Assembly (NCBI RefSeq): GCF_021155765.1
Contig: NC_060118.1
Coordinates: 13,404,146-13,468,145, forward strand
Direction of reading: 5' to 3'
Source of the DNA: Diprion similis
Taxonomy: Eukaryota > Arthropoda > Insecta > Hymenoptera > Diprionidae
DNA length: 64,000 nt
Each line of letters opens with the position of its first letter. The first letter of the stretch is position 1. Below, piece by piece: positions 1 through 64,000 of this stretch. The position numbers were made by a program, and so were the translations under genes. The notes beneath the pieces are model-generated. The model had not been told where the DNA came from. It was given only the letters and a program-made list of their open reading frames with translations, and did no database searches.

Positions 1-152
1 AATTTCAATGCGAAAGCGAAGGGTGAGAGATGTAAAACCGTACGTTCGGCAACATCCCCCGAGGGAAGTGTTCCTTTATTTTCTTCCTTTCATCCACCCT
101 GCGCAATAGTATCTCGGCCGCGATGACGTGTCGCGAATTCCCACCCCCTGAT

Positions 153-185
<33 letters not shown>

Positions 186-708
186 GAAAAAAAAAAGGAA
201 TACGACAAGAAAAAAGCAACAAAAAAAAGAAAGAAAGAAAATTGCCAACGAACAAAGTTATCTGCGCGAAAGCTATTTTTTTCTTTTCACCCCCGGCCGT
301 TTATAAGCTGTCGATTGTTTGATGTCGGAAGAATAGCAGGATGGAGAAAAGAGGGAGAGTGGAAGCCTCGCCTCGCTTCTCCGCGGTTTCTCCTCCCTAT
401 TGTTCAATTTCCGGATGAATAAATCCCGCCCCCGCCTTCCACCCCCGCTGCAACGGCACGCCGACGGAATAAGGGGCTGCGCACCGAACCGAACCGAACC
501 GTCATCTCTCCGCGTTTTGTGTCCCGCGGGTTCGTCTTGCGGTGCAACAAGTTACTTGGGATGCACCAACCCCTGCACGCAGTACGCCGTGCCAGATTTG
601 ACCCCCCGACATTTATCCCACACCACTCGCCTCGCTGCCCCCGACTTTGCTCCTAAATATTGGACGTTTTTCGACCTTCGAGATGCCGTTTAAAATTTAT
701 CCAAAAAA

Positions 709-886
709 TTAAGGGGGACTTTGGTGAAATTTTGGTTTTTTGTCAACTTTTGGAACTGGTACGCAGGAAATTTTTTTGATGTTGAACATTTTTTTTCAAC
801 GAAAAAATTTTTCATCACATGTTTTTTAGTCGTTTCAATAATCAAAAATCCGACGTTATAAAAATTTTTTTGTAGTCTCCCCTTAA
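709..886. mobile_element. piggyBac-like MITE with TTAA ends
   Basis: A 178-bp element has TTAA at both edges (709-712 and 883-886). Inverted termini begin GGGGGACT on the left and, read in reverse complement, GGGGAGACT on the right. It has no coding capacity. TTAA target duplication with short G-rich inverted termini is the hallmark of piggyBac-superfamily MITEs. Confidence 0.72.
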
Positions 887-1129
887 GAATGACTGAAGAT
901 AATCGATTACTTTTTTCACCGTTAGTAGAGTATAATCGATTTTTTTTTAGTTTTCTTTCAAAATCGATTGACCGATCGACTCGATTGTTTTTCATCACTA
1001 TCGATTTTTGCCTTTTATTCTCACGAACTACGCAATACAATCGTCAATTTATGTGATCAAAGTATCAATTATTATCAGTATCTTACTCGCTAATTATAAC
1101 CTATTTGATGCAATAAGTGAAAGATGAAT

Positions 1130-1305
1130 TAATATTTTCACCTGAAATTGAAGAATATTTCCAATGAGACTATCAATTATCAAAAAACTTTTGGTTTTGT
1201 ATTTTTACGCAATTAAAAAAAAAATTAAAAAAAAAAACGAAACAATCCATTAATGGATTAATTTTTACCGATTCAATCGAGTCGTGTTTGATTATTTTTA
1301 GCTTA
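1130..1305. repeat. Dispersed repeat, copy A
   Basis: Shares blocks with 22220-22345 in the same orientation: TTTTCACCTGAAAT near the start, then an A-rich tract, then CCGATTCAATC, GATTATTTT and GCTTAG. Both copies lie in receptor introns. The class is unknown. Confidence 0.6.
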
Positions 1306-2780
1306 GTTGTCATCGCTATAATTCTCGTATACTTTCTTCGGTTCGTTTGCCGAATTGCCGTTATCGTGAATTTTCTTTTTCACATTGGATATCGCAGTAT
1401 AAATATAAACAATAAGAAACCGAATCCATCGGGCAGATTATCGCGTCCATAAAGTGAAATATCGAAAAGTATAGTTTTCTGTACTGTGCAGATATGTGTA
1501 ATAACGGTAATAATAACTATTATTCGGGTGAGCTGATTCTGTTGGTGGAATAATAAACGAAAAAACAAATTAAAAACACCTTACAGATTTTGTCTAGGTA
1601 AATGGGCATATATATGTATTTGTATATATATATACTATGTGTATATAATTAATTCAACATCGACATGCACGTATTTTTATTCGTTGTATTTCAAACGTCT
1701 GTTTTTTTTTTTTTTTTTTTTTTTTTAAGGAAATTTTTAAATATCACACAGAAAAACAGGAGCAAAAAACATGTCAAACGAAAAATTAATTTATTCTGCT
1801 TTGTCAAGTTTTAAGATTTCCGTGTTTAATTTTTTCTTTTGTTTTTTGTTTATTTATTTATTTTTTTCATTATCGTTATTATTATTTATTTACGGTATAA
1901 ACGTACAAACATATATACACAAACAATGTATATATATAAATGTAGGTGATGCTTTAATTTTTGACTGTTTTTTATATGTATATATACATATGTATATATA
2001 ACATTGATAATAATAATCAGTCATACATATGAGTTTAATTTTATTAATCGAATATGTTTAGCCTCACATTTATAGGTGTTTAGATAATCGATTTTAGGTG
2101 CGTTTGCATTTTATCCTGGTACATCAGGCTCGTATCAGGAGCTTGTGCAGTTTCAAACAGGCGTGTAACTTCTTTTTAATTAAGCAAAAATTTGAGCGGT
2201 TGGGGTTTCTCACCGACCGAGCCGCGAAACCCGCTCCCTCCGCTACCCCGAGTCATTCATTTACTAATGATATACTAGAATTCTAATCGTAAATTTCACG
2301 TAGAATTCGATCTGCGGCATCTAAGATGAACAAAAAAAATAAATAATTTCTTTTTTTTTTTCATTTCACCGTTAAAAGATTCAGTTTTCGCTGTCAATGA
2401 GAGAGAAAGAAAGCTCACGTTTTCTTTGTTTGTAAAATAATTTTTGCTCAAACTTTTCGAAATACATATTCAAATTTCTATGGAACGCGAAGATTTCAGA
2501 AGTAAAGAGAAACCAGTCAAGCCGACTTCGGGGTAATTCGTTTCACGTATTATATTTTTTTTAACAAAATATAAAGGTTGAGGGAGCGGACGTCGGGCTC
2601 CGCCATGAGGTGGCCCGCAGTAACGGGGTAGCCTGACGCAGTTTGTTAATTAATAACACCGTCGTTAACCACGCTCCCACCGAACAACCCCACGCTCGTG
2701 TTTTACTACCCCAGATAAACGTGCGACGAATGAATTATTTCAACGTTGAAAAACGATTCTGCACCAAAATAATACTAATC

Positions 2781-2843
2781 AAACTGTTTTACCGAAACTG
2801 TTTTACCCAAACTGTTTTACCGAAAAAAATCACTGTTTTACCG
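2781..2843. repeat. Short tandem repeat, CTGTTTTACCGAAA-like unit
   Basis: Four imperfect copies of a roughly 14-bp unit containing CTGTTTTAC, with ccgaaa or cccaaa spacers. Confidence 0.8.
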
Positions 2844-4899
2844 ACGAGCATAAACTACGTCATTGTAAACACGGCAGGAAAATAAGCATGCAATCGTCTC
2901 GTCGAAAATGAAAATCGTTGAGAAAAAAAAAAGAAAAAAGTCATCTAAAGGAGAGAATTTCCATTCACTTTTGGGCTGTGAGATTGTTCGAGGAGAGCGT
3001 AGTTGGACGACGGTATTCTCGTCTATGGCATTAGTATAATTACGATGTCCAGGGCGAAACGCGACATGCGCAGCAGCGTTTTATTGTTATTAACTTTTTC
3101 TTGTATCTGAATTCAATGATAATAATGATAGCAACAACAACGATAATAATAATATTAACATCGTACAGCATCGCATGTCGCGTCTAACGGTGACCGATTG
3201 TGTTATAATAATGTTTTCTTCGGTTATGTATATAGTTTTTAACACAATTATCAACAGGTACTTACATATCCAGGAGATTATTAAAAAAAAAAAAAATAAA
3301 TAACAAACAAATATCTGCATGTTTAGATTTAGGTGCACGCGTGATGTGCAAGGTGCAGTGAATTCTATGCAATGTAATGTACCGTGTGGTTAATACATGT
3401 ACATCAGTGCAGGTAAGTTTTTCTCCCTCCTCGTGTAAGGATATTCGTAAAAAATTTAAGAAACGAGCCAGCTGAGGGCGGGAAAAAATTCCTTTGTCAT
3501 TTTCAACTCTGCGGATCTTTTTTCACGGCTGTCGATCGTTCGGCCCTTTTTCTCATTTTTATTAGGCTTATGACGGCATTGACATCGTTTTGTTCAATAT
3601 TTTTTTTTTTTTGGTTCTTATCCATCAATTGTTTACGTGAAACGTGGAAAATATACTGATAATTAATGTACGCACACGCTGCCGTATCCACTTACACTCG
3701 GAGGGTGACTTTAGAATTAATTTTTTTTTTTTTTTGTTTCTCATTCCTTCATTCTTTATTGATCTTGTATGAATAGACAGTGAAATATTTACGTTATTTA
3801 ACAGGCAATTTTTTAAACTGTTTTTTTTTTTTTTTTTTGTTTCGATCGCAAGAACGTGTGTGTATTGGGTGAAACGACACACGTGAAGGCATGTTTAATT
3901 AAAAAATTTAGGATGTAAAGAAAAAGTTTAAGTGGGAGAATGGAGTAAAAGAAACACTCGAGTACAGGTAAAATATTCGTTGGTGGTGATAATATTATGA
4001 TTAATAATAGTAATTACAACTGAAGAGAATTGTGAATTTATTTGGTATGATAAATTCTGACGTCATAAAAATGAAAGGATAAGCAAGGTGTTCGGAATAA
4101 TAATAATAATAATATATGTAATAATATAATATACGATAGAGTGAATATGAGTAATATAAACAAATACACGTATTATGTACTTATTCGAATCATTATTTAC
4201 CATGCATTTTAAAAATAATAAATACATATATTATATATGTATATTATATGAGTAGTAAGTATGAGGGATTCTCGATAAAGTAGAAAACAAAAACAGAAGA
4301 AAAACAAAAACCAGAGAGGAAAAGAAAAGAAGGAAATACGTTGATTATATAATTATTGTACCTACAAATTAGATAGGTATTACGTACAATGTACGAAAAA
4401 ATTACATACCCGTCGTACACCGTTAATTACTCGGTCGTCATATTACCATGATAATGGGATTGAAAAGTTGTAAGATTTTTTTTAGTCAACACAGCAATAG
4501 ATATTCGTACGAATTCATTACACAAACGAGAAAGAATCACGAAAGGATTGTTACAGTTACGTTAGTTACACCTGTGCAAGGAGACGATCCCTGTCAAATT
4601 GTACAACTGCAGGCTGATCTATTGTAGATTATTCATGGCGCTCGATTTGCACGTTAGATCCGATCGAGACATTCCTGACAATAATTGTAACGTTATATAT
4701 TCAACAACGGTGCTACATTACTGTTCTGATTTCGCATTGATTCACGTGTATGAGGTAATTCTACGTGAATTATATAACGTAACGTTTACCGTAGGGGTGT
4801 ATAATTATGTAGGTCTGTATACATAATATGCAATGTCAGTCGAAACGAATGATAATGATAATAATAATGACATTGTACTAGAGGCGTACGAAGGGTTAC

Positions 4900-5009
4900 C
4901 TGTTGTACATCAGGACGTCCGGTTTCCATAGCTTGTTCGGTGTTATTCTCAGATCCCTTACTCCCCCGTATTCCGATTCGTTCCACTGAAGATTGTAGTC
5001 GGTCCACTC
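4900..5009 (-). CDS. nAChRalpha6: nAChR alpha exon 4 (110 nt)
   Basis: The acceptor is GCGCAG and the donor is ACAG|GTAACC. The exon encodes EWTDYNLQWNESEYGG then VRDLRITPNKLWKPDVLMYN, with a serine split across the next junction. The next exon, expected to encode ADEGFDGTY-like sequence, is not found between 1 and 4899. Confidence 0.93.
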
Positions 5010-7609
5010 CTGCGCGTTACAAAATAACATCAGTATATGACCAGGTTTTTTTACACCTCGTTAATGCACGAACACGGATCGAATCAATCGCGACTCTTTC
5101 ACCCGTCATTTTCACTCTTTATACGATATTTTCAAATTCTTTGCGCAATACACTGCCTGCAGATCCCGATACCGATATTTTACCGACGGTTCAAATGTCG
5201 GTAAGATGTCGGTATCGAGATCTGCACGCAGAACTCTCTTTGAATCGCTATTTCGGCCGAGGTCGAGGCGAGGAAAAATGACGGGCGAGGAGAGCGTAAT
5301 TTTCATTAAACAGATCAAACACAGAGGGGAAAAGTTTCTATTGTAAATTATATCATACATCAGCAGCGGCAGAAGCACAATATTATCTACTCGTACACAG
5401 TAATACGTATCACATGTATTGCGGGTTCCGTGTACATTGTATGCAGACGGAAAGTCGTATTGCGCAGCAGCAGCGCTGCGAAATAAATAAAATTTTGCAA
5501 ATAATATAGGGATAGGGAAGGAGAACTGATGAAATTGAAAACTGAGAAGAAGCTTTCAAAAGATTTTACATCTAAGAAGAGAAGGGGATTTTCAAAGCTA
5601 ATTCGCGATCGAATTATCCGTCCTTATCGAATAGATTTTTTCGGATGAATAATTCGTGCCAGCGTATTTTTAATTACGCCTACTATCATCAAGTAACAAC
5701 ATTCAAGCCAATCGCAACAGCGAAAATCATTTCATGCACTATACATCTGCAATAAAGAATTTTTTTGAAAAGTGTAAAAACGTGCTCGATCATACGATTT
5801 CATAAGCATCGGTTCAACGTGCTGATGACAGGCAAAAACTACGTGTAACAGGTGAATATATATATGTACACGTGTCAAGAGGAAGGTGGTGCGGGCGGGG
5901 GGAGGGGGGGAGGTATAGCTTTGAAAAATGAGGGAAAATACGTGGGTCACGCACAATTTTGTACAGTCACGATGAGATTATCTTCCCGGAAAACTGAACC
6001 ACATGTTTTCTCTTCGTTCATTCGGGGTGAAGGAATTCTCACGTTTTCGGAAAAACGACACCAGCGTGACTGCGGACATGCACCTTATATTCATCCCTCA
6101 CTCGTCGCGCCGTGACCATCGAAATTCTACCTCTAAGGGCGTGGGGCCTGGTTTACTAGGGGGAGACAGGGGGGTAGTTCGGGTTTACTAATAGTGAACC
6201 GGATGCTGGCCGAACACGCGGGAGATTCGAATCGTTGAGACGTTTGGACGATCTCAAAACCCCAAAATCTACTGCAGCTTCCCTCGGCCTTAGGAGTGTC
6301 TTTCACTTTCCAAATAATCCGAAGGTTGAATACCGGATTCATGTTTTCTTCTCACTTTCTACTGAGGTGTTTAGAAATATTACGTCAAATATGTTACTGC
6401 ACAGGTATAGTATAAGGGTGTAATTGCAGAGGGTGTGGAAGGTCGTGCTTTTAAGCTTTACATGTATACATCAGACATATACATGTAATTCATCATTTTT
6501 ACCGCACGTCGTGTCCCGGGTAACTGAAATTGTTAATCACCTTACGGGCCGAATCGCAGTGGTATGTCGCATATACATATGGGCATAGAATTGATCGATT
6601 GATTGAGTGTCACTGATGCCTTTCAGGAGTGAGCCGCCTAATCTCTTTCTTTCATTTGACACTTATTTTCACGGCCATACTTTTTTTTTTTTTTTTTATT
6701 GTCCACCAAGTAGGAGAGGGTGGGGCGAAGTGGCTCCTTAAGAAAATGATGCTTAAAATCCGAATAAAATGTTTAGAGTAATTTTGATTTCCGAATAATT
6801 CATATTGAATAAAAAGTTGAGGTGGGTAGTTTCATCCCTTGTTATTTAAAAAATTTCAAGTGGCCCACTTTGCCCCACTCTCCGTTATAATCTACATTTT
6901 ATACCGACTCCTGAAAAACACGTCGAAGTGTCTTTTTTACGTTAACATATATATAAGTTTAGCATGAATTTCACTTTAGTGAGTTACTTTTTATTAATGA
7001 ATGGTCTTTGGTCGTATGCTGTTGTGTGAGTTTGGCGTTTTATTCTTTAAAGTAGACCCTGTACTTTGTGCCCTGATAAAAAATAACGAGACTCCATTTA
7101 CGACAAACCCCGATATTATGATTATTCCTAAGATTAGAGAAGATGACTATTTTGTACGATATTTTTAAAACAATACAACCTACGTATGAGAGTGGTGAAG
7201 AAAAAAAATACGATGCACTGTTCTCATCGGATATGTTTCCGTGATCAAACTCCCGTCCTTGCTCGAAATTTGAGCAAGTGATTATTTGATTTGGTGTGAA
7301 AGCTTACGTGAATCCGGAAGTCTATACATATATATATATATATAGGAAGGAAAGAAAGGGATGAAAAAGACTGTAGGAACAAAAAAGTTGTTGCTCCAAG
7401 TAAAATTTGAAAGCTCTCAAAAATTCGGCGCGCGTATTAAAATTACCTCTGCTAATTACCCGAAGTGGAGTAATCGCGAGGCAAGGACTATAGTATAACC
7501 GGAACCCGGTGAGAAGCCCGAGAAACGAGAGCGAAAAAAAAGTGAAGAGAGTGCAGCCAAAGGGTGAGATACAAGAAGAGGGGAAAAATATTATGGAAGT
7601 GAATGAGAG

Positions 7610-7649
<40 letters not shown>

Positions 7650-10600
7650 ATAGGCAGAGATAAAGAGGAGGTGGAGTAGAATCGTTTGTTCAGAATCATA
7701 CCGACTAGGGGATGAAGAGATTGAGGTTATGTCGAGGCAGACAATACGCAGTGAGTATAAATGACGTGGTTTGAAAGATGGAATTAGAGGGGAAAGGGAG
7801 GAGGATGAGAATCAAACGAATCACGGAAGGCAAAGTCGAGCCAACGATAGATTCGATATGACTTCCGAGCCAATGAGCCGTTGATAAAAGCGCTCGAGCA
7901 CATCCCTCTGCAGCGCATAAAAGTCTTTCGGTTCAATTGATGGCGAATCAGGTTGCGGCGCTAGATCGGCTGACCGAACCGCTGGCTTCAACTACTGACA
8001 ATCGGGCTGCGTAAATCCGGTGAAATTCACTCCGTCAGTGGCGACTAGGTAGGTCGTGACATTACCGACAGAATCGAACTGCCCGAAGGTGATCGCGGAA
8101 ATTGACGCGATCATCCGGGATTAACGATGATTTCCGCGATTCCATTTCGCCTCGTGGTGGTGGTGGTGGTGGTGGTGATGGGATTGGAAAGTCAATGTTC
8201 AACAGCCTGATGGGATTAATTTCCAGCCGCATCCATGCCACTGATTTTTTTCCTTCTGCCAAATTTATTCGACTTAATTTTTTGGCGCGTTGTTCGATGC
8301 TTTATTAACATGGAACGGGCTTCGGAGTTTCCGGGCTTTCCCGCCAACCAACATGCGTATGCATGTATGTACATTGTAGATATCATACTTGCTATCTTCC
8401 TTAACCACGTGGACGCCGAGCTGGCTGACGCATCTATGAATTATTTCCACCTCTATGCAAGCGATATGGGCAACGGCCTCCGGTTACCGCGTTCCTGAAT
8501 AGTCAAAGACCGACGGGACTGCCACACGTGGATCACATCACACGCACATGGTTGTTCAACGCGGATCAAGATCGCTACGATTTTTAAACCTTTGAGTCAC
8601 GCGTTATTGGGATGAGACAACTTTTTTAACAAGATAGTGTTTCATGGTCTTTGGACTCTCTGATTAACAGTCTGATATCTGGTTTAGAAAATTCGAGATT
8701 GCGGATCCAATATGGCGGACGAAAGTTTCGAATTTCAACGGAAGAGGTCAAAGAAATCTTTGCGGAAGTTTCCAGGATCGCTGATCGGATCTCTTAATCA
8801 GTGCTCCTAAAAACTGCTGGACAGAGTTTTTACTCCGGATTCGATCAAATTTAAAATTTTCTCCACCGTATTGGATCTGCTAACTTGAATTTTTAAAACC
8901 CGATCTCAAATTCGTAATCAGCAATACCAAAAACTTACAATTTATGTAAAACATGTAGAGGTGTGGAAGGAGGGACTTTCTCAAAAATGAATTATTCCTT
9001 CAATTATCACGACTTTTTTCAATCAATTTGTTGCCAACAATAATAATCTATATTACATCGCAATAATTACTCTCGAGTATTGAAAATCAATTGGGGTTAT
9101 CTTCGACGATACACGCGTACTTCATCTGCTGATTGCGATTTTCGTTACAGTACCTACATACCTACAGTACCTACGTGATTATGTGCCGGTGTATAATAAA
9201 TATAGAGAATGAATAATATATGGACACAATACTCAATGCACATTATGAGCTATTTTATTACAATATTAAAAGTCGTGAGGCAAGACTGCCGTATATATAT
9301 ATACACAGGGACGACTAGGCGGTGTGCTAAAGATGCTACGTAACTATACAGGGATGTGGGTGTGTGAATTTATAAGATACACTTGTGTGCGTTTGCTTGT
9401 CTATACAAATGTGTTGTATATACATCAGGGTGGGGCAAAAAAAATTGACGAATTTTTTTTCGTTAGTCCACTATGAAATAATGGTTGAAAAATGAAAGAA
9501 ATATAATATAATAAAAAATTCCCGTTTCAGTTAAACGGGAAATATAAAATCGCAAATAACCACCTCTTATCATGAATATCAAGAGCTGAACCTTTTAAAG
9601 AATTTTTCTTTCGTTATCTTGAACGATATTTTCACGGTGACAAGCGAAAAAAAAATAGTAATTCATTTGGCCCACCCTAATATACTTTATACAGTAATTA
9701 TTTCGTGTGCGACGAGTATAGGAATAGATGACAGATGATACAAGTATAAGGTATACATATAGATATACACGACTAAGGGATATCGTAGAAAGAAATAACG
9801 CGGTGATTTCTCAATCTCCCGCATAGCAAGTGTGTAAGGTGAGTGTTATTATACCTATATTATATCAATCCGCATGTCCCAATAAACTAAATTGCATCAA
9901 GTCACAGCTACGTACATAATAAGTAAGTCAGATTATACATCTCTACGTATAGATGACATTGTACGGTGTACAGAGTTCATTTCAGGGAAGGTGTACCTAC
10001 GAGTACTTACTCGTAGGTATACATATAATCAGCAAAGATAAGTAAACGGATGATATTAATTACGATTTAAATTATAATATATAATATACAATATTAACAG
10101 GGATTAATAGCGATACAGGAGTAACGGTATAGCAAGTAACAAAAATACTAGTAACCTAGTTTAATATTGGTATATACATAAGTGATATATACGATAGGCA
10201 GGTAGAGCGTTAAGTAGATGATAAATATAAAAAATAAAATTATAGAAGTATATCTGATGAAAAGATCACGTTATAATTACGCCAATAATAATAGGGGCAA
10301 GGATTAATTCTTTCATCACAGCAATGTTAGGACAGGATTACAGCAATAACAATAATAATAATAATTGTTATTGTTGTTGTTATTATTATCATTATTACTA
10401 TAAGAATAATAACAAGGAGAGTATGATAATACAGCAATATGTATAAATCACTACTGCCGCGCGTGTATATATATATATATACATTATGTATATGTCTCTA
10501 TTGTAGTAATTATGTAATTATATGTGCCTATACGTGTAATGTTTGTTTGTTTATTGTTAGATATTGAGAGGTTAAAGTGGATTAAGTTTACTTTATTTTC

Positions 10601-13008
10601 TTTCTTGTTTTTCTGTTTTTCAATTACGTATATGATTGAGGAAATTCATTTTTTTGTAAAACAGTTGTTTTTAATCCTATTCTCTTTTCGTGTTTTTTAT
10701 TTTTCTGATTCTGTTTAACTAGAAATGTTGATAATGCGACTTACCAGGGACAGCCATATATTGGTAACAAGTAGTTGATTCTTCTCGTCCTTTTTACGAT
10801 ACGGGTAGGAGAAGAAGAAGAAGAATTGAAGAAGTAGTAGCGGTAGTCGTGGTAGCGGTAGTAGTAGTGGCAGTAGTAGTAGTCGTAGTAGCGGTAGCGG
10901 TAGCGTAGTTTCACGTGTGTATCATTCATTCGCGTTGCGGTCGATCGATCGATTGATATATAGACAAACAAAACAAAAGAGAAACGGAGAGTTTCGATGC
11001 AGTTTGCCAAGGGACCTGCAGTTATTATTATATAGTATCTATATGTACCTACACCTACACCTACACCTACACCTACACCTACACCTACACACCTCCTCCA
11101 TGATGGTTGGGTGCATTTCGATTTTAGATATCGATGTGTAGTATCCAAGGGGTACGTATGCCTCTAATTAATTATCATTATTATTGTTATTTCTATTTCC
11201 GGTAGGACGTGTCGTCCTGCATCTGGCATCTTATCTAGACTTTAGGAGATAACCGTTACTTTCTACACATTTCTTCGATACCCTTCCCCCTGTCCACCTT
11301 CCCCCCACCCCCGCCCCTTGCACGTTTCTCTCTCTCTCTCTCTCTCTCTCGCCTTTTTTTCACTCATTCATCCTCGACTTCCTGCCGTCAGCCCCGAACC
11401 CAGTCTTAGAAATTGTCGGATTCTGAAGAATTGTGATTCAGAGTCACATGTTTGATCAGGGAGAAAATCGATGCTTTGATCTTTTTAAAGATTTTTTGGG
11501 ATGCCACCCAGATGTGTGTTTTAAATCGTTAAAAATGATCTGTGTAAGGTTTCAAACTTCTAGGTCAACTGAAACACGTGCCTTCGAGCTTCGAAAATCC
11601 TAAATGTAAAGTACATGTAGTTTTTATAACCAGTTGTTTAGTTTTTTATGACTTTGGTAGTATAAATTGAGGGACCGATTTGGATCTTGGTAGAGATGTT
11701 GTTTATAATGATATGAAGAAACCGTAAACATTTCAAAATGTTATATATATATGTATATATATATACATATAAGCTCAATAGAATCACTTTTTATTATGCT
11801 TATAATAAGGAAAAAATAATTATAAAGTTTTTTTTTCCCACTTGATTTATACCAAAATCATGCAAAACGAAATAACTGATTATAAAAACTACACGTAATT
11901 TACATTTAAGACCTTCGGAATTTAGAGGCACGTCTTCGAGTTAAAGTAAAGGTTTGAAATTAAACCCAGATTTTTTTCCAACGATTCTAAACACATCTGG
12001 GGATCGTCCAAATGAAAATTTTTCCAACCCCCAAATAAGGCCCCCCTAGTATACATATAATCGTATTAACGGGATGTGTGACGTGTTGCAAGTGATGTAA
12101 TTATATGCGATAAAGTTCGAGCATGTAATATTCGATTACGTTTATATAACGATATAACATGTACGCTGGGCGGGCGAGGGTCACGTGCGATTTACACCAA
12201 ATGAAATACATTTACAAGAAACAAAATAAAAGAATATTTATTTTATTATAGTTATGTTGTTACGCATACTTTTCGTATAGTTAGTACGTAATAACATAAC
12301 AACGAAGGGTTATTATTATTATTATTATTATATGTATGTATATATTGTATATGTAAGAACCAACGACCAAGAAATTTTTTTTTTTTTTTTATATAAATGA
12401 AAAAATAAAAACGTAAAATCGTTCACATCACAGGTATAGTATAATAACAATATATATTAGTATAACGAACAAATATATGTAATACGAGCAACGCGAGTGA
12501 TTGATGAACTCTTGTATACACAACAAAGTTTTATATATATATATATATTTATTTTTGCGAATCGACGAACGAACGAATCGTCGGATTCGGCAGCTCTGCT
12601 TTCCTGCGCCCTCTCATACTCTTTATATTAAAATTCACGCCCGAATGATCCAGCGCTCTGATCTCTTGCCCGAAATCACCTAAATCGTAAACCATATTAT
12701 ACATATACGTTATAACTAAGTGCCGACGCAATTTATCACGCGGTTGAAAATTATTACAAATGGATAATGATGATGATGATGATGACGATTACAATGATGA
12801 TGATGGCAACGACGACGACAACAACAACAACACCAACAGCAACAACAACAATAATAACAGCAGCGAGGAGTTTGGCAACAGCAACAAAAAACAACAATTA
12901 CAACAACAGCAACAACAACAACAGGTATTATAATTAATCAACATCGATTAAACACTTGCCAACAGTGAAAAAAATAATGCTAGTGACGAATTGTAGAAAG
13001 TATGACGT

Positions 13009-13048
<40 letters not shown>

Positions 13049-16000
13049 TCTCTCTTTCTCACATGATCTCGAGTGATTGCATGCGAAGCTAATTTATTCC
13101 GTTTGTCGTTCCGCGAGGTGATCGAGAACCTTGTGCATAATCCATGGGATTGCGTGTAATCCGGAAGTTCGAGAGGGCGCTCGGGAAAGCAAGGCGACAA
13201 AACCGGGAACGCTCACTTACCAGGTTCAACCACGCGTTCGTAGTCAGAATTTGGTTCTTTTCGTCCTACACGCAGGAAAGGAAAAAGAAAGAAAACGGAT
13301 AATAAAGTTCATCAATTAAGATAATAATTGCCACCTCCACGGGGCAATGATCGTGATATATACACGAGTATGTCGTATGGTATTGGATAATGTCCTCCTG
13401 ACGTCAGAGCCTGGTTCTCGGCGCCATTTTATCACCGCATAACCTAACTTTTTTAATTTAATCGTAGCTAATGATAATTCTTTGACTTTCAAATGACTCG
13501 TGTCACGTTAATTAATGAAATGCAATCAACGATATACCTCTTCTACCATTCATACACGAAAAAATACGGTCAACGCTCAGCTCTTAGCATGATTCTACCT
13601 ATTAGTTTGATTTTCTTCCACCAGATGACGCGTTGCAAAGTGACATTCCCAATACACGACATATGCAGTGTATTATACATGAGGGGATTTGCGTCGGAGG
13701 TTCGTCTGCTCCGCAACGAGTCTCAAACGGCTGATTAATAAAATGTCCAAATCACGGGAATTATTCCTAATCTTCAGCTCCCCCGGCAGATACGCGTGCT
13801 TAAATTCTGCATCCTGCAGGTACCCACATAAGCCGGATTCCGCGGTTCGCCTCTGATTTAATTAGCGATCATGTGTGCGCGTGTGGACCGTAATTATATC
13901 CGACACCCCCGAAGCCGACGAACCTCCTTCGCACCCTCCCCCCCAACTTGTCCTTTTCCTCGTTCCCCCTGAAACACGAGTCAGTATCCTCTCCCTGCAG
14001 GGGGTCCACATCGAGGAGGTGGAAATCTCTCTCGCGAATTCGTTGGCAGGTACGAGCGTATCGCGATCGTAGCATTGAACTTCTGGAAAAGTCCACGCGG
14101 AGCTTTCGGGGTGGCATAATTAATCCCCTGCACTAACAGCCTCGTGAATAAGTGATAAACCAGAAACCTGCTTCCGAGTAGGTCCCTCATCCGAGACCAT
14201 AAGGACGTGATAAGACGAGCATTGTACGGTTAATTCGGACCCTGGTGGCATCGATCACACGCCGACTTACCACGTCGATGATCTGCTGAAGCGTCAGCCC
14301 GAACTTCACCTCCAACGGCTCGCTCTCGTTCGCCACGGGACGTTCCAGGGTGTTGTAGTTCGCCAGGAGGTGGTTCAGCAGCCGTTTCTCGTGGTAGCCA
14401 CCCTGCCCCTCTGAAACAGAAGAGCGACCCCGTTAGCGACCTTCGGATTCCGCAGTTTTCCATCCCCTGACTCCTTCAAATTCAACCCCGTTAATTAAAT
14501 CGTGACGGTTCCCGATTATTCGCCTCCACCACCACCACCACCACCACCACCACCACCGTCTCTGATCGTCGGTTCTTCACGGACAGCTTGTGCACCCCTT
14601 ACAACCCGGGCATCATGGGGAACCCCGTACCGTTCATTCCCACGAGTTTCGAGCTGCACGGCGACGTCGACGGGCGAGGCTACGAGGGCTCCATTGATCC
14701 AGCCAACGAAGCTACGCTCGCATACCTTCTGCGACGCAACTCTCTCTCTCTTTCTCTCTCTCTCTCTCTTACTTCTCGCGGACAGTCGCCGTCAGGGGTT
14801 GTCGTCTTTCAGCAACGTCGTCATGCAGGTATCGGTGAGATAATTTTACCTTGGTTTTTTCTTTTACTCCTTCTTTACCCTCCTTTCAATCCCTCTTTTG
14901 TATAGTATTTGTCCCCGAAAAAAAAAACTAGACAACAACGAAACACAGAGAAAGAGAGAGAGAGAAAGAGAGAGAGAGGAAAAGATGACGAGTTTCTTCG
15001 GATTTTCCGCAGTCCGTCGTAGTTCGTTTCGGGTAAAGGGGTCAACGGGTTGTTCAACAACCCTGGAAGTCGAAAAGCCTCGGCGTATTTTTCCAGCTCG
15101 CTATTCGAGCCGGCATCCCTTGCGCCGTATGTCCGACCCACCCCAGGGTGATATGCACGCCCTGAAAAGTACCTGGCATGCATGCAGCCGGCAAGCTCGC
15201 CTGTCGGATCCCGTCGTCTGCTGTACCATATTCCAACGATAAATACCTGCCTCATTCGTCGAGGTTGAAATTCAACTCTCGCATCGACGATCCCCGACAT
15301 CCCCTCCTCCCCCCCTCCCCCCGTGTATTATATCCCGCCTATATTTTTGCACAAGGCCGGAGTGAATCTGACAAACTGTCGTTATTCAAAATGATTTTCA
15401 GCTTGGAAGGCGATCAGGCCGACGGCGCGTCCCCTTCTGATCGATGTCCGACACCTGATACCCTGTTTTAAACTCGTTACACGAGGTCGGATGGCCTCGC
15501 GCTTTAAGCTCAGAGGATGCTTGTGACGAGGTCTGTCAGCCGGGAGCCCCGAGGACGGGGTTCGACGAATCGGAGCAGCTGCAGACCGACCCGAGTTTCC
15601 AGAGTCCGCAAACACGGCCGCAAGTCAAACACAGTCCGCGGTTTTATTGCAGCTACGAGCACTCGAGTACTCCTGAAACTCGAAAATGAACCAAGTAACG
15701 AGGTTGCCAAAAAAGTTGTACTCGTGAGGTGAGTCTACCAGTTATAATTGACACGCTTGGATCCATTCATCTGCCCTTTATTTTCCAAAATTCTAAATTT
15801 TGATCGGTGACTAAAAGTACAAATTTATTTATCGGTCATTTTGGAACCAAGGATCAAACGGATACGCCCAAAAAAAGGTCGATTCTTCGGATGACAGAGC
15901 GAATAACTGGTACCCTTACACTTTATGTCCGGGGATCACGGAGTTTACACTCGAAGCTTGTAAAGGACTCGCGTACACCGTTGTAAGGATAACGAGGGGT

Positions 16001-19000
16001 TTTTGCGGTTTTTATCAGTCAAGGAGGCTGCTCGCCTTATCAGCCTCGTTAGGATCGAAGAATGGCGCCGGCGGCGAGCTGAAGGTGGTAAAATAGCGAA
16101 TCGAGAGTGGCGGCAGCCCGCGTCTCGTCCTTCGGTCCCAGCATCCTTCTCCATCCTCTTTTCTTTTGGGCCACCAATGTTTGCGTGTCGCCGTCGCACC
16201 TTCGTCCTTTGAGAGCTTTCCTCGCAAGAGGAAAGGCGTCGCGATGCCTGGTTCTCCGCTATTAAACGCCTCGGGCGTAGGTACAGACGTACCAACGGAT
16301 TGGACACATCGATTCCCGGATCCCGAGTCCAGGAATATACGCGGTGCGCGGTGAAGAACTTTGACGAATTCAAATCCAGATGCACGCCGCGAAGCCGGGA
16401 CGGTAAATTGGAAGCAAATTGAAAACGCTCGGTTACCTCTCACCCCCCGCACAACCCCATCTCGTCCATCCGTTCCATCTATCCGTCTATCGATCCCTGC
16501 AGCATCGTGCACTTAGACGTGCCGTATACTCGTTACAGGTCGTCGTCGTGGCTGTTCCGCGGTCTGTCGGTACCAGTTTCAGGGCTTCATCAGTCGCCGA
16601 GATCATCCCCCGATAGTCTGCGGTGTACGATATACCTGAAACCCACCCCTCGAGTTTCGAGCTTCGGCTTTCCATGCACTGGACTGCAATGTCGACATAC
16701 ATATACTGGACGAGCCAAAGTTTTCCTCCGACGGAAATATGGGATCAGACTTTTCCCGGTGAGGTGGAGGACAACGGTTCACTCGCGTAAGTAGCCACGT
16801 TGTTTGGATTTAGATTGATCCACGTTTTGTTTTCTTTTATATTTCTTCTTTAACAATTACGAGAGAAAAGGTTCGTCAGCGAATGATTTCAACGATTTTC
16901 TAACTCCCAGGTACTTTTGCTGGTTATAGTTTCTAACGTGCCTATTTATATGCTTAATTCTAACCGACTGACAGTATTATACTCTCGATAAAGGATAATT
17001 AATTAACTGATTTCCCTATAATTCGTAGGACCTAGGTATACAGATTGCTTAGCGAAAGATAGGTGGCTGGGTATCAGAGAGAGAGAGAGAGAGAGAGCCT
17101 GGATGTCGAATCTCTGAAAAGTTGCAACAAGAGTCAAGAGCATGGTCGAGACGCTCATGGCGACGAGTAGGTATCCTCTCTACTGCAGGACGGGATGCCG
17201 AACAGCCCGCCCGAAGGCCCCGGGTGGTCGTCATAGCAACAGGCACCCCCGAAAATTTTCTCGCTCCGAGTCTAGAGCTCCCTCCCTCGATCCATCCATC
17301 CCCCCACCGCTCTCTCTCCCTCTCCCTCTCCCCTTCTCTCTCCCGATCTCCGTCTCTCCTCGTCCCACGGCGCAAACCGTCAGTCACACTCCGAGCCCAT
17401 TCAGCTTCCGCCTCGTTCGTTCGATCCTTGCTGCATTCTCTCCCGGGCCTCGCCGGTCTCAGAGACATAACCTTTGCGCCCCCCGCCCCCCATCCTCGCT
17501 CTCCTCTCTCCTCTCTCCTCACTCTCTACCCTGGCCTACCCTTCCCTGCCCTTCTCCGACCTTTCCCGATTTTCCGCGACCTCGAGCGAAGGATCGCAAG
17601 CCGACGATGGTCCTGCGGTTGCCGCGCTCGCTCGCACTCGGCGAACCTCTCAGGATCCTTGAGCATCGCGAACGCGGAAGGCGAGAGTGCCGAATTTCGA
17701 CCTTGCCTCTTTGTTTTCCTCCCGCGTCTAATTATTTCTTTTAAGGACCGCGCGAGCGCGCGATAAGGACGGCAGAGGGGAGTAGAGGGATGGAAAGAGG
17801 GTGAGGCGATGGATGGGGGGGATACACCTGTGCCATGTAATGCATATTATAACTATACGCGATCTGAATACTCCTCGAGTGAAAAGAAAAAGGAGAATCA
17901 GAAACGAATGTTGCCGAGGGTCAGAATCGATATCATATACACCGGCATCGACAAGGACGCGGCTTCTCGTTTCTTTGTCAAAGTTCCTGAAGCAAGGCCG
18001 ATATTCACGGGTCGTAGGGTTGGAAATGAATTTATCCGTCCCTCCGCCGGGGGGGGGGGGGGGGGGGGTGCCCCCGATACTCTATGTATACGTCACGTCG
18101 ACCGGAAACGAGCGAGAGTGAAAGAATTTTAAAATAAAAGGAAAAAATAAATGGGGGAAACAAAAGGACGGGAGACCCGTCGAGGAATTCCAAACATACC
18201 CAAACCTCAACCCGCCGACTCGCTTCGCCCCTTTCACCGCCTGTAATAACTCTTGCTGTCTAGAAAATAAATAAGTCGAGCGGGCAGTGAGATGGCGAGA
18301 AATTTTCAATTCACCGCAACTCTCGTGATGCGAGAATGTACGCGTTTAGAGAACAGCTTAAATTGCATCCGGAAACTGCCCGCAGGATTTAAGAAATCAA
18401 AGAGAAAAAAAGTAAAAATAAAAACGAACAACCAATTACCGAATCCAAACGCTCAACGCCTCGAGTCCAGCTCGGCGGTAAACCTCGTGCGAGCGTTTTA
18501 AGTAGTGCGGATCAACGGTTCGGTCAGACACGCCGTTACTCTCGGGGAAGAGGAGAAGGAGGAGGAAGAGGGGGAGGATCGATGCGCGGGGTCGTTTTTT
18601 CGGCGCAGACTTACGTGTGTAAGGGTACAAGGGTATAAGGGCAGAATGGCAGAATGGCAGGGGAGGGCGAGGGGCTGGGTCTGAAAGTCAGAATGATGCC
18701 GGCACACTGCTCCACATTCGATCCGGCCCACGTTCCACCCTTCGAGGGTCGTCTAGGGGCGCAAGCGCGACCACCAATCAGCCATCCCCGTGGTTTGTGT
18801 ACCTTTGCAAGGCCACGTCGTGATGTACATACCGTACTGCTACATACGTATAACCATCAGTCGCCGAATTTGCGGAGGCCCTTCGCTGATCTTCTCCCGT
18901 CCATCACACCCGCCTTCTGGAAACGGGGGCGTCCATTGATTACGTGAGGTGTTTTTTTTTTTTTTTTATGTATTTTTTTTTCAAATTTGGAACCCCCCTC

Positions 19001-22000
19001 ACCCTGTGAGATTTACCCTGCAATTTTCATGTACCGTCGAACCTCGCTAACTGGGAAACCTACGTATGTCTGAGATTCAGTCTGTTCCCTTACAAAAAGC
19101 TCTGTAATTTTCGAACGTATCAAGGTCCATTATTTAGCCTCTGTAACTCGAGTTTAAAATCACCCGACCTATCTAAGTCAAAGGTTGACTCTATAACTCG
19201 AAACGCTTCACGCAATGGCGTTAGGAATACATGTCACTACCTCCATCCCACGAGCTAATGCTTGGTAGTCACATGGATGAGTGATTCCGGATGACAGTTT
19301 GTCTCGAAATGACAAACGGAAAGTCAAATCGTTAAGTATCGGTGAAAAAATTAGGGTGATTGAAGCAGTGAAGACTGGTTCAGAAAAGAAGAAACACATA
19401 TTTGGCTAATTTTTACGATCCTCTTTATAAATCGAATGTTGCTTTAGTCTTCCTCTGAGAATAACAAGTATTCTCTGAATTAAAAAGTTGAAACTAGACT
19501 TCCGTTGACCTCCCCTCGCTTTAAATGACGTTTGGTGATATTTTGCCGACTCCTCACCCCCCAGTTTTAGCTCACATAATCAAAGGACACCCTTAAGCAG
19601 GCCATGCAGGATCAGAGTGTCTTCGACACGTATAGGGGTAGCGATACTGGGACGCCATGCTGCACCTTCGGGACAACGCGATGCATGTTTTATGCCTGAG
19701 GAGACTCGCTCGGTAAACACGACGTGGCACTTGAAGAGTTCTGAGGATGGGGAGTTGGAAGTTGGGACTTTCGAAGAGGTTCAGCGTATTGATTCTCTTC
19801 GTCAAGTGCAAGACGCCCGGCTCTGCAGGGTAGGTACATGGAGGGTTGATGCTGCCTCTGCTGCCTCTGCTTCTGCCTAGCCAAAGTAGCCCCGAGATGA
19901 GGGAGCAGCAGCACTCCTAGCTGTTAAACTCTAGATTGGCACGAGGTAGGTACACGTCAGCTCGGCAAAGTCCGCCAACAAATCTGACGAGTTGATGTAT
20001 CCGGAAAATGTCTGCGCCTTTTAACAAAGGAATCCCTCTGTGTTTTCCGCGATTCGATGTGACTGATATTCGGTCTTGAGAATTCGATTTTTAGGCAGAA
20101 TCGCATCACGATTTAGAGATTTTATTCACCAATTTCTATCATTCTATTTCGAATAATATTCACTCTTGCTTAATTTTCAGACTTCTCCGTTATTCATTGT
20201 CAATAACAATGTACGTGTATTGTATATATTTATTTATTTGGATAGATTTTTCATATTTGGGTGCTGACGCTTTATGACCTTCCGGTAAAACTGTTGTACT
20301 TGATAAGGGACGGCAACAAAGAATACCGAGGGACGAATTGCTTATACTTTTTTCCAACACTTTGCAAATTACAGAGCGTCCTTTGTTCACAAGTTCGCGT
20401 GTAATTTGGTGCGGAGTTGTCAGAAGAAGAAGAAGAAAAAGAAGAAGAAGAAGAGGAGGAGGAGGATGATCATTTCCCACCGGAATCAGAATCGACTACA
20501 ATGAGAGGTAAAGTGGAGGCACAAAATTAGGGGCAGTTAAAACGGAGTCGACGCGAACAAAAAGAACACTTTTCGTTATTTGTGCATTCGGAATCGGTCT
20601 GATGGGTGAACAATAGAATTTCCTGATCGACGAAAAGCTCTGTGTTTTCATTTTTAAAACCCCTGTCCCAGCAAGTTAATAAACAAATCGTTGATCACGC
20701 GCCACATGCTCGGGGAGTTTCAGTTATTACATATCAACCAGGAATGGCTTTTGCCGGTGAAATTTTCTTTCGCATCACCGATTCCTCGGACGTACGGATC
20801 AAGAGATCTAGTCACGTGCTTTTGCTCTCGAGTGTAAAGTGTAAAGCTCGCCAAAAGCTTGCAGCGCACGAGCAGACCAGTATTATAGAGTTCTGATTTC
20901 GAGTGTCCTGGTGGTACGTGTACGTAGAATTCGTCCCGCGGGGAACGAACAAGGGATGAAAAAGGGTCCAGAAAGAAACGAGTATCGTTTCAGTCGAGCA
21001 CGGAGTCACCGCGGGTGGGAGGGAGGGAATCGTGCGTGGTATAAGGTGAGTGAATAAAGCCCGCGTCAACGAGCGACTAGAACACGACCGCGACTATACT
21101 AGATTGTTAGAAGCGTAATTAGGAGAGAGAAACGCGTCGCCCCTGCCGGCGGGCCTAATTATAAAACAGCAATGCCCTCGACGTCGCGACGTCTCGCGTC
21201 GAAACAGCGAGGCCCTCCTCCTCCTTTTGCTTGTCCTTAGCTATAGACTCGCTCGCGAATCGCATGGCACCGAACTAGTCCGGTCGAATTAGCACTTGAT
21301 CCGGAAAAAATTGTAAGTAACGATTTTGCTACTTTATTATTAATAAAAAATATACTTAGCCCAAGTGGTTTGGAATAAAGAAATTGATTTGGAAAAAAAA
21401 TTCACCCCCTGTTGTCGGATCTTAATCGAAAAATATCGATCCCAAGGAAAAATTGATATCGACGAAAATTGTAGGAAATTTAAATTTGGAAAACCGAAAT
21501 GCAGACTGCCGGTGACCTCCTCCCCCCCAAACGATTTCCGAAGGAAAATCGCTACTTACAATTTTTTCCGGGTCAGCACCTTTTTTGGTCTAATTCGACC
21601 GGGCTAAACTACGACCGACTGCAACGGGGCTGTAATTTCTTTTTACAGGCTCTCGAGCGGTCTCCGTTTCTTGGGGGGAGAGGCGCGGGGATAAAGAGTC
21701 GTTGAAGCAACAATTTTGGCGAGATGCCTCGCCCGGCTGACCCGCAAAGTGGGCTAGTCGGCGGATAAAGACCGCGAGTCTCCGTTAAAAGGCTCGAAAG
21801 AGGTTCGCGAGGAAAACTCCATTTACCAATTGTCAAACGGATGAGAGGAGCACGGAATTTATGTACTTCTTCTCCCGCCACCCGTCCCACGCGCCTCGTA
21901 CCTACCTCGCTTTTAGTTAATCGCGTTGCAGAATCGCGAAAAAGCTTCGCTCTGCGGCGTTTTTCGCCTCCCGCGGCCGCAGCCGTCGCGGGTTTTAATT

Positions 22001-24543
22001 AAACGTCGGTTTCACCCGTGAGACAAAATTTTGTGCTAATATTCAATTCCGCGAATCGTTTTTCTACTTGCATACTCGTTCGCCCGTGCGGTTGAGAATT
22101 CGCGTTGTGACGATGATTCGGTAAAATTTGTAAAATCTGTAAGAATAACAAAAAATAATCGATTTTTAGTTAAATCGATTATTTTTTAAATACGATATCA
22201 ATTCATGCGATTAATACGTGAAAAATAAACAAACATTTTCACCTGAAATAGAAAAAAAAAACGATAAACTAAAAAAAAAAAAAACACGAAACCGCTTAAT
22301 TCCTGCCGATTCAATCAAATCGCGTTCGATTATTTTCGGCTTAGAAGGAGCATCGCGGATTTGAAATCTAGACAAACAAGTCGAGCCTAACGTGACTCGC
22401 CTCGTTATTCCGCGTCGCAATTCAATTCTAGTACCCACTCAATTATCCGCTCGATAGTGCGGCATACTCGGACTGAAACCGAGTATATGATTCGAAATAT
22501 CCATTGTTCATGTGTACCTACGGAGTAGGTGGAATTGCGTGCGGTTTCCCCGCTTTTTCCCGGGAGGTATCGAAAGCGGAAGCACGTATGATCCTGCGGA
22601 CGAACGGTCCTCGGATCGTAATATCGAGTGGGGGTTCTATAGAGGTGGAGAGGAGGAAGGACGCGGGTGTATAATCGGGGCTGCAAAATCCCCTTCCGGA
22701 TCTGCCGGCGACTCGCGAACTGCCTCGGCGAAGCTGATACAATATTGAATGAAAAAAGTGGTAAGGGCAGTTCGTGTTATCGGGATCGCCGGTCTTCCCG
22801 CCTCTTGGGTCTCGTCGCGTAGGCCTTCTTTATGGCGAGAAATCCCCACTGGCAACCGAAATAATTGAAAGGAATGACTCCCCGTTGACCGCCTCACGCG
22901 ACCCTCTAACGTCCCGGTATCACGCCAGAATCCTTCCGGGACCTCGTTCCACCTCGTTCTTACACGGCAAGTCCACGAGCAGAGGATTTGCGATCCGCAC
23001 TTGCCGATTTAGCCTCAACGCGATGTGTTCCTTCGCCATTTTCCGCAACCCCCACGCTCTTTCTCTATATAGCTTGATTTTCGACCCTTGATAGTTGTGA
23101 GGATTCGCGAAAGAGGCGAGCTTTCTTTTCTCTTTTTTTACTTTTTTTTGCGGGAATATTTCTACGTGCAGATATTTGAATAAAATTTCACTTCACCCGT
23201 GGGCAAGTGATGGCAAGTTTTTGCATATTTTCCGCGGTGTGGATGTAAGAGGGGATGATAGAGCGGGCTTGAGGGAGGAAGTCCGGGTGGTTCTCCCATC
23301 AGCATTACCTACCCGTAACAATGCGGTATTTTTTCCCCCTTTGTTTCCCGGGCATTACGCACCGCTGGGTTCTCGGGTATGCTTGAGGAGTAAAAGGCGG
23401 CGGCTAGGGTCAATGAGAACGAGGTAATTGAGGTAATATACAAGAACGTCACCCGAAGAGTGTTTACTTTCCAGTTACCGCGCGGCCAAAAGCTGCGGCG
23501 AGCTTACAAGACGCGTTTTATGCGTATGCGCTCGGTCGAATAATTTTCGGGAAACTCGCGTCAACCCTCCGCTGGTGTCTAAGGATCGCGACTCGAGGGC
23601 ACATTTGAATAAAAATAATACAATTTTAAAAGCCAAGTGGCAAGGATCATTGGGCGAAATTTTTAGATCGTAGAAAAACGCCAGAGTGATTTCTGACCGC
23701 GGTTTCAGACTTTTGGAATATAGTTTTACGATATAAGTATACTTTTACTTGTCTTCTGCGGAAGAGAAAATTATGCTCTCTTTTTCTAATCGACGAAGCT
23801 ATTACCGTTTTTAATAAAATTTCGAATCAACTGGAAACTTTTTTATATAAAGAAAATTTTACGTCAAGTATTTGGACGTTTTGATTTAAATAAAATCAAC
23901 CACCGATCGTAAACGATCTTCCGAAAATTGAATAAAAATTGATCTCTGTTCTCGATAGTCCGGAGAACTAGACCTTATCCTTTAAAAAACAGCGAGATTC
24001 TCGTAGCAATTGTATTTTCACCCCGTTTGTCACTAAATCTCCAACGTACGACGAATGAAAAAATTTGTAGTGAAAAACGGGATCGCAAATAGAACAACAA
24101 AGAACCCCGAATGAATCGGATCCTAAATCAACATTCGAAAAGCGATCAACGTGATGGTGACTTTGGACACGAATATCTTTCCACGGTAGAAAAAAAAGAA
24201 AAAAAAGAAAAAGAGGAAAAGAAATAATAATAATAACAATAATAATAAAAAAGTACAATGGAGCGCAGGTGGACGCGCATGCGAAAAAGAGGGTGAAACG
24301 TTCGCTGCGGCAATGTTTACAGTATAATAATTCATTAGAATTATATTCTGAATTTCCCGACTACATTCGTATATAAAACGCCAAGTGACAAGTAGAATGA
24401 GACGTGAACTGACCTTGCGGCATGATGGCGAAAAAAATGAAGAGTGTAAGGCAGGGGATGGTGATCCAGGATCTCCTCGGCGAGAACCCCTGATGCCAGG
24501 TGCAGCGATCGGTGTTGTTCGGGGAGGTGATTGACGACGACAT
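4900..24543 (-). CDS. nAChRalpha6: Nicotinic acetylcholine receptor alpha subunit (alpha6-like), 5' part only
   Basis: This is a ligand-gated cation channel subunit of cholinergic synapses, and only its N-terminal 141 residues are in the window. Coding exons on the minus strand are 24414-24543, 14271-14410, 10745-10789 and 4900-5009 (130, 140, 45 and 110 nt; junction phases 1, 0, 0, 2), and all join in frame. Exon 1 gives a signal peptide whose hydrophobic stretch is at residues about 26-43. The mature protein begins EGQGGYHEKRLL, followed by NTLERPVANESEPLEV and FGLTLQQIIDV, then the 45-nt exon DEKNQLLVTNIWLSL, then EYGGVRDLRITPNKLWKPDV. This is the start of the Cys-loop ligand-binding domain. 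The 45/110-nt exon pair and the LEV/QQIIDV wording fit the insect alpha5/6/7 clade, with alpha6 closest from memory. The Cys-loop, the transmembrane helices and the edited exons lie beyond base 1. The subunit number is less certain than the family. Confidence 0.92.
5153..5231. other. 79-nt near-perfect hairpin (intronic)
   Basis: Two 35-nt arms (5153-5187 and 5197-5231) flank a 9-nt loop. As plus-strand RNA, 33 of 35 positions pair, two of them as G-U. The minus-strand transcript pairs slightly less well. It lies 144 nt upstream of the exon 4 acceptor in the receptor transcript. It could be an intronic pre-miRNA, a splicing structure or a small foldback relic. Confidence 0.75.
6713..6883. mobile_element. 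Small inverted-terminal-repeat element (MITE-like)
   Basis: Left end GGAGAGGGTGGGGCGAAGTGG; right end in reverse complement GGAGAGTGGGGCAAAGTGG. The element is about 171 bp, has an AT-rich middle and no coding sequence. Target duplication is unclear. Confidence 0.62.
7615..7646. repeat. (GA)n microsatellite
   Basis: About 16 GA units within a purine-rich tract. Confidence 0.9.
8153..8177. repeat. (GGT)n microsatellite
   Basis: About eight uninterrupted GGT units. Confidence 0.9.
8640..8941. mobile_element. Foldback (large inverted repeat) element
   Basis: Left GCGGATCCAATATGGCGG (8701-8718) mirrors right CCACCGTATTGGATCTGC (8863-8880) around a centre near 8790. Similarity continues outward with small gaps for roughly 60 bp per arm. 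No open frame. Probably a non-autonomous foldback or MITE. Confidence 0.62.
9427..9678. mobile_element. MITE-like element with AGGGTGGG termini
   Basis: Left AGGGTGGGGCAAA and right (reverse complement) AGGGTGGGCCAAA lie 252 bp apart, and the inverted similarity runs about 35 bp into each end. The interior is AT-rich and non-coding. Confidence 0.65.
9993..10018. repeat. Perfect 12-bp-arm palindrome
   Basis: Arms TACCTACGAGTA and TACTCGTAGGTA are exact inverted copies around a 2-nt spacer. Confidence 0.85.
10341..10400. repeat. AAT/GTT triplet tract forming an inverted repeat
   Basis: A run of caataacaataat-like triplets is followed by attgttattgttgtt and attattatcatt, so the two halves are largely complementary. 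Confidence 0.6.
10745..10789 (-). CDS. nAChRalpha6: nAChR alpha exon 3 (45 nt)
   Basis: The exon encodes exactly 15 codons, DEKNQLLVTNIWLSL, with donor CTG|GTAAGT. The acceptor context ...CGTAAAAAG is purine-rich and weak; its pyrimidine tract lies further upstream in an imperfect triplet repeat. I found no second copy of this exon, although alpha6 genes in other insects often have mutually exclusive versions. Confidence 0.92.
10807..10904. repeat. Imperfect GAA/GTA/GCG triplet repeat
   Basis: About 32 triplets, mainly gaa then gta, gtg, gca and gcg. On the transcribed minus strand it reads as CTA/CTG/TTC-rich and ends 18 nt from the exon 3 acceptor. Confidence 0.85.
11046..11090. repeat. 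(ACCTAC)n hexamer array
   Basis: Seven to eight tandem ACCTAC units. This is not the arthropod telomere motif TTAGG. Confidence 0.88.
11327..11350. repeat. (TC)n microsatellite
   Basis: About 12 TC units. Confidence 0.9.
11480..12030. mobile_element. Large imperfect palindrome (foldback element), about 550 bp
   Basis: Arms are collinear inverted copies around a centre at about 11754. For example, TGTAGTTTTTATAA at 11616-11629 mirrors TTATAAAAACTACA at 11880-11893, and CAGATGTG near 11510-11517 mirrors CACATCTG near 11992-11999, with no net shift between anchors. The centre is alternating AT. There is no coding sequence. It would fold into a very long hairpin in RNA or in single-stranded DNA. 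Confidence 0.78.
12760..12933 (+). other. Low-complexity D/N/Q open frame (57 codons), coding status unknown
   Basis: An ATG opens a frame with a run of seven Asp, then Asn/Asp and Asn/Ser stretches, then a Gln-rich end, and stops at TAA 12931-12933. The last Gln codon is followed by GTATTA, a possible donor. It lies on the strand opposite the receptor, inside intron 2. It may simply be a GAT/AAC/CAA triplet repeat; a nested exon cannot be excluded. Confidence 0.3.
13013..13042. repeat. (TC)n microsatellite
   Basis: About 15 TC units. Confidence 0.9.
14271..14410 (-). CDS. nAChRalpha6: nAChR alpha exon 2
   Basis: The acceptor is TTTCAG and the donor is GTG|GTAAGT. The exon encodes GQGGYHEKRLLNHLL through QQIIDV (46 full codons). 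It lies about 10 kb from exon 1. Confidence 0.93.
14523..14558. repeat. (CCA)n microsatellite
   Basis: About 11 CCA units. Confidence 0.9.
14738..14770. repeat. (CT)n microsatellite
   Basis: CT-rich dinucleotide tract with one or two interruptions. Confidence 0.85.
14944..14980. repeat. (GA)n microsatellite
   Basis: Purine dinucleotide tract with AA interruptions. Confidence 0.85.
18049..18068. repeat. G homopolymer (20 nt)
   Basis: Twenty consecutive G on the plus strand, followed by a short T-C5 segment. It could form a G-quadruplex; its length in the assembly may be unreliable. Confidence 0.85.
18920..19015. repeat. Possible terminal segment of a dispersed element
   Basis: GGGGGCGTCCATTGATTACG, a long T tract, then AACCCCCCTCACCCTGTGAG. 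This arrangement resembles ends of dispersed repeats I recall from many insect genomes; the family is not identified. Confidence 0.35.
19032..19409 (+). pseudogene. pogo/Tigger-type transposase relic (N-terminal HTH fragment)
   Basis: At 19034 a pogo-like terminus, CCGTCGAACCTCGCTAACTGG, follows a TA dinucleotide. At 19296-19409 a plus-strand frame reads SLSRNDKRKVKSLSIGEKIR and continues VIEAVKTGSEKKKHIFG before a stop. Basic residues, then LSIGEKIRVIEAVKTG, match the CENP-B-type helix-turn-helix that opens pogo/Tigger transposases. The catalytic DDE region is missing, so this is a dead 5' fragment. The family-level call rests on one short helix and the terminus. Confidence 0.6.
20424..20466. 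repeat. (GAA)n/(GGA)n triplet tract
   Basis: Purine triplet tract, gaagaagaagaaaaagaagaag passing into gaggaggagg. Confidence 0.85.
21278..21604. mobile_element. TA-flanked MITE with about 50-bp terminal inverted repeats (Tc1/mariner-like)
   Basis: The left end GTCCGGTCGAATTAG and right end (reverse complement) GCCCGGTCGAATTAG are followed inward by a shared CCGGAAAAAATTGTAAGTA segment. TA flanks both sides (21276-21277 and 21605-21606), as expected for a TA target duplication. The element is 327 bp with no transposase frame. Confidence 0.8.
22220..22345. repeat. Dispersed repeat, copy B
   Basis: Matches 1130-1305: TTTTCACCTGAAAT, an A-rich tract, then CCGATTCAATC, GATTATTTT and GGCTTAG. 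Confidence 0.6.
24414..24543 (-). CDS. nAChRalpha6: nAChR alpha exon 1 (signal peptide)
   Basis: The ATG at 24543 is preceded by CAAC, a good insect start context. The exon encodes 43 residues, ends PCLTLFIFFAIMPQ, and is spliced at CAAG|GTCAGT in phase 1. The next exon supplies AG, giving Glu. The 5' UTR boundary is not resolved. Confidence 0.88.
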
Positions 24544-27290
24544 GTTGCGAAATCCCGCACCGGAACTTCACACCTCACTCGCGGTTGAATAAGGGAAGGA
24601 GTAATACCTCACCACCGGCAAACTGTAACGCACTATCGCATCATCTTCGGCGAACGAACAGGCTCGCCAAATTTCCATCGATACGGTGCTGCTGTATCGA
24701 ATTCCGCCGATTCCGGGCCCCGAGATAACACGGGGCTAATTACTCGGACCCTTGGCTTCCGGACCCCCCGACTTGGCCGTCATAACCAACGCGAACAGGA
24801 ATTGAGCCGATCTTAGACCCTTCCTTCGTCCCTGTCTCTCTTCTCCCTTCTCCCTTCTCCCTAAGAAGCTTCCGAGGCGTCGCTCACCCCCTTCAATTTG
24901 ATCAATTCCCCTGCAACCCGAACAATTATTATTCCCGAGGTCGCAAATTCCGTCCTAGAACAGACACCTGTCGTCTCTTTCACCCCCACCCCCTCGGTTT
25001 TTCTCTCTCTCTCTTTTAACCCCTTTTTCCGCGAGCACTCAAACGGCGGCACTTTCTTTGTACAGCGTGTATAATAATCCGCCAACCGAGAGGAGCAAGA
25101 ACAGCGCGAGGGATGAATAGCTCGGGCCTTTTCACCGGACGTAGATATCTCCGGAAATCCGACTCGCGTCGAAAAGACTGGAGACTAATCGTCCGGTGAA
25201 AAAATATTCGTTCTACTAGTTATTTCGTCTTCCGTTTGATCTCACCCACCCCTGTATTTGGCACGGGGCTTGGCATGCAACACGTTAGATCCTTGATCGT
25301 CGGCTGACTAGGACGTGATACCCCCTTACTTTTATCGGCGCATCACGCGATCATTCCCTTCGCGTACTCGTACTAAATGTATCACATACGTGATGCACAC
25401 TCGAAGGAACCGCGAGGAGACGACGGGTGTCAGAATTCCAGGACGATACGCGACAATAACCGATAGCTTCGGGATTATCTACTCAATGTATCAATGGGCT
25501 TGCAGCCAAGAGCACAGGGCGTGAAGGGGGGTGTGCGATCGTACTTTCGAAGGCACAGCCGACTCCAGACTTCCGTTTCGGTGGTTTCCCTCTTCTTCTT
25601 CTTCTTCGGACGGTCCAATGGACACGATCGGAGAGACACCTCAGACTTCGGGTCCCTCGTAGTATCGTCGAGATTATCGATGATCGCCAGCAAGTGCCGG
25701 GCAGCGGCTCGCGCGAGCTTTTTGCACCCCGGACCGAAGGTTTTTCCTCAAATTCTTCATTGGCGCTTCACTTTGTCAGCCTTCGCCAGCCGCTCGAGGA
25801 ACCTCCTCGAAGACTCTGCCGTGCCGGAGAAAAACTCCCAAGGAATTCCAGTCACGCGGTCGACCCACGCCAAGTGTTCCAGTCCGCAAGCTCGGGACAC
25901 CGGATCATCCGGCAGCGCAACAGTGTAATCAGATTCGCGCTCGTTGTCTGGGTACAGTTTCGCAGCTCAGACACCCCCGTTTCGCATCTCTTTTTTGCAT
26001 CTACGTTTCTCCGAACGAATCCAAGCGCTTTTGCAGTTTGGGGAAAAATCGGCGTGCAGGGAGGACGGGGAGGAACCGTTCCGGAATCTTATCGGAGGTG
26101 GTAGACTTTTATATCCAAGGAGTAGGCAGCAGTAGGCAGCAGGTAGCAGGCAGCAGGTACCACCACTACCAGACCAGCCCAGACCAGCGCCAGATCCGCC
26201 AGATCCGCCAGACCTACCAACGCGATTCAGTGGCTGGCTGCAAACTGGACCACCACGCATCCAGCATCCCTTCCCTCCCTCTCCAGACCCTCTCGCACCC
26301 TCACCCGAGAATCACCCCCTGGACCACCACCATCACCGCCACCCGGAGGCACCCCCCAGATCAATATTATACCCACCCAACCACCGAACCACCTCTCCGA
26401 GTCTCTGGCATGGCATGGTTTTACCTCTTCCACCGCGAAGGTTCCAACTTCCAACTTCGGACCTGATTCGGAGCACCGGTTTTCAACACCGTACATGCTG
26501 CGTAAAATCGCTTCCAACGTATTATGAACGTTACTGTTAGCGCCTCTCTCTTTCTCGCTTCCATCATCTAAGCCCTCCAAATCCATCCCCGACGCTTAAT
26601 GTTACAGGGGTAGTTTTTCGTATTTACATGTTACTCCGGTTGATACAAGTACGCGGCATGATTCGTAAGCTTTGAATCGATATTGAAAATATATGCAACA
26701 AACGGATACCTATCCTTGTGCACCGCATGCACGTACATACATTGCACATGGTCTGTGTTTACGTGTTGCCCCAGCAGCAGGAATCAAGCTCAATCTGTTG
26801 CAGCTAGCGTGCGTATTACTGCGTGATTGCAGTTTGCATGTGATCGTTGTAGTTATGTTGTAGATGCAATGCAAGTCGCCGCGGAAATTCGACACTTGTT
26901 GACCTATTTTTTTAATTGTAATGTGTACATGCAGTTTGGCGTGTAGTACAAGGCGACTCACATATGTACGCAGCACGTGCGTGTGTGTACCTTGGTAAAT
27001 GCTGAAGAGCGTGTCAAGGGCTGAAGCCTCCGCCTGAGGCAACCTGCCGTAAAGGCCGCATGCGGAGACGAGAAACTCCGCTAGACTGCAAGGTATTTGA
27101 TTTGTTTTAACAATTACGTATATACTAGTACATACGTGCGACGTTTCTCTGAGAAAAATTATTCACCGGAAACGGTACACGATGGAAAATTTATCACTTT
27201 AGTCTGTTCTACCGGATTCGAAGAAATGGTAGAGGAGACTGTAAACGACTAAACAAGACCAATAAAAACACTTCGGTTTAATAGACAAGG
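24544..27290. other. Intergenic, GC-rich in its first 2 kb; no supported gene
   Basis: This should hold the receptor promoter and 5' UTR. It contains a GGCAGCAGGTAGCAG-type imperfect repeat near 26126-26158 and a repeated ccagatccg unit near 26188-26215. Several open frames exist on both strands but none shows a domain, splice support or consistent composition. Confidence 0.5.
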
Positions 27291-28896
27291 TGTTTATTTC
27301 TGTCAATGAATTTGTACACTTTATTTACTAATATTAATAATTCTATAGTATATACTATATGTAAATTTACCAATTTCGACTATGACTTAAATATTAAAAT
27401 TACATTTAAAAAAACAAAAGAAAAAAACATACAGAAGAAAGTTAAACCGTGTTCGACGCGTACCCTAAATTCCACGCTACCATTATAAAACGTCCTTTTA
27501 AACATCTCAAAACGTTCGATCATAGCATCTGGTTCGTTCTACGTTTATATATTTAAATAAATTTTCTGGTTATTTTCAAAAAATATGTTGCATATTTTTT
27601 TATTTTATTTATTACTCCTTTCCTTCTTTTTATATACGATTACATACTTGCAATCCTTACAATAATATGTAAATAGTATCGCTTAAAATCTAAATGTAAT
27701 ATATGTATTGTAAATAATTGTTTTTTTTTTCTTGTCGCATTCCGAGAAGTAGGGAGGTATTCTCATGTCATACATAAGTATACAGTTTATCTCGGGCGCT
27801 GCGATTGTTGCGGGGCTTGAACATTCGGAACCCCGTCATAGTGACATGATGGAATCGCAACACGGTCGCGTATGAATTTATCGCTTAAACTTAAGCCTTA
27901 TAAAATTGCAGTAGTTATATGTATAATATACGAATCGAAATTATTATGCTTCATAATATGTACATTGTACAATTTGAAACTGATCTCATTCACATGCATC
28001 TATAATACGGGGTATATAAATTTATGGGTAAGGTGCGCGCCCGCGTAAGTATCAGAAAGAAAGAATGCTCAAAATCGCGCCTTAAACAATCACGCTCAAC
28101 AGACGCCATTAGACGCGAAACTTGAAATTTTTTAGAAACTGACAAACACACACACACACACACAAACATTTGCTCGACTGTGAAATTAAGTTTATAAAGG
28201 ATAAACCTGTGTGTACATTTTGTCGGCTAAAAATCAAACAACGCCGTTATCTAGTTCTGTTTCAACTGTTTATATTTATTCAACAGCTAGTCAATATTCA
28301 TTCGCGTCTGATAACAATGAAGAGAGATAAATAGATACTGTTGGAATGACTGAAAACGTTGAACCCTGAACCTACCACCCACGTCGTGTGATCAGCATAT
28401 ATATGCCATACATGTAATCCCATTGATTCTCTTTGATCCATTCACATGATTGAAAAGTCCGTCTTATTTCCCGTTGTTTTTCCGCATAATTAAGAAATAT
28501 ATTTATACATTTCTTGACGTCAATTTGTACCGACACAATAAACGTGATAACAGATTGTAATCTCTGTACGTGCAAACGTAAATAGCCACCAACCGCCGAC
28601 CGTAGTCTGCGCCTTGGCCTTAAATTGAATAATTGTCGACTCCGATTATGAAACGAACGGGTGCGCGTGTACAAGCTCTATTCTCAGGGCGTATTCTCAG
28701 GCCACCCGATCCCTACGACAGTTGACCTTTCGAATACCGCTAAACGTAGCCGCGATCGTCTAATCGAATACTTAGATGTATAAACAGATTGGCTGTACAC
28801 GGTCGACAAATAAAAAAGGTTTCGACATTACTGTGATGCATATCGCTCACCGTTTCTGAAATTAATAATAAATTGGTGACCGACGTCTCATTACTT
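27291..28896 (-). other. Probable 3' UTR of the hnRNPU-like gene
   Basis: AT-rich, non-coding, immediately after the hnRNPU-like stop codon. An AATAAA on the minus strand at about 27292-27297 is a plausible distal poly(A) signal. No other gene is seen. Confidence 0.45.
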
Positions 28897-31800
28897 CTAC
28901 TTTTGTTGCTGAGCTTGCTGAGCATTCGTCGTCGTTGTTTGAGTCGGGAACGAGTAGGACGGAGTGTAGCTCTGCCAGCCCTGTGAGTACCCGTACGTGC
29001 CTGAGTTCGTCGTCGAGGCGCTCGTCGAGCTCGCACCTCCGGTCGTTGTTGCCTGAAATAACCCGATTTCTCGATTATTGCTTGGCGATCTCACCAGATT
29101 TAAACCATTCGCACATGCGACAGAGAGGATAAAAATTTATTTACAGTCTGAGCAGAACCGGTGACGGCCGCTTGACCCGACTGTTGTTGTTGTTGTTGCT
29201 GCTGTTGCTGCTGCTGACCCCAATATTGATTATAATACTGTTGCTGATTCCACCCGCCCCAATTTCCGTTCCCGTAATTCTGTTGATTGTAGCCACCCTG
29301 GCCGTACGAATTTTGCCCAAATCCTTTCCAGCCTCCCCATTGTTGTTGACCCCATCCACCCTGTTGCCCCCAACCACCCTGCTGCGACTGACTACCGGAC
29401 CATCCACCCTGTTGACCCCAGCCACCTCCGCTCTGTTGTTGCGAGCCTTGATAACTAAAAGAAAGATTATAGTCAGTATCTCTGTGGATTCTCTATCCAA
29501 TGTAAATATTTTTGTCTCATAAATAGTTTCTGATTCGTTCGTAAATTTATGTTTTGTCCGACTCACCCCATAGCTCCCCAGCCTCCGCCTTGTCTTTGCT
29601 GAGAACCTCGGTTGCGATCGTTTCCTCCTGCTGGCCTTCTGTCTCCACCACCCCCACGTCTGTCGTTTCCGCCGCGGTGCGACGGCACGAGAGGTCCGCC
29701 TCTGCCACCACCCCTCCAACCACCGCCAGAAGCTGTACCGTATCCGCCGCTCCCACTGCTTCCTCCGTGTCTAAGGTGTCCTCCTGATCCACCACTGCTC
29801 CCTCCGCTTCCGCTACCTCCACCGCTGCCACTACCACTGCCACGTTGTGGCCTGTCTCGCCAACCACCCCCGTTATTACCGCCACGCCATCCACCCATGT
29901 TGCGATTTCTTTCTGGGTCTAGGAAAAATTTTGATTTTAGTTAATCCACAGTTTTCGCGTGTAGCTGAGATTGATGAGCGATTTTTTTTTTTTTTTTTTT
30001 CTTGTTTTAAATTGCATTCAAACTTACATCCGACCCTGCGATCGCGATGATCTCGGCTGTCCCTGCTGTCACGACTGCTCCGTGAATCACGACTGTCTCT
30101 GTGACTATCGACTTTCTCGAAACGTGGCCTTTTGTTGATTTGTTGTTGGGAGAATCCTGCTTCCTTTCCTTCTTTGTTGTACTTTTCTATCAGCTTCTTT
30201 GCTTCTTCTTCCTGAAGCTCGACGTATTCGACTACGTCGAAAGACTCGCCCACAGTAGGTGCAGAGAAGTTTGCTGAAAATACGAGAGAACACCCAGGTG
30301 ATATAATTTTTCACTTCCAAAGTGCTGTTTCCAGAAATGATCGTGTGAAAAACAGTCAGGCTGACAAATAAGTTTCGATGACAGCTCAGTTACAGAAAAG
30401 CTCTATAAAACTCGCGAATTCCTGCAGTAAATTGATCTTCAAGTATCGAAGTACTGAATGTATGCAATCGTGAGTATCATAAATATGACGGAAGGCAACA
30501 AATGATGTAACAAGATACGGGGCACAGAATGTAGCTGTCAGCGAAACTTAGGAATATATGTTGAGGAAAAGAAATGATGTCTAAGAATTGTATGATAACG
30601 TTATATCGTAGGCGACCTTGTCGGGTATAATCGGGAGAGTATAGCATGTAGCGCGGGTACTCCCGATGAAAATAGGGACCAACCTTTCATTTCCAGGACC
30701 GCGGAATCAGGAACATCCTTGCCTTCGATGGCCTCACGCTTAGCAGTGCGTAACTTGAATTCTTCGTCCGTTGGTACTATAACTACAGCCTTCCGTTGAA
30801 ACCCGTAGAAACGCCTCATTTTGCGCCTTTGTGCGGTAGGATATACGTTTGTCTGTATCGGTTCCACAGAAAATATAGATGTCATGAGATTTCATTCGTG
30901 ATGCATTAACAGGCGGGCGCTGATTTATTTGCTCCAAAGATTCATTAAAACGTTCTTGGAATTAAATAAGCAAAGGCAAGCGCTTTCGTCGTACACCCTA
31001 CTTTCTTTTGTCTCTCTCTCTCTTTCTTTCTTCCATGGATGTATACCTACGCTCAAATCAGTTTTATTTACTTATCTAGTACTCCCGTACATACATATAT
31101 TTACATATATGTACGTACGATGCTTACCTGCAGAGGCTTACGTCCAACGCGGATTTGAATACAATATCCTCTTACATCTCTAAATGTACTAGATGATATT
31201 CAGACTATCACAATCCGACCTCAGTAATTTGCTTATCTACTAGTAAAAATTCCACTAATAGTGTAAAATGAGAGAGAAAAGAGTATGTAGACAAAAAAAA
31301 AAAAAAAAAACCAGACTGTTCCGTCTCAAGTCCATAAACTTAATTCTCGCATTCTCTCAACTTACCTATACGCGATGCGCGAGTATAATGTAAGCGAAGT
31401 GGATGTGTATCTTGGGTAATATTTTAGCTATTTCTCCAGGAACCACTAACATTACGTGAACATTTTTTAGCCCATAAACTTGATCTGCCAGAGTTTCAAA
31501 TTACTCATCTTTGCCGTGAGCAGAATAGAACTTAATCAATAATTATCCTAAACATACCTTCACACCGCCCATGAATGATTGCGACGTTCTTGCCGACTTA
31601 ACAACTTACATTTCTAATCCGTACCTTTATTTACATGTTGCATGACATTTTATACACAAATATTAACCTGAACTGAACTCTCTATTCACATGATTTTAAA
31701 CTGGATTTTTTCAGGAAGGAAATAGGGTAAAAAAAAAAAATGTACACAGTTCACAGCTCACAGTTACAGTTCCGTTCAGTAATATATGTATATAGATGCG

Positions 31801-34800
31801 TCATAAAAACGGGCTGAAAGGGTTTAGAGGATAAAAAAAAAAAGGAAGAAAACCTAAAAGTAGCCAACTACTTACAAGTTGAAACTCGTCGAACTTGGGC
31901 TGATAATGGTGAAATTTTGAAGGTCTAATTCACGGATTGTATTGAGTTTACGATTGAACTATAGGTTTTGCTTTGTTACTTTTTGACTTTGATCAGTTTT
32001 TTGAACTGTGTAAAATTGTATGATATTGAATATGCAAAGTATTGATGGCAATATCTGTTGTTGCAACAAGACGAATAGTGAAGTAACGGTGTAACACCTT
32101 GTTGCACTCATTTTTTTTTTTTTTTTAGTGACAATGTGAGGATAAAATGACATTTCTCATTGAACAATACAATCTACACATAAAAAGTTCAGAATGTAAT
32201 CCTAAAAAGAATTACAAGAAAGACTCACCTGATCCAGAATGTAGTTCCGTCGTCTCGTCGAGGCCAATTCGAGCAGTTTATTCAAAGCCCTGGTGCATTT
32301 GTCAATTAGAATTTCCCAGCGTCCATGATAGTTCCGCTTTCGTGGTAGCCCCATCACCTGGTGAAGAATAAAAATCAGTTAATTACTCCGATTGAATTAT
32401 CGATACAGACTTTGGCTCCCAGAGCTAATCAATTTAAATATAAGATTTTTTAAGTACACACGTGAGAAACAGAATATATCTTGCACGAACCTTCATTTTG
32501 TCGATCAGAGTGTTTGTTCCAAGTATGTTGTACATTTTCTCTGGATGTATAGCTGAATACTTCAAGGCCCATTGAGTTTTTCCAGCAGCAGGAAGACCGC
32601 ACATAAGTATCATTTCGCAGTCTTCTCTTCTTTCCGGTCTACGAGGTCCTGCGATTCTCTCTTGAGGATCAACCTCGCCTACAGAAATGTATCCTGGAAG
32701 GATCCGCTTGCTCCATGGCTCAACCTGCCCAAAGTTACACCCAAACGTGCAATTTTTGGTAAGAATATGGGGGTAGAGAGCAACGTCACCGATCTCCTCC
32801 TTGGAGATTGAAAACGCAATTCCCTGATCCTCCCCATTCACGGTGAATGAGAGGTCGATATTTGTCTCGCCCGTAAGATCCGCATAACACCCGACGACGT
32901 CATCCTTACCAAACTTCTTTCCATAATCCTTGAATTTACACTCTGTCGAAATCTTTCCGGTACCTCCATACCCGTAACTGAATTTCTCCTCTCCAAGTTG
33001 CATTGAGGTTCCGCCAACAGACCAACCAACGCGAACTACATGCGGATTTTCCTCGTCTTGCAAATTGATATTGCAATTCTCGAGAACTTTGGCTTCATAG
33101 TAGAGTTTTCCCATACGAAAACCAAACGACGCCCGAGCGCCAGCCCAAATGTAGCCAAAACCGTCATTGTGCATCGGAGTTGCAGTACAAAAATGATCCT
33201 TGTTAATCACCAAGTTTAAATCCGAATCATCTGTAATAAAAGTAAGGGTTTAAGCTCACAAATAGAAAGATCCGTTTAAAAATACGCACCTCAGGATTTT
33301 AGAAATACTATTAACTTTATAGAATAAACCGAGTTAACTAATGTTTTCACTTACACCAGGATAATACTACAGTTCCATCCTCAAGCTCTGGTTCATCATC
33401 AGGCTTTATAGGTGGTGGTGATCTGTACCGTTCCTGTTGTGGGCTTGAAGATCTTTTGCGCTTTCTGTCTCTACGATCTTTCCGGTCTCTATCCCTTGCT
33501 GCGTCGCTGTCTTCTTCGTTGTTGGCATCCTTCATTTCTACATCCTGAAAATTAATGAAAACATTAACGGTAATGCTCATGAGATGAGTGACTTGTTTCA
33601 GTAGACTTCAGAGATATTGCTGAAAAAAAAAGATCTATCGAAACCTTGAGTTGTTATTGATATCCGATTGCAAGTAAATTGCAAGCAGTACAATAAAAAT
33701 CAAACGATACTTACCGGCTCTTCTCGTTTCACCGTCCTCTCGTCGTAGTCATAGTATTCAATTTTTTCTTTATTATCTTCAGGTATATTTTCTTCCGGAT
33801 CCTCTTCCCCTGGAACAGTTGGTTCCGAGTTTACTGTTTTCGGAATCACATCCTTGTCTTCCTGTTCAGATTCCTCCTTGATTTGGACAGATTCAATCGA
33901 ATCTTTTGTATCAATCTCTTCCTTGTTGGACACACTGTCATCCATAGCTTCTTCCTTAGATTCTTCTTCGTTGTTTAATTCCTCTTCTTTAACCATTTCC
34001 TCCTTTACAGGATGAAGATTCTCATGATTTTGGTTCGTAGATTCAACTGGTTCATGTTCTTCGGGCGGTTCGGGACTATGTGAAACTTCGGTTACTGGAG
34101 ATGGTTCCTTAACAAATTCTTCTTGTGGCTGCTCTTCCGTTTCAGCAGTTGAATGCTCTTCTATATTTTCAGGCACATTCACTTCTTGTTCTGTAGGGGT
34201 TTCCGTAACGTCAGATTTTTCTTCGGATTGCGAAACAGGCTCTTCCGTTTGCTGCGGACTCTCCTCGACACTTGCAGGAACGGATTCAACATGTTCTTCA
34301 GGCTGTGCCTCCGTCTTCTCAGGACTAACCGCGTGTGATTCTTTCTCAGGAGATCTCGCGGAGCTATCTGTAATATTTTCAGGCGTCGCAGCTCGAGGAA
34401 GAACTTCGGGTTCTCGTACATCTGGTTCGGGAGCTGGTTCCTCAGGTACAGGGGAGGGCTTCCTCTGTTCTTCCGGTGGTGGAGCTTTGGCTGGAGAAGG
34501 CGATTGTTTCGCCCTCGCGGCTGCTCTCGAAGGTGTTTTGGAAGGGCTAGTAGCTGAAGCGCTTCGAGCAGATCGTCCCCCGGGTGTTTTAGCAGGTGGT
34601 GTAGGTTTTGCAGGCTCCGGCTCTGGCGACTGTTCGTGTGGTTGTGCCTCCCTGGAAACCACACCTTCCTCTTTGTTCGTCTCAGGAATCGTAGTTTCTT
34701 CGACTTCTAAATAAATGAGAAGTAACAAATGATATTGTAGCAGATATAACTGAGATTGAAATTGTTAAGTTTCCTGATAATAAGTAAAGTGAATATTTAA

Positions 34801-35137
34801 TGCATAAAAAATTGCGGCGTCCTGATACAAGGAAGACAGGTTGGAAATAGGTTGGGATATCGGGGTATTCCAATCGGAGAATAAACAGTTCCCTGGAACC
34901 GGTGACGTTACGATATTTGTCGCCGTGTTTGAGGGCAATGTAGGCGGGAAACTACTGAGATAGGCAGTAACGCCTAGTGAGCGGTAAGCCGAATGTTTTC
35001 TTACGGTCTTCGGCTTCTTCGTCCTCCAAAGCCTTGCGGAGTCGCTCGACGAGAACAGCTTTATTTCCTTTGGTATCGAGTCCGCGATGAGAGAGCTCTG
35101 CCCGCAGCTCGACCACTTTCAGCTTCGCGGGATCCAT
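28897..35137 (-). CDS. HNRNPUL1: Heterogeneous nuclear ribonucleoprotein U-like protein (SAP-SPRY-P-loop)
   Basis: Nuclear RNA/DNA-binding scaffold protein. Ten coding exons on the minus strand: 35005-35137, 33715-34706, 33355-33544, 32491-33230, 32229-32357, 30684-30852, 30028-30273, 29567-29918, 29145-29454, 28897-29052. They sum to 1,138 codons plus stop with matching phases. Residues 1-44 are a SAP DNA-binding domain ([18 protein letters not shown]). Residues about 46-375 are acidic and Pro/Glu-rich. Residues 376-440 are charged, with an [15 protein letters not shown] stretch. A SPRY domain starts at about 439 (LSWYDSDLNL). The P-loop GLPAAGKT is at 650-657 in a polynucleotide-kinase-like domain. 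The tail is RDS-rich, then Gly/Trp/Gln-rich with Q12. Whether it corresponds to vertebrate HNRNPU, UL1 or UL2 is undecided. Confidence 0.93.
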
Positions 35138-35670
35138 GGCGATGGATTTATTTATTTTACAAACAACCGCACAATATTTACTCGATCGAAAATGCTCTCA
35201 GGAATGGGCCATACACGCGACGGTGACCCGCGCTGCGCTCACAATATGGCGGCGAGATTGCAAACAATACGCGGAGTGATACGGGATATCCGATTGGCTC
35301 GTCGGACGCGAATTCGAAACGACGCCATTGCGGCAGCCAATCAAACTTATCCTTTCATTTGACGTATACCGACGAAAAGCGATCCCATTGGCCGAAATGG
35401 GGATGTTTCGGACGGCGGTAATTATGAACTGGGTTGCAGCACACCCCGTGCAACGCCCCGTGGAATTCTTTTTTATTTGATTTTCAACCGATCACCGCAT
35501 CCATACACCCTAAACATTTGTTCAGTTGTCAAAAATGACATCCGTGGTATAAGAGGGAGAGAAAAATACGTAATGGAATAAATTCATTTCGTGATATCTT
35601 TTTTACGCAATACAGACACCGTCGCGGTGACTCGCAGTCACGGTCTGAAGGGTGGTTTTATTTGGTCAAT
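35138..35670. promoter_or_regulatory. Bidirectional promoter region, hnRNPU-like / DRC8
   Basis: Only 533 bp separate the two divergent start codons. The region has CCAAT boxes in both orientations: ATTGG at 35293-35297, CCAAT at 35337-35341 and ATTGG at 35387-35391. ATGGCGGCG near 35255 resembles a YY1-type motif. Promoter function is inferred from layout and motifs. Confidence 0.6.
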
Positions 35671-36791
35671 ATGGCGCAAGAACGAAATAGCGAGGTACGC
35701 CGCAAAAGTTCAGCAATGAGACGGGGATTATCTTTATCAAGTTCGGAGGGTATGTTCTCTTTTCAAAGCCTACTTTTTGTTCTCTTTGCATTAGCGTTCA
35801 CATAATTATATCGTCGGTCACAATTTTAGATTTATTTTCCCGCTGCTGCAATTCTTCTCTGATTATTGCAAATCTAAATTTAACATTCAGAGTAATGAAT
35901 AATAGAAGCTTATTCCACCCACAGGCCCGAATCTACTAGAAAAACTGATACACAATGCATTTGACGTCTTTGACACTGCCAAAATCCAAGAGGTGGATGT
36001 CAGAGACTTGGGAACAATGATACGATCACTGGGTAAGCACCAAATGTGTAATACTCTTTAAACTAGGAAGCAGCAAGTCTATAACTGTCCCTTCTTGCAT
36101 TTGTGAGTGAAATTTATTTGCCCGGGTTACAGGATGTGTTATGACTGAGGCAGAGTTGCAGGAAATTCAAGTCCAGTTAGAGGATGTGGAAAATAATTCC
36201 GTTTCACAATCCAGATTTGTAGAATATATGACTAAAACCATTAACGAACACAAGTAAGTCTCACTCTCTCCACATAGGTTGATCCAAGTATCATTGTCCG
36301 GCAAGTAAGAGTCATGAATAACACACATCAACTATGGAAAATTTTCCTCAGATTAAAGCCAGCAGAACCTGAGGAATTATTAAAAGCATTCCAGCTGTTT
36401 GATCCTGAAAACCACGGTTATATTATGAGAGATGATTTGGCAAAAGCACTGATGGAACTGGGAGAGCCTTTTACTCAAGACGAAGTAAATGAGATGATGT
36501 TTGTAGCTTGTGACCCCGCAACGAACAGAATCAACTATGAACACTTCATTAATCTGCTCATTGTGAGTATTACTCAACGTTCAAAACATAATCCACAAAA
36601 AGACCGGTTTCAGTGATTTTATCCTTTCACCCATTGAATACAGAATTTCCGGTTTTTTCCCTGTATAGTTGAAATATCCGGATGATACCAACCCTTATAA
36701 AGTTGCCGATAAAATTGAGGCTGAACGGCTTGCAGCCATGCCTAAAAAACGAGGTTTGGGCAGCCTAATCGATGCCTCGGTACCTCATTGA
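35671..36791 (+). CDS. EFCAB2: EF-hand protein EFCAB2 / dynein regulatory complex subunit 8
   Basis: Axonemal nexin-dynein regulatory complex subunit, expected in motile cilia and sperm flagella. Exons 35671-35749, 35925-36032, 36133-36253, 36352-36562 and 36669-36791 give 213 residues with phases 1, 1, 2, 0. After a basic N-terminus (about residues 1-27), two EF-hand pairs follow the calmodulin/centrin plan. FDVFDTAKIQEVDVRDLGTM and LGCVMTEAELQEIQ make the first. FQLFDPENHGYIMRDDLAKA and FTQDEVNEMM with ACDPATNRINYEHF make the second. First-loop ligands are poor, so calcium binding is doubtful there. Centrin is the nearest alternative, but the DVRDLGTMIRSLG wording and the divergent loops favour EFCAB2. 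Confidence 0.82.
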
Positions 36792-37121
36792 CGCTGTCAA
36801 ACTTATGAACAAAAGAATATTAAACCTAGTTTACCCGTGAAATTCTCAAGTACAGAAGAAATTACTATATTTCTTTGGTCACCGTGTAAGAACTACACTA
36901 TAATTACATTCTCAACGTACTTTTTGAGTGCTGAAATCAGTTTATTTGCAAAAATAATTGATGTCTGAAACTGATACTGCAACTTACTGATATACAGTGA
37001 TAAAAAATATTGGCTATCGAACATTCAAGTTCCTCAATTGATCTTTGTTTACATTTGCTATAGTTACAGCAAGACAGATAGTCAGAACCTGATTCCACTG
37101 ATAAATTGTGGTATCGATCCT
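36792..37121. other. Convergent intergenic region, DRC8 / ECH1
   Basis: A 330-bp AT-rich gap between opposing stop codons. TTTATT at 36941-36946 is AATAAA on the minus strand and could serve ECH1. The two 3' UTRs probably abut or overlap. Confidence 0.5.
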
Positions 37122-39043
37122 TCACAGTTTGGAGAACACAGGCGCTTCCCCACTCTTGCTCACCTGTGCCATGACAGAGTTAGCAAGATCCTCGCTTTGC
37201 AACATTACTTGATTGTACATGAGCTGAAAGCAGAAACAAAAATTACTAACATTAATTATAATTATCATTAATAACAGTCATTAATTGCTCAGTTACATCA
37301 ATTCAAATCTTTGCAATTACGTTAATCCTGTAATTTTTTCTTATGTCTAGGTTGATTATGAATGAGACGGTACAAGAAACTAGAGAGAGGACGACTATCA
37401 GGGTGTAAGATGTGATCCAAAGATGAGGGACACGCCCATCAAACGTGTCCTTTTGCAATGTACACATGATTATCATGAATATAAAAATCTGGTGTTTTCC
37501 AATTTTTATACCTGAAAAAGTACAGTACTCACAACATGATCCAACCCTTCCTGGACAGTGTGATCCCTGGAGTAATTCAGGTTCAGCTTGCTGCCCTGAA
37601 CAGCCACAGGACTCTTTGTAGAAATTTCCTCAGCAAGTGAAATTGATCCAGCAAGCAAACTGAAGAAATTGATGTCTCTTAACCTGAGCAAATCATGAGT
37701 CACGTTGTATATCACCTTTCCACATCTTCGTAAACTTTGCTGACTAATCCGCTTTGCAATGCCTCAGTCGCATCGAATTTTCTCCCAGTGTAAGCGAGCT
37801 CCCTGACCAAACTTCCAGATCCCATGATCTTCGGCATTCTTTGCAGAGTTCCAATATCGGCAGTTAGTCCCATTATCACTTCTTTTACTTGAAACCAAGC
37901 GTCCTGAGTGCAGTAGCGAATATCAGCTGCAGTAATCATTCCCATACCTGCTCCGATGCATGCTCCGTGCACCGCTGCAATTACTGGTTTTGGACACTGA
38001 AAGCAATAGAGGCAATTTACAATTGGTTTGTTTTACCATACTAGCCTTGTTACATTTACTCAGCATTATTCATATCAGTAGATATATTTTGCGCCTTCAT
38101 CGACTAGCAAAGCGTGAATGACTAAAACAGTGACGAACGAATATCTCACTATGCTAAATGCCATCAATTCCATGGAACATGGTACAAAATTAAGAACGGA
38201 AAACGTACCAGCTCAATTGCCGTAAGTGATTCTTGGCATATGCCAATTTCTTTTTTGAGAACCTTGCACTTTCGAGCAACATCGTCAAACTCTGCGAGCT
38301 TCTGACCAAAGCTCATCAGCAGGCTAATGTCGATCCCTGTAATATACAGCACGATATATAGGTTCAAGATTAGTGACCTGTAAAATTTGAAACTTTGGTA
38401 GAATACTACATGTACAATGTGATGTGATCATACCTGCGTTGAAGTACCTTCCAGCACCAGAAAGAAGAACTACTCGGCAATCTGGGTTTTCACCAAGCTC
38501 ATTGAAACAGTGTTTGATTTCCCTGCAATAGATAAAGCCAATACAATGAAAGTATGACTTCCTTTGCCGTAAGCGGCAGTTTAAGCGACAAACAATACGC
38601 ACGTCCACATTTGCCTGTTGACAGCATTAAGACTCTTTGGTCTGTTTAACTCGACGTGATAAACAAAAGGCTTTGGTACTGAAACATTAAGGGTTCCAAA
38701 CTCGCTACATCCTGGTGCTGTGGCGTAATTCGCTGTCATCGACATTCTCAGGGACTCTGAAATAATTCATGATAAACTCTTTAACGCAGGTAATATACAT
38801 AGTTATATTACACACGTACGCGTAATCTAGATATTACGAACTTTCGAACGTACTTATTATCGGGGCAAAGTACGACAATCGTTTATGCAGCTGGATGAGA
38901 AAAAATTGATATAGGATAGGAATTTCGGATGAAAAAAGATCTCGTTGTGAAACAGGAGTGTCGAATGAGAATGCGGAATAAAATCTATTCTTACGTCTGA
39001 CAGCGGTGCGTAAAAAACCGCATTTTATCAGGTGTGTGCTCAT
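37122..39043 (-). CDS. ECH1: Delta(3,5)-Delta(2,4)-dienoyl-CoA isomerase
   Basis: Crotonase-fold enzyme that shifts conjugated double bonds so odd-position unsaturated fatty acids can enter beta-oxidation. Exons 38995-39043, 38603-38756, 38434-38522, 38209-38336, 37716-37996, 37533-37683 and 37122-37223 give 317 residues in frame. The N-terminus is basic and amphipathic, like a mitochondrial presequence. The C-terminus is SKL, a peroxisomal PTS1. Oxyanion-hole regions LSGAGRYFNAG and AAVHGACIGAG are present. Compared with rat ECH1 (catalytic D176, E196, D204), Glu179 and Asp187 are kept at exactly the right spacing, but the D176 position is Gly159 (GAGMGMITAADIRYC). Family assignment is secure; full activity is not. 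Confidence 0.9.
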
Positions 39044-40395
39044 CGTGATCAACTGCTGGGAATTCTTATCGCCGTAAGTATCGCCATAAGAGGCAATAAT
39101 GAATTGTCTAGAATAGAAATCTTAATGACTTTCGTACTTGCCGAAGGGGGCAAAGTGTACATACATACATACACACACAGTACACATCACATACAGAGTT
39201 CGGCAGCGCCAATTTTACATGTGGCGCCTGAGAATGCGTTCCTAAATTAGCAGGCAGCGCTAAAAACTCCCTCAGACAGAGACGGAATTAGCCACGAACT
39301 CTGTGGCGCAAAAGAGATAAAAGATTGTTCTGACCGTTGTGGAGTTAATTTCGGAACGCACCCAGAATTACCTTCCACGGCACCAATTTACGCACCAATT
39401 TCAAATTGAACGATTCAATACAGGCCTACCAACCCTTCTTAATGATTCTTCGGTAATTTTTTAATTATTAATAGGCTTTAATTTAAATGAGTTCCTTTAC
39501 CTGAGTCTATAAGACTTTGAGAAATTGGTGTTACAAGTGTTAAGAGGAAAGAAAATATTTAAAATTGGGTATTATAATTCAAATTTAATTTTCTTACAGA
39601 AATCCAAAAAACACATCAATAATTGCGTAGTGATCAAAGTCTTCAGTCTTGCACTTTTTTATATATTCAACCATTTTTAGTATTCTAAATGTATAGAAGT
39701 ATAATTACGCAATTGTAAATAAGTGCCAAAAAAATGTAATTTTTACAATTCACCTAATGCAAAATATTTCATGCGCGGCGAACATTGCATGTAAATTTCT
39801 ACGCTCTCTGGCGGGACTTATCTTGTAGCAGTTATAGAAGTTTAGACGCAAATCGTCCCATTTCAGTACCCCCACCACGAGAGTAAGCGTTCCAGTATAG
39901 GTATAACTCTATTTCAGTGGTTTCAGACTTTAGAGCGATGACAGCCGTCGGTATGAATGGAATACCGCGTTTACTACACCTTTCGACCGTTGTGATAACG
40001 CTACCTACGCTACTACGAAAAATACGACACACCTGTTATCAATCCAATCGATTGTCGAGGGTCGCAAGGCTGTCGATCCACTCATCGAAATTCGAGATTC
40101 GTCAACTCGAATCCGAATTGCACCGAATCACGATCACTTGCAGCCGGCGGGTGTCGCAGTGAAAAACAACATTCATCATACATCCGTGATTCACTCCGAC
40201 TCGAGCAACAAAACTATTTACGTCGTACTTAAAACTACGACGTGATCGGAAAATCGCATCTCCAGCCTCATTCCATTGCAAAATCTTGTAACATCGGCGC
40301 CCGAAATCCACTGTGCAAGGATTCAAAACAATAAGAAAAGAACCTATAAAACTTATCCGAAAGGACATACAGCTTACAAGTAGTCACCGGTCGAG
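39044..40395. other. Divergent intergenic region, ECH1 / SDR
   Basis: A 1.35-kb gap that should contain both promoters. It is AT-rich in the middle (39430-39780). A possible small inverted-end segment (CAGAGTTCG at about 39196, its complement near 39298-39306) is present. No gene is seen. Confidence 0.5.
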
Positions 40396-41683
40396 ATGGT
40401 TTCCTCTCTGTGCTACCTGATATTTCCTGTCATCCTTGTCATCGGTCTTCTGCGAAAATGCCGCGAGTCCTCCTGGGGCAAGTGTCAGAGTCGGACTCCG
40501 TTGCAGGGACGCGTTTTCCTTGTCACTGGGGCAAACTCTGGGATAGGTAAGGAGACCGTTAGAGAGCTCGCACGGAGGAAAGCAAGGATTATTATGGCCT
40601 GTCGAGACCTTCACAGCGCCAGGAATGCTATCGCAGATATTCGCAAGGATATAATTACTGGTGAACTGGTGAGCAGGTGTTGGATGGTCGCGCTATTTTC
40701 TTATTCTATATCTAGATCGCTCTGTTAAATGATGATAATGTCCCCCATAGATACCCATGGAGTTAGACTTGGCGTCGTTCGCTTCTATCAGACACTTTGC
40801 TTTCGAAGTATTGAAAACATTTCCAGAGATTCATGTGCTGATAAACAATGCTGGGGTTTACGCACCTATCAAGGATCGCTGCGTCACCAAAGAGGGTTTC
40901 GAAATTCACTTTGGCGTTAATCACTTGGGACATTTCCTGCTCACAAATCTACTTCTCGATAGGCTGAAGGAGAGTTCACTTAGCAGGCGAGTGGTTTTCT
41001 CGATACTGAAAATTATTCCCGACTATACAAATATTTAGCAGACTGAAACAGTGAACGGTTTGTTAAGCGTTTGAAATACAATTTTTTCGTCACCTAAATC
41101 CCAATAGAATCGTCGTGTTGACTTCAAAGCTGTTGGAATCGGGTCAGATTGATTTCTCTAATTTGAATGGAGAAAAGGGTCTACCGATAAAAGGGCGAAT
41201 GAACCCAGCTTATAACAATTCAAAATTAGCAAACGTCTACTTTGCGACTGACCTTGCAAAGCGATTGGAAGGTACCGGGGTCCAGGTTTATTCCGTATGC
41301 CCAGGATTCACGTACACCGGACTCTTTAGAAGTGTTAAACGAAGTTGGTTCCATTACATACTGTTCTCTCCAGTTGCCCTGATGTTCCTTCGTACAGCAA
41401 ATCAGGTATTTTTACACGTGGTTGCATGCATACAGTATTGAGTATATACATGAAAAATCGATAAATAAAAGGTTCAATATTAACCAGACATGTTTCCATT
41501 CTGTAGGGTGCCCAAACCGTGCTTCATTGTGCTACTGAAGAAGTTCTGGACAATGAAAGTGGACATATTTACCGTGACTGTAAAATTTATAAGCCAAAAA
41601 ACACACTTGATTCAGAGGTTGCAGATCAGTTGTGGAGAGTGAGCAGTGAACTGACTGGTATTACAGAGAAGGAATCCATGTAA
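40396..41683 (+). CDS. Short-chain dehydrogenase/reductase, retinol dehydrogenase 11-14-like
   Basis: NADP-dependent oxidoreductase probably acting on retinoids or other lipid aldehydes at a membrane. Exons 40396-40668, 40751-40986, 41108-41405 and 41507-41683 give 327 residues. A hydrophobic N-terminal anchor is at residues about 5-19. The cofactor motif TGANSGIG is at 44-51, followed by NNAG at 123-126. Catalytic Ser176 lies in VVLTS, with Tyr205 and Lys209 in [14 protein letters not shown] and the SGHIYRDCK tail are typical of RDH11-14. The exon 2 donor is CAG|GCGAGT, a GC-AG intron, the only way I can keep frame. AATAAA at about 42175-42180 may end the transcript. Substrate cannot be read from the sequence. 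Confidence 0.9.
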
Positions 41684-42800
41684 ACCAACTGTTGCGTTTG
41701 CATCACAATTGGAATCTGAAGTTTTACTTTGAACTTGCGTAAATATTTTTAATGACAGAAACTAATCTACTAACTGTAATTAAGACTTAAGTTTTAGAAA
41801 GCTTTGACCCTCCTAACTGCCGGTGCAACGGTGAAAGAATTTTCTCTTGAGATTCTTTACTGACTGATGTAAGTGATCTCACTGCAGAATTGTACTCTAA
41901 ATTTATTTTTAAATAATAGGTTTAAGAAGATAATCTCAGCCGTAAGCAAACACGCGTGCAACCATCAAATATTCAATGAACTCTGTTTAATTATTCGATA
42001 ATTTCTAGCCGATATTTGCACCAATTTAAGTGGAGTAAAAAATGCATGCAGTAATCGATCCCTAGAAGATATTTCTTAGCTCCGTTCATTAATAATTCTA
42101 TTTCAACGACTACTTTTCAGTTATAGTTTATAAAAATCATTCAAGGTTAAAAAGTAAGCAATAAAACATTCTCTAATAAACTAACTTCATTATTCTATAA
42201 TGTACACATAATATGGTAATGCAACTGTTAAATCAATAATCGATCTTACATTCTAATAAATACATTGCAGGTCCTCTCTGTATCGAGAGTGAGGTTCTCT
42301 GGCGAGGTTCAGGCTACAGAGATTTACCTCAGTACGGAATTTCAGGTTAAATTTAAATCAAAGTACGTATTTCATTACACAGAGACGTCCTTCGCAAGGG
42401 GCAGGGCAGCGTCGTGAAAATCCCATTGAAAAATTTATATTCAGTGTAAGAAGTCGTTTCAACGTGCAAAGCTTGCTGTGATGCTCATACTTATTAAATA
42501 TAGCAAGGCATTATTCCTCGATTTGTAAATCCTCTTCTAGCATTCCCTTCAAAAATAGCAAATACCCCTAATCGTAACTCAAACTTTGCTATTCATTGTA
42601 TCACAGATTGTTATTGAGTTTCGTTGTGCCAAACGCTTCTATATCCTTTTTCCCCTTCCTGGCACAGATTCGTTCAATGGCGAGAGCGTGTCTACAATTT
42701 GTATGAAAGATTACTCTTTGAAAAGGGTGGTTTTGCAAAAATTCCGAGTACGTTATCTGATCTTTCTCACCCGATTCGCGTTCAGTACTTTCCGAGTTTC
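41684..42800. other. Convergent 3' region, SDR / UVRAG
   Basis: AT-rich non-coding sequence that probably contains both 3' UTRs. AATAAA occurs at about 42160 and 42175 on the plus strand. Nothing else is recognised. Confidence 0.5.
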
Positions 42801-45800
42801 CTATTGGCGTGGTCTCATTACTTTGAAACTGGTACGTTTGTTGGCCAATGCCTCAGTTCGTGCGAAAACATTTTCGGAACTCCTTCTAATCGAATTGATG
42901 TATTCCGATGATGTTCGCGAGTCATCGGGCTCCGTGTTATCTCTCGAGGACTTCAATACCGTCGGCGGCATCGACACCAGCGATTCATTAGTTGGCTAAA
43001 GTAAAATAGGTATGGAGCTATAATATATCTTGTTTACATAGTACTAAATGCCTCTATTGTGCCTGATATATAGTTAACGACTTACAACTGAATTGTACTG
43101 GTGATGTGGCAGCTGCTCGTCTGAGCAGTGCGCTGTGGACTCACTGTTGCGCCAATTTTCGAGAAATCTTTGCGTCTCCAGGCCTTCGTCCCTGTAGCAA
43201 AGACAAGAATTATAGTTGTATGACAGAGTGGAAGGTATATAATCAGACACACAGTAAGTTGATCACTGAATGCTCACTACCTTGATTCGGACTCGTATCT
43301 CTTTCGTCGCGGAATTTTCTCCGTTATTAAATATTCTTCTGGAAAACTACAAACTGAACCCGCTCGTTGTTTCTGTTCCCGAATTCTACTGGCATACTCC
43401 ATAGCATCGTCCATAAAAAAGCACGAGTCAAGCGCCGTTGGTACAGGTTTAGACTCATCTTTGGCGGATCGTTGATCTCGTTCTGTCGATACGCTGTTTT
43501 TATCAACTTCCAAATGTCTCTCTTCTATTTCCGTACTGGAACCATTTGTACTACTTGTTGCCACATCCACTTCATCGCGTAAGCCCATCCGTTCAATGTG
43601 TACAAACGTTTCCTCGTCGCCATCCAAGTCACACTTAGATTCATCACCATCCAGCTGTCCGATACAAAGCGCCATTTCACAGCTGCTTACAGAGTTTGAA
43701 CTCCGGTGTCTAGAATTTTCAACTGGATCCAATCCAGAATTGGAGTTTCTCTCTGTTACCGATATTGGTACAGTGATTTCTATATTGCTTTCTAACGGAA
43801 CTAGAACGGGAGCAACAGCTTCTCTTGGTAAAGGATCTTGGCCCTGTTCAAATTGAGTTCGGTTTACGATATCATTGCTTTTGGCTGTGAAAGGACCTAT
43901 GGTCTCACCACTGCCGTCTGTGGGAATATTTGACGATAAAGATAAAGCCATGTCATCGATTGCCTCCTCCTCAGACTTGCAAATTCGCTTAGTATTGTTA
44001 CCGAGAGTTGTTGACTGTGCTTGATTATCCAATCCTTGGTCTAAGGATGCCCCCAGTGAGCACCTGGAGCTCTTAGATCGACCGATTGATCGCGATTGCT
44101 TACACTTCTCAAATATTACTTTCTGAATAGGCAGATGCGTCGACAGTGGTTGTGGCGGTGCCTGAGATTTGTATTTTCCTGTGCTACTGTGATCTGTATC
44201 TAACGATGACCCTGAAAACGTTCGCTTCGACCCGTCCAAGCTAAAACGCACATAATTGAAATTCCTACTGAATTCTCAGTGTATTTAGTTTATACATTTG
44301 AAAGAAATCCTATACTTACGGTTGATTCGGCTTTATACTGATTAACGATGCAAGATTAGGAAGGGTAGCTCGAAGATCTACAGTAGGAAGTCCACAGTAC
44401 CATCTGAGCTGGGCTATATTCTTATTCAACAAGTAAACTGCGTAATGGAACTGCAGCTTGTCTTTCCCTCGAGAAAACAACGGAAACCTAGATGGATTAA
44501 AGATCAATTATAGAAAGAGTAGAAAATGAAAACTGATAAGCCTTGATATTACGTACTGTCTGTCTTTATCAGGTATGTTTTCCGTGATGTGGTCAATGAC
44601 TTTACTCCTGGATGCGCAGTGAATAATCGGATATCTTGTAGGGATGTTCAGGAAGTTGGCGATCATTTGCGTTGTATGAGCAACTGATCCGAGAGCCACA
44701 GCTACTTGAGTATCTTTGCAGGAATCCAGCTCCTCGCTATCTGGTAGGTGGACGTTGTTTATCGTGTATCTATCATCCTCTAGCTACAATTAGAAACAGT
44801 TGACGTGAAGAACGGTTTGAAGTAATTGCAAAACACGCACAAATGTAAATTTCATGACTATTTTTACGTTCTGTGTTGTACCACGGGTTTTTACAATTAT
44901 CTAATAATCCGGGGGCGTATTCGTACTCGAGATATGGGATAGATGAGGCCGAGTTCCGATATCAGCTGCATTCGACGGTGAGCAAGCCGCGTTGTCGTAT
45001 ATGCATAAGCTTCTCTAATTTCCGTCTGACTTTGGCGCCACTCGCGGAGTCGTTCAATATCTCTGTTCAACTCCCTGTACTTTTCCATTAGTTCTGAACC
45101 TAGAGTGAATAAATGTACCGAATTTTTTAATTTCCATGTACATTCAAGCTCAGATTATGAATAAATTGTTAATAAAAACTTTGTTCGTCGGAGCAAAGCT
45201 TACCGTGATCTTGGTTCTCCTCTACTATGCTGGCATGCACCTGGTTCAGGGTCCTTATCTCTCCGACTTTTTTTATCCTTTCCTGATCCAATAGTTTCGT
45301 TCTGAATCTGGCGACTTCCAGCTCTTTCCTTATTCTCAGACTTTCAGCTCTCTTCTTTCTGCTGGCTTGTTTTGGTTGCAATAGCCTGTTGAGCGTAGAC
45401 TGAGGATAGACCACCTGGTTTTGAGATTCGTACCCAAGTGCAATTCTATCCCTCAGTGCTCGTGCAGCTTCTGACTGCTGCTTCAGCGCCTGCATCTTAC
45501 TTCTTAAGCTGCATAACTTGTTAACCGTGTAGCTATCCCTCACGTCTACAGTTTGGACACTCATGCCGATGTAGCGCTTTAATTCTGGGGGATTCAGGCA
45601 GCAGCATGGCGGTGTAAAATACCCGCCTTGAAGGTGAAATATTAACGAATTATCTTTCAGACAACTATCCAAGTTACTTGGAAGTTTTGTTCCCAGGTAC
45701 ACCAGACCCGTAAGCGACAACCGACATGCTAGTATAGTCACATCGGTACTCGTGCCTTGCACATCAGTTTTCCTCCACAGTCTGAGAACTATATCTGTGT

Positions 45801-46341
45801 TCAGGAAAAGGCAAGGAAACTTATTACACGTGTTGATTGATTATCTGCGACATTCATAACCATAAAACAGGTGCTCATATCGCTTGCCACTGTATTGAGG
45901 CTACCGTACTAACATAGTTTTGCGCTCACCGCTCGCAGCTGAGTGTCCTGTAGCATGGAGTACGGGAACATCTAAGCTGGCCCATTTTGGACAGGTATTG
46001 TCGATCGGCTCGCTCGAGTATAACGGCGACGACATGTTTGTGCGATGAAGAGTATAGTAAAACCATCCTTTGGCGTCAGTCGAATCCTCAACTTTCAAAT
46101 TGTAACCGATAACTTGTATCAAGTTCCTGAGTCGGAGCTATAATTGAATCAATCGATGGGTTTTATGGCGAGATGAAGCATTGCAGTGGGTTACTTATGG
46201 TGTAAAAAATTGAGTGCGTTATCAAAGTATTACCTGTTGTGTAGCAAGGGGAAGCCAGACTTTGTAACGTGGAGCAGTGCGAGGTTGAAGGGTTAGGTCA
46301 GAGTCTCTTATCAGAGGTCGTGCCTCCTGTAACTCCATCAT
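42801..46341 (-). CDS. UVRAG: UV radiation resistance-associated protein (UVRAG)
   Basis: Subunit of the class III PI3-kinase complex II (Vps34-Vps15-Beclin 1-UVRAG), acting in endosome traffic and autophagosome maturation. Nine coding exons: 46234-46341, 45930-46137, 45204-45794, 44927-45099, 44557-44783, 44320-44487, 43281-44240, 43086-43191 and 42801-42995, totalling 911 residues in consistent phase. A C2-like region spans about 35-190 ([35 protein letters not shown]). A coiled coil follows at about 195-330. The conserved BARA-like part holds [66 protein letters not shown] and [12 protein letters not shown]. After about residue 492 the tail is long and Ser/Glu-rich. The model is longer than human UVRAG (699 aa), mostly through this tail. 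Met1 or Met2 could be the start. Confidence 0.92.
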
Positions 46342-47212
46342 CTGTGATTTGTACGACACCCTGTCATAACTAAGACGATATCAGTGAACGCGCATTTCGA
46401 ACAAAAAGACTACTGCTAAATTCGACGGATTTGTTCCAGGGCGTATTTGACAGGTTATTTCTTATCAGGATCGATTTGGCTTCTTTCATCGAGTTATACT
46501 CGACACCCGAGCTACGCAAGTTGATATCAGTTACGCGTAGTTCTCGTAATCACGTACGAATATTGTCGTCAATGCGTAAAACAAACATATACGGCGCATT
46601 ATTGTACTGATACAATACTCAGAAACTAACCGCCTCGTTGCACTTAGCGCGGCATCATCGTAGGCTGCATCTTTAGAGTCCTTGAAACTGACAATAGTGA
46701 TAATTATGAATGATCAAATTATGGCTACGAGCTACGATTACTCGTTTGACGCGCCCAAAGCTTCCGCCTGAAACCGCGAGGTGACTTCAATCACTAACGA
46801 CTGCGCCATCTAGTCCAATATCTACGTACTTGGTACGTGGTACAGTCGGCGATGCGGATGCGAGGCGTCAGGTGAATTTGTGCTAATAAGCAAAGCTTTC
46901 AGGGGCATTCTTTGCACGTATTAACGAGTGAAGAAGACCCCGGAACCTGTTCGCCGGGTTGCCGCCAGCAGGCGGCAGGGGGCGCAGCCAGTGTTGACAA
47001 ATGACGATCGTATCGTCAATGGCGTAGACGGGATCCGTCGCATTGAATCTCCTTGCGCGTATGTCGAGAAAAACGATCAACAACTTTCGGTTGCAACCTT
47101 CGATCGGTTGTCGGTACGTAAAATGTGACTGGCAGGGTGTCAGACTAGCATGCGTTTAAAGACAGTGGCGATGGTGTGTTTCGCAATTGAGCATTGAATT
47201 ACTTTTGCGGTT
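46342..47212. promoter_or_regulatory. Divergent promoter region, UVRAG / CEP170-like
   Basis: 870 bp between divergent start codons. A likely UVRAG 5' UTR exon ends at 46631 (GCG|GTTAGT) and joins an acceptor giving a second exon from 46360. It carries an 8-codon upstream open frame at 46644-46670. No TATA box or specific binding site stands out. Confidence 0.4.
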
Positions 47213-50200
47213 ATGACCATGGAGGTAGTAGAAAAATCAAAACGAGAGAATGACAGCCCAGTTTCAACGGCCGCTTCGATAAGCTGGAACGAGGAGGAGA
47301 AATCGGCTGGCCTGGGTAATTCGGATAAATCGGACACGCCGAACACCGACTCACCAACGAGGGATGATAACGCGCAGGTATTCGCCGAGGCTAACGACCC
47401 CGCGGTCTGCAGACCCTCCCCGTCGCGCTCGGATAACCCCGAGGAGGACGTCGAGGATGAGAAAGGTGTACCCCTCTCCGTATCCGACGACAGGACTGAG
47501 GTAGACAATGCCGAGGATCCGACAACCCCCTGCAAAGATGACGAGAGTCCGGGGTGCGAAGCGTCGTCGGGTAAAATCGTTGAAAAATTGACTGCGAAAA
47601 ACGAGACGGAAGATTCGCAGGAGGTTATCAGTGGGCCTGTTACACCCCAGCAACCCCTGACATTTACGATAAACTTCGGGGACGACAAGGAGGTCGACAC
47701 CGCGCGATATCGAAACCTCTTTGAAAGATACAACGCCAGACATAAACGGAACTCGTCAACCTCGAAGGTATGTATGAATGATGCATGTACGTGCACACCT
47801 CCTGCACGAGGCTGGAGTTAGTGACGTTACCGTATCGAAACTTTGAAAAAATCACTATTCTGGATCTTTAGAATAACTCAAAAAAGTTGGATTTACAAAA
47901 TCTGAGTTTGTTTGTGCTTTATAAACGGTTTTCCAAACTTCAGGTAATCCTCCAAAGTTGCTAAATAACGAGTTTTTCTAAAGATGCATCATTGCAATAA
48001 AGTTACAAACGTCAGCCTGATCCTCCTGTGCAAATTGGTCGCTTTTCATCCGTGCCCGTTTAAAAAATTCTTTAAATTTATATATCTTCTTTCATTTTCG
48101 ATAACATCTGATCGCTGCGTAGAGTAACGGAACGAACGAACGAACGAAAGTGCTCCGAGCACATTCATGCCTGTACACGTGCTTCGCATGTGTGTGGCGT
48201 ACGAGTACATATAGAGTACATTCGAATCCTCCACCGTAACGCACCTATTTACATAGAGAAATTTGCTTTAGTATTTTCAGCTCTAGTCCCCACCTCACCT
48301 CACGTCGCACTCGAGTACTCGTCTCCCTCTCCTCCCCACATTTTTTTCCTACTTTCTGTCTCCATAGCTGTTTCTTTGTTGGAAGAAAAAAAAAAAAAAA
48401 AGAAAACCTGACATTGTTCTATACTACCCATAACACGAGTCCGCCCGATTTACGAATCTATGAACAAAAAAAATATGAACGGTGTACAATTTTTCGTCAC
48501 CAGGTCGAGGTGAAGAGCAAGAAAGCGCCCGAGGCACCGGTCTTATCAAAACAGAAGACTCCAAGTGCGCACTCCGAAGGCTACTTCAGTAGCGATCCGG
48601 AGGACGACACTAGACGCAAAGCCGACCAACTGTCGCGGAAACTTAAGCAATTGGGTAAGAATCTCAAAAATAGACGGTAAACTGATGTAGATTTGCAATC
48701 GCCGTTATACATATATATATACATATATCTCCTCCGATAAAATAATTTCGATGCAATTGCACTTTCAAAGACAATGCGACATTTATTTCGTTTCCGCGCG
48801 TTGCGCGGGTGACTTTTCACGCAATCGACACATACATAGGATGTATGCTTACATAGAGGACTCGAGGTCCGCGTACAAGCGAATACCTATCTATAATCCA
48901 GTATCGCGAACCGTGAATCACGATGAAGTCATCTTCGCCATGAATGGTGGTGGTGCGGCCAATGCGTGGACACCTTATTGATATTCGTAAATCGTCGTCG
49001 GTCGGTCTCGCGGGCAGCGTATACGTACACACTATCATACAATGCACGCGTGTAATACACGCGTACAGCGACTAATACTCACCCATCTACATACCTATGT
49101 ACATACGTACGTATGTACATACATAGACTGCAACGCGCGTGGGTAGAGAGTCGCATGAGCGGTGTGCATACCTGCCGAAGAGCGCGATTGTATTTTAAAC
49201 TCAGTTCGATACAGATGCATGTCCGCGGCGCAGTGTACTTATAGTTTTCTCGGCCAATTCGTGATCTAATCACGTCGCAGTACCGCACAGTGGCTATACT
49301 AAAACGAGTAACTTACGCTTTTCAGGCCTGAAATCCGGTTCGAAAGTACCTGCAGTTCCCGAGAAATACGACGCGGGGATCATGTCTCGATCCTATTCGG
49401 AGCAGTCGACCCGGGAGCCGGAAATTTTGATCGCCCACGAAAGAGTCCGGTCGACTAGAGATAACCGACGGGCAAATCGTGCCGATATGTCTCTGGATCT
49501 TCATCATCCTGCAAACAATATCTACGACGGTCAGAGGAGGAGAGTAACGGCGCACAACTCGAGCCTACATCAGAACGGCAAGAATCGTGACCGGGAACCT
49601 GAGTTTGTGGAGACCGAGATGGTCCGATCGTCGATGCGCAATACTGAGATCAGATACGAGAGGAATTACACATCCGTGAACAATTCTACGGAAAGAGACA
49701 ACGGCTTTCAACGATTCGCGGATCTCGACGAAAAATTATCAAGCGGGAGCTCCGAGTCGGAACGGTTTTTTAATCGTGAAAACTCTAATAGGGATGAGCG
49801 TGAAATCTGCGGATCCGGACGGCGATCTCATATGGACAATGTTAATGGTCAGACAAACTTGGATGCGCTCGAGGTCAGCAATTTCGACGAGGGTTCCGAC
49901 GGTGCCGTTAGCGAGGCCGGAACCTATACCATACACAAAGATTATACGGACGAGGAAAAGGCCAGGATGGATATCGACAGGGTATTTGGTGTTGGCGTTG
50001 TTACGGAAGAAGAGTCCTCCGAGGCGTATGTCCACAGCTTCAAGGTTCGTCTGAATTATCATTCAAGTGATTGTAAATAATTGCATAGATTGATTGTATC
50101 GTCCGTTATCACTGATTATTGCAGATGAGTATATCTAGAGACAACAATTGGATATCCGAGTGGGCGACGCAGGTTGCAGAGCACAACTCATTACCGTCTG

Positions 50201-53200
50201 CAATTGGCGGGATGGATGTGATATCGAAAGGACTTATCTCACCACAAAGTCCACAGAGCCCTTCCAAAATACCCTCGCCGATTCATTCTCGCTCTCGGAG
50301 GCTGTCCAGGGGTCGTCAAGTCCGTACATATATATATATATTAAATTGTTTTTCAATCTCGTATGGAATTGAAAGGTATGCACTTGAACACTTGAACATT
50401 TTGTGCTTCTTCCAGGACCAAAGTGACAGCAGTTTGGAGACGGAATCGTATCTCCGTGTAAAGGCTACAGCAGCGGTATCACCGTCGTCACACAACGATC
50501 GGATGCTTGTTGATTCAGGGGGCGAGTCGGATGACGATACTAGCCGCAGCTACAACACACCTCCTCAAAGCTTGCAGCGAATAGGTTCAGCGCGTCGTGC
50601 AAGTTTATCTGACATGATATTTGCACGAAACAGCATTTCTGAGGGGCGACGTAGCGCTAGAGCCTACACTGGGTCTGATACAAGGCTGAGAAAGGACCGA
50701 ATTGTCACTTTACAAGAACCTCTGCGAAGTCCGACTCACATCTTGGCCCGCCTGCAGCTAGGAAGACGTAACAGCTCGCTTGACAGGAAGGAGTACGCCT
50801 CTGACACCCCAGAATCCAACTGCACTTCTGGAAGAAGCAGCTTGAAAAGCTATCTGGATGGTACCATGGTTCATCCCGGTAGTCCAGTTCTAGCACGGGT
50901 CAGAACACCTACTGGAAAACTCACCACCAACAGCCCTATTATGTCACGTAAAGAAATTGCACCAATGAGAACCAGTGAGCTTGCCAAAGCACCGCTACAG
51001 GCAAAAAACATTGGTTATTTTACTTGCACGGAAAACAGGTAATTTCTCTTTGTAAACAATTAGATGTTACTAAACTTGGTTGAATTCTATTCATACATGT
51101 TTGCTCATTGCAGTCCCTACATGCTGCGAAAGTCTCAGAGCACAACGAGTTACGGTCATCGGGAGGATTTCGGTCACCGAGATCGAAGTAGAGAATCTTG
51201 TGTAACGTCTGTGCAAAGCTTGCACCAAAATAGTCCCGTACCACGACGCAGCAATGATGTACAAAGATCTGCAAGCAGTGTATCAGTCAGAAATCCGCAA
51301 GTTACAAACCTGCTCACTAGGCGCGGTAGCTTCAACAACAACAACAACAATACAGTCAATGATAGAACGGCAATGGCAGCTATCATGGGGAAGTTTGCCG
51401 TTGCGTCAGACAGCAGTAGTGAGGCTGGAGATAAACCAGTTCTGAAATCACCTGTACCGCCTGTTTCATCAGGCATAAAACTGAACAGAGCATTTAGTAT
51501 ACGGAGAGCTAGGTAAGAAGCAGAAGAATTGTACTAGTAGCTATTTGAACAATTATTTCCTGAACCCCTGATGCCCAATGCTTTTGTAGACTAAATTGCG
51601 AGTATGAAACAACGCCGAATACGACACCAGAGGAACGGCGAAGGAAAGCACAGGTTGGCGAGATACGAGGAAGCCAGGTTTCGACACCGAGCCGGCAGAC
51701 ACCAACTCATCGTGGGAGGTCTGCTGGAAACACAGTCCTGAACAGCAAAGATACATTCAAAAGACCTGAGCCACCAAAACCTAGAGCACCGTCGATGTCT
51801 CGTACCGACAGTGGTAGGATTAGTACTAGGGCACCGAAAAATGTTAATCATGTAAGATGAATAGTTTTATGCTTAAAAACTTGCCATTCAATGTATATAA
51901 TTCGTTTGTGACAGAACAATGATTGCTTAATTATTTGGAAGTCAATTTTCACAACGTACTTCAATGCATTCTTCATAGGTGCAGCATTCGCGATCGAATC
52001 AAAAACTGACAAAAGATGCTCACAAAAAGCCTGGCAGAAGCAATTCTACCTTGACCTCAAAAGAGGTGGAATTTCAAAATTGGAAAAGACGTAAAAGTTA
52101 TGATCCAATGAAAGCCGCAGCTGAGGGAAAGAAGAAAATAGACTCCTCGAAAAAGCAGCCCAGTATTGAGGATGGCTCTCGCGGGTTGGTTTACAGTTCT
52201 TACCCATTATTTGTAATGACACAATGGTAGATCCTATAATAATATCAAACTAACTTGACAAATACTTATCTTACGTTACAGTTGCGAGAGCTCTGTTCTT
52301 AGATCAGCAAGTTTTCACGGCACTGGGGGAACTCTTTCACTCGCTGCTGAATGGTCAGAAAATGAGTTCACAGATTCCAATGAATACATTCGACCTCCTC
52401 CTCCTTCGAGCCCTCAGCTGGTGAGTGGAAAAGAGAATGTCAAAAGTACAGTGATCTTGTAATAATCGATATTGTTGAACATGGTGGAATTTTTCACTAA
52501 CAATCCCCATGAATTTGTTAGGGGAGTGACAGCGATTTTGAGACCTCGTCATATCTCCGCACAACTGAAAATGTCGTGTCTGCAATGTCAGCACGTATGA
52601 TTGTACGTCATCCACCTCCGGTTGATTCTGGGGGAGAAAGTGACGAGGACACGAGTCGTAGTCTCCATCGACCAACGCATAGAGGATCGTTGCACCTTTC
52701 TCGCGGCAGTGATACTGAAAGTAGTGACGAGCCACGTCCTCCGATCATTCAATCGCCTGTTGCAAACTTGAATCACTCCAAGATCATCCCTAGGTACCGT
52801 TTGGAGTCTTTTATAAAATAATATTACGCTTGTGCCATTCCTCCCATTACACTCAATTAAACCAAGATTACAATTTATTGCAGCATACGTAAAACTCGGA
52901 CTGGACCTCGAGATAAAAAAACACCAATATCTCTAACGAAACCAAAATCTTCACCACGGGATGCTAGAGGAAACGTTGACACAACAAGAGTTGTTGCAAG
53001 GACAGATTCGGGTCGATTTAGCACACGGGCACCGAAAAATATCAACGTAGTAAGAAAATTGTTTTAACATCATAAAGTAAAGTTCCCGATAGATGACTAT
53101 TCAGTTCTATAACTCATCTAACTGCCCGTAGAAATCAGGCAGAAGAAGCAATAGCGGTATAACCTAATTATTCATTTTTATAAAAAGAAAGGTATGTGTA

Positions 53201-53619
53201 TGGTTGTTTAGGTCACCCAGTCAAAGGGAAAGGACAATAAAAAATCTGCTGTCCCAAGTTCGAAAGAAGTGGAAATGCAAAACTGGAAGCGGCGAAAGAG
53301 CTATGATCCAATGAAAGCGGCAATGGAGGGTCGGCGAAAAGTTAATCAAACAAAGAGAAGTCCAAACGTGAATTCATCGCCAAGGTTAGTGATACACAAC
53401 TTGAATCATGCCATTCAAGTATTTTAAAAGAACAAATGACTTCAAATGTCAGACACTGATTTTCAATGTTGACATTTGCCACTTTCTATTAATCGAACAT
53501 TTCATTACTGCAGCCATGTACTCAGGTCGCAAAGTTTCCATGGCTCAGTGGGACTTGGTGTAAGTGACTGGAGTGACGAAGAATTAACAGTTTCGGCAGA
53601 TGAGGCATCGCTCTACTGA
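47213..53619 (+). CDS. CEP170: CEP170-family-like protein with duplicated C-terminal module
   Basis: Thirteen exons: 47213-47767, 48504-48654, 49326-50044, 50125-50319, 50416-51038, 51114-51512, 51590-51851, 51979-52184, 52282-52420, 52522-52793, 52884-53049, 53212-53384 and 53514-53619, giving 1,321 residues in frame. Similarity to the centrosomal, microtubule-associated CEP170 is local: FTINFGDDKEV then LFERYNARHKRN near residue 155-185; GTYTIHKDYTDEEKARMDID then RVFGV near 433-460; and WISEWATQVAEHN near 484-496. The rest is Ser/Arg-rich and probably disordered. No FHA domain is encoded: an in-frame stop lies upstream of the ATG. Residues about 541-1083 and 1084-1321 are related modules sharing VDSGGESDxDTSRS, TDSGRxSTRAPKNxN, QNWKRRKSYDPMKAA and LRSxSFHG. 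Exon 11 may end 3 nt earlier (53046). The family call is moderate; the gene model is strong. Confidence 0.6.
47768..48503 (+). other. Intron 1 of the CEP170-like gene
   Basis: AT-rich, with a short (GAAC)n-like tract near 48131-48147 and an A run near 48387-48401. No coding feature. Confidence 0.6.
48655..49325 (+). other. Intron 2 of the CEP170-like gene
   Basis: Contains TA-rich and TACG-type short repeats (about 48703-48730 and 49088-49125). No coding feature. Confidence 0.6.
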
Positions 53620-56575
53620 ACGAGTCTGAAAATGACTTTATATCGGTGGCACACGATTTTTGTGCACCAGGTCTCACGTAAGGCAGTGACAACAATTAAA
53701 ATTACGAGACTCTCATTTTCGTTAGAATCAAATAACAAAGATACGTGGTATAAAATGGATGGTCTTTCGACTGTTTCTTTCTCTCTATTTTCGTTTAGAT
53801 TCATGAATTTACATCTTATCGATCTGACGCTTGAATAATTTTTGTAAGCAATACCAATGCAATTATTTTATTTAGAGAGTATGTAGCGGAATACTGTCTA
53901 GTTTATAGCCACTTACAGTATCATACGTTCTTCATAATATGTCACGTGAACTTGATATATTACTATCAGTACATGGTATTTGATAAATGGTGATTCATTA
54001 TCACAATATATCAATTGATCTATTGAGTGCGGTTCACTCGTACTTTTTCCGTTTTCGTCTCATTTTGAATCTTCAGTGGCGAATGAAATACTCTTGTGTC
54101 TATGACGTATCATGTCGATACTCGCATTTGCAATTTAGGTATATAATGTATGGTCTTTAAGCGCCGCATGTCTCGCGCTCAAATATAGGTAATGTGTATT
54201 TATACGCAACTATTATTGCATCTGATTACTATCTTGTCCAATCTTTGTTCGACAATCAAGCATCGAAATCGAACAGCAAATTCCTCAGAAGGCCACTAAC
54301 ATCTAAGGGCCATACAATTCTTACAGAACCGATAGGTATAACTCACGTCCATGCAAATATTCCATATACGAGTGACAATTCAACGCCATGGCCTCGTAGT
54401 CCAATTTTTGTACTGAGTCAATTTATACATAAATTATTGAAAATGCTTATTTCCTGTTTTATACTGTGACATATACATTAATATTTGTATCTTATGGCTC
54501 TTCCCAAGTGCAATACATTTTTCAGTAGGTTAATGAAAAGTTGAGGAGATAAGTGACGGATAAATAATATTAGATCAAATATTACAAATCATTATTGTTC
54601 ATTACGTGGAAAACTATTTTGAACTTTGCATGTAAGCATTGTGTTGAGAATGATGGTTTAGTTTTTTCGGGCGATGATGCATGCAAGTTAATTACATAAA
54701 ATGTTATTGCCGCTCGTTGATAGACATACGTATACTATATTAATTATAGATAGTGAAAACTCGGTTGATTTTTTCCATTATAATAAATATAATTGAAAAG
54801 AATCTGCGACGTCCGTCCGCCCGCCCGAAGACAAACGCATTCAAATGAATTGAAAAATGTTTTATGTTTCAATATTTTTTCTATATATTTCAAATTTTAC
54901 GGGTGATTTATTCAAGAAAGATGTTAAAATTGTCGAGAATATATGGTACATGTTCTTGTTATGTCGTCAGAAATTTAATACGAGATCTAATTATCACAAA
55001 ATTAGTCTGGCGCATGTATCAGATGATGTGAATTGAGAGGATTATCCACTAGAAAAACGTAAATATTGTACTCTGATTAATCCAAACCATGTCAGTTGAA
55101 CGACGGCGCGGTAAGACCATCAGGTTTACAACCTACTTATTAGTAGTGAATCTGTCTATAAAACTATGAAAAATATGTTGTAGGTATTATGTATATACTA
55201 GAAGCGAGTCTACTGATCATGGGACTTGGTTTATCTGAAATGATATTTGTATGTGTATAACAGTCAGTGAACGCTTTCATTTGTAAAGTTGCATATATTA
55301 TATATCATATTATAGTATGTATACATCTCTGAATATATATATATAAATATAATAGTATCATAGTTCAGTATATACTTGTACAAAATCGGCGGATTATTAT
55401 AAGCATCATAATTCATACATACATAGAGAATATTTGTAGAGTAATTTTTCGGTACGGCTAACACGTTGTAGAATATAAGCACTTATTTATATTACAGTAT
55501 GCATATAATAGGTATATTATACAATGTATATACATTGAAAAAACTGATTGTTAGTTCAATTAAATGTTTCTTTGCGGGTGACGATATTGTATATTTTGCT
55601 GCCGTTAATAACTTTTTTTATTTTCTTGTATTCTTCATTTTGAAAGTACAAGAGGCTTAGCGAGTTGAAAATTTGTTTTTTGTCATTCGCAAAAAAACTT
55701 TTCATTGAATCAAATAACTCTTTCTCTCAATATAACTATATCGTCAGTTTGCTCGGCGATAAGACATCGAACGTCTCTCTAATTCTTCCTAATCACCGGG
55801 CTTCCCTCCAGTAGAGAGAAATAGAGGGTCACCTTTATTGTTACATCCAATTGATGATTCGCTCTTTATTTTTTTAAACATTACCCGATACAAAAAACTC
55901 ATGTATGCATATATGAATGTATGTAAAATACCGACTCCTGTATATTGTCCAAGTTGAAAACTATCAACTCTTTTTCTCTCTATAAAACAATTATTCCGTA
56001 GTCCGGATCTTTGTCTTTGTTAAGATATACTTGCCCGTCGTATACTGTCCATGCATTATAGAACATGCTTGCGATTTTGTAACACTCAAATATTTTGATC
56101 GCTAATTTATTATTAAAAAAAAAAAACAAAGAAAAACAAAACGAGTAAACACTACATTTTTCAATCCCAAGTGAAAATGTCGGTCATTGTAAGGCTAATA
56201 ATACTACGGTAATATAAATGTTTGTCGCAGACTGGATTATGTAACAGTTTTCATTCATTTACTCTAATATTTCCTATCCTATCAATTATAATCAATCATA
56301 AGTAATAACTTTTCTTCAAAATTTCAGGTGAGTATTTCTCGAATAAGTCTGTGCCGATTCAAAGTGTAGAGCCATTCAGTGATATTCAAAAGCTGGTCGT
56401 AACGCCCGCGTAAACGGCAGTTGGTACTGCGGTTGGCAACCGTGATTCACGATTCGTATACGTGGTACGTGTTTTGTGTAATGTAGAATATAGCTGCAAG
56501 GATATCAACGTACACGTTACAGGCTAAATTCAGGATATTTTCAGGCTACGGGGCGTTGAGAAGCCGATATTCAGT
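53620..56575. other. 3' UTR of the CEP170-like gene and intergenic region
   Basis: About 3 kb of strongly AT-rich sequence without a supported gene. AATAAA near 54782 is a possible plus-strand poly(A) signal. The last few hundred bases should hold the delta-COP promoter and 5' UTR. Confidence 0.5.
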
Positions 56576-58856
56576 ATGGTGAGTGATCGTCTTGATCGTT
56601 GCTAAAAATTATCACCAATGCCAGGTTGTGACGGGATGGGTAATCTGACTACCCTGCGGCTCGTCGGGATCCGTCACCCGCCACGACCCACCACTCATCT
56701 GCAGATGTCAAATTCTCAAGTGCCGATGGCCCTTGATGTCGATTTCCAAAAATCTCCTAATTAATACTTAGCCTGATTTATCGGGTCGATTGGGGTCACG
56801 ATTAACCTATTTTTTTTGTATTTCAGGTACTCATCGCTGCTGCAGTTTGCACCAAGGCAGGCAAGAGTAAGTAACTTTACTATACTTGCGTCAGCCAGTT
56901 TTCCACACACGCTGTTTACTGATGTAAGGAACCCTTCGTTTTTACCATGAGCAAAAGCTGATGTGTGTCCATTGTTTATTAGCCATCGTGTCCCGCCAGT
57001 TTGTCGAAATGACCAAGGCCAGGATAGAGGGTCTGCTTGCCGCCTTCCCAAAATTGATGAGCACCGGCAAACAGCACACGTTTGTTGAAACTGAATCTGT
57101 GCGATACGTTTATCAGCCATTGGAGAAACTTTATATGCTACTCATTACTACTAAGGCCAGCAACATTTTGGAGGATTTGGAAACCCTCAGACTTTTTGCG
57201 AGAGTGGTAAGTAGAGCTGTATCCTGACACAACAGTAGTATCGACTATATAACTAATATCTACGTTTATCTATTGCATCGTAGATTCCAGAGTACTGCAA
57301 ATCGATGGAGGAAGTTGAGATAGCTGAGAATGCCTTTAACCTCATATTCGCCTTTGATGAAATCGTAGCCCTAGGATACAGGGAAAGCGTCAATTTGGCA
57401 CAGATCAGAACTTTCGTGGAGATGGACTCGCACGAGGAAAAGGTCTATCAAGCTGTTAGGCTGACTCAAGAACGAGAGGCCAAGAACAAAATGAGGGAAA
57501 AGGCCAAGGAACTTCAAAGACAGAGAATGGAGGCCAACAAGAAAGGGGGGGTCAAGGGTCCTGGCTTCGGCGGCGGCTATGGATTCACATCCAGTCCATC
57601 GGTTGGTGATTCTGCAAATTTCGTCCCAGAGCCTGTGAAACCAGCTTACACTGCACCACAGTATGTATACCTTTAATCAGTGAATCCAAATCTGCAATTC
57701 TTATTTTTATCAACAATTCAACCCATTTGCAGAAAGCCAACATCTGCTGGTCCCCGTGCCATGAAGCTCTCTGGAAAATCGCGTGACGTTGACTCTTTTG
57801 TAGACCAGTTGAAGGAAGAGGGAGAGAACGTGACCACCGCGTCATTGGCCGCTCCTGGTGTTAAAACTGTGCACACTTCGCCGCAAATCATTAACACAGA
57901 ACCGTGAGTGTAAAGTTTTTTTGAGTTTAAATATTGTCAATAGTTGAGCGATTAATATCTAAATATGTTTTGAAGGGTGCACTTGAGACAGGAGGAGCGA
58001 CTGACTGTCCGCGTGGGCCGTGACGGAGGAGTTCAACATTTGGAACTCCACGGACTGGTCACCCTGCATATCTCAGATGAAAAATGGGGATGCATACGTG
58101 TGCAGCTAGAGAACAAAGATACACGCGGTGTGCAACTCCAGACACATCCCAATGTCGATAAGGAGCTGTTCAGGACACAGGGACAGATTGGACTTAAGAA
58201 CCCAGCAAAACCATTCCCTCTGAACACAGATGTTGGCGTGTTGAAATGGCGTTTGCAGGCGCAAGACGAATCAGCTTTACCAATTTCGAGTTAGTTTCAT
58301 AGCAAGTATATTGCCATTTGCCAAAACAGTCGAATCTGTGAAATGAATATAATTCTGTTTTCTAGTAAATTGCTGGCCATCCGAAAACGGCGAAGGTGAC
58401 TGCGACGTGAATATTGAATACGAATTGGAACAGGACAATCTCGAGCTGAACGATGTTCAAATAAATATTCCTCTACCTATTGGGGCCACCCCTGTTGTTG
58501 GAGAGTGCGATGGCCAATATACGCACGAGGCACGACGAAATACATTGGTGTGGTCACTACCACTAGTGGATGCTTCAAGCAAATCTGGATCAATGGAATT
58601 TTCGGTTCACTCCTCTACACCGACAGACTTTTTCCCCCTACAAATCTCCTTCTCCTCTAAGACCCCATACGCAAGCATCAAGGTAAAGATTTCGACCTTT
58701 GTGTGGCTAATCATTAGTATTTGTCAGGAGCCGATTCAAAACTTTGTACCGTGTGATTTCTTACAGGTTAATGACGTCCTTCTGGTCGAGGATGATAGTC
58801 CAGTCAAGCATTCCGTAGAGACGGTATTTTTTACCGAGAATTATGAAATTGTTTAG
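56576..58856 (+). CDS. ARCN1: Coatomer subunit delta (delta-COP, archain)
   Basis: Subunit of the COPI F-subcomplex that coats retrograde Golgi-to-ER vesicles. Exons 56576-56578, 56827-56866, 56983-57206, 57284-57660, 57733-57903, 57976-58289, 58366-58682 and 58767-58856 give 511 residues, the same length as human archain. The start ATG is alone in exon 1 (ATG|GTGAGT). An N-terminal longin domain ([46 protein letters not shown]) is followed by a charged helical linker ([18 protein letters not shown]) and a Gly-rich hinge. The mu-homology domain covers about 272-511 ([56 protein letters not shown]). The protein ends FFTENYEIV. Confidence 0.97.
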
Positions 58857-59480
58857 AGTCATTGCACATAATATAAACAAGTTGATTATGCAAAAGGTAA
58901 GCAGAATTCAGTATAATGAATCAATCGATTGTCGTATCGAACTAATTTCGTGCGGGTGTACAAAATGAAGAGGTGGTGTACCAGATTTGGACAAGCTACG
59001 CGCGATTTTATAATTTTTATTCGTTGTTTGTAATAATCTGCTACTACTTTTTCTTCTCGACATCTTAGTCAGACAGCTTACCTGTATTTAAATCGCGCCT
59101 GGATTCGAAAATCTGTTACTGTCTCCGGAATTTATTTTAAATCGGTGTAATTTTCATTACATTAATCAAATGGAATCCGAGAATTAAGAAAATTAGGTCA
59201 ACATTCAAACTTCAATTTTGAAAAATTTCATACAAAGTACCATGCGGCTGTTTCATTTGCAGCCAGCCAAACCTTGTCCTCTAACGCAGTGTGACATATA
59301 ATATTGTAGAAATAAATGGTTTTCATCACTGACGTGATATTCCTTATACGGGCACGATATATTTTAATAAACTATCGCAAATTACAGCCAGAAAAGTATA
59401 AAAATAAACTAATAAAGTATGTAATACAATTTACTGTACGTTATTTTAACGTTTACGAACTAGTTGACAATAATTCCGGC
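58857..59480. other. Convergent 3' region, delta-COP / ANKRA2-like
   Basis: 624 bp, AT-rich, between opposing stop codons. It presumably contains both 3' UTRs. No other feature recognised. Confidence 0.5.
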
Positions 59481-60755
59481 TCACAAATTTGGCGGGTCAG
59501 ATGGCAGGCTCATCAGCTGGTGCATCAAAAAGTTTTCGATGACTGCTTTTGCTGTAATTTAACAAAAACAATCTATGTAATTATTTCGATTCTAGTATCG
59601 AATATTCGAGATGAGAACTATCATTCTTGCAGCTCCGAAAAATCAAATCAAGATCAAATACAACATCAGTTAAAATTGAATATAATACCATTACCAATAG
59701 TTGAGTTATTTGCCAAGGCTGCTTGATAGGGAGTTACATTATGTACGTTTCTATGAGTTACATCAGCACCTCGTGATAACAGTTCGTGGCATACATGGGG
59801 GTGATCACCATGGGCACCATATACCAAAGGAGTGTTACCTTCCTGAAAGATTTCTTAGACTTACAACACGATCTCCAAGTTAGATATTTCTTACATGCTA
59901 AACTATTTTCTCTAAATTTACGAAAATCACCTCGTCACTTGGATCAGCACGAGCTCCGTGGTTTAGAAGCAGTTTGACAAGGTCGTGGTGTCCGTAAGCT
60001 GCTGCTAAGTGCAAGGCGGTCTCTCCATTGACGCCACGGTAGTTTTTATCTGCTCCTGCATTCAGCAATTGTTTTGCGCTTCCTAACTGACCATATCCAG
60101 CTGCCCACATGAGCGCAGTGAAGCCTTTTTCATCCGGGACATCTACAGTTCCTGATTAAATAATATATACGATAATTAGGAAAGTGCAACCTGACTAAAA
60201 ATCGAACGAAAGTGAATGCTATTTTTCTGGAGCTAAAAAAAAAAATATTATCAAGAAGTACCTGGTTGAACGTCATTTGGAGTAAGTTCCCCTTGGCCAG
60301 CCAGAGTGTGAAAAGTGAGACCATTTCCCTCGTACAACTGTGGTATCTCAGTCTGAGTATTGCCTCTCTGTAGATTAGTTAGCAACGTCGGTGGCTACGG
60401 AAAAGTAAGTATGAAACAGGTGTTAAAATTTTCAGAATTGTATTTCAGGACTCAAAAAAGGTAAGGAAGGAGCATGTGAAAATACCTTGTAGGGTTGAAA
60501 AGCACTGGTTCTGGTGGCATCCTGCCAAGCACCCGGTGCCCAGTGCCACTTAGTATCTATGGGTTCGGTCTTACAGTCGACGCTGACATTCTCTGGTTTA
60601 CAGACCAGCGGTCGCGGTAGTATCTCAAGTACTTGTTCCTTCTTACATTCACTATGAGTGTTAATTATTAATTTCTCCTCATCAATGTCCTCCTGTCGTT
60701 CGATCTCCTCCTCCTCAGACTTGAGTATCAGCTCCGAATGTATATTAGAATTCAT
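59481..60755 (-). CDS. ANKRA2: Ankyrin-repeat protein of the ANKRA2/RFXANK family
   Basis: Adaptor family whose vertebrate members bind PxLPxI/L peptides (ANKRA2: megalin, class IIa HDACs) or RFX5 (RFXANK). Exons 60486-60755, 60262-60394, 59931-60151, 59695-59842 and 59481-59551 give 280 residues. Residues 1-90 are acidic and unstructured (LILKSEEEEIERQEDIDEEK). The family signature LAGQGELT precedes ankyrin repeats: DEKGFTALMWAAGYGQLGSA, GETALHLAAAYGHHDLVKLL and GNTPLVYGAHGDHPHVCHEL. The last exon supplies AVIENFLMHQL, matching the family's C-terminal helix; reading through exon 4 instead would give a short unrelated end. An insect usually has one gene for both vertebrate paralogues, so partner choice is unknown. 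Confidence 0.85.
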
Positions 60756-61139
60756 CTGCCTCAGGCGAAGGCGTTTATGAATTACCTAGTTAAACGGCGG
60801 CCTAGCTGCTTTCGCTAATTACGCAAGGTAAATATTGAGCCTAGATGCAATATATATAGGTTAGGGGTTCCATGGGAATCGACGACCCTTCCCAACCCAA
60901 CCTTCCGCTCTGCGTCTTGATTGGCCCAACTTTGATCGTGGCAGATGTTTCAGGGTTTGACTTGACCCTCCGCCGGGGGGTCGCTTTGGCCGTTGGCGTA
61001 TGCGTGATGCTTTTCACATGCGCTTGAAGCGCTTGAACCGCATCACACGATTTGGGCGATTGTATTGCGAATTTTGGCGCGAAAGTTAGTGCAACGTGTT
61101 TAACAGTCACTTGTGGTTTAGATTAGTCTTCGTGAGAAC
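60756..61139. promoter_or_regulatory. Bidirectional promoter region, ANKRA2-like / RCC1
   Basis: Fewer than 400 bp separate the divergent genes. The region is GC-richer than its flanks and contains an E2F-type site close to the RCC1 exon 1. Confidence 0.6.
61072..61084 (+). promoter_or_regulatory. E2F/DP consensus site
   Basis: TTTTGGCGCGAAA matches the palindromic TTTSGCGC/SGCGCGAAA E2F consensus. It lies about 55 bp upstream of the end of RCC1 exon 1. Cell-cycle control of RCC1 would be consistent. Confidence 0.6.
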
Positions 61140-62972
61140 AGTACGTATGGCGAGAATAATGACCTCGAGTTAATTTCACCCTGTTTATTCTTGTCAGAAT
61201 TCCGTTCTCTGCTTCAGTGAATCTCGCTGCGATTCTAACCTTAAAATTGGTTCTTACAGTGCCCCCCAAGAAAGCGACGAAACGAACTGCCTCCGCACCT
61301 CCGGCGGAGACTTCGGCGAAACACGCGAAGTACCCCAAGCATAGAAATGGTGAGTCTGATACTATTTTATTCGACTACTTACCTCTGAGAATTATTGCTT
61401 CATTTTGCCACATACCTAACCTATAAAGAGAATCACATCCGAGTTTACAACATTAACGCGCCAACGATTAATGCTGTAGAATTTGTGCCTGCACCCAATT
61501 TGCCACAGCGGCAGACTGCAGGCTCAATCCTGAGTTTTGGACAAGGAGATGTTGGTCAGCTTGGGCTGGGTGAAGATGTCCTCGAAAAAACGCGCCCTGC
61601 CGTCATACCTGATCATGAAGATATCGTTGACATAGCAGCAGGTGGTATGCACAATGCGTGTCTAAATAAAGATGGCAAAGTTTTGTCCTTTGGCTGCAAT
61701 GACGAGGGAGCGCTTGGACGAGACACTAGCAAAGAAGGCTCGGAGACTTTTCCAGGGTTTGTTATGCTCCCGGAAAAAGCTGTACAGGTCACTGCTGGCG
61801 ATTCGCATTCGGCGGCCCTCCTTGAGGATGGCAGAGTATTTGCATGGGGCTCTTTCAGGGTTAGTTTCAAGTCTGCAATATTGATTCACGTGACAGGACT
61901 GGAAATTTCTTAAGAGTTTAACTAATAATCAATGTTTGCCTTTATCATGTTTCGAAATAAGGATTCACATGGAAATATGGGACTTACACCACGAGGAAAT
62001 GAGAGGCTCCCTGTGGAGATATTACCAGGTGTAAAAGTAATTAAAATCGCATCTGGGGCTGACCATCTAGTTCTACTAACACTCAAAGGTCAGGTTTATA
62101 CCTGTGGCTGTGCTGAGCAAGGGCAGCTTGGACGAGTAGCTGCAAGATCAGCTGACCGATACAGCCGGCATGGGATCACCCATCTCTTAACTCCAGGGCT
62201 GATTGCCCTTAAAGCAACAAAAAAGCTATTATTTCAAGATATTTGGACAGGATTATACTGTACATTTGTGAAAGAATATCACCGCGGGGAGATATATGTT
62301 TTTGGATTAAACAATTACTATCAAATAGGTGAGTTATGAATACCGTCAAGCATACTCTGCAACCATCAATCTCTTGTCAATCTAAACTTTATTTATACCG
62401 TACATGAAATTGTGTTGAAGGTCTTAGGGAAGCTATCGTACATCCTTATCCTCAAATTTCAAAGACCTTCAGCGGTCGTGCATGGAAACATATCAGCAGC
62501 GGTCAACACCATACTATTGCCCTGGATGAGATGGGGCAGGTTTTCACTATGGGACGGAAAGAATATGGCCGACTAGGCCTTGGACCAAATTGCACAGATG
62601 CCAAGGAACTTGTTCCAGTTCCAGCTCTTAAATCAATCAAATGCATAGACGCGTGTACGGGCAGTACACAATCTTTTGCTGTCACCAGTACAGGTGATTG
62701 GTTGTTCGATTTACATTTACAATCAATATCTCATTTGCTTTGAACACAATTCTTAGGGGACAACTGTTTTTCAACTTTCAGGAGATTTATATGCTTGGGG
62801 GATGGGTAGCAGTGGCCAGTTAGGCACAGGCAAAGAAGAGGACGTTGAGACACCAGTTGTTATTAAAGGAAAACAACTAGAATCAAGAACTGTCATACGA
62901 GCAGCAGGTGGTGGTCAACACACAGTTATTTTGGCTGTACCTCGACCAATCAAGGATGGAATCACTGATTAA
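61140..62972 (+). CDS. RCC1: Regulator of chromosome condensation 1 (Ran guanine nucleotide exchange factor)
   Basis: Chromatin-bound GEF that makes RanGTP for nuclear transport and spindle assembly. Exons 61140 (one coding base), 61260-61349, 61429-61859, 61962-62328, 62421-62693 and 62782-62972 give 450 residues. The ATG is split: exon 1 ends ACA|GTACGT and exon 2 starts TGCCCCCCAAG. There is no other in-frame start before the propeller. The N-terminal tail is basic ([10 protein letters not shown]), as needed for chromatin and importin binding. Seven propeller blades follow, including [106 protein letters not shown] and [13 protein letters not shown]. Asp208 in SGADHLV corresponds to human Asp182, the key exchange residue. 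Confidence 0.95.
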
Positions 62973-64000
62973 CTATGGTGATCTGACAAAATTCCGGTGT
63001 AGCTCCGTTGATGGCTCATTTGTCTATATTTACTATTGATTTTTAAGAAATTATTGAATGATTTCGCGAGGTCTGTTGCCCTGGACAGTTGTTAATGGAA
63101 AAGTATTGAAGGTGCATGTAATCAAGCGTTGGCAGTGTACTAAGGTATGTACTGATACTTGCCCTCTTGCTACAACAATTAATTTTTTGTTTCCTCCGAG
63201 TCAATTTGCTCGGTAATAAATATTTTCATACGAACAAACTTGATTCATACGATAATCGAGTAGTAGGGTCAGTAAGAAAGAAGCGGTAATATTATGCTAT
63301 GAAAGATGTAAAGATTTTTCATTGTCTTCATTACTGTTTTGCTGCATCTATTGCTCTCGTGGAGCTACACTGCCCAGAATGAAATCCTAATGAAGATACG
63401 TCATAAAAGACTGAATGCTTTGCACGGACTTCTGTAAAGATAGGACCGATTGCACGCCAAAGACAATATTTTTTACTACAGTAAATCGTGCGATTACCAT
63501 ACCTCGGATAATGCATATACCTGTACCCAACGTTGTTACATATATCAATATACTGTTCACAAAACGTTACTGCACCTGTTTGGCTCAAAAATCATTATAC
63601 TCGACGAAGCAACCATGTTGTTACATTTCAATGTAGAGCATCAAAAGCCAATAATTAGACACATTAAATGTTTCATCAAGTTTAATTGCATTTAAACGTC
63701 AAAGAAGTACTAATTAACAATATAATCCAGTAGTGGATAATTAATTGCATTCTCATTTAGTACATTGGTGATAGAACACAAGTTGTGGAGCAGAGGATAG
63801 TTTCTAATGAATGATATTACACGGACTTGGAAGAATTTGGGAAAAGTCCTGCTTATGGTGTAGAAATTGTGGAAAATTCAAAGCTGAACTCGTGAGACAG
63901 AGAGACTTGACCTGATAAATATATTTTGATTTTATACGTCACACTATTATGAAAACTACTTAAGAGTTTAAACAACTAACTAGGGAACAATATAGAGGTG
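62973..64000. other. 3' UTR of RCC1 and downstream region; no gene seen
   Basis: AT-rich. AATAAA near 63215 may be the RCC1 poly(A) signal. Short open frames here have no supporting features. Confidence 0.5.

Follow-up and report, generated by a model that had tools for sequence, protein, structure and literature searches.

Apparent doubling of a putative regulatory unit by an ancient internal duplication in a gene of Diprion similis that may be related to CEP170

Background

The centrosomal proteins CEP170 and CEP170B carry an N-terminal FHA domain (PF00498) and a C-terminal region, CEP170_C, that corresponds to PF15308. Proteins can grow when a block of exons flanked by introns in the same phase (a symmetric 0-0 unit) is duplicated in tandem, a process well known for folded domains. 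In phosphodegrons built around DSG, the residue following this tripeptide is preferentially hydrophobic. The DSGxxS motif is described as the motif recognized by beta-TrCP (PMC5954166, PMC5514133), with substrates that include beta-catenin, Snail, FGD1 and PRLr (PMC5954166), and CEP170 is reported to be a microtubule-binding protein that recruits Kif2b (PMC4682058).

We analyzed a gene located in a 64-kb stretch of the Diprion similis genome (hereafter, the window). As in other tandem exon-block duplications, this gene contains a unit (543 codons) that is delimited by phase-0 introns and is followed by collinear exons with equal phases; it differs from those cases in that the unit consists mostly of low-hydropathy, regulatory-looking sequence with no recognized folded domain and in that one copy contains an additional symmetric exon. 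The resemblance to DSGxxS substrates of SCF-beta-TrCP/Slimb lies in the exact consensus, the low-hydropathy context and the presence of further phosphorylatable residues nearby; the difference is that here four candidate sites are spread over two duplicated modules. With CEP170 and CEP170B, the protein shares the Ser-rich, low-hydropathy composition, and a stretch of exons 3-4 (GTYTI..ID.VFGV ... W.S.WA...A.H) aligns with a presumed piece of human CEP170, but there is no FHA match in the window and no PF15308 match, and the C-terminal module is present twice. The QNWKRRKSYDPMKAA motif of this module is absent from the presumed pieces of human CEP170, which represent only a part of that protein. 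The paired copies provide a built-in comparison that reveals the retained residues and, in a protein that is blank in Pfam, singles out the DSGxxS pairs and a predicted helix-turn-helix of compact size, which could offer a first handle on the control of a CEP170-related protein in arthropods.

Gene structure and the duplicated exon block

The gene model consists of 13 exons on the + strand (47213-53619; all features below are on this strand) that form a single frame of 1321 codons, with GT-AG borders at all 12 introns, six of which are in phase 0, one in phase 1 and five in phase 2. Exon 1 (47213..47767) is an open frame ending at a GT donor, with the start ATG picked by inspection, and exon 2 (48504..48654) is bounded by AG and GT, with the frame retained. 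Exon 3 (49326..50044) ends with GTYTI..IDRVFGV, which jointly with exon 4 (50125..50319) makes up the CEP170-like stretch; exon 4 also contains NNWISEWATQVAEHN and the sole SxIP motif of the protein (SKIP, residue 522). An EB1-type reading of the latter was rejected because 0.58 motifs are expected by chance and 2249 of 5000 shuffles reach the observed count of one. The predicted protein is rich in Ser (14.6%) and Arg (9.6%) and low in hydropathy, and a Pfam search with its entire sequence (E<=10) returned zero families.

The rest of the gene comprises two copies of one exon block. Copy A includes exons 5 (50416..51038, phase 0 to 2), 6 (51114..51512, phase 2 to 2), 7 (51590..51851, phase 2 to 0), 8 (51979..52184, phase 0 to 2) and 9 (52282..52420, phase 2 to 0), and copy B includes exons 10 (52522..52793, phase 0 to 2), 11 (52884..53049, phase 2 to 0), 12 (53212..53384, phase 0 to 2) and 13 (53514..53619, including the stop codon). 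The Smith-Waterman score between the two copies is 270, compared to 51.5 +/- 8.3 in 2000 shuffles, and the exon pairs 5/10, 7/11, 8/12 and 9/13 score 11.5, 8.0, 21.2 and 9.3 standard deviations above shuffled sequences, with none of the 2000 shuffles attaining the score of any pair. Paired introns have equal phases (phase 2 for 6/10, phase 0 for 7/11 and phase 2 for 8/12), intron 7/11 interrupts both copies at the identical residue, and introns 4 and 9, which flank the block, are both in phase 0; the chance of four phase matches is about 0.03 at the gene's own phase frequencies, which is weak as sole evidence. Tandem duplication of an exon block inside the gene, with exons 5, 7, 8 and 9 collinear with exons 10, 11, 12 and 13, is thus confirmed. 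Given that the copied unit, exons 5-9 (1629 nt, that is, 543 codons), sits between phase-0 introns, the reading frame was preserved on duplication.

The original prediction had delimited the duplicated region at 50416-53619, which in our independent gene model runs precisely from the start of exon 5 to the stop codon of exon 13, and its intron phases and the expected excess of similarity over shuffled sequence are both borne out. The proposal of two modules with the same order of parts holds for the four collinear exon pairs but not for the whole block: the copies are unequal in exon number, copy A having a longer exon 5 and the additional symmetric (2-2) exon 6, which is unpaired and resembles neither exon 10 (296 of 2000 shuffles as good) nor exon 11 (1572 of 2000).

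To judge from the dissimilarity of the paired introns, the changes at 16 of the 26 four-fold sites and the dN of about 0.145, with differences biased to third positions, the duplication is old. Short amino acid blocks are retained in both copies, whereas synonymous sites, the remainder of the block and the introns have diverged. The copies are identical at 96 of 224 aligned positions in an alignment that, for copy A, includes the first part of exon 5 and exons 7-9 without the last residues of exon 9, exon 6 and the remainder of exon 5 having been deliberately omitted; conservation is judged from two paralogous copies within one genome. One such block is VLRSASFHG in copy A (52295..52321) and VLRSQSFHG in copy B (53518..53544).

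A possible distant relationship with CEP170

For comparison with human CEP170, we used sequence pieces that cover part of this protein and that we presume to be correct. About 60 residues of exons 3-4 resemble one of these pieces (score 70 compared to 39.2 +/- 5.5, 0 of 1000 shuffles; in a second run, 3 of 10000 shuffles were as good). Exons 1-2 showed no comparable similarity to the presumed FTIEF piece (222 of 1000 shuffles as good). The presumed central piece that exons 3-4 resemble, used as a genome query at E<=10, retrieved nothing, this gene included; the same piece matches zero Pfam families, so that its letters lack independent verification. The FHA domain was not detected in the 64-kb window, where an FHA split into small exons could escape detection, and is represented in the genome by 18 PF00498 matches at E<=0.01, the nearest one on the same contig being ~0.6 Mb from the window. 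The presumed human CEP170 FHA domain, which matches 4jon_A at 5e-79, has its best genome match (E 0.0018) on contig C14, ~5.5 Mb away. The CEP170-like label attached to the gene by the original prediction thus survives in part, on the strength of the exon 3-4 stretch, but gains nothing from Pfam, from FHA in the window or from the genome query; the similarity of this stretch suggests that the gene and human CEP170 might be distantly related. Our literature search returned no title on the control of CEP170 in insects or arthropods, most papers being judged by their listing, and no paper that joins 'centrosomal protein of 170' with Hymenoptera; nine papers, judged by their listing, mention both CEP170 and beta-TrCP.

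A specific version of this relationship, in which the module derives from the C-terminal region of CEP170 (PF15308) with loss of the coiled coil, is a tentative but serious contender. Under this scenario, exon 10 would correspond to the DTTLIL..TE.V / ESD.DT part of that region and exons 12-13 to the SGARLV..SP / HGS..W part. Exon 10 indeed shows some similarity to the presumed human piece r2 (12 of 1000 shuffles), as does the module profile to piece r3 (8 of 997 and 9 of 994 scored shuffles, with 3 and 6 of 1000 shuffles, respectively, giving no row), but many comparisons were made, so that values near 1% carry little weight. The whole protein is not significantly similar to r2 (279 of 1000) or r3 (742 of 1000), nor is exon 5 to r2 (211 of 1000), and ordinary alignments of the module to r3 are mostly non-significant (18 to 765 of 1000 full shuffles in 10 comparisons). 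The PF15308 profile matches the presumed human pieces at 8e-35 and 4e-56 but, with the HMMER speed filters on, has no match at E<=10 in the predicted protein or in any of 5 fragments. The genome search with this profile (E<=0.001) gave zero matches, as did 14 controls, and hence is no proof of absence. Given that shuffle tests against the presumed human pieces are mostly non-significant, we dropped the view that the module is firmly homologous to CEP170_C.

Elements retained in both copies

The longest identical run between the copies, 15 residues (0 of 5000 column shuffles), lies inside a block shared by exons 8 and 12, namely SKEVEFQNWKRRKSYDPMKAA in copy A (52057..52119) and SKEVEMQNWKRRKSYDPMKAA in copy B (53260..53322). 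In both copies, the QNWKRRKSYDPMKAA block is predicted to form a helix-turn-helix with an RRKS site at the turn. The pLDDT values are 80-89 across the first helix and the turn; the second helix, of 16 and 8 residues in the two models, is less certain. The two models, with mean pLDDT values of 72.3 and 69.0, were built on the same two rows and so are not independent. The literature search found no paper containing the peptide letters SYDPMKAA, KRRKSYDP, NWKRRKS or RKSYDPMK.

The second set of retained elements consists of degron-like sites identified by a motif scan: DSGGES as site 1 in both copies (50512..50529 in copy A and 52624..52641 in copy B), and, as site 2, DSGRIS in copy A (51807..51824) and DSGRFS in copy B (53005..53022). 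The protein contains four DSG tripeptides, all inside the modules and two per copy, and each fits the beta-TrCP/Slimb degron consensus DSGxxS; among the 35591 residues of stop-to-stop frames of at least 60 residues in the window, these are the only DSG..S matches. Four sites were matched by none of 5000 whole-protein shuffles. With the duplication counted once, two sites were obtained in 4 of 20000 shuffles of copy B alone and 11 of copy A alone, and in 40 and 58 of 20000 for the protein without copy A and without copy B, respectively, the latter number rising to 122 with local shuffling. DSGxxS is nevertheless a short motif, and four matches to its wider form DSG.{2,3}[ST] were reached by 3 of 5000 local shuffles. 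The residue after DSG is G or R and hence not hydrophobic. Over the entire protein, RRxS-type sites (6 compared to a mean of 2.9, 327 of 5000 shuffles) and casein-kinase-2-type sites (49 compared to 38.5, 142 of 5000) are in mild excess. The same genome encodes a match to the beta-TrCP D-domain.

Proposed function of the module

Since each copy retains a short motif predicted to be helical, together with a pair of sites resembling destruction signals, it seems that a regulatory unit became doubled through the ancient duplication. We propose, with a probability of about 0.5, that this unit is a phosphorylation-controlled docking and turnover module. This proposal gives sharper form to the plausible suggestion of the original prediction that the retained motif is a binding or phosphorylation module, by adding the DSGxxS pairs and the helix-turn-helix, neither of which that prediction had noted. 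Each module would be under phosphorylation control: the basic helix-turn-helix (SKEVExQNWKRRK-SYD-PMKAA), with the basophilic RRKS at the turn, would serve as a partner- or microtubule-docking element, and the DSGxxS pair N-terminal to it would act as phosphodegrons recognized by SCF-beta-TrCP/Slimb. Casein kinase 2, by the consensus that we take to apply, would fit both serines in DSGGESD[DE]D. With two points of docking and four sites resembling degrons, avidity would increase and the phosphorylation-dependent removal of a CEP170-related scaffold of the centrosome or microtubules would become sharper; this predicted place of action depends on the assumed relation to CEP170, which is itself a lead.

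Alternatively, the module might be responsible for docking only, such that the basic helical hairpin binds microtubules or one partner and was doubled for avidity, and the DSGxxS matches are incidental by-products of acidic and basic phosphosite clusters rather than degrons. This possibility, which we consider unlikely but well worth keeping in mind, is compatible with the location of the longest identical run in the helical block, with the net basic charge of the copies (+35 for A and +12 for B, compared to -22 for exons 1-4) and with microtubule binding and Kif2b recruitment as reported for CEP170 (PMC4682058). Incidental sites are harder to reconcile with the retention in both copies of all 8 letters that the DSGxxS consensus fixes in the two sites, against 96 of 224 identical positions overall. 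At the other extreme, the docking and turnover module might reflect duplication of a whole phospho-switch, the QNWKRRKSYDPMKAA docking element with two Slimb degrons each, in a CEP170-derived arthropod scaffold that is devoid of FHA. We regard this as rather improbable; if true, four degrons and two clamps per protein would provide for switch-like removal from centrosomes or microtubules, and the helix-turn-helix with its phosphosite at the turn would represent a new small domain family.

Other potential homologs

Both genome matches to exon 12 (E<=0.001) and both matches to exon 10 (E<=10) belong to this gene, as do 4 of the 6 matches to exons 11-13 (E<=10), the other two having E-values of 1.4 and 5.98. 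Exons 11 and 13 have known copies in exons 7 and 9, and the latter query missed both, so that short or decayed copies in the genome may escape such searches. A third, decayed copy within the protein was rejected, with profile scores of at most -1.9 bits in exons 1-4 and only 0.6 bits in the exon 5 tail and exon 6; a 56.6-bit match near exon 6 is the head of exon 7, which is already part of the profile. A scan of prokaryote and viral contigs confirmed no relative, and a PDB sequence search with copy B and exons 1-4 (E<=10) produced no hits. Hemingway/CFAP97 (PF13879) matched one of 5 pieces (copy A; 14 bits, E 0.091, below the cut-off of 25.6) and neither of the two copy B pieces. Drosophila Prd1 was dropped as a candidate relative because it is described as PLEKHM2-like, with a PH domain (PMC6126864).

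Integrity and origin of the repeated block

The possibility that the two blocks belong to adjacent genes or alternative transcripts and are never joined in one protein appears very slim: the 13 exons, whose phases match, are read through in a single frame that no stop interrupts, exon 9 has no stop codon and ends at the donor gtgagt, and only 101 bases separate it from exon 10. Independent convergence of Ser/Arg-rich low-complexity repeats, which the composition of the protein might evoke, can be dismissed for practical purposes, as the original prediction had argued, given the collinear, exon-bounded similarity with four pair scores that no composition-preserving shuffle attains, the shared phases, the position of intron 7/11 and the phase-0 boundaries of the unit. 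Unrelated exons show nothing comparable: in the all-against-all table of the 13 exons (78 pairs, 300 shuffles per pair), the top four z values, 8.6-23.2, are those of the pairs 5/10, 7/11, 8/12 and 9/13, and the fifth-ranked pair reaches only 3.9.

Duplication of an exon block

Independently of the original prediction, we reconstructed the exons from the window sequence and obtained a gene model of 13 exons (47213-53619, + strand) with GT-AG borders in 12 of 12 introns and a single open frame of 1321 codons that terminates at a TGA stop (53617-53619). The interval 50416-53619, in which a tandem exon-block duplication had been claimed, coincides exactly with exons 5-13. Among all 78 exon pairs, the top four were 5/10 (score 100 vs a shuffle mean of 33.5), 7/11 (78 vs 31.8), 8/12 (155 vs 31.4) and 9/13 (61 vs 20.5), and for each of these the similarity exceeded that of shuffled sequence (0/2000 shuffles as high). 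The predicted composition of the two modules (exons 5/6-9 and 10-13) stands for exons 5, 7, 8 and 9 but not for exon 6, which has no partner in the second copy (296/2000 shuffles vs exon 10, 1572/2000 vs exon 11) and is a candidate for gain in the first copy (A), loss in the second (B), or alternative splicing. Exon 6 (51114-51512) is a symmetric 2-2 exon with an asparagine run.

The claimed equality of intron phases was confirmed for introns 6 and 10 (phase 2), 7 and 11 (phase 0), and 8 and 12 (phase 2), and extends to introns 4 and 9 (phase 0). By eye, introns 7 and 11 cut the same residue, after RAPKNxN, introns 4 and 9 differ in position by one residue, and introns 8 and 12 by 3 residues relative to VLRS. 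Taken alone, the phase agreement would arise by chance with a probability of about 0.03, and it counts only as supporting evidence. Exons 5-9 total 1629 nt (543 codons) and are flanked by phase-0 introns, so that copying this block preserves the frame. Given the four exon pairs above shuffles, the shared phases and the frame-neutral unit, the interpretation as duplication of a genomic block holds; the duplication is real and beyond chance. Events of this kind are ordinary.

Conserved blocks and DSGxxS sites

When copy A, reduced to exons 7-9 and the initial portion of exon 5, was aligned with copy B, 96 of 224 aligned positions were identical and clustered in runs, the longest of 15 residues (0/5000 column shuffles as long). 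The conserved blocks are, in order, SDSxxETxSYLR, VDSGGESDxDTSRS, RTDSGRxSTRAPKNxN, SKEVExQNWKRRKSYDPMKAA and VLRSxSFHG; these short blocks are under selection.

The protein contains four DSG tripeptides (aa 573, 954, 1118 and 1215), all within the modules and all in the form DSGxxS, a number attained by none of 5000 whole-protein shuffles (for the wider form DSG.{2,3}[ST], by 3/5000 local shuffles). The two copies being related, a fair comparison counts two sites per ancestor, and that number was attained by 4/20000 shuffles of copy B alone, 11/20000 of copy A alone, 40/20000 of the protein without copy A, 58/20000 without copy B and, in the worst case (local shuffling), 122/20000. The same four sites are the sole DSG..S matches in the 35591 residues of the window's stop-to-stop frames (minimum length 60). 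The classical β-TrCP motif is DSGxxS with both serines phosphorylated (PMC5954166, PMC5514133). The β-TrCP D-domain has one match in the genome (E 2.1e-23). Across the whole protein, basophilic and casein-kinase-2-type sites are only mildly in excess (327/5000 and 142/5000 shuffles, respectively).

AlphaFold2 models of exons 12 and 8, which are not independent since each used the other as its only additional row, both predict a first helix spanning S-K-E-V-E-x-Q-N-W-K-R-R-K, then the three-residue turn S-Y-D, then another helix beginning at the proline of PMKAA, which places a predicted basophilic RRKS site at the turn. Averaged in blocks of ten residues, pLDDT is 80-89 along the first helix and the turn and lower along the second helix (84 falling to 67; 75), whose length differs between the models (16 and 8 residues); the overall means are 72.3 (exon 12) and 69.0 (exon 8).

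Age and copy number

Over the five conserved blocks the copies share 66 of 78 residues, 38 of these 66 being encoded by a different codon, and the four-fold sites differ at 16 of 26 positions. By codon position, the copies differ at 16 first, 8 second and 45 third positions; dN is 0.145, and no dS value was computable, which is compatible with saturation. Between paired introns, similarity does not exceed that of shuffled sequence (score reached by 60 to 229 of 300 shuffles). In relative terms, the duplication is old; a hand estimate based on an insect synonymous rate points to something on the order of 100 million years or longer, too rough for a date. Searches of the genome (60 contigs totaling 269 Mb, with the window on contig C14) found no further copies, one of them also omitting exons 7 and 9, so that weak copies can escape.

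Relationship to CEP170 and possible function

Of the human CEP170 pieces used for comparison, three were identified as CEP170 by Pfam or PDB. The CEP170-like label may find some backing in the resemblance of exons 3-4 to the piece GTYTI..VFGV..WVSQWA (0/1000 shuffles; 3/10000 in a second run), which we take to be from human CEP170 and which lacks its own Pfam or PDB confirmation; as a genome query, this piece had no match at E<=10. Exon 10 weakly resembles a second piece (12/1000 shuffles), unlike exon 5 (211/1000) or the whole protein (279/1000). A module profile scored against a third piece was equalled by 8/997 and 9/994 shuffles, and plain alignments to that piece were mostly non-significant. 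Against the label, Pfam found no family in the whole protein at E<=10, the CEP170_C family PF15308 had no match in five protein pieces and none in the genome at E<=0.001 (where the controls of the same search were likewise empty), and none of 18 FHA matches lies in the window; the human CEP170 FHA domain gave weak matches only. Taken together, the gene appears CEP170-related at best, with no detectable FHA domain, and we do not assign it to the CEP170 family.

On the reading we favor, each module may be a docking element controlled by phosphorylation that carries two putative degrons for Slimb (β-TrCP). The main alternative is docking only, by modules without degrons. Under the docking-and-degron reading, the modules would act within a centrosome or microtubule scaffold. 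CEP170 recruits Kif2b and is an in vitro substrate of TBK1 (12 serines and one threonine phosphorylated; PMC4682058), which makes this setting, transferred from CEP170, a reasonable one. What makes the duplication moderately interesting and directly testable is the content of the unit: paired DSGxxS sites plus a helix-turn-helix predicted in a protein that has no Pfam match.

In exon 4 (50125-50319), PQSPSKIPSPIHSRSRR resembles the EB1-binding SxIP motif; chance alone would supply about 0.6 such motifs, and we rejected this reading.

Genomic neighborhood

Upstream lies a neighbor labeled by eye as UVRAG/VPS38-like (43277-46137, - strand), for which one of four tested open frames matches Pfam ATG14/Vps38 (E 6e-5, below the curated cut-off); by eye, its frames stop about 1 kb short of exon 1. 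Two frames of the downstream neighbor, labeled by eye as coatomer delta subunit-like (56560-57676, + strand), had no Pfam match at E 0.01. A SPRY match with a sub-threshold AAA_33 match (32434-33249, - strand) is presumably the combination found in hnRNP U-like proteins. The arthropod telomere repeat TTAGG forms arrays in the genome (10300 forward and 6745 reverse matches to a five-unit pattern), consistent with an arthropod source, the first match listed running from base 5 of contig C1 as a telomere-like array at the contig start.
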